A stretch of 64,000 nt of DNA, from contig CM049317.1 of assembly GCA_026874595.1 (NCBI GenBank), positions 32,476,901 to 32,540,900 on the forward strand. Reading direction: 5' to 3'. The position numbers were made by a program, and so were the translations under genes. Shown in pieces: positions 1-64,000 of this stretch. Below the pieces are notes generated by a model that saw only the letters and a list, made by a program, of their open reading frames with translations, was not told where the DNA came from and made no database searches. Position 1 is the stretch's first letter. Each line of letters starts with the position of its first letter. This stretch comes from Sipunculus nudus. Lineage: Eukaryota > Annelida > Sipuncula > Golfingiida > Sipunculidae.

Positions 1-1349
1 CGAGAAATATATCTGAGTCGTACAGCATAATAATATGCGGTCGACGATTAATCCCATTCACGTCACCTTATATTACTGTGCATTGACTTTTGTGTCGCCG
101 TACATTTCACATAAATTGTTTTATGGGAACCTGTGACAGCTGTACATAGTTTAGATAAGGATGAATAACCCAGTATAACAGGAAGGAGATTTTGGTTTTT
201 AAAAAAATCATTAGATATCTACATTGTGTTACATCAATAATTTTATGGCTTGACGAAACTCGTTATTCAGCGTGCATTCTATGTATTTGCTATAATAAAT
301 TTCAATTACACTACCACAGTTCAAATTGAATTATATTTATATAAATACAGCTTCATTCGTTATCAGCAATACATAGAGTCAAATTGAAACTCAATGAAAC
401 TATAATGCCTTGATTATTAGTGTGCGTATGTCTGTAGTCTGGATTTCAGTTAATGCATTGCATACGTTCAGAGGACAAGGAAATACAGGGCTGAACTTTC
501 AGTATAAGTAACGTGTGATAAATTATCAGACACTGGAACTGATTGTGGACGACATAACAGAAAACAAGAAATTGGACTATAACCTTCTCCAGAATTCTCG
601 ATCTTCTCTGGGTACACATCAAACGTTTATCACTTTTCAGCAGCTCAGCTCAACATGTCATCTTTCGAACAGAGCCCTTATACTACTATATTCCTATACT
701 GTCAAAGAATCATCTGAATATTAAGACATATGATTTTTTCAGATTGTTCCTTCGGTATAACCATAACTCCCCACAAAAATTCATGAAAATAAAAGTTCCC
801 AAGTTCTTAAAAGATTAAACAACTATGTAACCAATGATATACCTTGCAGAGGTATTAATAACGTCAGGGCAAACATGAGATATATACACACCGTCACGCT
901 GAAAGCTGTCATGTATCTACCAGATCTCATTCTTTTCGCTACGGAGGTTAATAGATTGGTCGCGAAGCTTCACAACCAAATGTATGAGGGGTTAAAAGTC
1001 ATCTTCTTTCCCGCAATACTAATCTTGATCTAATTAATTATCTGTTGTTTTAATGGTACAAAGGGCCTCCATTAGATCTCAGTAAACCAGCAATCACACT
1101 TCATCGGTTTACAAGCATATTAAATGGTCTTATTTGAATTCGTTTAAACGTCTTAAAATATGGCATGATAAGGCATAAACCCAACACAGACACACGAGAA
1201 ACCAGACAATGCGGAGAATGTTGGCAGAGGAGTAATGTTTTAAACTTTGTTGACACGTTAAAAATATCTTGTGTATTCCAGACAAAAGGTATAACAATAC
1301 AGCATAAACGCTGGTAACCAGCTGGTTCACAAGGGACAAATAGATACAA
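1..1349. other. No gene seen; AT-rich unique sequence
   Basis: Short open frames here (longest about 80 codons) have no recognisable motif and are at chance length for AT-rich DNA. No RNA gene or structured repeat was seen. Confidence 0.6.
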
Positions 1350-2405
1350 TGTGTACCCTGTCTGTCTGGGTGCTCAAAATCACGTTTCTGGTTCGTAGCT
1401 CAAAGATTATAGGTCACCATGACCTTATTTCAGGTTTCAAAGGAGATATGCCAAGGACAACCCTAAATTTTATGGAAGAAGAGTTTAAGGGTAATGGATA
1501 CAATCTGTGCCACGCCTGAGAGTGACTGCTGATAATCATGTTTCTGGCCAGTAGCTTGCAAAATACAGGACACCATGATCGGATTTTAAATTTCAAAGAT
1601 TTGAGGGCTTAAAGATACAATGTGTGCCGTATCTGACTATATTTGACAAGTATTATTAGAATTAAGTTACCTTATTTCAGGATTCACAGGGGACTTGCCA
1701 AGGACCTCCCTGGACTCTACTATAAAAGGTTCAAAGGAAAATAATTGTATGTCTGTCTGGGTGCTACAATTCTTATTTTTGGCCCATAGCTCACACCTTA
1801 GGGCCTTTTAGGACCCCATGACATAATTTCAGTTTTCCAAAGAGAAATGAATAGAACCTCCCTGGATGTTGTGTTAGAAGATATTAGTCCTAGTGAATAC
1901 AATGTGTGCCCATCTGACATTCACAGTGCTAAATGACGTCTTTATTCTATAGCTCACAGATTATAGATCATTATGATCTCATTTCGGGTTTCCGAGGAGA
2001 TTTGCCTAAAACCTCCTTGTATGTAGCGTTAGCAGATTATAGTCCTAACAGCAACAATTTCCTTCAGGTCGCAGAATATAGGTCACGGTGACCTAATTTC
2101 ATGTGTCCAAGGCAATATTTGCCCAGGACCTCAAGAATGTAACCTTAGAAGACCCTAGGCCTAATGGATTTACAATTTGTGTACGTCTGTCTGGATGCTC
2201 ATAATTATGTTTTCGGCCACTAGGTCGCAAAATATAGGACACTATGACCTTTTTTAGGTTTCCAAGGATATTTTAGAAGCTTCTAGGTCTAATGGTTACG
2301 ATGTGTGCCTTGTTAACGGACGGACGGTGTGACGGCCGGACGGACGACGGACAAAGGGTTATCGCTATAGGCTCAGCGACTTACGATCAGCTGAGCTCAT
2401 AAAAC
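1350..2405 (+). repeat. R1 dispersed repeat, 3' portion (copy 1)
   Basis: About five degenerate units of roughly 170-200 bp. Each runs through 'tag-ctca-aa', 'ac-atgacct-atttcagg-tt-c-aagga', 'cc-aggacct', 'aga', 'cctaatgg-tacaatgtgtgcc'. The last unit leads into a terminal tail with repeated GGACGG near 2320-2350, then 'acggacaaagggttatcgc' and 'gatcagctgagct' ending about 2400. The same unit logic and tail close the array at 19.4-21.5 kb. No coding capacity is seen. It is an unclassified non-autonomous repeat; the GGACGG tail is one I recall from molluscan genomes (from memory, not checked). Confidence 0.7.
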
Positions 2406-5400
2406 AAAATAGCGGCCCTTGCGATTCTTGCACTGAATGCGTGGTTTCATGAAAGTCAAATGAAACAGATGCTTCAACTCATACCCATCTCAAATGTTAA
2501 TCATATTCATGTGCCAACCAATGTATAATTTCCACATTATCGATTACAGCCATTTTTAAGATCAATATAACAAACTGGTCGACCGACACAACTGGCTTAT
2601 TATAATATAAGATGACACTTATTTCATTTAATATTACTATATATATAAGTATGCTATAGCATGTTCATCATCCAGTTGACAAAAAAAGGTTGGTTCATGT
2701 GTCGGAAACAGTATCATTGTTTTTTTTGCCTAAATACATATTTATTTACATTACCCTGATATTGATGACAAATTGTCTTTTTTTTATCCTAGTGGATTAT
2801 GATATGGTTTTAATAGGCTTGTTTTAACATCAGTGTGTTGCATAAGCATGAAATGACGAAAAACTAAAAAATTACTGGATGTTAAATCTTGCTGAAACAT
2901 ATATATTTGATAATTATACCTTTTATTGCAAGATATACCATTTATTTCAGAATTTATCTTTGAGAGGACAAACTATACTAAAAGTGCTTCCCCAAAGTCC
3001 AGGAAAAGCTTCATTGTTTTTATTTAATCACCTTTACTTAAAGCTTGGGTACTAATTACAAGAGATGTAGGTTCATATATTTTATTTTCTACCATCAAGG
3101 TATATGTTTAGTCAGGAGGCTCTTCACGTGGGCCTTCATCCCGTGTGTATGAACTCACGTGGTTTGTTACACGGGGCAATGGTGATGCTAGATGGTCATT
3201 TCCTCAATCATTATTTTTATTTTATCAGTATTTTCCATTTCGTTCTGAGTCAACACGCTAAGTTTACTTAAAAATAAGTTCACCAACTGAAGTTAAATAA
3301 ACGATAAAATATCACTCTATTTTATACTATAACAGCTTCTTTCTATCATATATTTACAGGTACAAATGTTTGGTAAAGATTTAATTTTGCATCCACGTAT
3401 TCATTCTTTGTCAACTTTCATTTTATGAATGTTTTTGTGTTGCAATAATATCTTACCTCCCCCCCCCCCAAAAAAAAAGGAATGCTCCAGTGAGAATCCA
3501 TCATTTATGATGAAGGTTAATGTAAAACATGGCCGTATCCATGACGATCTTTTTCTTCGGTTTCAAGGATATTTAAAGTATTACCAAAAGTATCTTTGAT
3601 ATATAAGCAACCATAATTATGAAATGACGCTAAGTTTGTGTTCCGCATAGAATACAGAGTAATGGATCTGAAGTATTTATTTGGTAAAGTCATGTTAACT
3701 TTGTGTTTTCATTATTTAGTTTGATTAAATAATGAATTGAAATAAAAAAAAAATATTATAGATACTAGTGAATTACTAAACATGATTACCATACATAAAT
3801 ATCAGCCATGAGTCATCGGAGATTATGCTCCATCGCCACATTTTGTATGCGTCTATCTCGCTCCAAAACACCATTTTCTTCCTTATCTGATCACGGTTAG
3901 CGTCGGTATCTTCGACTTAATTACCACCCAAGTTGCCACAAAATTCCCGAGCATAGGGCGGGGAAGAGTTCCTCAGGCACAAAGCTTCTTTGACTTTCTC
4001 CCTATTTGTATCGAATATCGTTTAATATGTGTCTTACATGTTACATTCATTTATAGCTTGATCTATAGAACAAGCTGTCTTATATACATTTACATCCTTC
4101 AAATATTACTGAGTGTCTAGGTAATCTAAAATGTTACAGGAAACATAAATATCTTGAGAATTAAGATGACAATATAAGGACATAACGTATTAAATTGAAC
4201 TATCAAACTATAGTTTTTGAACTATGTTATTGGCCGGTTGGCCATGTGTGACCTTATAAATCCTACAGTCTATCCAATCGTTTGTCTACTTGTTGCTGAA
4301 GAATAAACGTTGAGAGTGAAGACCATACTGTTAATTAAGAACTTAGCCCGGTTTTACATCATTAGATGCTATTTTCCAGTTTTGTTATGTTTGGCTAGGG
4401 AATTTAGAAAAAGTTATCGAACGTCTCAACATATCATTGGTGTTTCTTTTAATATAAGTAAACAACTCAGTATGTGTATTATTCAAGTTTGTTTGTTTAA
4501 AATTTTAGAGTGGTTTGATTTAGCTTCTTATATTATTCTTTTAGTAAATACATTAAGTCTCACCAGTGTAAGGCAGAACCTTTTAAGGGGCAGTTTTTTT
4601 TATACGCATAGGCATTTTTTAACATGAATTATGTCTTCTTGGGGATCTGACAAAGCTCAGGCCATGTTACTGACGACATAATTATTTCTTAACAGTAACA
4701 AAGACACATTCTGATTATCGCAGAATATTATCAAAACGGACGCTCCAAATAATCAAATACTATGGGTGAAATAAATTGAAACTGGTCTAGTATACTATAT
4801 TGTGTATGCCCACGATATAATCATTAAAATTAACGGTAACAGTTCACTTTGTTTAAATACTAACCTTCGTATTTACAGCCGGGGCGATTTTTCAAAACAC
4901 GTTTCCCGACAACTGTGGATGCTGAAATCAGTACGAAATATATTATTTTTAAGGGCATGTCCGATATTATAAGTTTGGTTCGCTGGGTTTTACTCTATTG
5001 TCCGTGACCAGAATATCTGCCCTCAATAAAGATATCTAAAACCTGTCTCCAGATAGATACAGTTCCTGTAAGAGAAAGAAATATTTATGAAACATATTCC
5101 AAGCACGATGCGAGATAGAAAAAGACAACAAAAATTATATTTCTTCCTGTTATGTGTAAACACCCCGTGAGTAATCATAATTTTCGAATCCTTTAATTTC
5201 CTCCTTGAAAAGCACATTTATAATTAGTTTTGACAGACATGTCTTACTTGATGAACATATATGGAACGACAGCAGGCTTTTCACTTACAGCAATCTCGGG
5301 GGTCCAGGTATAACTTTACTATATCCTGTATACAAGGGAAAAATAGACTTTCATTTAGATCCTGAAACCAAATGAGGGTACAAATGACACTACATGCCAC

Positions 5401-5692
5401 TACAGACTGAAGTGTTTGATAAAAAAATCCCTAAAAAAGAAAAAAAATCGAATAATCGTCAAAATAAATATTTAATTTTTATGTTATATATTTTGACACT
5501 GCAGGTATAGGATTAACATCTCCAAATAAAATCAAGTTTGTTCTTCTTTTAATGTTTGAGATACAAAAGATTTGGTACACAGGTACTTTTAAAATAATTT
5601 TTTAACATATTACTCGAAGCCGAGTATTCCCCTGTTCTATTAATATAACGTAAATGAAATGATTATAATGTAATGAGAAATCTGATACACCT

Positions 5693-5695
<3 letters not shown>
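2406..5695. other. No gene seen
   Basis: AT-rich sequence with a C11/A8 homopolymer junction near 3458-3478. A 105-codon open frame at 4310-4627 (+) starts with GTG, is rich in Ile/Leu/Phe as expected of AT-rich DNA, and has no recognisable domain. Confidence 0.5.
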
Positions 5696-5732
<37 letters not shown>

Positions 5733-5796
5733 AATATATATGTATTATATGTATATATATACAGAGCCAGAATTTAAGTATCTTTATGAAGTGATT

Positions 5797-5843
<47 letters not shown>
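5696..5843. repeat. (TA)n microsatellites, two tracts
   Basis: Pure TA runs at about 5696-5725 and 5799-5843, with an impure AT stretch and a short unique piece between. The second tract directly abuts the decayed LINE fragment. Confidence 0.95.
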
Positions 5844-5845
<2 letters not shown>

Positions 5846-5846
<1 letters not shown>

Positions 5847-6272
5847 CCTTTATTAGCGCATGACAGGCTAAAAGCCTCCGAAAGTTGGCGCCAAAAACGT
5901 CTGTCTTGTGCAGGTGCAATCCACGGGGTGACAATGATACTCGAGTTCTCACCAGCTAGGTTTCTGCTTGCCCTTCATCTCCAGCCGAACCATTAGACAC
6001 TCTGGCCCAACCTGAGTTGAATCTTGCAAGATCTTCTTTTCTCATTTGAATTATATGTCTTCTACTATAACAGTTGTCTGGTTTCTGATCAACCGTAGTG
6101 TCTTCCTGTCATGTCCAGTTATTCCAAGCAACATGCGCTCACAGACCTGCTAACACCACCTTGGTCTTAATATTACCAAAAACAAATTGTGCATGATCCA
6201 TGAAACGCCCAAAGGTGGTCTTCATACGAAATGATGTTCTCTAACAGAAAAATGGCATCTCGATCTGTCAGG

Positions 6273-6275
<3 letters not shown>
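5846..6275 (-). mobile_element. Decayed LINE reverse-transcriptase C-terminal fragment
   Basis: On the minus strand about 6150-6050 reads ERMLLGITGHDRKT followed by LRLIRNQTTV. This fits the 'RMLGIS..D...N..IR..T...DV' segment downstream of the catalytic core in non-LTR retrotransposons. After a stop and apparent frameshift, RKEDLARFNSGWARVSNGS continues like the 'LKWRWAGHVARM' region. Stops and frame changes show it is dead. The piece is bounded on both sides by (TA)n tracts, and no catalytic YxDD motif or 3' end is present. The LINE clade cannot be set from this piece. It could also be an RT-like relic captured in another repeat. Confidence 0.5.
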
Positions 6276-6332
<57 letters not shown>

Positions 6333-6360
6333 GCATATATATATATACGTATATATATAC
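6276..6360. repeat. (TA)n microsatellite
   Basis: TA run 6277-6324, becoming impure to about 6360. It forms the other border of the LINE relic. Confidence 0.95.
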
Positions 6361-6370
6361 ATAATGCATC

Positions 6371-6413
6371 TAACGAAAATGGTCAGTTACACATAAACTG
6401 ACCTTTTTCGTTA
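6371..6413. repeat. Short inverted repeat (18-bp arms)
   Basis: TAACGAAAATGGTCAGTT at 6371-6388 pairs with 6396-6413 with one mismatch around a 7-bp loop. It lies next to a (TA)n tract, the arrangement also seen at 11.7 and 16.8 kb. It may be a tiny MITE remnant. Confidence 0.75.
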
Positions 6414-6530
6414 TATATTTTGGATATATAATGTTAAACTTACAATTTTCATTTTATAATCTGTGTATCAGCTCTTACCATCAAGCCTTTAGAGTACTTT
6501 TGGATTCGTTAAGCACTCATATACTACTAG

Positions 6531-6560
<30 letters not shown>
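6531..6560. repeat. (TA)n microsatellite
   Basis: Fifteen TA units. Confidence 0.95.
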
Positions 6561-6564
<4 letters not shown>

Positions 6565-7474
6565 TCCTACTTCTGTTCATGTAAGTGTATTCAGTTATAA
6601 ACTGTAGGGACCCATTTATTAAATAATTATACTCCCTATACCCGTTTCTAGATATAAGCCTAAATCTTGAAGGCTTCGCCTTGCACAGGTGATTTATTTC
6701 GTTGTATCCATTTATAAACATGTGGGGTCCCTGTTACAATGGTCGCCTAGCGTAATCCAAAAGCGTTCAAGAACGACATTTTGATTTTTGTACTTTTTGT
6801 CCATTAATACCAGCAGACTTCATCAGACTGCGACACCGATACTTGTTCAGAGAGAGAAAGACAAACCAGAGGGTCAAGAGTGTCCCATGCTCTCACAAAC
6901 AACAGTTAATGACCTTTTTACTTTCGCACATGCATAATCACATCTGGTATTATTGTTTGCACTATGGGCACGTGTACCACCTGTTTTAATAGCCCGTGCA
7001 TTTATCTATAGATAAACAGGCGAGCACTACGTCTATGTCTGTGATAAATGCTATCATGTGGAATAGGTAGGGCCGGAGGCCTCAGCTCAGACACACACAA
7101 CTTTAATAAGACACCAAATAAGAGATATACTGGTTTTGTGTGTTGTAATATTAAGGAGAGCAACTTTAATGTTGCAACCTTGCTGACCTGTTCAACCAGC
7201 GTTTGCTTGCTGTATTGCGCATTGGAGGATTGCGCCAGAAGGGGTGATCTACACTGAAGTGTTGTGGTGCACCATGTTGTCAATTTAAATGTTTTACGTA
7301 GAGTCCGTCATGCTTCAATCCTACCAAACTCTATAAAGCTATTGGAGGCGAACAAGTCCTGGTAAGCGGTATTTATACACAATAGCCGAGGTTATCAGCA
7401 GTTTTTTCTATAACTGGTAATGCCTGTACCCTGTTTACGACGTCCCAAACGGTATCTATGTGATCAGTGTTTAA
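6561..7474. other. No gene seen
   Basis: Moderate GC near 7010-7260, where both strands are open for 70-93 codons, but no motif is recognised and no splice context supports an exon. Confidence 0.5.
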
Positions 7475-7477
7475 TTA

Positions 7478-7645
7478 ATTTGACTCCGTGATGGAGGACT
7501 CTAGCGCGGACTCGAGTCCATCATTTAGGGACTCTAGCTTGAACTGGAGCGTCCTTGACTCAGACCTGTGCTCTGTCTCCTTGAAAAGGACTCGAGAAAC
7601 CAGGTGAAGTCTATCTCCAGTCCAACAGAAGGAGAGCTGTGATAT
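7478..7645. repeat. GGACTC-rich degenerate repeat
   Basis: Repeated GACTC/GAGTC words, including the palindrome GGACTCGAGTCC at about 7507. A related block rich in GGACTCGGACT occurs at 46.77-46.87 kb. This looks like a degenerate simple-sequence repeat rather than a gene. Confidence 0.55.
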
Positions 7646-9140
7646 ACAAAAACATAAAGACAATTATATAAATGTCACACCACTAGAGATGTAAAAAACC
7701 AACTGGCTGAAAACCATGCATACGTACACTCCAAAAGATATATAAGGCATGAGTTAACAAAAACAAATCAGTAAATTAAAGAGAACACACACTTACGTTT
7801 CTCTTGAGAGGCGTCCCATACATAAAAGCAGTGATGATCATAAAAGTTCAATAATAATCACATGAACAACCACCAAGTCCGTTAATTTCAGTACACAGAG
7901 TAGTCCCTTGTTTATACTTCTCCTGATCACATGACACACGTGACATCCGAGTATTAATATTGCGTTCCTGACTTACCGTTTGTTTGCGCTATGTTAACAG
8001 TACAAAAGGTCCACCTTTAGATACACGGAGCTCCGACTACCAACAATCCCTCGTTGGTGTACAGCATAATTCTCAAAACATAGTTCACGCATTACTCACT
8101 GATTAGCGCACAGACGATTCTATCTTGACTTAGAGTCAATGTCTTTCACAGCTGATGTCCCCCGGAATCATCCAGCTCTAGGTAACCGAACATGCTTCCA
8201 CACAGCGATATCCAATATGTGTGTTATACGAAACATTCATTTATATAACATAAACTGTAACATACAATCGGTTTCCAAAGGCTTAACTTGGAAGTCAAAT
8301 TGTAAATACGGAGCTGTATTATATAAGCTGCAATAATAAAAGCAATCCACTTGAACCACAGTGCCCTAAAGGGTATGGTGGAGGCATTTATAGAAATCTG
8401 TATCACGGGAATAAACAGTTTTATTCCATGTATAACTGCTTTCCAAAGGAAGGACTTAGGGAGACGCTTTCGTTGGTTACAATCGTTTTCTGGAATAGCG
8501 TCATATCGACCCTCTGGCATTACGACCAGATTACTTGCCCCAGTGTCATTACATCTAAGTCTGAGGTACGCATTATAAGGCCTTACGAAGATGCAAATAT
8601 TTTCGTCATTTCTGACAACGCCTCATGATCTACAGGTACACTGTCAATCAACATAAACCAGACCAATCATTTGCAATTTTTGTGTACTTTAAAAAAAAAA
8701 CAAACATGAGCGAGAAAAGTTCCGTTTTAACCCAGCACATTGGTAAACTTCTCGGCATGTTTGTTGAATTTATGACCGAATGAACACAAGCAAGGCGCGC
8801 ACAGGTTACAGGATGCAGGCAGCTTGCAGGCGAAGGAAAGGACCCGTGTCCATGGAGACGGTGTTTCAGTTTGGGTTGTGAGCTGACATGTATACTATTG
8901 TGTAAATTCATCAATCTTAGCATAATATTGAGATTTTGAGCCGTTTACCACAAAATGAATGCAACCTAACGCAAGCCCACTGCGATACATTCCTCGATAT
9001 TACTAGTATCACGACTCGAGTAGGCTTACCAGCCCAATTATCCGATTGCTTACTGAGTCGGGTCGTCACGGCTATTTCTGGAAATACTTTGATTCCTCTG
9101 GTATATGTGAGATCTGTTTTGCTTAACATTAAAATATATT
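7646..9140. other. No gene seen; contains a segment shared with 37.95-38.05 kb
   Basis: 8500-8560 ('tagcgtcatatcgaccctct', then 'cattacgaccagattact') and 9050-9075 ('tgagtcgggtcgtcac') match 37955-38035 in the same orientation, with about 480 bp extra here. Otherwise there is no coding signal. A 98-codon minus frame at 8224-8520 has no recognisable domain. Confidence 0.45.
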
Positions 9141-9149
9141 ATAGATAGT

Positions 9150-10045
9150 TTTCTCGTAGACCAGACAGGTGGCGCCACCTTCCTTCCAATTTTCGTAGAA
9201 TACATTTATGTCCTTTATCAGGGATGGTTTGCCGTTTCAGCCTGAATTTTTGCAAGTCCATCGATCTAGGATACTCTGATCTTGTACACTAGCCTAGTGG
9301 TGCAACCTACAGTTGCTTATCCATAGCGTCCATCCATTAACTTGTTTTTTTTTTTAGGAAATTGTACATTTCTCAGGGGTGTAAGTTTCAGCCAAGAAAT
9401 TTGCAGGTTTAACAGCTTTGTCATGGACCAGGCAGAAGCGCCACCTACCGTTCCGTTTTTTATAGAATATGTTGGTGTCTTCTTTTCAGGGCTGGTTTGG
9501 TGTATCAGCCTGAAACAAGACATGTCTATAGATCTTGGTATGGACTATCTTGTGTTTAAGTCTGGTGATGCTACCTTCAATCAATTTTATCTGGCGTCCA
9601 TATGTTGATCTGTCTTGGTAAATTTCACACGTCTCAGGAGCTGTTCAATCTAATTGCCTGAAATGTTGCATGCCCATCCTTCTTGGGTAGATTTCTCAGA
9701 CAGAAAAGATGTTGCAACCTTCAATCATTTCTTTGTAAAAAAAACACATTTATGTATTTATCTTAGTAGTACTTTGATGTATCTGCCTGAAATTTTGTGC
9801 CCATAGATCTAGCATTGCATTATTGTGTACACATTATTGGTGGTGACACCTACACTAATATTTTGTTTCGTCTATCCGTATGTCTTGGGATACTTGGGCA
9901 TCTCTGATGCCACACCTTTGGAGGGTTGTCACGTAAGGAGAGATTTTGTGCTTCACTTTATCCGTGACATAGATTCAGATCTAATGTTTAAAGGTTGGAG
10001 ATATACTTATGGCTTCACCAGCTCAAAGCAAATTGCAGTTATCTA
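9150..10045 (-). repeat. Diverged R1-like tandem repeats
   Basis: Units of about 220-250 bp. The first carries the 14-bp palindrome AGGTGGCGCCACCT at 9167-9180. Recurring words are 'agcctgaa', 'tttatc-gggctggtttg', 'catagatct' and 'gcgtccat'. Word order and sense match the inverted R1 copy at 48.2-49.2 kb, so this is a divergent minus-strand relative. Short open frames inside it are incidental. Confidence 0.55.
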
Positions 10046-11551
10046 TTAATATGTTTGTTTTGGAAATCTTGAAGTTTGGGAATTAATAATTATGTTGTGT
10101 GGACTAACTCATTTTGACATCAAAGCACCGGGGGTTGTGGTTGCAACATGAATTGTTAAAACAAGTATGGGTAAAAATACGGGTAACCGAGACTCAAGGA
10201 GAGAAATATGCTTTAAACACGTCGGGTCTACCAACAATCAGTGTTCAAAGAGGACATGTATTTCCCTTAATTTTATTCAATGTGGTTACTTAAGAAGATC
10301 TTATAGAAAACCCATTATGGGGTTAAAAATGCTTCATGTTTGCAAAATACTTATAATCTTTTTCAATTGTGCTTAATTTTCCTTTTTTAAATACCGATAA
10401 AAGATTTCATTATCGATATAAAAATATTCAAAGATGGAGCATATATATATGTGTGTACGTATGTGTGTGTGTGTGGACGTGTGTGCGTGTAACCTAACGA
10501 AGCTTAATGAGGCAAGCCAGTTTATATCTTCGTGTTAAAGATTTTATTTCAGTTTCCCTAAATGAATCAATACATTAATCAATTGCAATATTTCCTTTCA
10601 TTATCTGTAAATATAAACTTCAAATCATAATAATATCACCAATATCATACTTATCGCTTATACTCATACAATAATCAAGCCTCTTATTTAATCAATTATA
10701 TATGATTTATTGACTTATAGTAACTGCGCTCTTCAACAAATAAATGTATGATGCACATGTTTCGGGAAAAGTTATGTTTTTGTCATTTACACTGGTTTCT
10801 GGATCACTTATATAAATCGCAAATCCGATTTCATATAACTTAGAAGCATTTGATTGTTGTTCTACAAAGGAATTTTATGAGCCCATACTAATCATTATAA
10901 AATTATAAATCTGGCAAGCAGATAAGCACATAGCCACGCACACTGACAGACAGAATCAGACGTATAGCTGTATAAGCGTTCAAGGCAGAGTACACTGGAA
11001 GAGTCAATTATAAACAGATATCTAAAAAACAATATTTTATTAAAATGTTTCACAATATATGTAAGTTTTGTGAATCATCTTGTACGGGGAGCTCAGTATA
11101 AAATAAAATGAAATGAAATCATTCACAGAAAGACAAAAAACTTGCCTCACCCAAACGCCCAACCATTAAAACGTTAAATAAACACTTTAAATGTATCACA
11201 TCGATCAAAATAAGGAATAAATTAATATACTGGAATTTGATACATTCAACGACATCAAAACGTATACTCAGAACTATAAAATGAATACTAGTTGTAGGAA
11301 ATCAATACCAGACTACTCTGCCGGTCTCTTCTTTAGAAATAAGATAATTATACTTGATTAATGTGGTTCGATTCTTGTTCGAACTACAAGAAGTGGTCGT
11401 AGGAAAGAAAGACAGTGGTGTTAAGCATTTCGCCCCGTAAGAATATTTCTGAAATAAAATAAATATTTAAGATTATGTCAAATTGAATTATACTTCAATC
11501 ATTTCGCTTGGTTCGAGTTACAATAGGCTGTATCAGTATATGACATCAATG
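10046..11551. other. No gene seen; (TG)n-rich tract at 10440-10490
   Basis: AT-rich sequence. The only structure is an imperfect TA/TG microsatellite at 10440-10490. Confidence 0.55.
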
Positions 11552-11765
11552 TATACGGATTGACCTCAAAAATGATAATTAAAAACAGTAATCTCCCTAC
11601 ACAATTAAAAAACACATCGTTTTGTAGTATATAAAATGATGAAAATCCTGTTTTACCATTATTGTTTTCGAACTAATGAGGTTAGACCTTCCACCAATTG
11701 TTTATGTATATATATATATATATATTGTTTTCGAACTAATGAGGTTAGACTTTCCACCAATTGTT

Positions 11766-11807
<42 letters not shown>

Positions 11808-11980
11808 AACAATTGGTGGAAAGTCTAACCTCATTAGTTCGAAAACAATAATGGTAAAACAGGATTTTCATCATTTTATATACTACAAAACGATGTGTTT
11901 TTTAATTGTGTAGAGAGATTACTGTTTTTAATTATCATTTTTGAGGTCAATCCGTATACATCCGTATACATATATATATA
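11552..11980. repeat. Large inverted duplication with (TA)n centre
   Basis: The left arm starts 'gtatacggattgacctcaaa' at about 11552. The right arm ends with its complement at about 11960. Arms are nearly identical, including blocks around 'aacagtaatctcc', 'catcgttttgtagtat', 'gatgaaaatcctg' and 'tcgaactaatgagg'. Inside the left arm the innermost block of about 65 bp is duplicated in tandem (11664-11726 and 11727-11785), so the hairpin is asymmetric. The centre is (TA)n at 11770-11803. It is either a young foldback/MITE-type element or a copying/assembly artefact. Confidence 0.85.
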
Positions 11981-11989
11981 TATATATAT
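11968..11989. repeat. (TA)n microsatellite
   Basis: TA run between the inverted duplication and the SINE. Confidence 0.9.
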
Positions 11990-12133
11990 TGTTACGGGGT
12001 GACATAAAGCGGACCGATCTGGCTAGCTTGCTTTTCTGGCGAAGCGGTTGGAACGCCGGACATGTGCGCCACGGATATGGGTTCGAATCTCGGATCGCCC
12101 AATATTTTCCCCTGAGCAATTTGTCTTCGTAAC
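11990..12133 (+). mobile_element. tRNA-derived SINE
   Basis: An RNA polymerase III type-2 promoter is readable. Box A is TGGCGAAGCGGTTGG at 12037-12051 and box B is GGTTCGAATCT at 12080-12090, 28 bp after box A, the spacing of a tRNA. The sequence is tRNA-like but a clean cloverleaf is not assured, and (TA)n tracts flank it on both sides. The short ends (gttac ... gtaac) are complementary. Confidence 0.7.
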
Positions 12134-12424
12134 ATATATATATATATATATATATATATTCACCTCCTATTTAGAACGGTAGCTCCAACAGGAAGATGTC
12201 TACCTGTGTCCTTCCTGCCCTTACTTACGCACCAGGCTTTCACAGTCCGTCCTGTCTTTAATTCGTTAACCCGCATTGGGTGTACGAGAGGAGACAACTT
12301 TCTAGCAGCCTAGCCTGAAATATCAAGATGGAAATTAAATAATAGTAGAACAAGCTCTGCTTATGTTATATAGCCGAAAAAATCTGGAGAAAACTTGTTT
12401 TATCACTTGATGAACTAAGACCTA
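12134..12424. other. (TA)n tract then unassigned sequence
   Basis: TA run 12134-12159, followed by moderate-GC sequence 12160-12320 that may be the tail of the SINE or another relic. No reading frame is recognised. Confidence 0.45.
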
Positions 12425-12537
12425 GAAAGTTTCCTGAGGTAGCCATCAGCCCAGGCTGTTTCAGGCTCATATGCTACAAGAGATCTCACGACCGTACTGA
12501 CGACCATTTTGCACCCTCCTTCGGCCAAAGTTAAACA
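12425..12537 (-). pseudogene. Possible eroded TSP1 exon (block D)
   Basis: The minus-strand reading frame contains LAEGGCKMVV, then VVRSLVAYEPETAW and DGYLRKLSR. The 'R-RS-x-AY-xE' stretch followed by a 'xxLS' segment resembles the second half of the WSxC-type TSP1 modules of THSD7. The expected tryptophans and further cysteines are missing. It lies immediately downstream of blocks C, B and A on the same strand, which is the main reason for calling it. It may be chance. Confidence 0.25.
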
Positions 12538-12599
12538 CAGTTAATCGGCTTAAATCTGTAGTACATTATACGACTCTACTGGTTCCGTATATAATCGGT

Positions 12600-12714
12600 A
12601 AGAGGACTGTAATGCGAAAATCTTTGAAAGAGGAACAGAATTGATCCCGGGTTTAGAATGGTCGACATTTGCAGAGGGCCACCGGGATGCGCCAGTCCGA
12701 ACCGGAACGCAAAA
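12600..12714 (-). pseudogene. Eroded TSP1 exon, C-terminal half of a module (block C)
   Basis: A 3' splice acceptor (cacacattccag) precedes the block at 12714 on the minus strand. The frame reads FCVPVRTGASRWPSANV then DHSKPG. This fits the TSP1 pattern 'xCVxxxxG-xxxPxxxC-D-xxKP', with the second cysteine replaced by valine. It would follow block B, which ends inside the CG-G-R part of the same module. The frame stays open to about 12550 without more module signal, and no clear donor was found. Confidence 0.4.
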
Positions 12715-12859
12715 CTGGAATGTGTGACAGAGCCCAAAACCGGCGTGACTCACACCCTAACATCGTATTACAATCAAAATGTTGGTTGGAGCTTGTGAAC
12801 TAAGGTACAGCAATACAAAACTACAACTTGACATTAACCTAACTTCGATATAATCTCAC

Positions 12860-13041
12860 GTTTAGCCCTGTGTCCCTGCCCACATTTTTTCTCTGTGTGT
12901 GCGGTATACACGCCGTCCACAGCGACATCTGCCACCGATACACGGAACATTTCGATAATCCATGGCACGGTCTTGTTTCCAGCACTGGCTGACAGGGGTC
13001 ACCCTTGTCTGTAGCGCCGTGCACTAAAAGCCATACCGCCT
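12860..13041 (-). pseudogene. TSP1 exon of THSD7 type with a frameshift (block B)
   Basis: The minus strand has an acceptor (cttcggtacag) near 13042 and a good donor (GTGAGA) at 12859-12854, giving a block of about 180 bp. The frame reads GDPCQPVLETRPC, then GLSKCSVYRWQMSLWTACIP. This is the end of one TSP1 module (C-P-xLE-xxPC) and the start of the next (C-x-Y-RW-xxxxW-xxC), the spacing I know from THSD7A/B ectodomains. After HTQRK the hallmark CGQGHRAKR appears only in another frame, because the A6 run near 12896 is off by one base. With cysteine loss in its neighbours, this suggests a duplicated pseudogene that kept its introns. A sequencing error in the A run is an alternative for this single shift. 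Confidence 0.6.
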
Positions 13042-13898
13042 CTGTACCGAAGGGGGAGTTGAAGCAAAAATTAGGATAGTATGTACAACTGTGTTAATAA
13101 AGTAATATATTATAAATTATATAGTCCCATCTTTAAAAATGCCATTGGCCCAAATATTAAAATAAATTCATGCAAAATAATAAGAAAACGGTGTTAAACT
13201 ATACAGTCACAATACTTAATATAATATGTACCACAATACTACTATAACTGTTGTAACAGTGCACATAGCAAGTATAAGATATATAAAAGGGTTATAAACA
13301 GACAAAAAAGTCATCAATATAACACACAATGATTAGAAACATGGAATTATAGATGCAAAATATAAAAAAAATAATAATATACAATTAAAATGCGTGAGAC
13401 CTTTAAGATTTTGACCGTCTGCTCTATTCCAAAGTACACATACAAATTTATCCCGGACAATGTTACTACTTCTAATATACAATCGTGAATCTCGTGAAAA
13501 CAAGGTACATGAATATACCTTAATAGCAGACAGAGATTAGCTGCGCCTTAGCCTTGAGTGTTATGGAAATTTGAGTTTAACCCCAAGGCTTTTACTTTCG
13601 CGTACACAGTGTCGACTAGCCATATTACTTCGGCGTAATCTTGGTACTTATTACTTTGATCCTAAGGAAAAACGATCATACTTACTGAAAAATAAATATA
13701 ATATTTCTATAATATATCAGCAAATATATATGAGCAAATGTTTGGAAGCAAATGTTCTTATAAGAGAGGTAAATTGTATTTGGACGATAATAAAAGGAAC
13801 CAGATGTATGCAATAGCCAAGCCATAACTGGAACTCCAACCCCGATCCGCCCCCCCCCCCCAACTTTCAATAATACCTTTTACAAAAAAATGCCTTAC
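13042..13898. other. Intron-like sequence between TSP1 blocks A and B
   Basis: AT-rich with no cysteine-rich frame; carries a C12 homopolymer at about 13849-13861. The exit phase of A and entry phase of B do not match, so one exon may be missing or decayed here. Confidence 0.4.
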
Positions 13899-14123
13899 TC
13901 CTCCATAGTGGATCCACTTTCCTCCTTCGGATGGCGAAACTCTCGGGCGGCTGGCCTTGACGCTTTCAAGAAGCTTCGAGTTAGCTGAAACCTGACGTTC
14001 CAGCCGAAGTCAGCAGAAAACTGGTAAGGGCGTAGCGACCGCGCCGACCACTCAGAGAGCTGACACGGCGTCTGTGTTGTACATACTTGTTTTGATGAGG
14101 GTCTCTTTACCTGTTCACACATC
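13899..14123 (-). pseudogene. TSP1 exon of THSD7 type with lost cysteines (block A)
   Basis: A 225-bp (75-codon) block between an acceptor (tttatattcag, AG at 14124-14125) and a donor (GTAAGG at 13898-13893), with the same splice phase at both ends. It reads CEQVKRPSSKQVCTTQTPC then QLSEWS, i.e. the close of one TSP1 module and the opening of a WSxC module. The rest (GWNVRFQLTRSF and REFRHPKEES) aligns with the expected R-x-R-x-x-x and CPxLxE segments. Arg or Phe stands where Cys is expected in 'SLRPYQ', 'ADFGW' and 'REFRH'. Each needs one base change from TGC/TGT. Sites are intact but the disulphide pattern is not, so I read it as a decayed exon. Confidence 0.55.
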
Positions 14124-16730
14124 CTGAATATAAAGGATAAACCAAAATTGTTTTTTTTATTGATAATTTCATCTTATTTGTTTAACGTCCAGGTGATCGC
14201 TTACCCTATAAAGCGACTCTTTTGATTCAGGAACTGTGTTGAGATGAATTATGCACGACACAAGTGTGACAGTAAAGTGATTGTTGCTTTCAAAAATGCA
14301 CTTATAGTATGTAAGTAACACGCCATAATATGTTTGTATGGAATAAATCCGTCTGTAATCAATCCAATAACTGTAGAACAGAACATCTCTTGTACATTCA
14401 AACCAGGTCTTCCCTTTACTTATTTAGGAAACTCTTGTTTCCAAGGAAAAATACATTTGATAATTGCAAATAAATAATTTGCCTAATGTCAGAGTTGTGT
14501 ATGAATTGGCAATTAATATTCTTGAACCATGGTTATTATCACGACAGGGCGAATTGTCTTGACATGATAAAAATGTGGCCTAATTTACTCACATTATACA
14601 AATGTATTCACTGAGAGAGTGTCTCGGTGCTCAAGTACTAGGCGTGAATGAAATCAAGACCTATATGAAAAAACCCATGTTTCTTTGTCATAAGAACCTT
14701 TCGTCAAAGAGTTAAAGCTGTAAACCTTAGCCAAGCAAATATTTATATGTTTATGAAAATATTCCTACAAAAGACTGCACATGCTTTCCATGTTCGCAAG
14801 CGCAAGCTTTGGGCTATGGATTCAAACGCTTAACAGCCATCAGGGGGTATTGTCTGGAGACTTTATTTTTGGTCATTATCATAGGTATATGTGACCTATG
14901 TAGTTGGATTGTCTTTGATGGTGACCACTCAACGTCTCTATCAATTTGAAAGGTGATCTGTGGTGTAAATTCATTGTAATTTTCTCCTCAATGTTAAAAA
15001 AAAATCAGACACTTTTCCATTTAAGTCCATCCTCTCCCTCGCTCTCTCTCTCTTTCTCCATATTTATCTAGATAATATCTTGTTTTAAGGAGATTTTATG
15101 ATTTTGATGAAAACACAATGGGCTTTTTTTTTACAGAAATGGCATAATGGAACTGCGTTTAGTTTCATCAGCTCAGACAGATCAACACGCGACTCGTTAA
15201 CCCGAGGAAGATTTGTGGTTGTTAATGAAATAATGCACTTTTCATGTAGCATGGTCAATTAAAATGTTTTCGTTTGTTTGTGATCTTTTTTGTATATACC
15301 GTTTGCATTAGTGACCAACTACGCTCCCGATACAGCGGAAATTTTACGATATTATAGGTAGTGGACCTATAGGTTAAGCGCGGTGTGTAAAATCATAATG
15401 ACCAACATTTTCCCGTAGCTTAAGTGTATCAATTAAAACACACACGCTCATTATTCCTGTGCCATTTCCCTGCACCTTGTAGGAATGTCATTATATGTAG
15501 AGGACATCACACTAAAGGTTAGTCTAAAACAGAAATGAAATCCAATTTATCCTAAATTCTTTTAAAATATCTATTCTTATCCTGTGCACTGCCAGAGAAC
15601 CGGGGTTGTACTCTTAACTAGTTTCTTCTTCATGTCACAGGAATCACATTTATCAGTCTTGATTATATCGTAGGACCACAGAAACATTACTCGTTAATAA
15701 TATGATAGTATCTGAAAAAGTATATTTTGCCAGATTAAATGTTTTCGTTTGTTTGTATCTGTCCTGTAGCTTGCCAATACATTGCATGGGATGTGTATTT
15801 AAGGTGAAGTCGGACATTGCTTTACGGTTTACGCATTTCCAAAAATAACAGTAAGATCCCACAGTTTCAAGTATATCTAACCTTAATAATATAGTGTACA
15901 AAGAGACTGTTACAGGAAAATTAATCAAATACACTTTATATAAAAGGAATATTTGATGTCTTTGTTCTGCAGTACGTCTGTATAAAAGTAATTTACATTC
16001 AAGTATTTTTCTGTCAGTAAGGTATTTCAAAATACAAAAAAAAAAACGAAACTTAACGTGTGACATTTGGTAAATTGGCTACATTTGGCGCAGTAAAGCC
16101 GCAAGTTTGGGAATCTTTTGTGAGGACACTTGGACCTTGGTCAATCAGCTATAGTTGACGATGACTAACGAATAGCCCGGTAAAGAGAGAATGGGAGCCA
16201 ATTTGTATTTGTATCGCGGGGTAACTGGCTTCGCTTGGTTATATTGGCTGCTTTTTGTTACGTAATGACACAGGACAAGTGATGGACTGAGAACGGACAT
16301 CTTTGACGAGGTAACACACTGGACGTGACAGTCAGAGAGCGACACAGCCCTCCCGTACGGCCAGCTTCATTACTTCTGTAACAAGCTCCTGTAATGAAAT
16401 GTCACGCGGGGCGAAGTTACTTCAAATAAACTCGGCCCGCTGTCACCATCGATCACCGGCTTCTAAGAAACTGACTTTCACGGCCTGGACTTCTATTAGC
16501 AGTTGGCAAAACCGGAAAGAACTGTTTCGGGCTGCTTGGCGACAACTGCAGCAATGAAGCCAGTTCACGCATTTTGAAAAAAAAAAATCTTCCCTGTCAC
16601 TTCCATATGAACATAGATGATGATTATTTGATATGTTATAATTCCTTTATATAGCTGTCTCAGCTGTAGGATAGGTTCAAATTGTATTGCAATCTAAAAA
16701 CATTGACACGAATAATTGCCCTAGCATTAC

Positions 16731-16731
<1 letters not shown>
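14124..16731. other. No gene seen
   Basis: AT-rich. A 137-codon minus frame at 15653-16066 is near the length expected by chance in this base composition and shows no domain. 16340-16560 is GC-richer with an acceptor-like 'tttcattacag' on the minus strand near 16392, followed by ELVTEVMKLAVREGCVAL and a stop. It might be a terminal exon but has no recognised homology. Confidence 0.4.

Positions 16732-16797
<66 letters not shown>
16732..16797. repeat. (TA)n microsatellite
   Basis: 33 pure TA units abutting a hairpin element. Confidence 0.95.
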
Positions 16798-16799
<2 letters not shown>

Positions 16800-16923
16800 T
16801 AAAGAAAAACAGTGACGCCTTTTAGATAGACTAGCTTGTTTATTAATCCTTAGTCTATCAAGAAGGCTTCACTCTTTCTCTTTACCTACGTTTCGACTAC
16901 AGACTAACACGGCTATACCGCAT
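16797..16923. mobile_element. Hairpin element with unique tail, MITE-like
   Basis: Arms 16797-16833 and 16851-16887 (37 bp) are complementary apart from a few mismatches: AGGTAAAG to GATAGACTA on the left, complement ending TTTACCT on the right, loop 17 bp. It continues with 'acgtttcgactacagacta' and 'acacggctataccg' and then re-enters (TA)n. The tail recalls dispersed-repeat ends containing 'agactaacacggct' in other animals; this is from memory and unverified. Confidence 0.7.
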
Positions 16924-16940
16924 ATATATATATATATGTA

Positions 16941-16976
<36 letters not shown>
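16922..16976. repeat. (TA)n microsatellite
   Basis: TA run with two TGTA interruptions; right border of the hairpin element. Confidence 0.95.
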
Positions 16977-16978
<2 letters not shown>

Positions 16979-18102
16979 GATATTCATATATCATAAATTC
17001 CTATTAATTTCAATATCTTTGACTGGTTACTATTATGTTACTTTTTGTTAAAAAAAAACATGTTTCCACGCCAGGGAGTTAAAAGACAGGCAAACAAAAT
17101 ATGCATTAATGATACAAGATGAATTTGCATGAGTACCATCAACGAATAATTCACCAAAAAAGCCTGATTAATTATCATGTGAGAACAACCCTACACTAGC
17201 CAGGGCTTATTTTCTAGGAAAGTTCTACTGACACATCAATATAAATACAAGATGTGTAAGTTTTTAAATTGATCAGTTAATATTTATGATTGAATGTACA
17301 TAGTCATTAAAATTCTGCAATTTATTGTCTAGAAATAATACAGATAATAGGTTCCTGAAAACATGTGCGCCTCATATATGGGCAGAAATATCAATTAAAT
17401 ATTGAGGTTTAATGACAAGATATTCTGTAAAGGTTGCTCTTAAAAGAACGAATTGGTAAAGAAAGCTGCCGTCTAGGCGGTAGCTTCGGACTCACGACAT
17501 GAAACAAGCGGAAAGGCCAGGTTTCGTAATTACATCTATTTTGTCTTATCCGCCAAAAGTCTTTATCTAATTATCTCGAACTTAATTTTAAAATATAAAT
17601 AAACTACATTTTTTCTTCTTTCTATGTTTCGCATTAATTATGACAGTATGTGCTGTCACAGCTATTCATTAATAATTGCGGTATCTATTCACCTGATCTA
17701 TACATATATTCACCTGATCTATTGATGATATTTATTTTTTCGATTAAATCGATATAAAAGGTTATAGAAACATGAATGATTATTACATTTCAAATGAATC
17801 TACTTGATGTACTATGAACATGTTATACGTCCAACACATGATGATTAGTGCAAAACAAATCATATCAAATAATGTAGGTTTATGATAGCACAAACAATAT
17901 CCAAACAATGTCGTAGGATACAGTAACAAGTGACCCATGGGTCATGACGCTCAGCTGACTGGGAAGAGATTCACAAAAGGAAATTTTATCATCAGAATGG
18001 TAGATACCCATTCAACTGAAGCATCAAACAGAGTAACCAACAGGCCAAGATTTAGTCTGTATTTATATATCTGAAAAATAGAGAAACAATGTGTAAACTT
18101 TA
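16977..18102. other. No gene seen
   Basis: AT-rich, no recognised frame; a short direct duplication 'ttcacctgatctat' near 17689-17724. Confidence 0.5.
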
Positions 18103-19350
18103 AAAACTAGAATACGGATAGCCGACAAGTGACTACGTGTATCTGCCAAAATCAGAGTGGAACGGGTGAAGTGAGGCATGGATTGAGTGGCAAGGGGAAA
18201 CAGAGTGAGGTATGTTGCATATTAGCATGGATGTCTGCAGCCTAAATGTGTATGTAGGTTGTGCAACCTACCACAAATCCAGAAAGCTGTCCAAGTTGAA
18301 TACATATGCAAAATTTTAGGCAGAAAAGTCAAACCACTACATGGATATGAGTGATTTTAGCCCACGGCAGACAAACAGACAGACGCTGTGCAAAAATGGT
18401 TGCAGTTTTGTGTATTATAAAGACCTATGTGAGATCTAAACACAAGCACAATTTTGGCCCAATCGGTCAAATGGTTCCTGAGATATTAGCTTGGAAGTTT
18501 GCAGCGTTAACTAGAATGTAGGTGGCGCCACCTGTCATAAAATCAAGAAAGCTATCCAGGATGTATAAACCTGCAAAATTTTAGGCAGTTATGTCAAACC
18601 ACTACAGAGAAATGAGTGATTTTAGGCCACGGCAGACAAACAGACAGACGCTGTGCAAAATGTGCAAAAATGGTTGCAGGTGGCCCCTCCAGTTTTGTGT
18701 ATGATAAAGACCTATGTGAGATCTATACACATGCAAAATTTTGGCCCAAGCGTTCAAACGGTTCCCGAGATATGAGCTTGGATGTCTGCAGCATAAACTA
18801 GAATAAAGGTGGCGCCACCTGTCATAAAATCAAGAAAGCTATCCAGGATGTATAAAACTGCAAAATTTTAGGCAGATATGTCAAACCACTGCCAAGATGT
18901 GAGTGACTTTATTGCACGGCAGACAAACAGACAGACGCTGTGCAAAAATGGTTGCAGGTGGTGCCACCAGTTTTGCGTATGATAAAGAGCTATGTTAGAT
19001 CTATACACATGCAAAATTTTGGCCTGATCGGTCAAACGGTTCCCGAAATATGAGCTTGGATGTCATCAGCGTGAATAAGAATGTAGGTAGCGCCACCTGT
19101 CATAAAATCAAGAAAGCTATCCAGGATGTATACGCATGCCGAATTTCAGGTGAATTAGTCAATTCACTGCAGAGATATGAGTGATTTTACCCTAAGCCAG
19201 ATGAACAGATGGACACTGTGCAAACATGGTTACAGGTGGCGCCACCATTTTTTGTGTATGTTATAGAGCTATCCAAGGGCTACATTAGTATAAATTTTAT
19301 TTCCTGATCAGTCAAACGGTTCCCGAGATATGAGCTTGGAAAGCTCATAA
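18103..19350 (+). repeat. R1 repeat copy 2, 5' end and first array (about 280-bp dimeric units)
   Basis: The 5' end reads 'tagaatacggatagccgaca' and is matched by the outer edge of the inverted copy at 49.2 kb. Four units of about 270-285 bp begin near 18250, 18516, 18803 and 19081. Each has two related halves, both with 'gcaaaattttgg/agg', a 'gtcaaac' box and 'gagatatgag'. Most halves are separated by GGTGGCGCCACC or a near variant (18520-18533, 18807-18820, 19085-19098, 19235-19246). No reading frame persists across units, so this is not coding. The class is unknown. Confidence 0.8.
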
Positions 19351-19419
19351 AATCAAGTCCCAGAGGAGCTCTCTGGAAACGAACGCGGCAACGGCGGAGG
19401 AACCCGGTCAAAAACATAG

Positions 19420-21490
19420 TATCCACAAAACTTCTTTTTGGCGGGTACAAAAATACAGGTGGCTCCACCAGTCTGCAGAAACTAATAAAAACACTTACAA
19501 ACATCAATATCCATGCAAAGAATCATGGTGATCTCCCCATTAGTTGTTCAGATACTTCAGCTTTTGTATCAAATTGTCCATTATTCTGAGGGATACTTCG
19601 GAGTCCTATAGCTTGAAGGATATGGGTAACAGAGACCTAATTTTAAGTTTCCACAGGCACTTTTCATGGGCCTCCTTGCATGACAAGAATGAAGATTCTA
19701 GGTCCAGTTGTTGCGATTTGTACCCTGTTGACAGATAACCACATCTTTAAAGGTATCAAAAAAAAGAGAAAAAAATCGTAAAAATTTGAAAAAAATAGAG
19801 GTGGCGCACCCTCTCTGCAGAAACTGATGGAACAGGTCATGATCAATATGTATGCCGAAAATCATGACCATCAGTGTTGTAGTTATTGAGATACTGCAGT
19901 TTTTGTATCAAATTTTCCATTATTCGGGGGGGGGGGGGGGGGGTAATTTGGAGCCATACAGCTTAAAGAATATGGGTAACATAGACCTAATTTCAGGTTT
20001 CCATGGAGACTTTTCATTGGTCTCCCTGTGTGTCAAGAATGAAGATTCTAGGTCCAGTTTTAATGATTTGTGCCCTGTTAACAGATGTTCATAACTTTAA
20101 AGGTCTCAAAAATAGAGAAAAAATTCGTAAAAAAACCCGAACAAATACAGGTGGTGCCACCAGTCTGCAGAAACTGATGAAACACTCCATGATCAATATC
20201 CATGAAAAAAATTATGGTGATCTCTGCATTAGTTGTTTAGATACTTCAGCTTTTGTATCAAATTTTCCATTATTCTGAGCTGTACTTTGGAGTGCCATAG
20301 CTCAAAGGATATGGGTAACAGAGACCTAATTTCAGGTGTCCATGGAGACTTATCATTGGTCTCCCTGTGTGTCAACAATGAAGATTCTAGGTCCAGTCCT
20401 TACGATTTGTACCCTGTTGACAGATAACTACATCCTGAAAGGTCTCAAAATAGAGAATAAAAAATTGTGAAAATTTGAAAAAAATACAGGTGGCACCACC
20501 AGTCTGCAGGTACTGATGAAACACCTCTTGATCAATATGTATGCCAAAAATCATGACCATCAGTGTTGTAGTTATTGAGATGTTGCAGTTTGTTTTTATC
20601 AAATTTTCCATTATTCTTGGGGGTTATTGGGAGCCCCCCATAGCTCAAAGGATATGGGTAACAGAGACCTTATTTCAGGTTTCCATGGAGACTTTTTATG
20701 GACCTCTCAGTGTGTCAAGAATGAAGATTCTAGGTCCAGTCTTTATGATTTGTGCCCTGTTAACAGCTGTTCACATTTTTAAATTCGTAAAAAATCGCCC
20801 CCAGTCTGCAGGAAGAGATGGAACATCTCATGATCAATACGTATGCCAAAAATCATGACCATCAGTCAAGTAGTTAATGAGATATTGAAGTTTTTGTATG
20901 AAATTTTTTATTATTCTAGGGGGTACTTTGGGGCCCCATAGCTCGAAGGATATGGCTAACAGAGACCTAATTTCTGGTTTCCAAGGAGATTTTTCATGGA
21001 CCTCTCAGTGTATCAAGAATTAAGATTCTAGGTCCAGTCTTGAAGATTTGTGCCCTGTTAACAGATGTTCACATTTTTAAAGGTCTCAAAAATAGAACAA
21101 AAAAAAATTGTAAAAAATCGAAAAATACAGGTGGCGCCACCCGTCTGCAGGAAGTGATGGAACATCTCATGATCAATATGTATGCCAAAAATCATGACCA
21201 TCAGTCAAGTAGTTAATGAGATATTGAAGTTTTTGTATGAAATTTTTGACTTTTCTGGGGGGTACTTTGGGGCCCCATAGCTCGAAGGATATGGGTAACA
21301 GAGACCTAATTTCTGGTTTCCAAGGAGATTTTTCCATGGACCTCTCAGAATCCCAAGTTATAAGGTTCTAGGTTCAGCGGTTACGATTTGTGCCTGGTTA
21401 ACGGACGGACAGACGGACAGACGGACGACGGACAAAGAGTGATCGCTATAGCTCAGATGACTCTCAGTCAGCTGAGCTAAAAACCGGATA
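19420..21490 (+). repeat. R1 repeat copy 2, second array (about 340-bp units) and 3' tail
   Basis: Six units, marked by 'ctgcag-aa-tgatg' near 19471, 19813, 20163, 20502, 20811 and 21144. Each holds 'atcatgaccatcagt', 'gatattg-agtttttgtat', 'attattc', 'ggatatgggtaacagagacc', 'tttccatggagac' and 'gaagattctaggtccag'. A G18 run sits at 19926-19943. The last unit enters the GGACGGACAGACGG tail near 21402-21432, then 'gatcgctatagctcagatga' and 'cagtcagctgagct'. This shares its 3' end with copy 1, so R1 is a repeat with two internal arrays and fixed ends. Small frames inside are incidental. Confidence 0.8.
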
Positions 21491-21599
21491 TAGAATTATC
21501 CGTACAGGATCCGGTATACCTAATGGATGTGGGTGAAACTAATACCTCCTTTCTTCCAGAGGAATTTCATATATTAAATTAAATAAATTATAAATTTAT

Positions 21600-21806
21600 T
21601 TATTTACATGGATTGTACGAATCGTAGCACTCTCCAGGTGGTGGCGATCGGTTTAGTGTCTGGAGGTGGAAGAAACCGGAGAACCCAGAGAAAACCAGCG
21701 GCCTCGGACGGGCTACTAATACACACTCTCATAGCCTAGCCGGGGATCGGACCCGGGTCGCGAGCGGAGAGCCGAGAGTTTTATCCCTCGAATGTCCAGG
21801 CCCCGT
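21600..21806 (-). mobile_element. tRNA-derived SINE, family 2 (copy 1)
   Basis: On the minus strand a box-B-like GGGTCCGATCC (about 21742-21752) lies downstream of a box-A-like region near 21780-21795. The body carries 'ggtggaagaaaccggagaac' and 'ccagagaaaaccagcggcct', the same core found at 57.4 and 59.4 kb. The presumed tail is the AT-rich side near 21600. Confidence 0.6.
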
Positions 21807-22034
21807 TAAGAATATATTGAGAAAGCGATGCTTCAGGAAAAGTTCCAGGCCTTTCATCAGGAAATTCATTAGTGAGAGTTCCTATTCTATAGGAAGGTTT
21901 AGGCCACAGTCGCACTCCATGTATATAGAGCACACATGTATAGAACCTGTAAGGCTGGTCCAGGGAGACATTGGGGTTAACAGTCTACCGAATTTGCACA
22001 TCACGAAATAAGAACGTGGACGAAGAAAAGTCCA

Positions 22035-22253
22035 GGGGCGGATCCAGGAGGATTTAGGGAAAAAAAAGGGTGGGGGAGGGGACCACGGAGGACTAATGAT
22101 AATGCCTAGGAAAAGGTCTTCTGGTCCGGAAAGAAGGGTTCAAGACCGCAAAAAATGGTCTGAAACTCTGAAAAAAGTTGCGTTGGCTGAAAATTTGGAG
22201 GTCGGGGGAGGGGGCCCGGACCCCCTGGAACCCCTCCCTTAGATCCGTTTCTG
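22035..22253 (+). mobile_element. Short G-rich non-autonomous element (copy 1)
   Basis: Starts GGGGCGGATCCAGG and ends TTAGATCCGTTTCTG, imperfect inverted ends. The interior has G-rich runs, 'atgcctaggaaaaggt' and 'gaaagaagggttcaa'. Reverse complement of 62558-62762 is clearly related, and 46895-47062 is a third copy. No coding capacity. Confidence 0.6.
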
Positions 22254-23514
22254 AATGTTCACAATGTTTCCCCAAGGTACCATTGAAACGGATGGTTGTA
22301 TGTTCATGAAAAATAAAATTGTATTAATGTTAACATTATATTTCTGAGGTGTATAATACATGTATTTGTGAAGATAAGGTACATGGTTCAGGTGATGTCT
22401 TCACTGAGTATCTTTCTTTCAGATGTAACATATTTACTTCAACATATGGCAGTATTACAACAAAACCAATACTAATAGTTTGATTATAATGACCACCGCC
22501 TATAACATAGAATTATGATTGACATAAAGTGTAGCTGCAATTAACGAACTATGCCCATGTAAATTACTTAATGCAACAATATCAAAACTAGACAGTTTTA
22601 AAACATGGCGAGAGAAGCGGTGCGGTTGTATATGCCTAATTCTAACCACATCCATGTTCATTATAATGACAATAAGCGCGAGACAAATGGGCCACGTGAC
22701 CAATAAAACGGGGCACATACCATCAGGCACCGTCATAAAATTTCTTGCGTGTGTGTAAGCTATCTTTCAGCAATCTCCCCAGCCAATTATTCTGACTGCA
22801 CATGAAAGAATACTGATAGCCTCAATTATTTTCTCGCTACCGCCGTGGGACCTATGGCTGAATGTATTGTTTTGACATGAAGGAAATTACTTTTTTATTT
22901 CTTTCCGTCTCAGCCTTTCAAGGCCTCCTGATATAACGTAAACATTTTCTACTCATTTGGAACTAACTGAATATTCAGTTCGGTGATTTAGAACTATCAG
23001 ATGGTAAGTTCTTGATCAGTTTTAGCTAATTTTATATCATGTCCTTCACAATCTGCTAGTCCCATGTGAGTGCTTTTAGAATCAGTATGAACAGATATAA
23101 AATCCTGAGGCAGGGAATGTATGTTAAACAGTAAAATTAAAATTTTTATCATGCTTTGGACTGGTTTAATGTGAGCGCAAAATGCATTTTAATACGAATT
23201 CCTTAAAAATGATGCAATATATTCCGGCGAATTATGGACTCAGAGTATTGATAGCTTTTGATGTTATGGATTTACATAAAATGAATAAATTTAATTCCTT
23301 AATTGTTAACTTATTACAAAAGATATTTTCAGGAAACGTTTTGAAGATTTGTTGTTGTTGGTGACATAGGTGAAGGTCCCAGTATATGACTCGATATATT
23401 AAGGAAAACGAAGAGAGGATTTGTTGTCAATCAGCTGTTACGGAACCTAATATCAACAGATCACCTATGCGTGATGAACATAATGTTTGTCAAGGAAATA
23501 AAAAAATCAGATTC
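22254..23514. other. No gene seen
   Basis: AT-rich; open frames of 60-78 codons lack motifs. Confidence 0.5.
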
Positions 23515-24213
23515 TGTAACACTAGGCAGCGTGAAATGTCTAGGGGAATGAATAAAGAAGTCAGTGGTTTTTTTGTTATCAAATAACTAAAATTTATTTT
23601 TAAAACAATCCTAACATTACAATACACTAAATCAATACAATTACACAGTATAACAGTAGTAAACAACAAATCAATACAATCACACAGTGAAATAAATAAA
23701 GCGCACAGTAACTGGATACCACCACTGTCACAACGATAAGTCCTTTTAAATGTACAAACTTAGCGAACAGTTCACACGAATTCTCTCGGAGAATAGCAGT
23801 CCAATGTAAAGCTCTTGTAACAATCCATAAAGTAAACTTGAGGCAGGCAGCCCTAAATTGTAAAGTGTTAGTAATAGTAGAATCCCTGAAATTACTGGAT
23901 AATCGGATATGTCCCACAAACTGACATACACACGTCTGTGTCCGCTGAAATATTATCTCACCTCTCTCCGCTTTAAAACACAGCCCCCTATATACAACTT
24001 CTCACCTCAAGCCGAGAAGCTTCTTTTTCTCGAACAGTCTAAAGAATCTAACATAATACACAGAAAACACGCGTTACAGGAATCATCTGAAAAAAAACAT
24101 CGCTGTGTCTCTACATACCAGGGTCCACACGCCCCAACCTAGCATGACAACGCGAGTTCAACCAGTACGGATTAAACTGAGAATGCAACACCCGGCCAGG
24201 CGAGGCCGTTACA
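23515..24213 (-). mobile_element. Possible solo LTR
   Basis: A 699-bp stretch begins TGTAAC and ends GTTACA. In minus orientation it starts TGTAACGGCCTCGCC, has a TATA-like 'ttgtatataggg' near 24000, and AATAAA-type signals near 23690 and 23600 before the terminal ACA. This is the U3-R-U5 order of a Gypsy-type LTR. No flanking 5-bp target duplication is evident and no internal retroelement sequence adjoins it, so it is a tentative call. A 96-codon frame inside (minus) is not recognised. Confidence 0.3.
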
Positions 24214-27200
24214 ACACGAGTTATTCGTGGAACACAAACAAAATGCCAACAACACATGGAACATCCGTGTGCACAATAAAACAATCATCTGTAAGACCGC
24301 CGCACACAATAAAAGGGAACTAAAAAAAGCAAAATATAATTTTCAAATTATTTTTGCAGAATGATTACAAAAATACCCTGACGATACACATGATACACGA
24401 AGAGTTGTTCGAAAATAAAATGCATGGGTGAAAACAGGCAGAGCGATTCCATCCAGTTGTTTCGTAATGAAAGTACGTAACAAAGGAGCGTAGCAATTAG
24501 CCAAGAGGGAGCCACAGGGGCCCATGGACCCCCCCCCCCCCCCCTACCCCGCGCATCTAGTACTATACGTTCTCCCAGAATTACACTTAGTCTAATCGAG
24601 ATTCAATGTTCAAAAACACAAACATGAAATTCCTGTTACTGTTATCCGCAGATTTATGACTTATTTCGATATGAACATTGACACGCAGTAATTAATGTAC
24701 TGTTTATTGATAATTCTACGTTTAATCACTAGCGAGACAGATTGGTCCGATTTTATGTCACTCCATAAATATATATATGTATATATCAATTGTCTTTGCA
24801 AAATATTTCGGCCCCCGTACAACTGTTATTCTTGTATCTACGTACATGCGTAACAAATGATACCTTGAACTAGAGTGTTTCACTGCCATATCTGTTTACG
24901 CATTTTGTTAATAAAAGAACCAAAAAATATGTTCAATGGTTTCATTTGGTTAATTTTGTGACCAAACCACACAGTATCGAAGCCGTTTTGAATATAAAGG
25001 TTCCGGATATATAAGCAGAACGCAAATAAAGAAATTGACAGTCAAACCTTTACAACCAAGTCCAGCTGAAATGAAATGACATGGATCCTGAAACGTCAGA
25101 TTTAAATCTTATCAAAAGGCCGGTCTAAAAAATGCTACAGAGGTAACAAAGCCGCAACAATATGTCCCCAATAAGGCAAAGAAAATAATGATTTTCTTTT
25201 TTCTTTCTCAGCTGTCGGAAAGCTTCATTGAGGAGAATAAATATCCCAGTAAGCATCTGAGATGGGCGTTATTGTTAACCTTGATTTTAGTGATACAGGT
25301 CGGTGTCCTATTGGATTAGCTATAGGCCCCAGCAGAGCATATCTGTCTTGAGATTTTTTTTTCAAAGAACATAACAATATGAGCAGCCGCGATAACATTA
25401 AGGACAATGAACCTCATAGGCCATAGCTCTGGTCACGAATTTAGAATCAGTACTTAAGTATATACCACAACGTAAAATGACCATAAATGAAGGTCATTAC
25501 AAATTGCCTCTGTCTCTGAGGTATTCAGGCAATTAGTCACAGAGCTTGTTCACAGGAGTATTTATATATCAGTCTCATTATGGACAGAATTGTATGGTAG
25601 TTTAGGGTAGACGAGGCTTACAGATTGAAGTAAGTGGCATTTTATCATCGAGTCTGTATTTCGAAATGTTTGAGTTGTTAGCGTTCCGTCATTAGGGTTT
25701 TTCCCTTAATACGGCAGTTGTGTCTAGAACTAGAATCAACCACTATTCATGCATTTGATGGGATTTTACCCTGTTACGTCCTGGATATGCTTTCTTTCCA
25801 CGTCATATTTCTGTATTGGAAATCTATATACTGTTCCGATTAACCGACGATGTAGTAGGAAATGAGTAGTAGTAATTTAACCAACATCCCTTGTGACTGG
25901 TGAAACTGCAGTTGGCAGACAAAAGATCGATGGAAAACCTATACTGAAATGTTATTTTATAATAGGTTACGGGCGATCTTTAAAGAGGGAGCTCTAGTTT
26001 GAACCATTATAGGTGCTTTATTTGAAACGTTTTTTACCGGAACGAAAGCCTTAGGGACAACAACCTCGATGACAAAAAGAAACGTTTCGTCAGATATATT
26101 CCCTGATCTGGTACACACAAAAATAAAAGATAATTTTGCTATTGATTATCGGATCACGAGATTAACGATTTGCTGTGAACATACGATCAAATAATTCTGT
26201 AACACAGAAGAAAAAGCAGATCAAACGGAATTATAATTGAAAGAATTCGGATGAATCTGTTTCTATGTGTCCGGGTACCTTCCTCCCTGATATAAAGACA
26301 ATACAACATTCTGACATTATCCATACATGTATGTTACCCAGCATCGGCGATGGGGCCTCATTCATCACGGTCCAGATTACACGTGACACTTTCAATATTA
26401 GTATACTAAACCCTCACGTCACGCCATCACACTCTATCTCCCCTCGTGTTCCTAACGTGTCGTTTTTAGAGGACACATCAAACATAATGGGAGTTCCTAA
26501 TGCTGTTACTCCCGTAAGAGACATCAAACGTAAAACCCCGATAGGCCGACGCCTGGACCATTACAAAATAAACCACCCCCACCTCCGGCATAATACTATC
26601 TCTTACAGAAAGCCGGAATTCGCATTAAGCACATGAACTTTCTTACTAGAGAAAAATAAGGCTTTAAAATCGACTTTAAGATCTCGCATCAAAATACAAT
26701 ATTGGATCCTGAGATACTGGACATCAAGGAAGCACGTGTTTTGATTACATAACACAGGATCATGGGTGAAAACGAAAAACATTGTTGAGCGATGTTGATA
26801 TTAAGAAAGGAAGTGCTTTTGAGGGATTATGGACAACAACCTGAACGAGTGCAATCCTACCTAAAATCCTGTTTGTTACCCTGGCCATCACGATTCCTGA
26901 AATAGACTCTTGCTTTAATAGAACCGACTTTACTCACACGACGTCAGCACCTTTATCATTCCTTATGAAAATGACTATGTAGTCTCTCGAAAAAAAATAA
27001 TGACAAAAGTACTGCCAAACACTCCATTCAATTTAGACCCGTTTCAGGATATAATGCCAGCAGAAGAATAACCTATTCGCCGAAAGACGATTGCGGGGGC
27101 TGTCAAAAGCGGATTCAAATTAATCCCATAAACGGACCCTTGAATAAGAGAAACCAATGAATCTTCTCAAGATAGTAAAGTATCTGTTGAGAAAAAAAAA

Positions 27201-28215
27201 CAGTTAACGTATTTTTTTATCTTTCATTTCAGAAATACTTCAATCATTATGGATTTTCTTTCAATCGAGCTAAATTAAAAAAATACAGCTAGTACAGAGG
27301 AATTCTTATGGCTGGAGTAAAATGTGCGATAAAAGAATGAATTAAAGTTTAATTATATATAATAATCAGACTGCCTTGTCTTTATTATGAATGTATAAAA
27401 TGCAACGCAAAGAAAAAAAATAATTCCAAAATGTTAAGATTAGTCCTGCGCTCAAACAGAGTGCCCATTTATCACCATGGGCTGCAGCTTTTAAGAAAAA
27501 GAGGCAAATAATCGATTACTTTTTTTTCCGCGGAAGAAACCATCTACGCTTCAGAATACAAAAATCAAAGTATAATCATTTTTCATTAAATCCCCTTCAA
27601 CCGACTCGCCTAAATACGTTATTTGTGGGATCAATATAAATCCTTTCAGCAAAAGCTGATTAAGTATTACCTTTAAGGGTTTGGTGTACTCTTATTAACA
27701 TTTTCCTAGGCGTATTCATGACAGATAAAAAAAAGTGCATTTGATATATTTATGTCTACCTTCATCTTCAAGCAATTTATCTGAGAAATTGCCATTAACA
27801 GCAACTGTACCATGATACATGATTTGAGCGGTAATAAGAGTTTTATGCCTTGGCGAGGCCGCCGGACGATCAAAAATTCATTTTTAGCGTGGCCTGACAT
27901 TATTCTTAGAATACTAAGGGAACAACTGTCAAAACTGTGATAGAAAGCCTTTCGTAATAATGAATGTAGGGACGTCACGAGTATAAAGGTACGTATTTTG
28001 TTTGAAGTATTGATATATCGTAAAGTTTTTTTTTATATAGAAAATCCTTAATCTTACTATGCTTCTGCCTAACGTGCTAATGTTGTTTATGAAGTATTGG
28101 TTGGAATCGAACACAATATCTGTCGCTATAACAATCATACCTCCACAGCAATAGGTTACGCTTTAACCTTTAAGTTATCTAAAATTAAAACTGAATCAAC
28201 TAAATATATTGACTT
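24214..28215. other. No gene seen
   Basis: AT-rich with a C14 homopolymer at about 24530-24544. A 123-codon plus frame at 26265-26636 has no recognisable domain and no splice or promoter context. If block N belongs with blocks A-D, this stretch is intron of a decayed gene. Confidence 0.45.
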
Positions 28216-28216
28216 A

Positions 28217-28375
28217 CGATGTTTTCAAGCTGTTTCCATTAGAGTCAATACACGTTTGAACCCCGCGTCACAGTGAACTTCAGTGCTCCCCACCCTTCAC
28301 TATGAGGGCCCCAGACGGCTCTGTCTGTAGGCCGCCACCACCACAACGTGTGTGGTCACAGTCACTCCAGGTTCG
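28217..28375 (-). pseudogene. Eroded TSP1 exon, N-terminal-type module (block N)
   Basis: On the minus strand the frame reads TWSDCDHTRCGGGGLQT, the opening of a TSP1 module (W-x-x-C-x-x-x-x-CGGG-x-Q). Two continuations are plausible. In the same frame, two TGA codons (each one change from CGA) precede RGVQTCIDSNGNSLKTS, which ends at a strong donor, GTAAGT at about 28216. With a one-base shift, AVWGPHSEGWGALK resembles the first TSP1 module of THSD7 (RAVWCxHxEGWxxL). Either way the exon is broken. The polypyrimidine stretch upstream ends 'tttttacg' rather than an AG acceptor. It is upstream of blocks A-D on the same strand. Confidence 0.5.
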
Positions 28376-30394
28376 TAAAAATAAAATGAAATACACAACA
28401 GAGAGCTACTAGAGTTTCTCGGGACCAGAGATTATGGAGAAGAATATTGAAAGGCTAGAGGGTAAACGGATATTTTTTATTCATTTAGCTCCATTGCCAC
28501 GTCCTTACACAGACAAATCAAGTTAATGATAATACAATTCTGAGGTCAAAACACACGCCTATATAGTATACAGAGAAACCGAGTAAAATACTTCGGACAT
28601 TTCTCTAAATCATGAATAATACATCTCCACGATATGCTTATCCATTATTAAAAATATTCACTGCCCTTAAACCTTTGAAGAGTTTGCCAAGTGACCAGTC
28701 ACACATGAGCTACAATCGGATGTGACCGCGGCTAGTAGCAGAAAACGTGGGGACTAACTGTGACTGTTTGGCATAAAAACAATTGATAACGCTCTCGCAG
28801 GAACATCAGAGGACCACCAGTGACGATATGTCTTATAACTGTGGTAAGACCACTTTTATCGCTGTTCGTACACGCATATTGTTGGTTGCAACTGGTTAAG
28901 ACCATCCTTAGCCGGCCGCACGATAGTCTTCCATCTCTAGACGACAACTAACGATCAGCTTCGACCATCCACGACCACGTCAGTTGAGGGAGGTTCTTGT
29001 GCTGTGCAGAATCAAAGACCTCCATGGGCCCAACTTTCTTCCTGCGATCGTTCACGACAACTGGCCATCACCAGTTACTTGTGGCATGACCGTCTTACAA
29101 AAGTCCGTTACTTCCCACAATAGCAGGTAGTTACTAGTCGTAACTGATCGTGTCCCCAATATGATAAGGCTTTTAATCAAACCTTCACGGAGGGACTGGT
29201 TAAATGTGTATGTAAATAAAGTGAATTAATTAACTGAAACCGGTTTAGGGACATAATTATGAAGGGATAATGAATATATGTCGTCAAACGGACAGAAGGA
29301 CAGAGGTTTGATGGTAAGACCATATCGATTGTCGTAACATTAACATCACAAAGCGAAAAGGCAATTAGGTATACATTGCAATCATGTAAGAAGAACCAAG
29401 CGTACATAACTGAAATACCTACAATTAACATAGGAAAACCACCAGTTGTAAATAACTGGTATAAATGTTGAACAAAAGGAGCAAAACGAATCTCCGGGAC
29501 GGAATAATTTATCACTTTATCGTGACCAGCTTAGATTTTATTCCCGGAGACACATAGATAGCCCACTTATAGATAGACAGTTATAATGCGTTTTTTACGA
29601 TTTGACGTAGGGCTGGTATCAAAATTGCAGCATCTTGGATTATGTTATTTTTCATGCGTGTAGATTAAGATAAAGCACTAAATACCCGCTCTTTATTTAA
29701 ATATGATCTTACAGATGGTACCCTCCGGATGCACACATAATTACAACCTATTTATTCAATATGAGTCACTATAACTAAAATGAAGGGCATCAGATTTTCT
29801 ATACGACATATGTTGCTCTGAGAGGAGTATCCGTTAATAAAAACTAGAAGGTTTTCAATGCACTAGAAAATATGAACTACGTGTCACTTTAATCTTTAAC
29901 ATTCACGGTTAGGAGAACATGCCAACATGAAGAGTTTCTAATTATTCCAAATGATTTAGCTTTTCCACTTTTTCACTCTTAATTCTGTTGCGATCGGTTC
30001 TACAATAAATTTACATTCGGGAAATGTAAACAAGCTGAAGGGGAATTACTGGGACAGTCCTATTTAATGGTTTTGCTAGAAAGCTTTAATGCAAAGCAAT
30101 ATTGAACTGATAGGGTGAAATATTAGGCATAATGTCGCTCCTAATGATGTTCCTTTTACGAAAAAGTCGGGGAAACTTTGTTCATTAAATGACATTTTGC
30201 TATTCAAACCACCAGACTGTAATACGATCACATAAAACCTAGTCTCTCTTCACGACTGCACTGTCCTTGACATTTAACTAACAGCATCGTCAAATGTGGT
30301 TTTTCATGACACATTGACATGAGATATTATCTTTTTTAACAGGGACACTCTGGCTGATACATAGTAGCCCGAACACAGAAAATGAACGCTACCG
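28376..30394. other. No gene seen
   Basis: Unassigned sequence. 28700-29160 is GC-richer, but no domain was read in any frame. A 112-codon minus frame at 29177-29515 has no recognised motif. Confidence 0.45.
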
Positions 30395-31602
30395 AGGAGC
30401 AGGCGATGTTATGGCCTTATAGCAGAAATTCGGTAGTTTATCCCGGCGTGTAATATGTTTACATCCCTTTATGAGGAGACCTATGTCTAAAGAGCTCGTT
30501 TGCTTATTATACGATATTGAAAAGGGAGGGCTTAATCTAACAAAGGTTGGTTCATGATGCCGCCTTAACAGTTGCAAAATGCTTGAGTAAAGGATTCTTT
30601 TCTCTATAGAAAGCTGTGATTTTTTTTATTGATTGCATAGTGAGTTGCCTATCAGTAGAATTTAAAAATATATATATATTTTTTTTATTAATAAGGAGCT
30701 TATCCGGATAAAGGAGCGGATTCCGACGGATTGCTTTTTCGAGGCGGAAGAATGCGCTCTACTGACGTTTTAATTACTTATTGTGTCCGAAAAAAATATA
30801 GCCCCTCGTAACCTTTGATTTCTTAGTAATATATACCAACATAATACAGTACCAACAGCATAAATTTATGAATATAATAGTAATTCATACAGACAAAGGA
30901 CCTATTTAAAATGTCCCACCAAAACATCATCCAATTATCAAGGTAAATCAATAACAGCAAAGTGCTGAGGCCAGTAGCGACTGCCTACTTGCGTTACTTC
31001 TCGATTACTATAGCGGTACCGAGATACATGCATCATACTGATGCCGCATTGTCAGGTTTGTCCATTGAATATGAAATAAAAAAAAACCTGTAACACGAGA
31101 TGTAAACTGCCTTCCTGCTTAACTACAAGCCACAAACTTGGACCTCAGAATTATAGGAACACGATACACAATTGGTCTCGCCCGGTGAGATAGCCCAAAC
31201 TATTGAAAAGGCAGGCGAGCTGTCAGCATCCGACAGACAAATAAAATCACAGACCTCTGGTTTGTTGACATTTTTCGAATGAGGTATCATGTCCATGAAT
31301 TCGTCAGTTGATTAACTGAATTGGGCCTCTACGTAAGACTTGCCAGTATATTTTTGCCAAACGTAATGTGTGAAGTATGACACAGCATGAAACTTGGGTA
31401 TATTTATATTTTATGAAAAACGTGACCGCAAGCTAAGGCGAACAGCCAGTCCACTGTAAATCAGTGACTTTCACACCTAGAGACGTCACAGTTGAACAGA
31501 TTTCGCGATCCGCTCCTGTGTCCTCTGTAGAAATGAAACCCCACAATTCGTCTCGCATTAAATATACACATTTAAAGGCCTTGCATGTGATCAACTTGAA
31601 AT

Positions 31603-31665
<63 letters not shown>

Positions 31666-32285
31666 ATGTATATATTAACTAAAATCCCTAATAAATTACA
31701 ACTGGATAAGGAATACTGCCTTTGTTAGCATTTGCCTGGCGTCTAATCATTGATGAATGGTTCTCGGTTGCAGGTGACCGTAAGCTTCAGGAGCATCTGA
31801 AAACAGGTATTATTTTACTATGATCCCTTTGGAACTTTAGCTGGAGTGAACCTGTTTTGATCACATGATCGGTACACAGGATGACCGAATATTTAAAAAT
31901 GATGTCAACGTCAAATGCATTACACTGAGAAGAAACGCGTATAAACAACAATAAGCTTTGTTTGTCTAAATAAATTACTCAATTATTCGCTGATAATAAC
32001 GGCTCCCTGGTCATTTTTAGTAACGTGACGACATCAGCTTTATGAAATTGTGGGAATTATCTCACCAGTCTTTTGATTTATGTGTAATGGACTCTTTTTT
32101 TTAAGCTCTGTTATTAATGTGACAAAACGATCGGCCTGAATCGAATGCTCGTTTGCCACTCCACTAATTATTAGATTTTTGATAAATGCCCCAGGTTCTC
32201 GTGAAATTGTAATCATATCAAAATAACGTTTTATTATTGAATAAAGATTACATTTTGTAACGTGTGAAATGGCAACAAACTGACA
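30395..32285 (+). repeat. Diverged direct duplicate, left copy
   Basis: 30395-30580 ('gagcaggcgatgttatggcc', 'attcggtagttta', 'gggagggctt', 'tcatgatgccgc') matches 38530-38735. 31970-32260 ('ttcgctgataataacgg', 'tgatttatgtgtaat', 'ctgttattaatgtg') matches 40250-40510. Both match in the same orientation and order at offsets of about 8.1-8.3 kb. The middle (30.6-31.9 kb) is too diverged to align by eye. It could be an old segmental duplication or two copies of a long repeat. No gene is recognised within it. Confidence 0.45.
31607..31664. repeat. (TA)n(TG)n compound microsatellite
   Basis: TA run 31607-31645 followed directly by TG units to 31664. Confidence 0.95.
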
Positions 32286-32544
32286 GCTAGGCCTAAATGA
32301 TGTCTGTTTGATCAAATGTTTTTGCTCAGCCTAAAAAAAAGGGGGCCTGTTAATAACGTTCATTTGAAATCTTTTTTTTTTCTTTTTTATTACTTTTTTT
32401 TATTTTCAATTCCTTTTAGTGGAATTAACTGCCTCCTTTTTTATGCTTACTTAACTACGTATATGTACATTTGCAGAATTCTATTCCAGTTTCGGACTTC
32501 GTGACAGGGCAGTATCACAAACTTCCTCTCATTTTATATCCTCG
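32286..32544. other. T-rich spacer, no gene seen
   Basis: Homopyrimidine-rich at 32370-32410; no motif. Confidence 0.5.
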
Positions 32545-32752
32545 CGTCAACCAGGCCCGGTGACTACTGAACCTGCGGGCCCTGGATGCGTAATCGTCCC
32601 CACTGCTGGGTCATACCCCCGAAAGAACTACTCGTTGGTGGGTAAAACACGGCCGTTGGGCACGGCCTCGCCACTGAGCCTGCAGAGCCCTCATCCTGGT
32701 TGGGGGCCGACCGTAAACAGTCGCACCGCCCAGGCTGAGATACGAACCACAG
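32545..32752. other. GC-rich unassigned block abutting the long-TIR element
   Basis: About 200 bp distinctly GC-richer than its surroundings, open on the plus strand for 65 codons. It ends exactly where the left inverted arm starts. Contains 'gagatacgaaccaca', weakly like a complemented Pol III box B, but no matching box A in the right order. Possibly a SINE fragment; not classified. Confidence 0.35.
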
Positions 32753-33937
32753 AATAGTAGGTGGGTTAAGTGACTTTTGACTTCATTTCATGATGCAAAG
32801 GTCCCCTTTGGCACAAAAGTACCTTAGGGTCATAGGAATAAATTTATCCAAAGACACAAGTTAGATCTCCCTTAGTATGTGAAATATATGCAAATTATTC
32901 AAAATGGCCGCCGAAAATACTCCAAACCCCATATGCTTGCCGCTGTTACAGCTATAATGACAAATGTTGTGTCAAAATATACATTTTCTTGGTCAAGGAA
33001 TCCAATGAAATAGGTTTCCAGATTGAGAAAACAATAGTTTTCTCCTTAACATGAAAATCTGGGGTAAAATGGGCACATTTCATGAAATATCAATGATTTT
33101 CTTCCATCAGGGTAACCTGAGACACTTGAGACATCTATGTCCTTGGCATTTGAGAGGTATTAAACAGTTGTGAATAGACCATGAAGACTCGTCTAACTGA
33201 ACACAGTCCTCAGTCGACATACATAGAGCATGAAACCACAGGAAATTTAAAGCATTAACTAGAGAATTACTGGTACGTGGCACTTACTTAATCTGAGTTT
33301 AGGCAGTACAGCAAGACCATGGTATTACAAGGACAGATATGCAGTTTTTTTCTTTTTTTTTTAAGAATCAACCAATGAAATACCCACATTCTTGCTCTAT
33401 CACCCGATCAAATACCCACACACGATGCTCTATAACTAGCAAATATACATAAGGCCTTGGTTGTGGTTTTTCCGCATGTACTGTTATTTCATTTATATAC
33501 ATTATCTGGGTAATACGGCATAAACTGACCCTTCTGGACCACACAACATGCATGGGATTTACTTGGCAAAAGCAGAGTACCAGTACACACAGGAATGGGG
33601 AGACATTCCTGTAACAAAACTCAATAATGTTGCCAACTGTAGTTTCTTCCCAGTATCTAACATCTTGATTCAACAGAATATTTTGTTTGAGACACATATT
33701 ATCTATCTCATGATGGTCAACCCTTAATAGTTGATCAAAACCAAAAGCACAAAAGCCATCAGTCATTGACACTCTTAGTTTTTTATGCTTCTCCAGTTAG
33801 TTATTGGGTTTTATAGGGAAATACACGTATCCTGAAAGTTGTGATCGTATTTCTATTTTTACAAGTAACGTCAGGTAACTGAAGGAATTAGATGTGTTAT
33901 GTTTTATTGTGGATGAAATGATTGTTGAAGTAATAAA
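32753..33937 (+). repeat. Left inverted arm of the long-TIR element
   Basis: Pairs with 36343-37533. The outer part (about 32776-33500) is very close to its partner: I counted roughly ten differences in the first 340 bp. The inner part is visibly more diverged. The right arm has 7 extra bases near its outer end. Confidence 0.9.
33368..33772 (-). CDS. Hypothetical protein in left arm (134 aa)
   Basis: An unrecognised frame starting ATG at 33772 and reading toward the outer end of the element. It shares most of its sequence with the partner frame at 36494-36910. The start MS-x-TDGF, the central HHEID and the WE-TT-GN segment are shared; the C-terminal half from LCRITQIMYINE to the stop is nearly identical. 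There is one hydrophobic stretch (PFLCVLVLCF) but no signal peptide or known catalytic motif. Indels relative to the partner are whole codons (four codons at HEID, one near SRR), which argues for past coding constraint. No start-site context, intron or polyadenylation signal was identified. Function unknown. Confidence 0.35.
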   Translation of the reverse strand: MSMTDGFCAFGFDQLLRVDHHEIDNMCLKQNILLNQDVRYWEETTVGNIIEFCYRNVSPFLCVLVLCFCQVNPMHVVWSRRVSLCRITQIMYINEITVHAEKPQPRPYVYLLVIEHRVWVFDRVIEQECGYFIG

Positions 33938-36342
33938 GTAAAAGAATTCATCCTACCTTGACATTATGGGGAAAGTATGCAAATTTCAATAAATTTTAGT
34001 ATCATCATGAAAACTTTTAGTATCTTTGATTGGTTTTGTATTATATTCCTTTATTAGTTCTTGTTTATTATCCTTATATAGAGAGGGGAGCATTTAATAC
34101 CAGTGTATATGTACCCGATGTGTGCGATTCACTGCATACAGAGCATAAAACCACAACAAAGTGATAAACATATTTGTATTACTTGGAGAAATAATTAAGC
34201 TGCATGCTATTCGAATAATATATAATTATGCTTATGATCAAATATAATTTAATTGAACATAAGAACACACTTCAAAAGTCTTGCTCCCGTAAGTTTTCAA
34301 ATTTACTGCCATGTTTTGGAATACAATATCTCTTTAATACCCCTTAAACCATACGTTTTGCATGGCTTACATAGGTGTCACTCTGTCACAGACGGAGTAC
34401 ACAGAGGTATTGGCAGCTGTACAAAGTGGACATGAGAATTTTTTTATTGCCAATCATCACGTAATCTATTTAAGATGTGCATTTGATAAAAATGGAAGCA
34501 CCTATTTCCCAGAATCTAGCATTCTGGATAGTGAAGTCCATTGCACGAATCACATAAGTCAAAGTTCCTTATGCCCAGAAAGTCAGTACTATACTATCAG
34601 AGGTGTCACAGGACAGTTACAAATTGATAAACTTGGCCAAACATTGCTTGTTTACAGATCTAGTCAAACTGCATTTGAGAATGTGTGTATACTTCTGAAG
34701 CCAAATCCTCAAACATCTATCTTTTAGATTGGAGTGATTCCTGGACTTTGGTGTTTATTAATATTTATAATGAACTTATTAGCCGCCTGATATCCGTTGA
34801 AATTCTAACGAGTAAGCACAACATGTATTACAATCTTAGAAATCTCCCTAAAAACCCAAATGTGACCTGGTATGGCCCTACTTGTCAAATTCATCTGCAG
34901 AATATCGGCAGGTGACCCTGAAACACTTAGATGCATTGCACTTCAATTAAAACTAATGAATTGTGTGCATAGGAATTATCACATGATGGTACCACAGCAT
35001 AAATTAAAGAAAAACCTATATCTTGCTTCATAGGTTAAATAAAATGTCCAGTACTGTTTATGTTATAGGCCCTTCGAATTTTAAGTGACATTTGTGGCGT
35101 GTCTTGCTGACGTCAAAGCAGTTTGAGCCCCTTTTTCAGGTTAGTTGTGACCAACTGTAAAAGTATAACATACACATTTTATTAAATTATTATGAGCAAG
35201 AATTAGTTTTTTTCTGAAAAAAAAAACAGATTATTTGTTTGATTGGAAATGTGAGAGAATTTGCTAAAGAGGTCAGAGACAAGTAACATGACGGGCGCTG
35301 CTGCTGTTTATCAACGTGGCCCATGCCTGAAAGGGTTATACATAGTAACATAAAGCTGCTGGTGCGACATGACTGAAAGGGATTTGCTAAATAAGTTCAT
35401 CAGAGATTACCTAACTTTGGAGAATCATTGACAAATGGTCAGCTTTACAACCCTAAAAAAATTAGTTTTCCACTGATGGATCTAAAAGGGTAATTTTCTT
35501 GGTGTACGCCCTGACACTTGTATACTCCCAGGTACTGATAACTTAATTTCCTACGTCTGTTCGGGGTATTGTTAAGGTTAAATGACATATTATTCTCACT
35601 TATGCATTACCGCGAATTGTGCATTTCTTGGTTTAAGATGTATTTTCATTGCATGATGTAAGTAAATTAGTGTCTTAATCTCTTTATATGACAAAGGACA
35701 CTACCAAATTTCTATACCACTTCAATTTCGGTCTTACTGAGAAGAAAATTATTTACTTCCCCATGGACATTGGTCACCAGGAACATATGTGGACCAAGAG
35801 GTGACAGGATCCTCAAGGAGTACATGTGAAATCCTTTTGCCCAATGGTTTTAGCTGATTTTAGGCAAAGGAAAGAAATGTCTTTGGACGCAAATGTTTAA
35901 ATAAAGAGCTAATCACTGAGAACATGAAACATACGAGTCGAGTGGTAATAGACTTTGATCTCTGTGCTGGCTATACCCAGTTTCTATTCCCGGGAGGGCT
36001 ATGAGAATAGATGACAGTGTCCCTTTCCATGTAAAGTGATAAAGTTACAATTTATCAAATTCTAAACTTTATTGAATTACATTTGGACATTACATTCAAC
36101 ACTTTCTGCTTTTTTTTTTATGACTAGTGTAAAAGGTTATATAACACGGAAGTGAGAGGTAAAGCCTGTTAGGCGGACTTGGCATCTCGCCTTCTTGCTG
36201 TGCTTATACTTCGGTTGCAAGTTTATTATTGCATCATTAACATGCTGATGATCGGTGGCATTATTGCAGTTTTTGTGAACAATACTGGATTAATTGATAT
36301 AACCTGCACCACATCCTGAACAATCAACGCTGCCACCATTAC
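33938..36342. other. Core of the long-TIR element
   Basis: About 2.4 kb of single-copy sequence between the arms. Apart from the 34362-34727 frame and an overlapping 76-codon frame after it, no coding or structural signal was read. Confidence 0.5.
34362..34727 (+). CDS. Hypothetical protein in element core (121 aa)
   Basis: The frame starts MAYIGVTLSQTEYTEVL and contains a run with several Cys and His (HHVIYLRCAFDKNGSTYF, then DSEVHCTNHISQSSLC), ending QTSIF. Its composition is less AT-biased than chance frames nearby, so it could be an exon or an old gene. I do not recognise the family. A second frame (34685-34915) overlaps its end by about 40 bp in another phase, so a frameshift or an intron may separate two parts of one product. 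Alternatively both are chance. Confidence 0.3.
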   Translation: MAYIGVTLSQTEYTEVLAAVQSGHENFFIANHHVIYLRCAFDKNGSTYFPESSILDSEVHCTNHISQSSLCPESQYYTIRGVTGQLQIDKLGQTLLVYRSSQTAFENVCILLKPNPQTSIF

Positions 36343-37533
36343 TTCAACAATTTTTTCACCCACAACTAAAATATAAGACATCTAATTCCTTCAGTTCCCT
36401 AACATTACTTGTAAAAAATAGAAATGTGAACAAAGTTTTCAGGATATTTCACTATAAAACCCTAAACTAATTGGCGAAGCATAAACACCAAGAATGTCAA
36501 GAACTGATGGCTTTTTAGTTTTCAGCATTGATCATTTACTATTATGGGTTGGCCATCATGAGATAGATCATGAGATAGATAAGATGTATTTCAAGCAATA
36601 TATTCTGTCGAATCAAAATTTTAGATTCTGGGAAGGAACCACAATTGGCAACTTTATTGTGTTCTCCTACAGGAATGTCTACCCATTCCTGTGTGTACTG
36701 GTACTCTGGTTTTATAAATATATCATGCATGATGTAGTTTCGAGAAAGGTTATTTTATGCCGTATTACCCAGATAATGTATATTAATGAAATAACAGTAC
36801 ATGCGGAAAAACCACAACCAAGGTCTTATGTATATTTGCTAGTAATAGAGCATCGTGTGTGGGTATTTGATCGGGTGATAGAGCAAGAATGTGGGTATTT
36901 CATTGGCTGATTCTTAAAAAAAAGAAAAAAACTGTATATCTGACCTTGTAATACCATGGTCTTGTTGTACTGCCCAAACTCAGATTAAGTAAGTGCCACG
37001 TACCAGTAATTCTCTAGTTAATGCTTTAAATTTCCTGTGGTTTCATACTCTATGTATGTCGACTGAGGATTGTGTTAAGTTAGACGCGTCTTCATGGTCT
37101 ATTCACAATTGTTTAATACCTCCCAAATGCCAAGGACATAGATGTCTCAAGTGTCTCAGGTTACCCTGATGGAAGAAAATCATTGATATTTTAAGAAATA
37201 TGCCCATTTTACCCCAGATTTTCATGTTAAGGAAAAAACTATTGTTTTCTCAATCTGGAAACCTATTTCATTGGATTCCTTGATCAAGAAAATGTATATT
37301 TTGACACAACATTTGTCATTATAGCTGTAACAGCAGCAAGCATATGGGGTTTGGAGTATTTTCGGCGGCCATTTTGAATAATTTGCATATATTTCACATA
37401 CTAAGGGGGATCTAACTTGTGTCTTTGGATAAATTTAATCCTATGACCCTAAGGTACTTTTATGCCAAAGGGGACCTTTGCATCATGAAATGAAGTCAAC
37501 AGCCTATTTTATGTACTTAACTCACCAACTATT
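36343..37533 (-). repeat. Right inverted arm of the long-TIR element
   Basis: Reverse complement of 32753-33937; homology begins inside near 'ttcaacaatttttt' (about 36345) and ends at 'ctcaccaactatt' (37533). Confidence 0.9.
36494..36910 (+). CDS. Hypothetical protein in right arm (138 aa)
   Basis: Partner of the 33368-33772 frame, again reading toward the outer end. It begins MSRTDGFLVFSIDH and contains a tandem HEID HEID, a four-codon duplication absent from the left copy. WEGTTIGNFIVFSYRNV and PFLCVLVLWF follow. The last 50 or so codons are almost the same as in the left arm. It stops at TGA just before an A-rich run (AAAAAAAAGAAAAAAA) that is also conserved in the other arm. No known domain. 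Keeping a 138-codon frame open in both diverged copies is the only support for coding. Confidence 0.35.
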   Translation: MSRTDGFLVFSIDHLLLWVGHHEIDHEIDKMYFKQYILSNQNFRFWEGTTIGNFIVFSYRNVYPFLCVLVLWFYKYIMHDVVSRKVILCRITQIMYINEITVHAEKPQPRSYVYLLVIEHRVWVFDRVIEQECGYFIG

Positions 37534-37638
37534 TATTAGAAGTCGGTATTTGAAATCAGTTCTTGTTATCAAAGAAACAAACCGACATACATACAAGCGG
37601 TAGAGGTAATTAACTGATGAATAAAAAACTCTACAAAA

Positions 37639-37761
37639 TCCACTTCACTGATTTATTCAGTAATACGACAACAAAATATTTACCAAATAAATTGTGAATA
37701 CCAGTCATTGAAGTAGATTTTGTATCAGTGAAGTGGAATTTGTGAAACTTTTGTTGTCGTA
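37639..37761. repeat. Two nested short inverted repeats
   Basis: TCCACTTCACTGA (37639-37651) pairs with 37723-37735. TACGACAACAAAA (37667-37679) pairs with 37749-37761. Both are perfect 13-bp pairs lying just outside the right arm of the long-TIR element. Their pairings cross, so they cannot fold as one simple stem. Confidence 0.65.
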
Positions 37762-37954
37762 TAACCAAACACATTATGAATACCAATAAATGACCCTATT
37801 GAAAAAATTTGTCTGATTTAGCTGAGTGTCTTTTTAAACTGCCGGTGCCCAATATCCGTTTCATGTTTCGGTTAACCTACGGCACATTTGACAGTGTCGT
37901 CTGCTGTAGATTTCATCCATGACGAATACAGATGTCGAGTGTGTGAACGTGAGT

Positions 37955-40560
37955 AGCGCCATATCGGCTTTCTGACATTACGACAAGATTACTGACCCAG
38001 TTAACATTGCCAAGTGAGTCGGGTTGTTACAGCTACAACGTGAGCGGACTTCGAGGTCGTTAGGTAAAACACAGAGGGCATTTTGTTAAGGGACGGATAT
38101 GGGACGAATATGACGGTTCTATAGTCCGTAGTGCATTCTTTTGTCATTAAAGCTCGGATCTCGTCTCTCTGTAAGCCCGCCATCACCTGGCCTTAGTACC
38201 TTTTTAATAATTATTATTAGTCTGAGTAAAATTATTGTGACCATGAAGGAACGACAACATGACGGCGTTGGTGATAGGTTTAAAAAGGAAAATGGCAAAC
38301 ATCCGGGTGCAGCTGTAGATTTATCTTCCTCTGGCTGCAGTCAAAACCAGCTTTCGAAAACAATTGGGAAAGAAACCAAAAGTAACATTTAATCTTGGTC
38401 CTCCTGCACGAAGGCACCGTCCATCTTAGTACACTAAAAGCAGCGTAACATGTGGCAATTCTCGGGGACAATTTTTCCGGAAACGAAGTCAGACTGAGGC
38501 CCGTAGACTGATAACAGCCCATTGCAGATAATACATGCAGCATGGAGCAGCCGGAGTTACGGCCTTTTGTCACTCTGGGAAATATATTCGGCAGTTAAGT
38601 CTAATGTGATTTTGTCTACACGCTATTATCAGTTGAACCGTGTCTGTTAAGCTTTTTTGTCAATCATATGACATTTTTGCGGGAGGGCTTGCTTTGAGAA
38701 ACGTGGGTTCTTGATGCCGCAGTGGTACAACACTAAATCATAATGTACTGTACTTTTCCTCTAGGTATAGCCATTATATATCACACCTTCCCACTGACGA
38801 GTACTGACCCGTGCACACTCGCAATGCAGGGACGTATGAAGATATAAGGGCTGTGGCGTGTACATATTTAATGAATCGATTCGTATATCCATACAACGAT
38901 AACGATTCCATTAGTGAGATAATATTAGTGTTGTTTAGCACACTTAAAGCGGAAGCATTATTATTATATTTAAAAAAAAATATTCATTAACTCTGTTAAT
39001 GTAGCCGGTCATGTGATTGGCAAGGTTTGTTTATGTGTGTGTATGTTTGTGTCTGCTCGGGTCAGATCTTAATTCATTTTCTAAGGTTTTCAGATGAACG
39101 TTTACTAAGGGTCGGCCCTGGACGAAAGATAAAGAAACACAACGGATCGGTAAATCAAAACGTGGTTTGGGATCCGGATCCACCAAAAATCGCCCCTTTT
39201 ACCCGCTTTTTCTCTTCTTCAACATCTCTAGTTATAAACCGTACTTACAAAATATGTGACAAGTTCTTTCTTGTTCAATAGCCCACTCTACACAACATTT
39301 CATTGAGATTAATTTTAAACTATTTAGTGACAACGTACCGTTGGGGACCAGGTACCGTTAACGTTCACTGGCTATTGTGGATAATTGAGGCCGGCATCTT
39401 GCACCTTGGTACAGTCACAATGACGTCATAACAAAGTGTCGTGCTGATTTTGATCTTCCAGGGAAATTACCTGGCACGAACCTTGTATTCAATGGCCCTC
39501 AAAAGTTACCGTACAGGGCGAAAATCGTATCATCAATTCTTCAGCAGGGTAACTATATAGACACGCCACACCAGGCTTGTCAGGTTATTGTTACCACACC
39601 TCATACACGGAAGATAAAGGAACATTAAACGAGGCTATATGAGGTAAACGAGCACCTCGGGCTAATCACCAGTCGATTGTGACACCGTGACATTAACATC
39701 TATCTGGGATGCCATTTATAGCTTACAACAACTTGTTTGTCCAACTAGGCAATTATATTTCAGTTTCTTAAGTTATGTGCACAAAACATATGGAACATCA
39801 TGACGAAGACGAAAGCATTATTAAAAAAAATAATTAAATAAAAACAAATACAGGTGTAAATTGAACTATTGTTCATTATTTTTCAATATCTAAAAAATGT
39901 TCATTCTTGAAGAATGGCCATATGAACAAGTATCAAGTATTAAGAATAAAGAGTATCCTATGATACGCAGTTCTTATTATATATCACCTGAACTTGAACT
40001 GATTCCGAAGTTCAGATTGTAAAAGCCAATCGAAGATTCAGTTCTCGATTGCAAGTCTTAAAGACAAACAGATCAATTTGTCAACTGTGACCTCATCGCC
40101 CTTTGTCTGGATCGAACTTCGGTGTATCACATGGACGGTGCAGGGTTTTATTGGATCTATCCAATTAAACAAACAGACAGTGTGTTACAGTTAAAAAAAG
40201 AATTGCGATAAGACCTAGAACGTTTTGTCTGCTAAAATGAACCACTTAATCATTCGCTGATAATTACGGTTAGCATGTCATTTTTTTATGATGTGGCGTC
40301 ATAATTCGGCGTTGTTTGGGTAAACCTCTCGGAACTGCTCATTGATTTATGCGTAATTGTAGCCCTTTTTCATCCCTGTTATTAATGTGGCAATAAAATC
40401 GGTCATTGTTATATCACGTGACCTAGTAATTTGTGACTACTGTAATTAATAGATCATGATGACTATTCCCGAAGAAACTCTTGCCAATTGTACCTCATCA
40501 GAATCACATGTATTGATATCGGATAGATGTTATCCTCACAAGGTATAATATATTAAAATT
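37955..40560 (+). repeat. Diverged direct duplicate, right copy
   Basis: Right-hand partner of the 30.4-32.3 kb segment (see there). It also contains 38155-38280 ('ctctctgtaagcccgccatc'), matched by the third copy at 43985. The stretch has no recognised gene; frames of 60-97 codons here are unconvincing. Confidence 0.45.
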
Positions 40561-40970
40561 TTCAATAACTTGAAAGAGATACAAAATCTTTTTGTTCACC
40601 ATGTTAAATCTCAAACAATCGTGATGATTTATTCCTGTTTTGGTTCTTGACTTTTTGTGTCAATTACTGATATCAATTTAAAAAAGAGACACGTTAGAAT
40701 TGGATATTATATAAACGCTGTTCAGTTAAGAATTATCAGATGTAAAGTCTTTAATTATATTCGTCTATGGCAGTCACTACTGTCTATTTAACAAAGAAAT
40801 AGGTAACCCTAACAGAAAGGTAATTTATTATGAATTAAATATTAACAGTTATTTCCTGAAATTGGAAAACTCGGGCTACCAGATTAATAGAAATGCCTTC
40901 TGTTTTATGTTCGACAGGGCCGTATTAGCCTCATAGTAATCTGTATTATTCTGCCTGACGTTCCAGTCGA
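40561..40970. other. No gene seen
   Basis: AT-rich sequence leading into the palindromic repeat. Confidence 0.5.
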
Positions 40971-41039
40971 TTAGTAATTCGTGCGCACGGATTAGTAATC
41001 CGTGCGCACGGATTAGTAATTCGTGCGCACGAATCAATA
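40971..41039 (+). repeat. Palindromic 21-bp monomer array, left piece (split by Tigger)
   Basis: Three and a half monomers of consensus TTAGTAATTCGTGCGCACGGA, each centred on the palindrome CGTGCGCACG. The array breaks at the TA at 41038-41039, where the Tigger element begins, and resumes at 43802. Confidence 0.9.
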
Positions 41040-41063
41040 CAGTGGAGCGCCGTTAATCCGAAC
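41040..41063 (+). repeat. Tigger 5' terminal inverted repeat
   Basis: 24 bp beginning CAGTGGAGCGCCG; partner at 43778-43801 differs at one position. Confidence 0.92.
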
Positions 41064-41595
41064 ACCGTTTATCCGTTAAATCGTTTATCCGTAATTAAAA
41101 CTGGAGAACCGAAATTATGACCGTTTATCCGTAATTTTGAAAATCTGGAAATATAAAAATAATATTTATTCAATAAGAAGAACTGATAATGGCTCGTGTA
41201 TTTACTCCCGGTCGGTCCCGACTAATTATGAATGCATCACCGGTTCGTTTCTGCAGGTGTGGCAACGCCTAATTATCCATGTTGTACACACGCAGCTTGG
41301 GCTTGTACTCATTTGAGCAGTTATAGATGTGAAAACTTCCACCGGCCGAGTCCCCTAATTAACCTTGTGTCCTGCAATGTCGAGTTGTTCACACCTGCAA
41401 ACCATCCGGCCATGAGAGCGAGTAGATTTTGAGCTGATAATGTCGGACTCTGATACGCTCGAACTTGTACTTATCTGAGCAGTTTAACTGTGCAGGCAAA
41501 TCTATCTTCTATATAAGCTATACCATGACACCCAAGTTCATTCACAATTTAGCAAATCTTCACCACGACAACACAGCACTCAAGTGTCATGTCAG

Positions 41596-43224
41596 ATGGA
41601 GTCAGGGTCTCGCAAGCGCAAACGCCATGTCCTGTCACTTGAAGACAAGTTCAGCATTCTGGAGAGACTTGATCGAGGCACCAAGGCAGCTGAGCTGGCC
41701 AGAGAGTTCAATGTTGGCAGATCTACTATTAGTGACATCAAGAACAGTGGTCAGAAGCTAAAGGATTTCAAGGGCCAGATGCCAGACACGCATGCTTCCA
41801 AGAGAAGAAAGACGATGCGCACGGCGTCTGATGACAAGCTGGATGCGGCCGTATACACATGGTTTCTGCAGGAACGGTCCAAAGGCAGCCCCATCTCCGG
41901 TCCAATCCTGATGGAAAAGGCAGCGATGTACAACAAGTCGATGCATGGCTCTGACAGTACATTTTTGGCGTCAAGTGGGTGGCTCAAGCGGTTCAAGGAA
42001 CGTCACGGCATCCGGCAGCTTGAGATTCAGGGCGAGGCCTTGTCAGCGGACACCAGCCACATCGACGAATTCCGATCCCACGTGCGTGAATTGCAAGAAC
42101 GGGAAGGTTTGAGAGACTCTCAAGTGTACAACGCCGACAAGACAGGTCTCTACTGGAAGGTTTTGCCTGACAAAACCCTAGCTGATGCGTCCGAGAAATG
42201 TGCTCCTGGACATAAGGTGTCAAAAGAGCGGATTACTGCTCTGTTGTGCACCAACGCAACCGGTGAACACAAAGTGCGCCCCCTGGTGATCGGGAAGTCA
42301 ACTTAACCAAGTTGTTTCAAGCACGTGATCATGGACTCCCTGCCTGTGGCGTATCGGGCTCAGAAAAACGCGTGGATGAGCCGTGAGCTCTTCACGGATT
42401 GGTTTCACCAGGAATTCGTCCCGTCCGTCCGTCAGTATGCCAGGGAGAGTCTGAAGCAGACGCCAGCACGCGCATTACTTCTTGTGGACAACTGCCCCGC
42501 CCATCCCATTGAAGATGAACTGCGGACTAGTGACAGGAACATATGGTGTATCTTCCTGCCGAAGAACTGCACCAGCAAGATACAGCCCTGTGATGCTGGC
42601 ATCATAGAATGTACAAAACGATATTATCGTAAACGCTTGCTGTCATCCTTGTTTGCAGACTGCGTCGACAACAGCTTGTCCATCATAGAACGGATGCGCG
42701 GTTTCAACTTGCGTGATGCCATCAACCTGTTAGGTGATGCCTGGACTGACCTGAGACAGTCTACAATCCACAAGTGCTGGAAGAATTCCCTTTTTCTGGA
42801 GCTTAAATCTCCTGCTGGTGCTCAGCCCCCAGCTGATGCGGATGAGGTGGAATCACCGACAGACGTTCAGGTCAGCTCAGTTGCCAAGGCGGTGGACTCG
42901 GACTACAGTGAACTGATAGTTGCTGACTGGCTCCACTGTGATGGTGATCTACCAACTGCTGTAATGCTGACAGACGAGGAGATTGTGCAGTCAGTCACTC
43001 AAGAAGCTGCTCCCGAGACATCTGATAATGAGGAAGACACATCAGCCCCCGTGAAACCCCCACCCACAGCTTCAGAGGCATTTGTTCATGTCGAAGGTGT
43101 TCTATCGTGGTTAGAGAGCCTTCCGAAGGCCGACCCGCTTCACTTGAGTGTGCTACGCTACATCAGAAATCAGGCAGGCAGTTATCGTTCCAGGCAGTCT
43201 GATATCCGCAGTTATTTTAACTGA
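41596..43224 (+). pseudogene. Tigger-family transposase with one nonsense codon
   Basis: A 542-codon frame from ATG 41596 (a GTG lies in frame four codons upstream) to TGA 43222-43224, broken only by TAA at 42304-42306 (codon 237). Domains in order are: a basic N terminus (SRKRKRH); a pogo/CENP-B-type helix-turn-helix at about residues 8-50, with SLEDKFSILERLD and ELAREFNVGRSTISDIK; a second CENP-B-type DNA-binding domain at about 84-146, with SGWLKRFKERHGI; then a DDE-type catalytic domain. The aspartates lie in YNADKTGLYW (D181), LLVDNCPAH (D298) and KIQPCDAGII (D333), so the triad is complete. An acidic Pro/Ser/Glu-rich tail closes the protein. The stop lies between VIGKS and CFKHV, where family members carry Lys or Asn, so a point mutation is enough. 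The usual length of about 500-600 aa fits. Confidence 0.92.
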
Positions 43225-43322
43225 TTTTATGATGTGACTTTCTCGATGCATGTGATCCGCCGAACCCAATGTTCATCAGTTTTCATGTGATATTTGTGTG
43301 ATATTTCCGCACTATTGTTGTA

Positions 43323-43328
43323 AATAAA
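43323..43328 (+). terminator. Polyadenylation signal of the Tigger transcript
   Basis: AATAAA about 100 bp after the transposase stop codon and inside the element. Confidence 0.6.
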
Positions 43329-43777
43329 CTGTGCATTCATATAAATCTTTTTTTTATATTTTGTCAATTTCTACATCGCAGCAAGTAATAAATGAGTCTC
43401 ACAAGCACATTTAGTTAAACTGTCTGCACATAGGGGGCGGCACCGAGGGCGGTAAATCTATCATGGCGGATATCCACACGTTTAGCGAAAGATTAACTGG
43501 TACATGTACTTTACTGACAAAAAATCTTAATAAAGTAATTAAAGATATTATAATAGCTTGATTGAAATTTTGATTTGATAGTAAAAAGGTATTTATAACA
43601 CATTATTCCGTTCTGTTCACGTTTTTTATAACTCTGAAAGCTAACCGAAGTCCGTGACACCGTACCACCATTTAGTAGTAATACCGGGATGACAACATTG
43701 ATGAAACGATTTTATTTTACAGATGTTCGTTCATCCGAACGTTCGTTTATCCGAACAAAACCCGTGTCCCCCGAGAT

Positions 43778-43801
43778 GTTCGGATGAACGGCGCTCCACT
43801 G
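43778..43801 (-). repeat. Tigger 3' terminal inverted repeat
   Basis: Ends CGGCGCTCCACTG; complement of the 5' end with one mismatch. A further CCGAAC/GTTCGG pair lies just inside. Confidence 0.92.
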
Positions 43802-43930
43802 TATATATTTTTTTCCACCTTGGAAATATATTTTTAATACCAGGTAATTCGTGCGGCCGGATTTGTAATTCGTTCGCACGGATTACTTATTCGTGCGCAC
43901 GAATTAATGAATATTTTTACGGGCTCCGTA
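43802..43930 (+). repeat. Palindromic monomer array, right piece
   Basis: Resumes with 'tatatttttttccaccttgg' and 'aaatatatttttaatacc', then three monomers and the closing 'atttttacgggctccgta'. The same internal linker and closing sequence are seen at 50.7 and 52.4 kb, so the two pieces are one repeat interrupted by Tigger. Confidence 0.9.
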
Positions 43931-43984
43931 ACCGACAGGTGGTCCTCTTAGCAGGTTGGACAATATAATGTCAATTTTAAGCAG

Positions 43985-44240
43985 AACCCATCTCTCTATA
44001 AACTCGCCGTCACATGGTACTAATACATATTTATTAAGCATTCAGGATGTGTGTTTTGACCATTGTCAATGCGAGAGGACGACAAAATGACAGCTCGGAC
44101 TTAAGAATGCCCGTTTTATAAAAGGTCTAATAGGTCTGTAACAAACACTGAGCATTGATGTGAATTTAACTTTCTCTGGTTGAAGACAAAGCAATTATTC
44201 AAATGCAAGACTCTTCAGCAATCATTTTCTTGTCCGTCTA
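43985..44240 (+). repeat. Third partial copy of the 30/38 kb duplicate
   Basis: 'atctctctataaactcgccg' and 'gacgacaaaatgacagctcg' align with 38155-38270 in the same orientation. Diverged, no coding signal. Confidence 0.4.
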
Positions 44241-44449
44241 GGGATTCATCGCCGACCAGTCTGTCTCTATGTGTGCACTGACCTTACTAATGTTGTGCTA
44301 TCATTCTGCTTGCTCCAGAGGGCTGGCATGGTCTAGTCCACCAAGGGTTGTTTGGCAACTGTCTGTGCTGCATATACCTGTCGTAGGCGAGCAATATCTG
44401 AGGACAACAATGTAACTAAAATAACTGAAAGCTTGTTCCGAAATCCAGT

Positions 44450-44715
44450 GAAGTCTTCCCTTTAAGAATCGGGCATTTATAACAGACGGGCGGATGGTCT
44501 GAAGTTTTCGGTCCCTAATTCCGAGAAAAAGATCTGCTCAGTGACCAATTATTTTGATTCCATCGAGGACTTGACAGGACCTGTTAGTATGTGATGCCTA
44601 GAATGTCTTGGCCTAACGGTTACGACTTTTTAACAGACGCACAGACGGACAGCCGGCCAGGCATGACAAACGGCAGGAGCTGAGATCAACAACAGTCATT
44701 TGTGCCAAAACCAAT
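44450..44715 (+). repeat. Degenerate R1 3' end
   Basis: 'ttggcctaacggttacgact' followed by 'taacagacgcacagacggac' and a GAGCTGAG-like remnant. This matches the tails at 2.3 and 21.4 kb with heavy decay. Confidence 0.5.
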
Positions 44716-45770
44716 AAAATAATGAAACAAGAGTAGTCAATAAATCGCCGTATAAACTTACCAAGGTTTTTTTTATGTGCTTCTGTCTGCTGAAAGCCTT
44801 TTTCGATTCAGAGTGCTCTGAAATCTACGGCAATATACAAAACTCAAATTTATCTAAATGATATACCAATTGTGATCCCGGTATTGTGTTTGATTTAGTT
44901 TGAGACTGAGGTCTAATGCAGGGCTTATATCGAAGAATACGAAACAAGCCATTAAGTTACTATATGGGACAATCTGCAAACTTAAGGAGTCCCGGCGCGG
45001 TTAGAATAAAACGGTCTATATACCAGTATATGCCTACTGCAAACACCATAGCTCGGGTTCAATCAATGCTGAAACGGGGAAGAACGGAGCTTCTCTTCTA
45101 TAATCTAAACAATTAAATCAGCGAGAGTCAGTGTGACTTCTTCACTGCCCCTATAAATCCATGCAGCATTAAATTAGTCTGATTATAACGTATTATACTA
45201 GCTCACCTTGTCCAATATTGTATGATTATATAATAAAACCGTAAAAATATTTTTGTTAAAGTTTTATATAAAGATATAGCTTGAAGCCTCGTGTAACTGA
45301 ACAATATTATTGAGTTTAAAACTTAATTATAATGGCGTAAATACTAAATAACTGAAGTATGTTTCATGATTTAAGATTATCTGTTTTATCTAGTTTCAGT
45401 TCATATTTGAAGTTACATATATTTGTATATAATTTTTTACCTTTTTGCACCATATGTATTGGCTAACAAGCATACCCGTTGTAACATAATAAATGTTCAT
45501 TTAAATGTTCGTCGAAAAAAACACTATAAATTATCTAAACGTAAACATAAACTAGGGGATGAGTAAACGTAGACTTTAAGGATTTGGCAATTGTTAAATC
45601 AATATCCAGCTAAAACTGAACCGAGTTGTTCCAGGTCGCCGCTCACAGACATACACAGAGACAAGGTCATGTAGGTCTGACAGATATTCTGTTTTCTGTT
45701 ACCCTTTTGGATGCTGTAACTCGTACATCCTCGTTTCGTCGATGAAACACCATACGGGTTGACTGAATCC
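44716..45770. other. No gene seen
   Basis: AT-rich; no frame of note. Confidence 0.5.

Positions 45771-45840
<70 letters not shown>
45771..45840. repeat. (TA)n microsatellite
   Basis: About 35 TA units with one TTTA interruption. A 144-codon minus frame through it is low-complexity Tyr/Ile and not a gene. Confidence 0.95.
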
Positions 45841-45842
<2 letters not shown>

Positions 45843-46764
45843 ATGGAGCAAATCACAAGGCCGTTCATTAATATCCTCAATTTGATGAATTGGATGGTAA
45901 TAAAAATATCAATAGAACAATAACTACTATGGAATGAACACTTTATCTGAAAAGAATGAAAATTGGTCACCATTACTGGGATAAGAACTCGATAAAATGA
46001 GGGATGTTGCAGTGAAGGGGGGGGGGGGGGCACTGGATTATGTCGGATTTTCTACTAGAGGAAATATTTTATATTGAAAGCTAATCAGAGTTCTGAAATA
46101 TAGCATATCATCGCTGACCAAAATACATTAGTCAGGTTTCACGCAACATAAATAATTTAGATAAGTGATATAAAGGAATTTGACAATATTACCACCACCT
46201 GTTCAGAGGTAACTGAAACCCGGAGAAAACGTAAACAATATTGTTCTTTTTTTCCTTGGGTCATGAATTGTTTCTAGTAAATCCCGCTGATATCCAAACC
46301 CAACAACTGTTTCCATCCAAGGTGTCCCGTTTGCTCCGTTTAATGATGCCTTATGTGACACGAGGGCGTTTTATGGCTCATGGACAAGCCTGTCTGTCAC
46401 ATATACCAACGCATCCTTGCCTCTCCATCTCGTTTATTTCCTCACGTCTGTATCAGTTTCTAAGCTGCATCACAATTATACCACCCGAGCCGGGCACAGA
46501 TTGGTCTTAGGCTGAATACTGAAATACTGTATGAAAAACATATATGAGCCACCCATCTGGATGCGATCTGGTAAAGTAGTATTCACGATTTTATCAACAT
46601 TTCTGTCCTATACTGCACATAATTAACATATCCAAACATTTCAACATCAGCCACACTACACTTTCACCCGGTGTAATAAAGATCAGGTGACACCTTTTTT
46701 TGTATAAGCAAACATCCATGGAAGTAATATGTTTTTTTTTAAACAATCATGAAACCAGTTATGT
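45841..46764. other. No gene seen; G13 homopolymer at about 46018-46030
   Basis: An 89-codon plus frame at 46241-46510 has no recognised domain. Confidence 0.45.
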
Positions 46765-47325
46765 AGGACTCGAGTCCGGTATTGAGTTCACTTTTCTAGG
46801 GACTCGGACTTTGATTTGAAGTTTCTGGACTCGGACTTGTTCTCGGACTCGGAGGTATGGAATCGAGTGATCAGACGGAGTCCATCTCGAGCAGGGACAA
46901 AACTAGGACCTGGGAAGGAGGGGGGGGGGCAGGAGGAGAAATGATAAAGCCTAGAAAGGCCCCCCGTTCCAGAAAAGTTGGGGTCAAGGCCACAAATATG
47001 TTTTGCAGCAAATCAGCGGCTGAAAGGGGGGGGAGGGGTTCAGATCCCCTAGAAACGCTACTATCACATACTATAAAGACTAAAATACTTGCGCGAACCA
47101 CCTAAAGAATATTTACAAAATTAGACTATATATTTACAAAACTTTTGTTCGGCATCGGCAGCTTAAGGTCATTTTGAGATTCAAGGAAATAACATGTATA
47201 AGCTTAAAAAAACACATCTAATTTAAAATTCATAATTTTAAAATTTCTTATCAAGGGCAAGGAGATGTTCACTGGACTTGGACTTGTTCTGGGCTTTCAA
47301 GTGACTCGAATCAGAGGGCTATGAG
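46765..47325. repeat. GGACTC-rich repeat interrupted by a G-rich element
   Basis: 46765-46865 is rich in GGACTCGGACT words. A smaller piece of the same kind lies at 47272-47320 ('ggacttggacttgttctggg'). Between them is G-rich element copy 2 (46895-47062) plus AT-rich filler, so this is either two pieces of one split repeat or two fragments. Confidence 0.45.
46895..47062 (+). mobile_element. Short G-rich non-autonomous element (copy 2)
   Basis: Same internal order as copy 1: G run, 'aatgataaagcctagaaag', 'agaaaagttggggtcaagg', G run, 'ttcagatcccct'. The ends are degraded and the GGATCC motif is reduced to GATCC. Confidence 0.5.
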
Positions 47326-48215
47326 AAAGGACCGGCTAAAATAGTTGGAAAAGTCCCTCCGGAAAGGTCGGTTTATAACAGATGTGGTAATTTCTAGTAC
47401 CTGCAACGTATTCCAAAAGCTGGAATCACATTTAATAGCTGATTTTTCCTGATGGCATGAGGCATAAAAATAAAGAAGACTGACATAAAGTGGTTCCTTC
47501 TTTTAAGTAATATATCTTCAATAGGCAGGAATAAACACTTTATTGCAAATCCCTTGTATCCACTTATAATGATAGTGTATACAGGAGAAACTGGATTCCA
47601 AGTGTTCTTCATACCCACAGCCGTAGATGATTGTTCATCACGTGACGGATAAGTTATACCTTACTGTGTGCCTTTTCTTTACCAGAATATTTCTTGAAAT
47701 ATAGAGATAAAATAAACTTCATTGACTGCGATGGTTGATTTGTGGAATAAATATATGTTTCTGTATACTGAGTTTTTTAAAGTAATGTCGCTCTCTGAAA
47801 AGGGCAGCTCTACATTTGCTGAAGCTGCAACAACGCCACATTCGATTCTTGTTAGGCGATTGTCACTATATCTAAGCATTACGATGTATATCAGATCTTA
47901 CATCAGTTTGGAACTGATAGTTTCTGGACGGCCTTAATTCTAAAAGGCCTTAATTCCAAACAGAGAGTCGAAGATTTTTTTTTCTCTCGAAAAACACACA
48001 CAGGACCCTGAAGATAGTCATAAAACAATCAACCAATAATTGTATCCGCCAAAACAAAGTTTTTCGGATACTATGTTTTGACCTGGTTCCGCCGCCGCCG
48101 CTGACGCCGCCGCCGCGTTCGTTTCCGGAATAGAACTCCATTGAACAGATTTTTCCGAAACTTTACACCATTATCGGGTCATATATGAACTGGTGCCAAT
48201 CTATTTTACGTTGAC
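47326..48215. other. No gene seen; (GCC)n-like tract at 48089-48117
   Basis: AT-rich, with a short direct duplication of 'ggccttaattc' near 47932-47957 and a CG-rich imperfect CCG triplet run. No gene. Confidence 0.5.
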
Positions 48216-49215
48216 CTCTGACCTTATCTCTCTCCAGTGCGTCCATCTGTGCGTCTGTTTTAACCCATTAACCCACATATCTTTGGACTCGTTTGACCAA
48301 TCAGGCTACAAATTTCACACAAATATAGCCCTTGGATAGCTTTATAACAAACCCTAAAATGGTGGCGCCACCTTCAACAATTTTTGCACAGCGTCCATCT
48401 GTTCATCAGCCTTAGTATAAAATCACTCAAATCTCTGCCGTGGTTGGACTTATCGACCTGAAATTTTTCATGTGTATTCATCATGGATAGCTTTCTCGAT
48501 TTTATGATAAATGGCGCCACCTACATTCACGTTCAGGCTGCAGACATCCAGGCATATATCTCAGGACTGATTTGACGTATCCTCCTACAATTTTGCATTT
48601 TTTTAGATCTCATATAGCTATTTATCAGACGCAAATCTGGTGGCACCACCTGCAACCATTATTGCACAACGTTCAGCTGTTTATCTGAACTGAGATAAAC
48701 TCACTCATATCTCGGCAGAAGTTTGACTCAACTGCCTGAAATTTTTCATGTAAATACATCATGGATTTCATTTTGGATTTTGTGGCAGATGGCGCCACCT
48801 ACATTATGTTTACGCTGCAGACATCCATGCTAATATCTCAGGACTGGTAAGACGTACCCCCCTGAAATTATGCATGTGTATAGATCTCACATGGTTCTTT
48901 ATCATACACAAAATTGGTGGCGCCACCTGCAACCATTTTTTGCACAGCGTCATTCTGTTTGTCTCCTGTGAGATAAAAACTCATATACAAGCAGTGGTTT
49001 GACTTATGTGCCTACAATTTTGCGTATGTGTACAACTTGGATAGCTTTCTCGATTTTGTGGCAGATAGCGCCACCTACATACACATTTCAGCTGCATCCT
49101 AATATGCAACACACCTCGCTCTATTTCCCCTTGCCACTCGATCCATGCCTCACTTCACCCCTCCACCTCTGATTTCGGCGGATACACGTAGTCGCTTGTC
49201 GACTACCCGTATTCT
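48216..49215 (-). repeat. R1 repeat copy 3, 5' half, inverted
   Basis: Reverse complement of the 18.1-19.3 kb array. Its outer edge at 49187-49215 ('gtagtcgcttgtcgactacc') matches the R1 5' end at 18103-18140. GGTGGCGCCACC or close variants occur near 48361, 48510, 48641, 48790, 48916 and 49068, i.e. every 125-155 bp. The second array and GGACGG tail are absent, so the copy is truncated. Confidence 0.8.
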
Positions 49216-50698
49216 AGATGATTGTTGTTTTTACTAATTTATTCATGGGCAAGGCAACCGCCTCGGGGGGAAATACACAGAATTCACTGACAGACATATT
49301 TTATGAATGTAGATGAAATAAACCAGGAGGACACTGGTTCCGTCATCGATGATTCCTTATGACTGGCTTGGAATTTTTAATACATGAAGAATTCTAAGTG
49401 GTTTGCTTAAATTTATAACTTGTTATAAAGTTTATTTGTCTTTGCAATAGTTTATAATAAAGTTTTCGTTTCTAAATTTATCCGGTCCGATTTTGCTGAC
49501 GTTATTTAGGTTCGCTAAATTAATTAACGTCAAGGTGTTTCATAATCTGTTTGGGATGGCCCCAGCTGTCCCGTTCCTAAAACCAGTCGTTTAGGAGTAT
49601 AGAAACAGGTAAACACTGACGTTGTCTAGACATGCCTGATTAAATATAAAATTTAATTTGTCTTGAGCATGAATGATTAAAAGAAGTAAGAGTAAATGCT
49701 TGTTGAAAGGTCAGATTCTTAGGTTTTTCCAAAGTGTTAATTTCAAATTTAATTTCAGATTGTGTTATTTGATCACTTTTTTCAAGTATTTAGTCACTGG
49801 GGTTCCCTCTGATGAAAAGCATATTCGCTACTAAATAGATGATGAGTACGCTGTGTTAATCTTTTTGTACAATATTTATAGTTTTAATATAAGCATAAGT
49901 AAGCCGTTTCCCCTAAGACATGGCATGCTGTGCCGACCCACGGCCCAAACGACATGGATTCTCCCCTCATACGAGAACACATCACCCTCTGACAGCCCCT
50001 TAGTGATCATTATGCCAAAGGTGAAATACCGTGTCGGGTGAACATTTGGCATTTCCCACATACACCCACAGGCACTCGGAATAGGTATTATAAACACTTA
50101 TTTAAATAATCATTAACTTCATGGGTTATTCAATACATAATATTTCTTTGTGATTATACAGGGTAGTTAATCAGGCGACTATTGTGCCTGTGTCACATCT
50201 CTCAAGCTCAGTTGTCATACAGGCTAAATATCATGTGATAGTCTTTCAGGTATACTTTCTTATTAATATGCATTTTAAACCTCCGCCCGCGTGGAGTGGA
50301 GATTATTTCTACAACGATATTTGGGTATTTATTGGTTAATACATAAAAAGGGCTACAGGAATGCCTGAAATACTGTTTCGTTAACACGTACGAAAGAGTA
50401 ATATTAAATCATTAACCCGTTAACATTTTATTATAGTTGCATTTCATTCACACTAACGCACCCTCTTGGCGTTGGTTATATTTAACGCCCAGCCATTCCG
50501 CATCAGACCTCACGAAGAAATCGCCAGATTATGTCACAATCAACGGCAAATACTTTAACTTTTTTCTTCCCGTCGTAATGGTCTAAAAGTTCTGTACCAA
50601 AGCCAAAAAAATTGCGGTCCCCTGACCAGGCGATAAATGCGCACATGGTAAACATGATCCGCATTAAAAAAATATCTAATAGCTCCACTGTGCTTCAT
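49216..50698. other. No gene seen
   Basis: AT-rich; frames of 60-73 codons without motifs. Confidence 0.5.
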
Positions 50699-50883
50699 AC
50701 GGAGCCCGGGAGACGACATTGTGAAAAATATTTATTGATTCGTGCGCACGAATTACTAATCCGGGCGCACGAATTACTAATTCGTGGCCACGAATTACTT
50801 ATCCGTGCGCACGAATTACTAGGTGTGAAAAACAAATTTCCAAGGTGGAAAAAATATTTATTAATTCTTGCGCACGAATTACC
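50699..50883 (-). repeat. Palindromic 21-bp monomer array (copy 2)
   Basis: Opens with GGAGCCCGGGAGACGACAT (50701-50719). Four main monomers follow, centred on CGTGCGCACG or variants (CGTGGCCACG, CGGGCGCACG), then a linker 'aaatttccaaggtggaaa' and a last monomer ending at 50883. Reverse complement of the 52.4 kb copy. Confidence 0.9.
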
Positions 50884-51049
50884 AGCCAATGAGAAGCAAG
50901 CACACATCGTCTAGGCACAGGCTGGCAGTTCCAACAGGCACACACGGTTGTCAAAAAGGAGCCAAGCGCCTTCCGACAGTTCCGTGACTTCCTATCTTGG
51001 ATAATTCGGAACTCTGTATAAAGAAAGGACTTTAAGCGATACTTAAAGA

Positions 51050-52075
51050 ATATAAATATAAAACTCACAGACCCAGTAGCCGTGCATGGGGGAAAATTTC
51101 TAAGGCTTTCTCTGGTAAAAAACAACAACCTATCTTATCACTGTTGGGGCATAATGGGAACATTATTATAGATAAAGTCGATCAGGCTGAAATATTTAAC
51201 AGTTTTTTTGATTCACAAAGTAACTGCAGTTACAGTTCTCAACCGCCATTTGACGATGATGCTAAATTGCAAATTACTCATAAACTAGGTGAAATGAACT
51301 TCACAGAAACTGAGGTATCTCATGTCAAATTTTGGATTCGCTTTCCTGACAGGAACACATAAACATGATATGTTTGAAAGCCAATAAGCGTTTGGAAATT
51401 TTGAAAAAAATTATAAATTCCATTTCTCTATGGAAGTTTTAGATCATATATGTACAAATCATTAATACGTTTAGTACTGGAGTGTGGTGTTTTAATATTT
51501 AACAATTGTTCTGTCAGACAGATATACCAACTAGAGAGTATACAACGGAAAGCATGTTTAACATGTACTGGAGCGCTCTCGACTTCCAGCACTGGAGCTA
51601 TAATGGTTAAGTATAAAAATAAGAAGAGAGCTGGCTATACAATCCACACTTTATGAAATGATTAACGGACTAGCTCCAGATTATCTGCTAATATATTAAC
51701 TCAAACTCTGTCTCATGCTCAGCCCTATACAGTCCGCCCAAATTGCATTTGCTAAAGATACCGAGGTTCACACGGAAAGACTGTCGCTTTTCTTTCCTTT
51801 CAATTTTCTTATCTTTCCTTTCAATAGCCTGCAAACTTTGGAACAGTTTCCTATAATTCAGTCTACTTCAATAGATTCCTTTGAGGAAAATGTTCGTTAC
51901 TTTTTAAACCCTGCCTCTCGAGAAATATACAGTTATTATTGCGACAATCATCGTCAACATGAAATTATCCATGTTACCACTAGTTGCCAGTTACTTAAAT
52001 CAATACGTTTTTTTTTTTCAATTGGAAAGAATGATGGTTTTAATCTAACTGATATGTTCGATATGGACTGAGACG
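51050..52075 (+). mobile_element. 5'-truncated, internally deleted LINE fragment
   Basis: From about 51077 the frame reads SSRAWGKISKAFSGKK, then HNGNIIIDKVDQAEIFNSFF, the linker before the RT core in Jockey/CR1-like LINEs. It stops at 51361, having lost the catalytic core. From about 51373, KANKRLEILKKI and then YKSLIRLVLECGVLIFNNC, LESIQRKACLTCTGA and YEMINGLAPDYL give the segment after the core. PIIQSTSIDSFEENVRYFL near 51850-51905 gives the C terminus. Several frameshifts separate these pieces. No YxDD motif remains, so the element is dead. The 3' end probably lies before the (TA)n at 52157. Confidence 0.75.
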
Positions 52076-52154
52076 TTTATATTTGTTGTATTACGCCTAC
52101 CAGTAATAATATATGTATAAGTATCAGTGTATGTCAATCTGTATAAACGTATAT

Positions 52155-52156
<2 letters not shown>

Positions 52157-52197
<41 letters not shown>
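52157..52197. repeat. (TA)n microsatellite
   Basis: About 20 TA units. Confidence 0.95.
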
Positions 52198-52203
<6 letters not shown>

Positions 52204-52357
52204 CTTATCGTGTGTGTATATATGTGCACTTTTCCAATCTGATCATTTATATATACATATATACATTCATGTTAATTTTTCACTTTCTTTAAATTTATAT
52301 GCATATATATGAGAGCAGTTGCAGTAGCCTTATCGGCTACTTTGTTATCCTATTGAA

Positions 52358-52680
52358 ATAAATATTTTTCCACCTTGGAAATATATTTTTCACACCTAGT
52401 AATTCGTGCGCACGGATTAGTAATTCGTGGCCACGAATAAGTAATTCGTGCGAACGGATTAATAATTCGTGCGCACGGATGAGTAATTCGTGCGCACGAA
52501 TTACTAAATATTTTTTCCACCTTGGATATTTATTTTTTTCACACCGGGTATTCGTGCGCAAGTAATTCGTGCGCACGAATTAGTAATTCGTGGCCACGAA
52601 ATAGTAATTCGTGCGCACGGATTACTTATTCGTGCGCACGAATTAATAAATTTATTTTACGATGTCGTCTCCCGGGCTCC
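52358..52680 (+). repeat. Palindromic 21-bp monomer array (copy 3)
   Basis: Two linker segments ('tttttccaccttgga', 52366 and 52511) each followed by an array of about five monomers; the unit linker-plus-array is itself duplicated. Ends with ATGTCGTCTCCCGGGCTCC at 52662-52680, the complement of the start of copy 2. Confidence 0.9.
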
Positions 52681-53304
52681 CTAGCTTCACTTAGAAATAA
52701 TGCTTAAAATTAGTTTATTCAGAAAACAAGGACAAATACATTCAACAAGGTATGGATGATTACAATTTCAGGTCCCCTTTGATAGCGAAATAAAAGATAA
52801 CTTGACTCACGGTTGTCATGGGCCGATAGGCTGATAGGCTGATTCCCTGCAATGAGTGTCTTGACGAATTCGTCAAGCGAGAAAAAGATCACAGCCGAGC
52901 AGATCAAAGGGACAAACAGAGAGGTCTTAGCAGTCGTAAGGCAGAATAATTGAACATAATATTTCAAAAGCGGGTTTGTATAGAGCGGGTAATAGAACGG
53001 GAAATTAAGATACTAGATCTAATTTAGAATTTATAAAAATAAATCATCATGGAAACTCATGGAGTAATATACATGGGATGAATATACTTGGAACGGCATT
53101 AATCGGGTTATACGGAGGTATACCACAGGTATTCTGGTGACCTTTCTTATAATGCCGAGGGGAACTTCTGCTGCTTTAACTGAACTGTATATTTTATCGA
53201 CACAAATGTACGTTATGTTGATATGTTGATAAATCACGCTCAACTTATGTTAATAAGACCCCATGTAGGTCAAATGATCAAGAACAAGGTATTTCACGAA
53301 CTTT

Positions 53305-53341
<37 letters not shown>

Positions 53342-54496
53342 CCTATTATCTAAAAAAACTGATATTCATATGTGTCACAATAACCATGACATTCTATGTA
53401 TGGATTAACATAAATATTCCCCCTTATAACATTCAACACTCCATAAGCTAATAATACCAGAAACTAAGTTTTCACTACACGTTTAACCTCAAGGATCCAA
53501 GGTCAAGCCCAGTCTCAAGAATATGCAATTATATTAACATCTGTTTAAGACCATAACGAGACACCCGCTCTAATTGATCTAATTCTTGGCTCTGCTACAT
53601 CAGACCAACGAAAGCTTGTGTCGCATGTTCACAATTAAGCTGGATGTACATTGCGATACCATTGGTCGGACCACAATTCTTTGCCCTTAGCCAACGCTGG
53701 TGGTACGAATAGAACCCTGCTATAAAAAGCGGCAGTTGGTCCAAACAAAAGGTTTGGTATTCAGGCAATTTATTTTAATAATAAGTGTGGGAGAGTGGTG
53801 TTTTTAACCTTTTCCTGATGTTTCGATATGATCAGGGAAAAGCATGATAATAACATTTTTTTTTCTAAACTGGTAAAGCACTATGTAACATATGAAATCA
53901 TATCAAAATTATAGTATTATATCTTCTTGAAAGATATGTCCGAGTGGCTGGAGCTCAAAATTAGTAAGTTTCTATTGAAAATCAATTGACGCGCGCGGTG
54001 CCTGAGAACTTTTTATATTTTGTTTGGCCTTATATCCAGGGTGACCTTGGACGACAGCCGTGAGGAGTGTATACTGTCTGATTTGAACCGGTTTCTCAAA
54101 GTACGTTGTCTGTGATGCTTATGGACCAAGTGATAGACAGAACAATTTAGGTACCAGTATTGGTAATATAAACTGATTTTACAGGACGCAAGCACGCAGA
54201 CCCTCTCCGAGGTGGCTATTTATGGCCAGACAGCTTTGAAAAGGTATGTTCAATGATACTGCCGCAGACAACTGTCAGAAACAACAGAGGGTATGGAACA
54301 CAGTCTGTGAACGCCAGACTGACAGGACGTGATGCTGCCCCTCTTAGGAAACACATAAACCCATGTGATTTGCTGTTGGTGACTGGCATATATATATAGG
54401 ATGACAGTGGATTTGTAAATGAATCTGGAAATTTGACCTGCTGTCACTCAGATAACAGGTGTTTTGATGAGTGCATGCGTTATGAAGACTAACAAA
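52681..54496. other. No gene seen; (TA)n at 53307-53338
   Basis: No recognised coding frame. A CCAAT-like ATTGG (53660) and TATAAAAAG (53721) occur in promoter-like order but no transcript-like frame follows. Confidence 0.45.
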
Positions 54497-54498
54497 GT

Positions 54499-54529
<31 letters not shown>
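54497..54529. repeat. (GA)n microsatellite
   Basis: GA run with one AAA interruption. Confidence 0.95.
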
Positions 54530-55267
54530 TTTTTTTCCCTGTGCTCCTACGAAGTCGGGATTGAACATGAATGGTACTTTTCCCGCTCTCTGGCTTCATG
54601 GAGAGAAAGCTATGATTCAAATCAATATTTATATCTAGCGCGTAAGATGTGTTTCAGTACAGTGACCTGAATATGAAACTTGTTTATATTAATTAACATC
54701 AGATATCCTATACATACGTCCACATATGCAAATGCAAAATCGAAGAAAAAGTTGGAATGGCACCGACATCAGCCTGTTTTATATGTTATATTTGCTTTAA
54801 TGAGAACTATTTAAATTGTTTTCATACTCTACATAAATTCTAACATATATTTTTTTCCACGCGATCATATTTTAACCCTTAACTGTTTACAGGCCACTAA
54901 AGAGCACTCTAAATTGGCAACTAGAATGCCATGATATGTATGGATTCTGTCAGGACAAAAATATTGCATATTATTTTTAAGTTTCAATGATTTTCAATAA
55001 TCTTCAGCAAACCCTCTTAGTGGAAACTGTTGAAAAATTTATAAAGATACAAAAAAAGCTTGAAAAGATATTGCTATTAGTGTAAATTAAAATAGTGTCA
55101 AAATTTGTCGGAATTCTAAAATAAATGTAAACAGGAAAGGGTTAACATAAATCATTTTGTTTTGTATGGAAGAGATAACTCCCGGTCACTTAAAATACAG
55201 AATGTATCACCTTATTATTAAATGTGCAGGACACATGATTTTTTATATAATTCCAAAATCTGTATAT
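54530..55267. other. No gene seen
   Basis: AT-rich sequence, no motif. Confidence 0.5.
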
Positions 55268-55582
55268 AAACTGCTTTTTTCAGACACTTCTCTGTATAAT
55301 CTTCTTTTACTTCGGTAACCTATTTAATACTTTTATTTCGGTTGCCTGTACATATGAACGGCTTTTCTATCGGTTATCTCTACATTAGAACTGCTTTTAT
55401 TTGGGTCTCCTATATATAAACTGTTTTATTTCGGTCACCGGTATATATAAATGCTTTTATCCCCTTCACTTATTTATGAACAGCTTTAATTTCATTCACG
55501 GTTACATACTTTGAACTGCTTTTACTCCGACGGGCGCCTGCATAAATGAACGGGTGTTATTTCGATCATCTATATTTGAAGT
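55268..55582 (+). repeat. About 31-bp minisatellite, ten degenerate units
   Basis: Consensus GAACTGCTTTTATTTCGGTC followed by ACCTATATAT. Unit starts near 55268, 55357, 55388, 55418, 55449, 55478, 55514 and 55548; a few units between 55296 and 55357 are less clear. Confidence 0.8.
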
Positions 55583-57291
55583 GTCAGAGTTAATGAATAA
55601 AAATGTCGGAACTTCAATGATGTATTAACTGTGAGTAAACATTTGCACAAATCTTATTTGGAAAAGAAATAAGAAATCATATTTTATGTATAACATGTGC
55701 TCGCACCTAATACACCTTTTTTGTCCTGCTATAGGGTCGACTATATGAAAATTATTCTTTTTCTACACCTGCATGTTGTGTGGATGGTCGCAATAGTTAC
55801 GATTCTTCCCAAACAAACTCCTACAATTATGTTTTATGAAGTAATCATAAGGAAAATAATATATACACTCAAGACAATCAGGATAAAATCAAACAAAACT
55901 TTCCATTGACATTTAAATTAATAACTTTCGTGCAATTCGTTCTATCTCTCGCTGGAATAAATAAGTCGGAGCTTCCAAGCAATGAGGATTTACTTGTAGT
56001 TGAATGCAACAGAAATAAAGAAAATGAACGATTAAGAAAATAAGAAATTGCTTTGTATAACATTTATTGGTTGTTTAATTAAATTGAGCTTACAACAAAA
56101 TCCATTAACTTCAACCTTTGCACAGCGATTTTAATGACCACGGGATGCTAAAAGCCAATCAAATGACAGACATCAACAATTTATACTAAAATTATTATTA
56201 TTATTATTATTATTATTTTCTTTAATAGAGATAACTGTTGTTCTATTAATTTGTATCCATCCATATTTTACCAGTTATTTCGAGCGCCACAGAAAAGCCA
56301 TTTTAGAGGGTCGAATGTTTGTGGAAGGATACAGTTCATATTTTACTTTTACTGGTTCCAGCCGGACCGTGTCATGGGTTTAGTGGCTGTGGTTAAGAAG
56401 AAAAGTGGCCTCGTCCATAATGACAATTCTTGAAGGAAAATAGAAAGGTTTTTACCACATTAAAATCGGCCAATGTGGCGGCAGAGAGGAATATGTTTCG
56501 AAAGGGGGTCTGACTGTAACGAACAATATTGCTAGTGGGTATCAGTCAATATGATCAGGGGATTATAATAGACCTGGGTAAAAGGGTTCATTCACGCTTT
56601 TAATACTGCAATCGCACAATGATGATTCTTTTTAATTTTTTGAGCTTTTCTAGAAAAAAAAAAAGTCGTCTCAGGTCAGGTAAAAAGACCTATAGTTACT
56701 ACCGTGGCAGCCACATCCAAGGTTATACTGTAAAGGCTTTCATAGGTTTCAAATATTTTGTCCCTTTCAAACATTTATGTGTATAATTCCTACATGAGCA
56801 AACTTGAACTCTACATACACGCATTTCGATCATCCGCGTGTAGCGGCTTGTTATGACCAACCGGCAAATCATGGTAGACCTATATGCCGGCTGGTCAAAA
56901 TTACGCGAAAATGCAAGAAGATACGCATTTTTAGTAGCCGTTAGAAACTTAATAACAAACTGGAACGATATACTGGTGCACCTATTTATGCGCGATGAAA
57001 AATAAAATATAAAATCTACATCATCAGATAAAACTGTAGGAATGTTTGTTTGAAAATATTTTCGCCACCACAATTATTCCAATGTTTGACAGTTAAGACT
57101 TCTTTAGCACTGGAGCTCCGCTCAAGGTGCCCTAATATTTTTTTTCGAAATCATGCAATTCTAGTTGAACGTATATTTCTGATAAAATTCATAATATATT
57201 TGCCATCGGGGCGATTAAAATTGAGCTGTATTATTTTGTGAGCTGTATAAACTTATTTTGAATGTAAAACTAAATAGTTCATATAAATATG

Positions 57292-57298
<7 letters not shown>
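55583..57298. other. No gene seen; (TTA)n at 56190-56217
   Basis: AT-rich. A 116-codon minus frame at 56723-57073 is not recognised and is compatible with chance. Confidence 0.5.

Positions 57299-57326
<28 letters not shown>
57299..57326. repeat. (TA)n microsatellite
   Basis: TA run bordering SINE family 2, copy 2. Confidence 0.95.
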
Positions 57327-57327
<1 letters not shown>

Positions 57328-57330
<3 letters not shown>

Positions 57331-57575
57331 TTGCACGAATTATACAAATGGTTAAATGACTGTGTAAGCACTCGTCTTACAAAACTATTGTAATGAATCT
57401 ATTGCTAGCATGTGGTATTGTCTAGACGTGGAGGAAACCGAAAAAAACGGAGAAAACCACCACCCTGGGACGGGCCATTTCATCCAAACCTCATAGCCAC
57501 GTCGGGCATAAAACCCATGTCAACAGCGGAGAGAGCCGAGCGCTTTACCTCTTAACTGTCCAATCCCCATGTACG
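57328..57575 (-). mobile_element. tRNA-derived SINE, family 2 (copy 2, degraded)
   Basis: Shares 'gtggaggaaaccgaaaaaaa', 'cggagaaaaccaccac', 'cctcatagccac' and 'agcggagagagccgagcgct' with the 21.6 and 59.3 kb copies. Box B is degraded (complement of 'cataaaacccatg'). Confidence 0.6.
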
Positions 57576-59324
57576 TGGTGGTTAAACTTAATATAAATAG
57601 TTTGCATCAATAAAGCATTGTTGTGCGAATTACAATGCCTTTTGAAAGCAATGTCTTTTGAATCAAATTAGTTTTAACACAAAGTCATGTAAATAACACA
57701 TGAAAACAGGATGGCAAATCAGAATTTCATTTTTTATCTATGTAAAGTTAATAGCAGAATGATCACGCTATATACATTGCTTAAAGTCATGATGCCAAAC
57801 CAACAGTAAGTTCCTAGAGATGGCAAGATACCAACCCATCAACGCCATTAAAAAAGCCTAGTGCATGCTTATGGTACAGAGTGTCAATATAACACAAGTT
57901 CTACCGTCCAACAAATGCCATGGATGAACCGACCATTACAATGGAGGTTTCCATTCCTTCGTTTATTACAGGAGTTAATGTCCGCGAAAAAAAAATTATA
58001 GTAAGTTTTCTTTCTTTTTCAACCGTCTGCTATACTTCAGGTGGTGTGGGAGTATTAAATCTGTTGCGGGGAAGTCATTATTGCGCCTGTCCATTAACAC
58101 TGAAATAAAACAAATTTGTAGCGAACGTTAAAAGTCAATGTTTTATTTTGCCCTGTTTTGACTGATCCGCAGGAATACACTTCATACTTTTTAAAGTGCC
58201 GTCCCGCTTGATACATTCAAGTCCCGCCAAAACAATATATATTGCTTTATGAGATACAATGAACATCAAAGACACAATACGTCAGGAAATTTGGTTTAAT
58301 GACATCTGTAGTAGGGACATATTTTTTTACATTATATCAACTAGGAACGAGTGATGACCAAGTCAATGGCTGGTTCTTTATAACTATCCTGTCAGTGCTT
58401 GATACTATGGTTGCTACAAACATAACATTCTGTCGGTAACTGGCATTCCTATATTCTTTACACCGATTAGTAAACAAATAAGTTATCCTTCCCTAGAGCA
58501 ATTTCAACTATGTTTCTATAGTTTTTCACTGAATCGTATGTTCCTCTCTTGTTGTCGTTCCCTCTCATCGATGTAGCCGTGTATCGAAATAGAACATTGA
58601 CATCGTGTAATAAAATGGCCCCATTTTAAAACCGCCAATCCAGAATAATTACCAATTAGATATCACTCTCTACATAGAGTGTCTTCAGCCGCATTCAATA
58701 GGCATCAGATTAACTCCTTCGAGTTATTATTAATATTATAAATATGTTTGATAATAAATGATCAGGATATAAGGTTTGTAGCGGGTAACCAGCTAAAGTG
58801 GACATTTGTAAACAGGAATGCATAGCCTATGATTAAATTAAAACCATAAATTGTTTTACTAGTTACATTATGCATAATCCTGGCTATGTGGATATTTATA
58901 TAATTTAGAGATATATCTGTATACCCAAGCATTTCGTGATAAATAAAGACTAAATACACTAAGGAACCATGCGGTGACATGCGATGACGCACACATATCA
59001 TAACGTCATATTTCGATTTGGTAACCATTATATGACTGAAGCAATTTCCAAGGGCTAACAGTTCAAAAACAGAAGAAATTTAATTAGAAACATGACACTG
59101 ACCGAGCACCAACAAAAATCTTAAAACCGGTTTCTCTGATCATTCGTATTTTTATATTGCATTAAGTATCTACTTGTCTTGGTTTAACAGACTGAATTAT
59201 AATCTAGGTTGCAATTGTATTTTTTTAAACTGATAGAAATCGCAAATGTTCCGTGTTTCTTTATCTATGTTTAACCATTTACGCGTGTCGCATAAAAGAT
59301 AAATATAAACCTATTTATTTTACA
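57576..59324. other. No gene seen
   Basis: AT-rich; no motif in either strand. Confidence 0.5.
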
Positions 59325-59550
59325 TTGATTGTACAAATAGCTATTATAACTAATCAAGGCACTCTCCATGGCTCCGATGATACCGTTCGGAAGTCTCTAT
59401 GGGTGGAGGAACCCGGAGACCCCGGAGAAAACCAACGGCCTTGGACGTGCAACTACAACCCACTCTCATAGCCACACCGGGGGTCGAACCCATGCAGGTC
59501 GCCAGCGGAGAGAGCCAAGCGTTTTACCCCTCGACTGTCCAGATAATACC
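59325..59550 (-). mobile_element. tRNA-derived SINE, family 2 (copy 3, best preserved)
   Basis: In minus orientation a box-A-like TAAAACGCTTGG (about 59516-59527) is followed by box B GGGTTCGACCCCC (about 59478-59490). The core 'aggaacccggagacccc' and 'ggagaaaaccaacgg' lies further on. Order and spacing fit a tRNA-derived Pol III promoter driving the minus strand. Confidence 0.65.
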
Positions 59551-60006
59551 TTTACTCATCTAAAAACCTATAATGTGGACCTAACATATCCCAAAAGAAA
59601 TTAAATCATAAACACATTTTACCCAATGGTATATGACAATCATCGCGCGTGTAGCTTTATACAGGTACGTTCCCGAGGCAGCAAAAATCTTGCGCTTCTA
59701 TAGAAACTTCTGATTTTCCCGCTGCTGCTGCTTGATATAACCGTTTTAAGATAGAACTTAAACACCAGGTGACGGGTCGGTGTCTGCTGAAAAAACATCG
59801 TACGAATGATGTGGCTAGCAGGCAACCAAATGCCAATTAACTGTCAACAGGCAACATGGCTCAGCCAAAAGATGCGCTTCAAGCGCCGCTTGATGACAGA
59901 TTTATGGTTACCCCAAGTAAATAATAGGTCCAATTTTGCTCCCTCTGCGTTCTCGCAGCATCGACCCATTATGACATTAAGACTATATTAGCGTAGCCAT
60001 GTATCC
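59551..60006. other. No gene seen
   Basis: Short frames only. Confidence 0.5.
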
Positions 60007-60255
60007 GTTGCCAGCAAAACGGACACCAGTCCAGCGAAGTGTTCACGGAGCCAATGTTGTTACATTTCGTTTTGGTATCAGCTCACCGGCCAGGCATCCT
60101 GTGTGCACAAGGAAATGTGTCAACTACGTGTCCAGCCATCTCTCTGAGCGTTTGGCCTATTCAACCGGTTGCCGGGGCGAAGTCACTCAAAACGAAGTGT
60201 AAAGACATTGGCTCCGTGCATTCCCAGCTTGGCTGGAATCCGGTTTGCTGGCAAC
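60007..60255. repeat. Inverted repeat, about 80-bp arms
   Basis: The left arm begins GTTGCCAGCAAAACGGACAC and includes 'cacggagccaatgt' and 'ttcgttttg'. The right arm (60178-60255) is its complement with scattered mismatches and ends GCTGGCAAC. The loop is about 90 bp. Moderately GC-rich. MITE-like or foldback-like; not coding despite short open frames. Confidence 0.75.
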
Positions 60256-62196
60256 ACGTCCCGATAATGATGTAGATTCCTTGTCCCATCAATTGTGTCT
60301 CGTTTCGGGCATTGATTACACGCAGTCATTGAACCACAGATATTTATGGAATCAGTTTCTGGACTAGCTCATACAAAATGGCCTCTACCACCCCTAAAAA
60401 GATTTTGCCAACAGCATTTATATTTGCCATATACCATGTGGCCATTTCAGCCAATCAGAGAGGTATTATCCTTACACATTTTAAATCTGAAACTTCACAA
60501 TATTTGGTACAAGCAAACTAAGCATAACATCTCAATTGGTAACAAAAATAAACAAAAAAAGTCTTGAAAATATATTTGAATTAAATTGTCCTTGGTCAGG
60601 AATAAAATTTGACTCTAAATCCAAACGCTGGCGCAAAAGAATGCACCCTCCAATATATAGTATCTAGATGTAAGAACGACATTGCTCTACAGGTCAGGAA
60701 CACGAAAACCAGATGCATGCATTCAGTGGCCTTTCGGAAAGCACGCTTCTCTTGAGAACTTGATACATTTGGGAGCTATCCAGCGCATCCCTTTATATTC
60801 CCCAGGCGGTGATCAATATGACAAACTAAGCTCTCTGGAGCAGTTTAGAGTAATCATTAACTTTTCAAAAGCTAACACAATACGAAGCTAGTTTGGCTTT
60901 CTCCCTGCCAATTACATCTCCATTTGCCGTGAAGCCTCCTCTAAATAAAGCATATCAGACCCGACCCTTGCCACACGGCAGAGAAGCCGCCGCCTAATCC
61001 TGCGTCATTAAAGGTAAATTAATTCTCAAGCCACAGACTTTGAGCGTCCGGACTGCTCGCTGCAATAGAGATAACTAACGCGCTGGGAAAACTCGTTTTA
61101 ATTGGTCCAGACTGTGGGTATCAATCACGATGAGATTTGTCTAGGTGGCATTCCGGCAGTTAGAACGTGCCGTCGACTAGTCATTAACGAAATGAAATCT
61201 ATATCAAGGATACTGCAGGTTAAACAGTAAACGTAATATATTCAATAAGGTTTGTCTCTTGTTCTTCTCGGTCTTCCTTGTAAGCATATTTTTAGGAATA
61301 ATCAACCCTAAACTCCATTCATGAGAAGGTCGAATTCGATTTTGAAATAACTGTTGCAGCAAATAAAACAGTCGAAAACAGCAACCAGCGGGCTTTTTTT
61401 CTTATTTAGGATTATTTTTTAGTCTTGTATTTTACACAGTATCTTAGTCTTTTTTTTTCTTCTGATCTATTGTCATAATGCAGGTCCAGTGCATATGAGG
61501 TTTCCTGGTTACACGCACTTAATTCACATTTGGTGATGTACATACAGCAATGCTAATTTGTAAATCCCGAGACACATTCACATAAAATATGCTTTCCTTT
61601 TCTAGGAGGTATATGTATACATATTATATATGTATATATGTATGTTTGTTTGCTTGTATGTATGTATGTAAAGCCAATCATATAATAATGACTACAGCGG
61701 TAGCAGTATTTTGGACGTATTTTTCGATGCCTTGATTGATCGTGGCTTATAATGTACAGCTTACTAAATCTAGTAGCTGATGTATTTGGCCGCCGAGTCT
61801 AACAGGTGCGCGGAACCCACTATAGATCACCTATGCCCTTTATATCACACCCTCTCTGTTTGTTAGGTGTGCCAGAAATTAGTGTCTCCTCAGTCTGTGT
61901 GGGCAGGTATTTTCGGCAAGACCGAGAATTGTGGGGCTAGTGAGTTAATCCAGCTAGTCCCCTGACCGTCCACGGATGTCCATGACGGTATAGTGTTTAA
62001 AGCCGGACGCGTGGTGGTAGTGAATTTTTGGACGATCAATTATACAAATGAGTCAAGGAAGAAATGCTTAGGAAATTAATGTATTAACAATTTATAAAGA
62101 CAATGGCAGTTTTCAATAATGTAGACCACAGGGGTGTGGGGTAGGAATTGTTGTGTATTATTTTATTCCTTAAATATCATTATGTCATTAGCTTGT
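60256..62196. other. No gene seen; imperfect (GTAT)n near 61610-61672
   Basis: Frames of 69-73 codons lack motifs. 61770-62010 is GC-richer but unrecognised. Confidence 0.45.
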
Positions 62197-62232
62197 ACCC
62201 CCCCCCCCCCCAAAAAAAAAAAAAAAAAAAAA
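62197..62232. repeat. C-run/A-run homopolymer junction
   Basis: About 14 C followed by about 20 A. Confidence 0.9.
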
Positions 62233-62378
62233 TTAATTTCAAGTAATTAACAGATCATGCACATTAATAAGAGTATTTGTAAGCGTCGTCTATCAATGAT
62301 GCTAAAACTTAAACTGACATTTAATGATCATTATCTTAACGAGAAGAATGACCTATATCCAAGAACAAACACTTTCAA

Positions 62379-62905
62379 AACTAGAATATAGGCAAGCGAC
62401 TGCAAGTATCTGTGGAAACAGGGAAGTATGGATACAGTGATTGATGTCTCCTGACGTGAAAGCCGTACCAAATTAGTGGTATCAGAGTTGTCCTAGTAAC
62501 CAAAGACACAGGGATGAACGATAAAAGTATAAAAAGAGTGTATGTGAAAATGAGACCCAGAAGCGGATCCGGGGATTGGGGGGGGGGGGGGTGTGCACGG
62601 CCCCCCCCCCCCCCCAAATTTTTTTTGTCAACCACAGCAACCCTTTCTTTAAGGATTCAGACAAATTCTTGAAGGCTGAACCTCCCTTCCCGGACCTGGG
62701 GACCTTTTCATTAGGCCGCCTGGGCTGGACTCCTTTTCCTAGTTCCTGGATCCGCCCTTTTGGAACACCCCTAAGACAAATGCATTAAGTTATTGTACAA
62801 AAATGCGATTGAATGTAGAGCCACATGTGAAAACTGCACAACAATTTAGGCGGATAAGTCAATTCACTCCGATGATATGCGCGATTTGTATGCTATCTGA
62901 GATAC
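62379..62905 (+). repeat. R1 5'-end fragment split by a G-rich element
   Basis: 62379-62415 ('actagaatataggcaagcga', 'tatctgtgg') matches the R1 5' end at 18103-18145. 62825-62895 ('aatttaggcggataagtcaa', 'gatgatatgcgcgattt') matches the unit body. The G-rich element copy 3 lies between, so it probably inserted into an R1 copy. Confidence 0.55.
62558..62762 (-). mobile_element. Short G-rich non-autonomous element (copy 3)
   Basis: Ends AAGCGGATCCGGGG and CCTGGATCCGCCC are inverted repeats. In minus orientation the order (GGCGGATCCAGG, 'ctaggaaaagg', 'ggtccgggaag', G run) matches copy 1 at 22035-22253. Adjacent G14 and C15 runs at 62578-62615. Confidence 0.65.
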
Positions 62906-64000
62906 GATAGATTGTATGGCCTTATGGGTTTGGTCTTAGTAGTGTAATCGTGTCCAGCTTCCAGTTACCATGCTATTTATTCTTATCATGAGTTTTATAT
63001 ACAGATCTAAAAGGAACTGCTCTTTAAAAAGGTGAAATGGCTTAATCACAAACGGGAGCTTTATAATGTAAAAAGGATGGCTTTTATATTTGCATAAGGA
63101 ATACGTTCATGCCATTATCTAATTTATCTTTGCCGTAATTTAGTGTATGTGCCCTGTGAGATAATGCCGGTGTTTGCAAACAAATTAAGATTTATGCAAT
63201 CGGATATACCGCATGCAGGGATTTCCCTGTGGTCGGTTGATAACATCACTAGTTCAATGCATCTCCTAACAATTTTTGTCTCTGGCGGTTGCAACAGGTA
63301 AATCCCATAGCCCATTGTCATAAAAGGACTGTCCTCAGGCCACTGAATCCACTTCATGACTAGTATTTTGAGAATCCTTCATTATTTATTGCTCCCGCTA
63401 CTTAAAGACTCCTTTTAACAGTATAAGTAGTTGAAGCATGGCTGTTAAATGTTAAATATTTCATCGATGTTCCGTCACGACGGCTCATTAAATGTATATA
63501 TATATTGTCGCATTTTAAACGTAAAGTTAAAATTTCGTTTCATCAGAATAGATTGCCACAGTGCGTACTATTTTCTATTTCTGTTTCAGTAATGCTTAAC
63601 CTGTTCCGATGAGTTTGTAGGGTTTTTTATCCTATATGTCTGTTATATATTATGTTGTCCCTGTTTGTATTCTTCTTTATTTGTCTGCGTACAGGACTTT
63701 GGAAGAAATTGTTTAGAGAAATGGGTCTTTAGGAAAGAAATATTGAATTTTGGAGAAAGCCCGTAGTCAGCGGAGGCATGCGGTCACTGAGTGCTCTTAC
63801 TTTTTTTCGCGGTGCCAAGTATTTGGGTCATTTTATTTCACCCTTCTATATCTGACCATTGTTCTTTTCCTCACACGAACCGTGTCTGTCAAATGATAGA
63901 ATATTCTATAAAGCGGTTCTCTAATGGTTCTCAAGAAACGAACGATGAACCACGATGACAACTTAGTATCCAGGAAACTGTTTCGGCGGATACAATGTAC
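62906..64000. other. No gene seen
   Basis: AT-rich sequence to the window edge; no recognised frame or repeat. Confidence 0.5.

Follow-up and report, generated by a model that had tools for sequence, protein, structure and literature searches.

Foldback and other long-TIR elements, such as the long-TIR MULEs and Galileo, have very long arms around a short non-coding middle and exchange sequence from arm to arm. MULE and P types produce target duplications of 8-10 bp, and the target of PIF/Harbinger elements is TWA. Zator elements are defined by a Zator/ISAzo13-type transposase. Duplications of 3 bp are described for Zator (PMC10045372), for EnSpm, which has the termini CAC..GTG (PMC12730594), and as typical of the PHIS groups, with TIRs of up to 1042 bp on record (PMC4482050). 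The ends of PIF/Harbinger elements usually start with A or G (PMC4482050). AcademX is described as combining 3- or 4-bp target duplications with a nuclease (PMC10045372), which in autonomous members is of XPG type and encoded together with the transposase, and curated bivalve Academ elements have a mean length of 5565 bp (PMC10294476).

A 64,000-nucleotide stretch of the genome of the annelid Sipunculus nudus (contig CM049317.1), referred to as the window, contains an element that resembles the foldback and long-TIR types in the length of its inverted arms, which enclose a short non-coding middle, and in arm-to-arm exchange. Its family produces 3-bp target duplications, which do not fit the 8-10 bp of MULE and P types. 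The duplication length fits Zator, and with the long TIRs also PIF/Harbinger; the protein of a partner element gave no Pfam match of any kind. Unlike PIF/Harbinger, the window family has targets beyond TTA and TAA and ends starting with T. The termini are TAG...CTA, in contrast to the CAC..GTG of CACTA/EnSpm. Points of likeness to Academ and AcademX are the 3-bp and single 4-bp duplications and the 5.7 kb partner encoding a long protein, spread over several exons, in which DDE-like and putative nuclease-like motifs were picked out by eye. The window family differs in being nonautonomous and in having arms of 1.19 kb, and is likened to them by description. The family is new, and its kind is already known. 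We favour, with a probability of about 0.7 judged from sequence, a nonautonomous cut-and-paste family mobilised by an AcademX-like transposase, where we infer the superfamily label.

Ends, copies and target sites

The element (32755..37531, no strand assigned) begins and ends in TAG...CTA. An earlier note on this DNA had described an unclassified 4.8 kb element with 1.19 kb inverted arms at 32753..37533. Both element and arms are present, with 36338-37533 aligning to 33934-32753 at 89.2% identity over 1209 columns in a self-BLAST of the window, whereas the bounds move inward: other copies end in TAG...CTA, with 3-bp duplications just outside these termini, so the leading AA of the end first proposed is flank. 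The left arm (32755..33934, + strand) carries the terminal motif TAGTAGGTGGGTTAAGT (32755..32771, +), and the right arm (36338..37531, - strand) carries TAGTTGGTGAGTTAAGT (37515..37531, -), mutated from the usual TAGTGGGTGRGTTAAGT. A degenerate 19-base end pattern, allowing up to 3 mismatches, was found in the window only at both element ends, with 0.08 occurrences expected in shuffles. The left flank GAA (32752..32754, +) differs from the right flank TTT (37532..37534, +), and the window copy is thus without a target duplication. The sequence beside the right end (37534-37900) is single-copy.

A genome-wide search for exact ends returned 84 of the left type, using a pattern one or two bases longer than TAGTAGGTGGGTTAAGT, and 76 of the right type, with 0 for each in the controls; another search yielded 71 + 78 ends against 6 + 7 in a reversed control. 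Paired ends were found at 53 loci in different flanks, with a median span of 4.81 kb (4812 bp), and the terminal inverted repeats are common to dispersed copies. Two recent, nearly identical copies, L010 and L011, match at 99%, lie 0.9 Mb apart and have unlike target duplications. A 3-bp target duplication flanks 21 of 25 both-ended copies, compared with a mean of 3.36 and a maximum of 12 in shuffles, and one further copy has a 4-bp duplication; the window copy and two others have none. The duplicated sequence was TTA in 2 of 21 cases and TAA in 0. Since the duplication consists of the 3 bp outside TAG...CTA, the TA duplication of Tc1/mariner (IS630) elements, which the TAG ends had suggested, is ruled out. 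The empty site of the L034 insertion, with a single copy of the 3-bp target, was found in L010 (94.7%) and L011 (96.7%).

Given the dispersed paired ends, the 3-bp duplications and an empty site, the element is a DNA transposon; a host gene pair and a misassembly can both be set aside. The proposal of a new long-TIR family, for which the earlier note had advised a genome search with the element end, is upheld by that search: rather than one locus with no empty site, it revealed further copies at 53 paired loci, together with the empty site. The window element belongs to a dispersed, protein-less mobile family of about a hundred copies. What had been an unclassified inverted-repeat element becomes a transposon family with defined ends and target duplication, divided into subfamilies and assigned a likely helper lineage; for specialists this is a useful family description, and no surprise.

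A putative partner element and its fossils

A relative of the window family, C9, is 5686 bp long, against the mean of 5565 bp for curated bivalve Academ elements, is rarer than the window family, has matching asymmetric ends and is flanked by the 3-bp duplication CAC/CAC; the sequence common to the two is limited to the outer ~260 bp. C9 encodes a decayed multi-exon protein in which DDE-like and nuclease-like motifs were recognised by eye. The 957-aa frame of L045 has a stretch, residues 311-644, that finds no counterpart in C9; with this gap and its stops, C9 is not intact. Nuclease-like motifs, whole or in part, were also seen by eye in L045, L053, L054 and L042, for which Pfam and PDB searches gave no match. 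Searches of the partner protein against Pfam, NCBIfam and PDB sequences returned no match, and its 443-aa part had no relative in viral contigs.

The window family contains fossil pieces of this putative transposase only, and no intact transposase. The window copy has two collinear pieces, one with a stop, at 35513..35697 (- strand), corresponding to residues 291-324 and 339-354 of the C9 443-aa part (tblastn E 0.003). Fossils of the same protein were detected in seven other copies among the matches listed, with E values of 2.6e-8 to 1.9e-7, and a reversed control gave none at 0.01. When both are oriented by the two end types, the fossil runs in the direction opposite to the C9 gene. A weak, possible N-terminal fossil at 36230..36289 (- strand), seen in the window copy alone, corresponds to residues 104-123 of the C9 154-aa part (tblastn E 0.009).

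The C9-type protein would be the transposase, binding the ends common to both elements and excising them, followed by reinsertion into A/T-rich DNA through cuts staggered by 3 bp. The window family would then ride in trans on the partner transposase, and this helper most likely belongs to AcademX, the nuclease-encoding branch of Academ. A possible but unlikely alternative accepts the mobile family as real and assigns its transposase to a different superfamily with 3-bp duplications (PIF/Harbinger-like, CACTA/EnSpm or Zator) or to an undescribed one, as would suit a partner protein without a library match and the 3-bp duplications shared by Zator, the PHIS groups and EnSpm; however, the TAG...CTA termini, the first base T, the rarity of TTA targets and the nuclease-like motifs in partner elements all speak against it. 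Less likely again, and to be treated as speculative, is a partner lineage outside the described superfamilies, in which a ~1,450-aa DDE-like transposase would be fused to a nuclease of FEN/XPG-like type and to a Cys-rich tail. Nonautonomous passengers of such a lineage would gain kilobase arms by end copying and have them kept alike by arm-to-arm conversion.

Several loci were rejected as autonomous copies of the window family: an LTR-retrotransposon-like insertion lies in the 13.3 kb locus at C12:41.06 Mb, an unrelated insert of ~2.4 kb lies in the 7 kb locus at C11:57.6 Mb, and L041 (C4:64.07 Mb) has the end motif alone in common within the 2.5 kb read. Element ends were not found around the C13 and C7 protein matches in the fetched stretches. 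Viral contigs gave one exact 19-mer match, L009, which was discarded, its first 700 bases being repetitive and unrelated. A literature search with four 11-base end strings returned no transposon paper by title among the matches listed, and a search with three peptide motifs returned no match.

Reading frames of the element

The two arm frames that had been reported earlier are present, one of 134 aa in the left arm (33368..33772, - strand) and one of 138 aa, with the tandem HEID repeat, in the right arm (36494..36910, + strand). They had been taken to suggest selection on the protein, a claim that the other copies contradict: among aligned arm segments, 1 of 18 keeps the left frame open and 2 of 15 keep the right one open, and substitutions in the frames across nine subfamilies fit neutrality, the sole lean toward selection being that the right frame has slightly too few stops (p about 0.08). 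The dN/dS between the window frames, a calculation proposed at the outset, is 0.138/0.243 = 0.57, within the random-placement range of 0.40-1.02, and the changes are distributed 18/19/20 over the codon positions. Near-neutral coding removes the protein claim only, and leaves the mobile family untouched. Stop-to-stop frames of 110 aa or more number 17 in the window, including these two and one real transposase gene; since other copies also fail to keep them, the two frames look like chance. No purifying selection was found among 18 tested frames of the family, and a Pfam search with three frames of the window element gave no match.

An amplified host gene pair had also been raised; as an inverted duplication preserved by selection on the 134- and 138-aa proteins, it would account for both frames being open in the window copy. 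When the observed changes were placed at random 500 times, the frame stayed open in only 14. The frames were, however, chosen for being open, and this explanation is further opposed by their neutral changes, their loss in nearly all other arm segments and the dispersed copies with target duplications, such that we consider it extremely improbable. An assembly artefact creating a false inverted repeat deserves next to no credence, although long inverted repeats are prone to error, as the structure recurs in different flanks at the paired loci, with 3-bp duplications in most both-ended copies.

An internal frame at ~34473-34911 showed an excess of silent changes, 54 where 43.0 were expected (p 0.025) and, at copy level, 45 where 36.0 were expected (p 0.007), but 15 stops against 12.4 expected at subfamily level; the silent excess is discounted because 18 frames were tested at two levels. 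A mod-3 substitution periodicity over the initial 300 bp, with a chi-square of 17.1 in the best of 76 overlapping windows, was also dismissed, as it disagreed with the open frame there and was absent at the other end. A 121-aa frame in the middle (34362..34727, + strand) is private to the window copy and spans a deletion of ~57 bp at about 34453, where 38 of 39 other scored copies, by row count, have the extra bases.

Origin of the even arms

One end was probably copied, in inverted orientation, onto the other, which would have given rise to the long arms; later conversion would have kept their outer part even. Judging from trees of both arms, arm-to-arm gene conversion occurred in the founder of the window's subfamily, and it is from this conversion that the even arms of the subfamily derive. 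The subfamily is a clear case of gene conversion between long-TIR arms, and bears on how likeness between foldback-like arms is maintained. The copied part amounts to the outer ~760 bp of the right arm, taken from the left.

Copies, ends and target duplications

The 4.8-kb element (window 32755-37531) belongs to a family of nonautonomous DNA transposons whose arms are unusually long. Self-comparison of the window paired the left arm (32753-33934) with the right arm (36338-37533) at 89.2% identity over 1209 columns, bearing out the inverted arms described in the earlier note. Within the window, which maps to C12:32476901-32540900 of the assembly (1.43 Gb, 153 contigs), the end motif is present at two places (0.08 expected). 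Across the genome, the 19-bp end with up to two mismatches gave 71+78 occurrences (100 places listed) and the reversed control 6+7, while exact left-type and right-type ends, the two terminal motifs, numbered 84 and 76 against 0 in the controls. Coordinate pairing of the exact ends yielded 53 convergent loci spanning 3,375-13,308 bp (median 4,812 bp) and left 54 ends unpaired, giving at least 107 end-bearing loci, a count that takes in unpaired ends by motif alone, one end of a relative on contig C9, and L041, where only the motif is common within the stretch read. The outer left arm, used as a query, gave at least 40 match pieces (40 of 282 candidates scored), and the middle region gave at least 80 (40 of 130 scored). 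Identity is mostly 97-99% within subfamilies (94-95% for L019) and 84-93% between them. One copy (L039 and L040, C12:41056900-41070450) is broken by an LTR-retrotransposon-like insertion with reverse-transcriptase-like frames, as judged by eye.

Of 29 fetched loci, nine had paired ends (the window copy, L018, included) and 20 a single listed end; 25 allowed both ends to be placed, the exceptions being L026, L030, L032 and L037. Identical 3-bp flanks were found immediately beyond TAG...CTA in 21 of the 25 copies and a 4-bp duplication in one (L011); L013, L027 and the window copy have no duplicated flank. In 10,000 flank shuffles, matches were obtained in a mean of 3.36 and a maximum of 12 copies, and six shifted registers gave 0. 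The copy L034 is inserted in a tandem-array repeat that is present without it in L010 and L011, where its two flanks, joined with one AAA between them, align gaplessly across the junction at 94.7% and 96.7%. Weaker empty-site alignments were obtained for L036 (81.6%) and L024 (75.1%). L010 and L011 are 99% identical and have a common internal array insertion of unequal length, lie 0.9 Mb apart and carry differing duplications; the whole unit has therefore moved. That insertion (L010:3505-4840, L011:3545-4004) is a tandem-array element of ~300-bp units, at one site in both near-identical copies and Helentron/DINE-like in appearance by eye, and the repeat hosting L034 is another copy of it. L013, with left-type ends on both sides and without a 3-bp duplication, forms the centre of ~60 bp of palindromic flank.

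A coding relative and protein fossils

The relative on C9, a candidate helper for the family, is a 5,686-bp element (C9:46485467-46491152) flanked by CAC on either side, with ~290-bp inverted ends (94.5%). Among the matches listed, its ends are about 75-81% identical to the family ends over 225-273 columns, rising to 88% at most over the outermost ~100; its two ends have the same long/short asymmetry. A long protein is encoded in pieces, all on one strand. With 95 of 253 candidates scored, a 443-aa part of this protein gave at least 98 genome matches. C13 carries a close copy (91-93%, one stop), and C17 and C7 carry fragments (68-80% and 40-76%, respectively); among those listed, many more have identities mostly near 24-48%. 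In the C17 copy, a similar end has survived. Open frames of 492 and 957 codons are present in L045 on C2; over 427 columns the shorter one and the C9 protein share 36% identity. Residues 311-644 of the 957-aa frame find no counterpart in the C9 copy, and stops lie within the aligned pieces of that copy, which is therefore of the coding type but not intact. L045 (C2:30528700-30533300) and L046 (C12:59628500-59633200), near-identical at 98% in the part compared, are more distant relatives of the putative C9 transposase, and their open frames are long.

By eye, the C9 and L045-type proteins contain a Cys-rich tail and DDE-like and FEN/XPG-like motifs; the nuclease-like motifs, whole or in part, are common to L045, L042, L053 and L054. 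Pfam, NCBIfam and PDB sequence searches with these proteins gave no meaningful match. Based on duplication length and motifs, the family most likely belongs to the AcademX branch. According to PMC10045372, this branch has 3- or 4-bp duplications, as does the family, and encodes a nuclease.

Family copies contain matches to residues 255-354 of the 443-aa part: 20 hits at E ≤ 0.01, not independent since the copies are related, of which the 14 shown fall in seven copies with E of 2.6e-8 to 1.9e-7. Reversed family copies gave no such hits, and no piece of the C-terminal half was found in family copies at E 0.01. The window copy retains pieces at 35513-35697 (minus strand, E 0.003) and possibly a further, collinear one at 36230-36289 (minus strand, E 0.009). 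These pieces show that the family derives by decay from a coding element of the C9-protein lineage. Relative to the two end types, their orientation is opposite to that of the C9 gene, which may be a trace of arm exchange.

Arm exchange and the open frames

In three copies of the window's subfamily (L018, L020, L036), the outer four 200-bp arm steps differ by 2-7% and the inner two by 13-16%. Over arm positions 520-760, the two arms of L018 and L036 match at 96-97%, those of L016, L015, L023, L010 and L013 at 76-82% (L017, with too few columns, was left out). In this stretch, identity to the corresponding arms of other copies is 74% for the subfamily's right arms and 85-87% for its left arms. 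A tree built from the outer arms (15 copies) places the right arms of L018, L020 and L036 among left arms; in the inner-arm tree, in which branches are long where certain arms are cut short, they group among right arms. This pattern marks a gene-conversion tract that passed from the left arm to the right one in the founder of the subfamily. The left-type ends on both sides of L013 represent a further exchange.

The earlier note had suggested selection on the 134- and 138-codon proteins (33368-33772, minus strand; 36494-36910, plus strand), which the other copies and the substitution pattern do not support. Among aligned arm segments with at least 93% frame coverage, an uninterrupted 142-codon left frame occurs in 1 of 18, the window copy's own, and an uninterrupted 141-codon right frame in 2 of 15. 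Across nine subfamilies, with coordinates approximate by one base, silent/replacement/stop changes in the left frame were 53/133/9 (46.5/138.0/10.5 expected). The right frame, split in two by the majority sequence, gave 24/96/4 (30.3/85.7/8.0 expected) and 43/109/5 (36.8/110.8/9.4 expected), with stop deficits of p 0.075 and 0.083. Changes between the window arms number 18/19/20 at the three codon positions; their dN/dS of 0.57 falls within the random-placement range of 0.40-1.02. Only 14 of 500 random placements left the frame open, which taken alone would favour a kept frame; we discount this figure because the frames were chosen for openness and are not retained in other copies. The 121-aa frame in the middle owes its existence to the absence from the window copy of ~57 bp, at about 34453, that are present in 38 of 39 other scored copies.

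Other repeats in the window

A pogo/Tigger-like transposase gene (41488-43224, plus strand; Tc5 HTH, CENP-B N and DDE_1), its frame split by a stop at 42304-42306, is flanked by tandem arrays of a 21-bp unit (40969-41031 and 43844-43906; consensus GATTAGTAATTCGTGCGCACG), to which arrays at 50738-50821 and 52397-52649 are related. A palindrome of ~410 bp, 89% self-complementary, lies at 11549-11961. Tandem arrays at 18219-21405 and 48274-49217, whose units measure about 278 and 339 bp, resemble each other and the flanks of other family copies.
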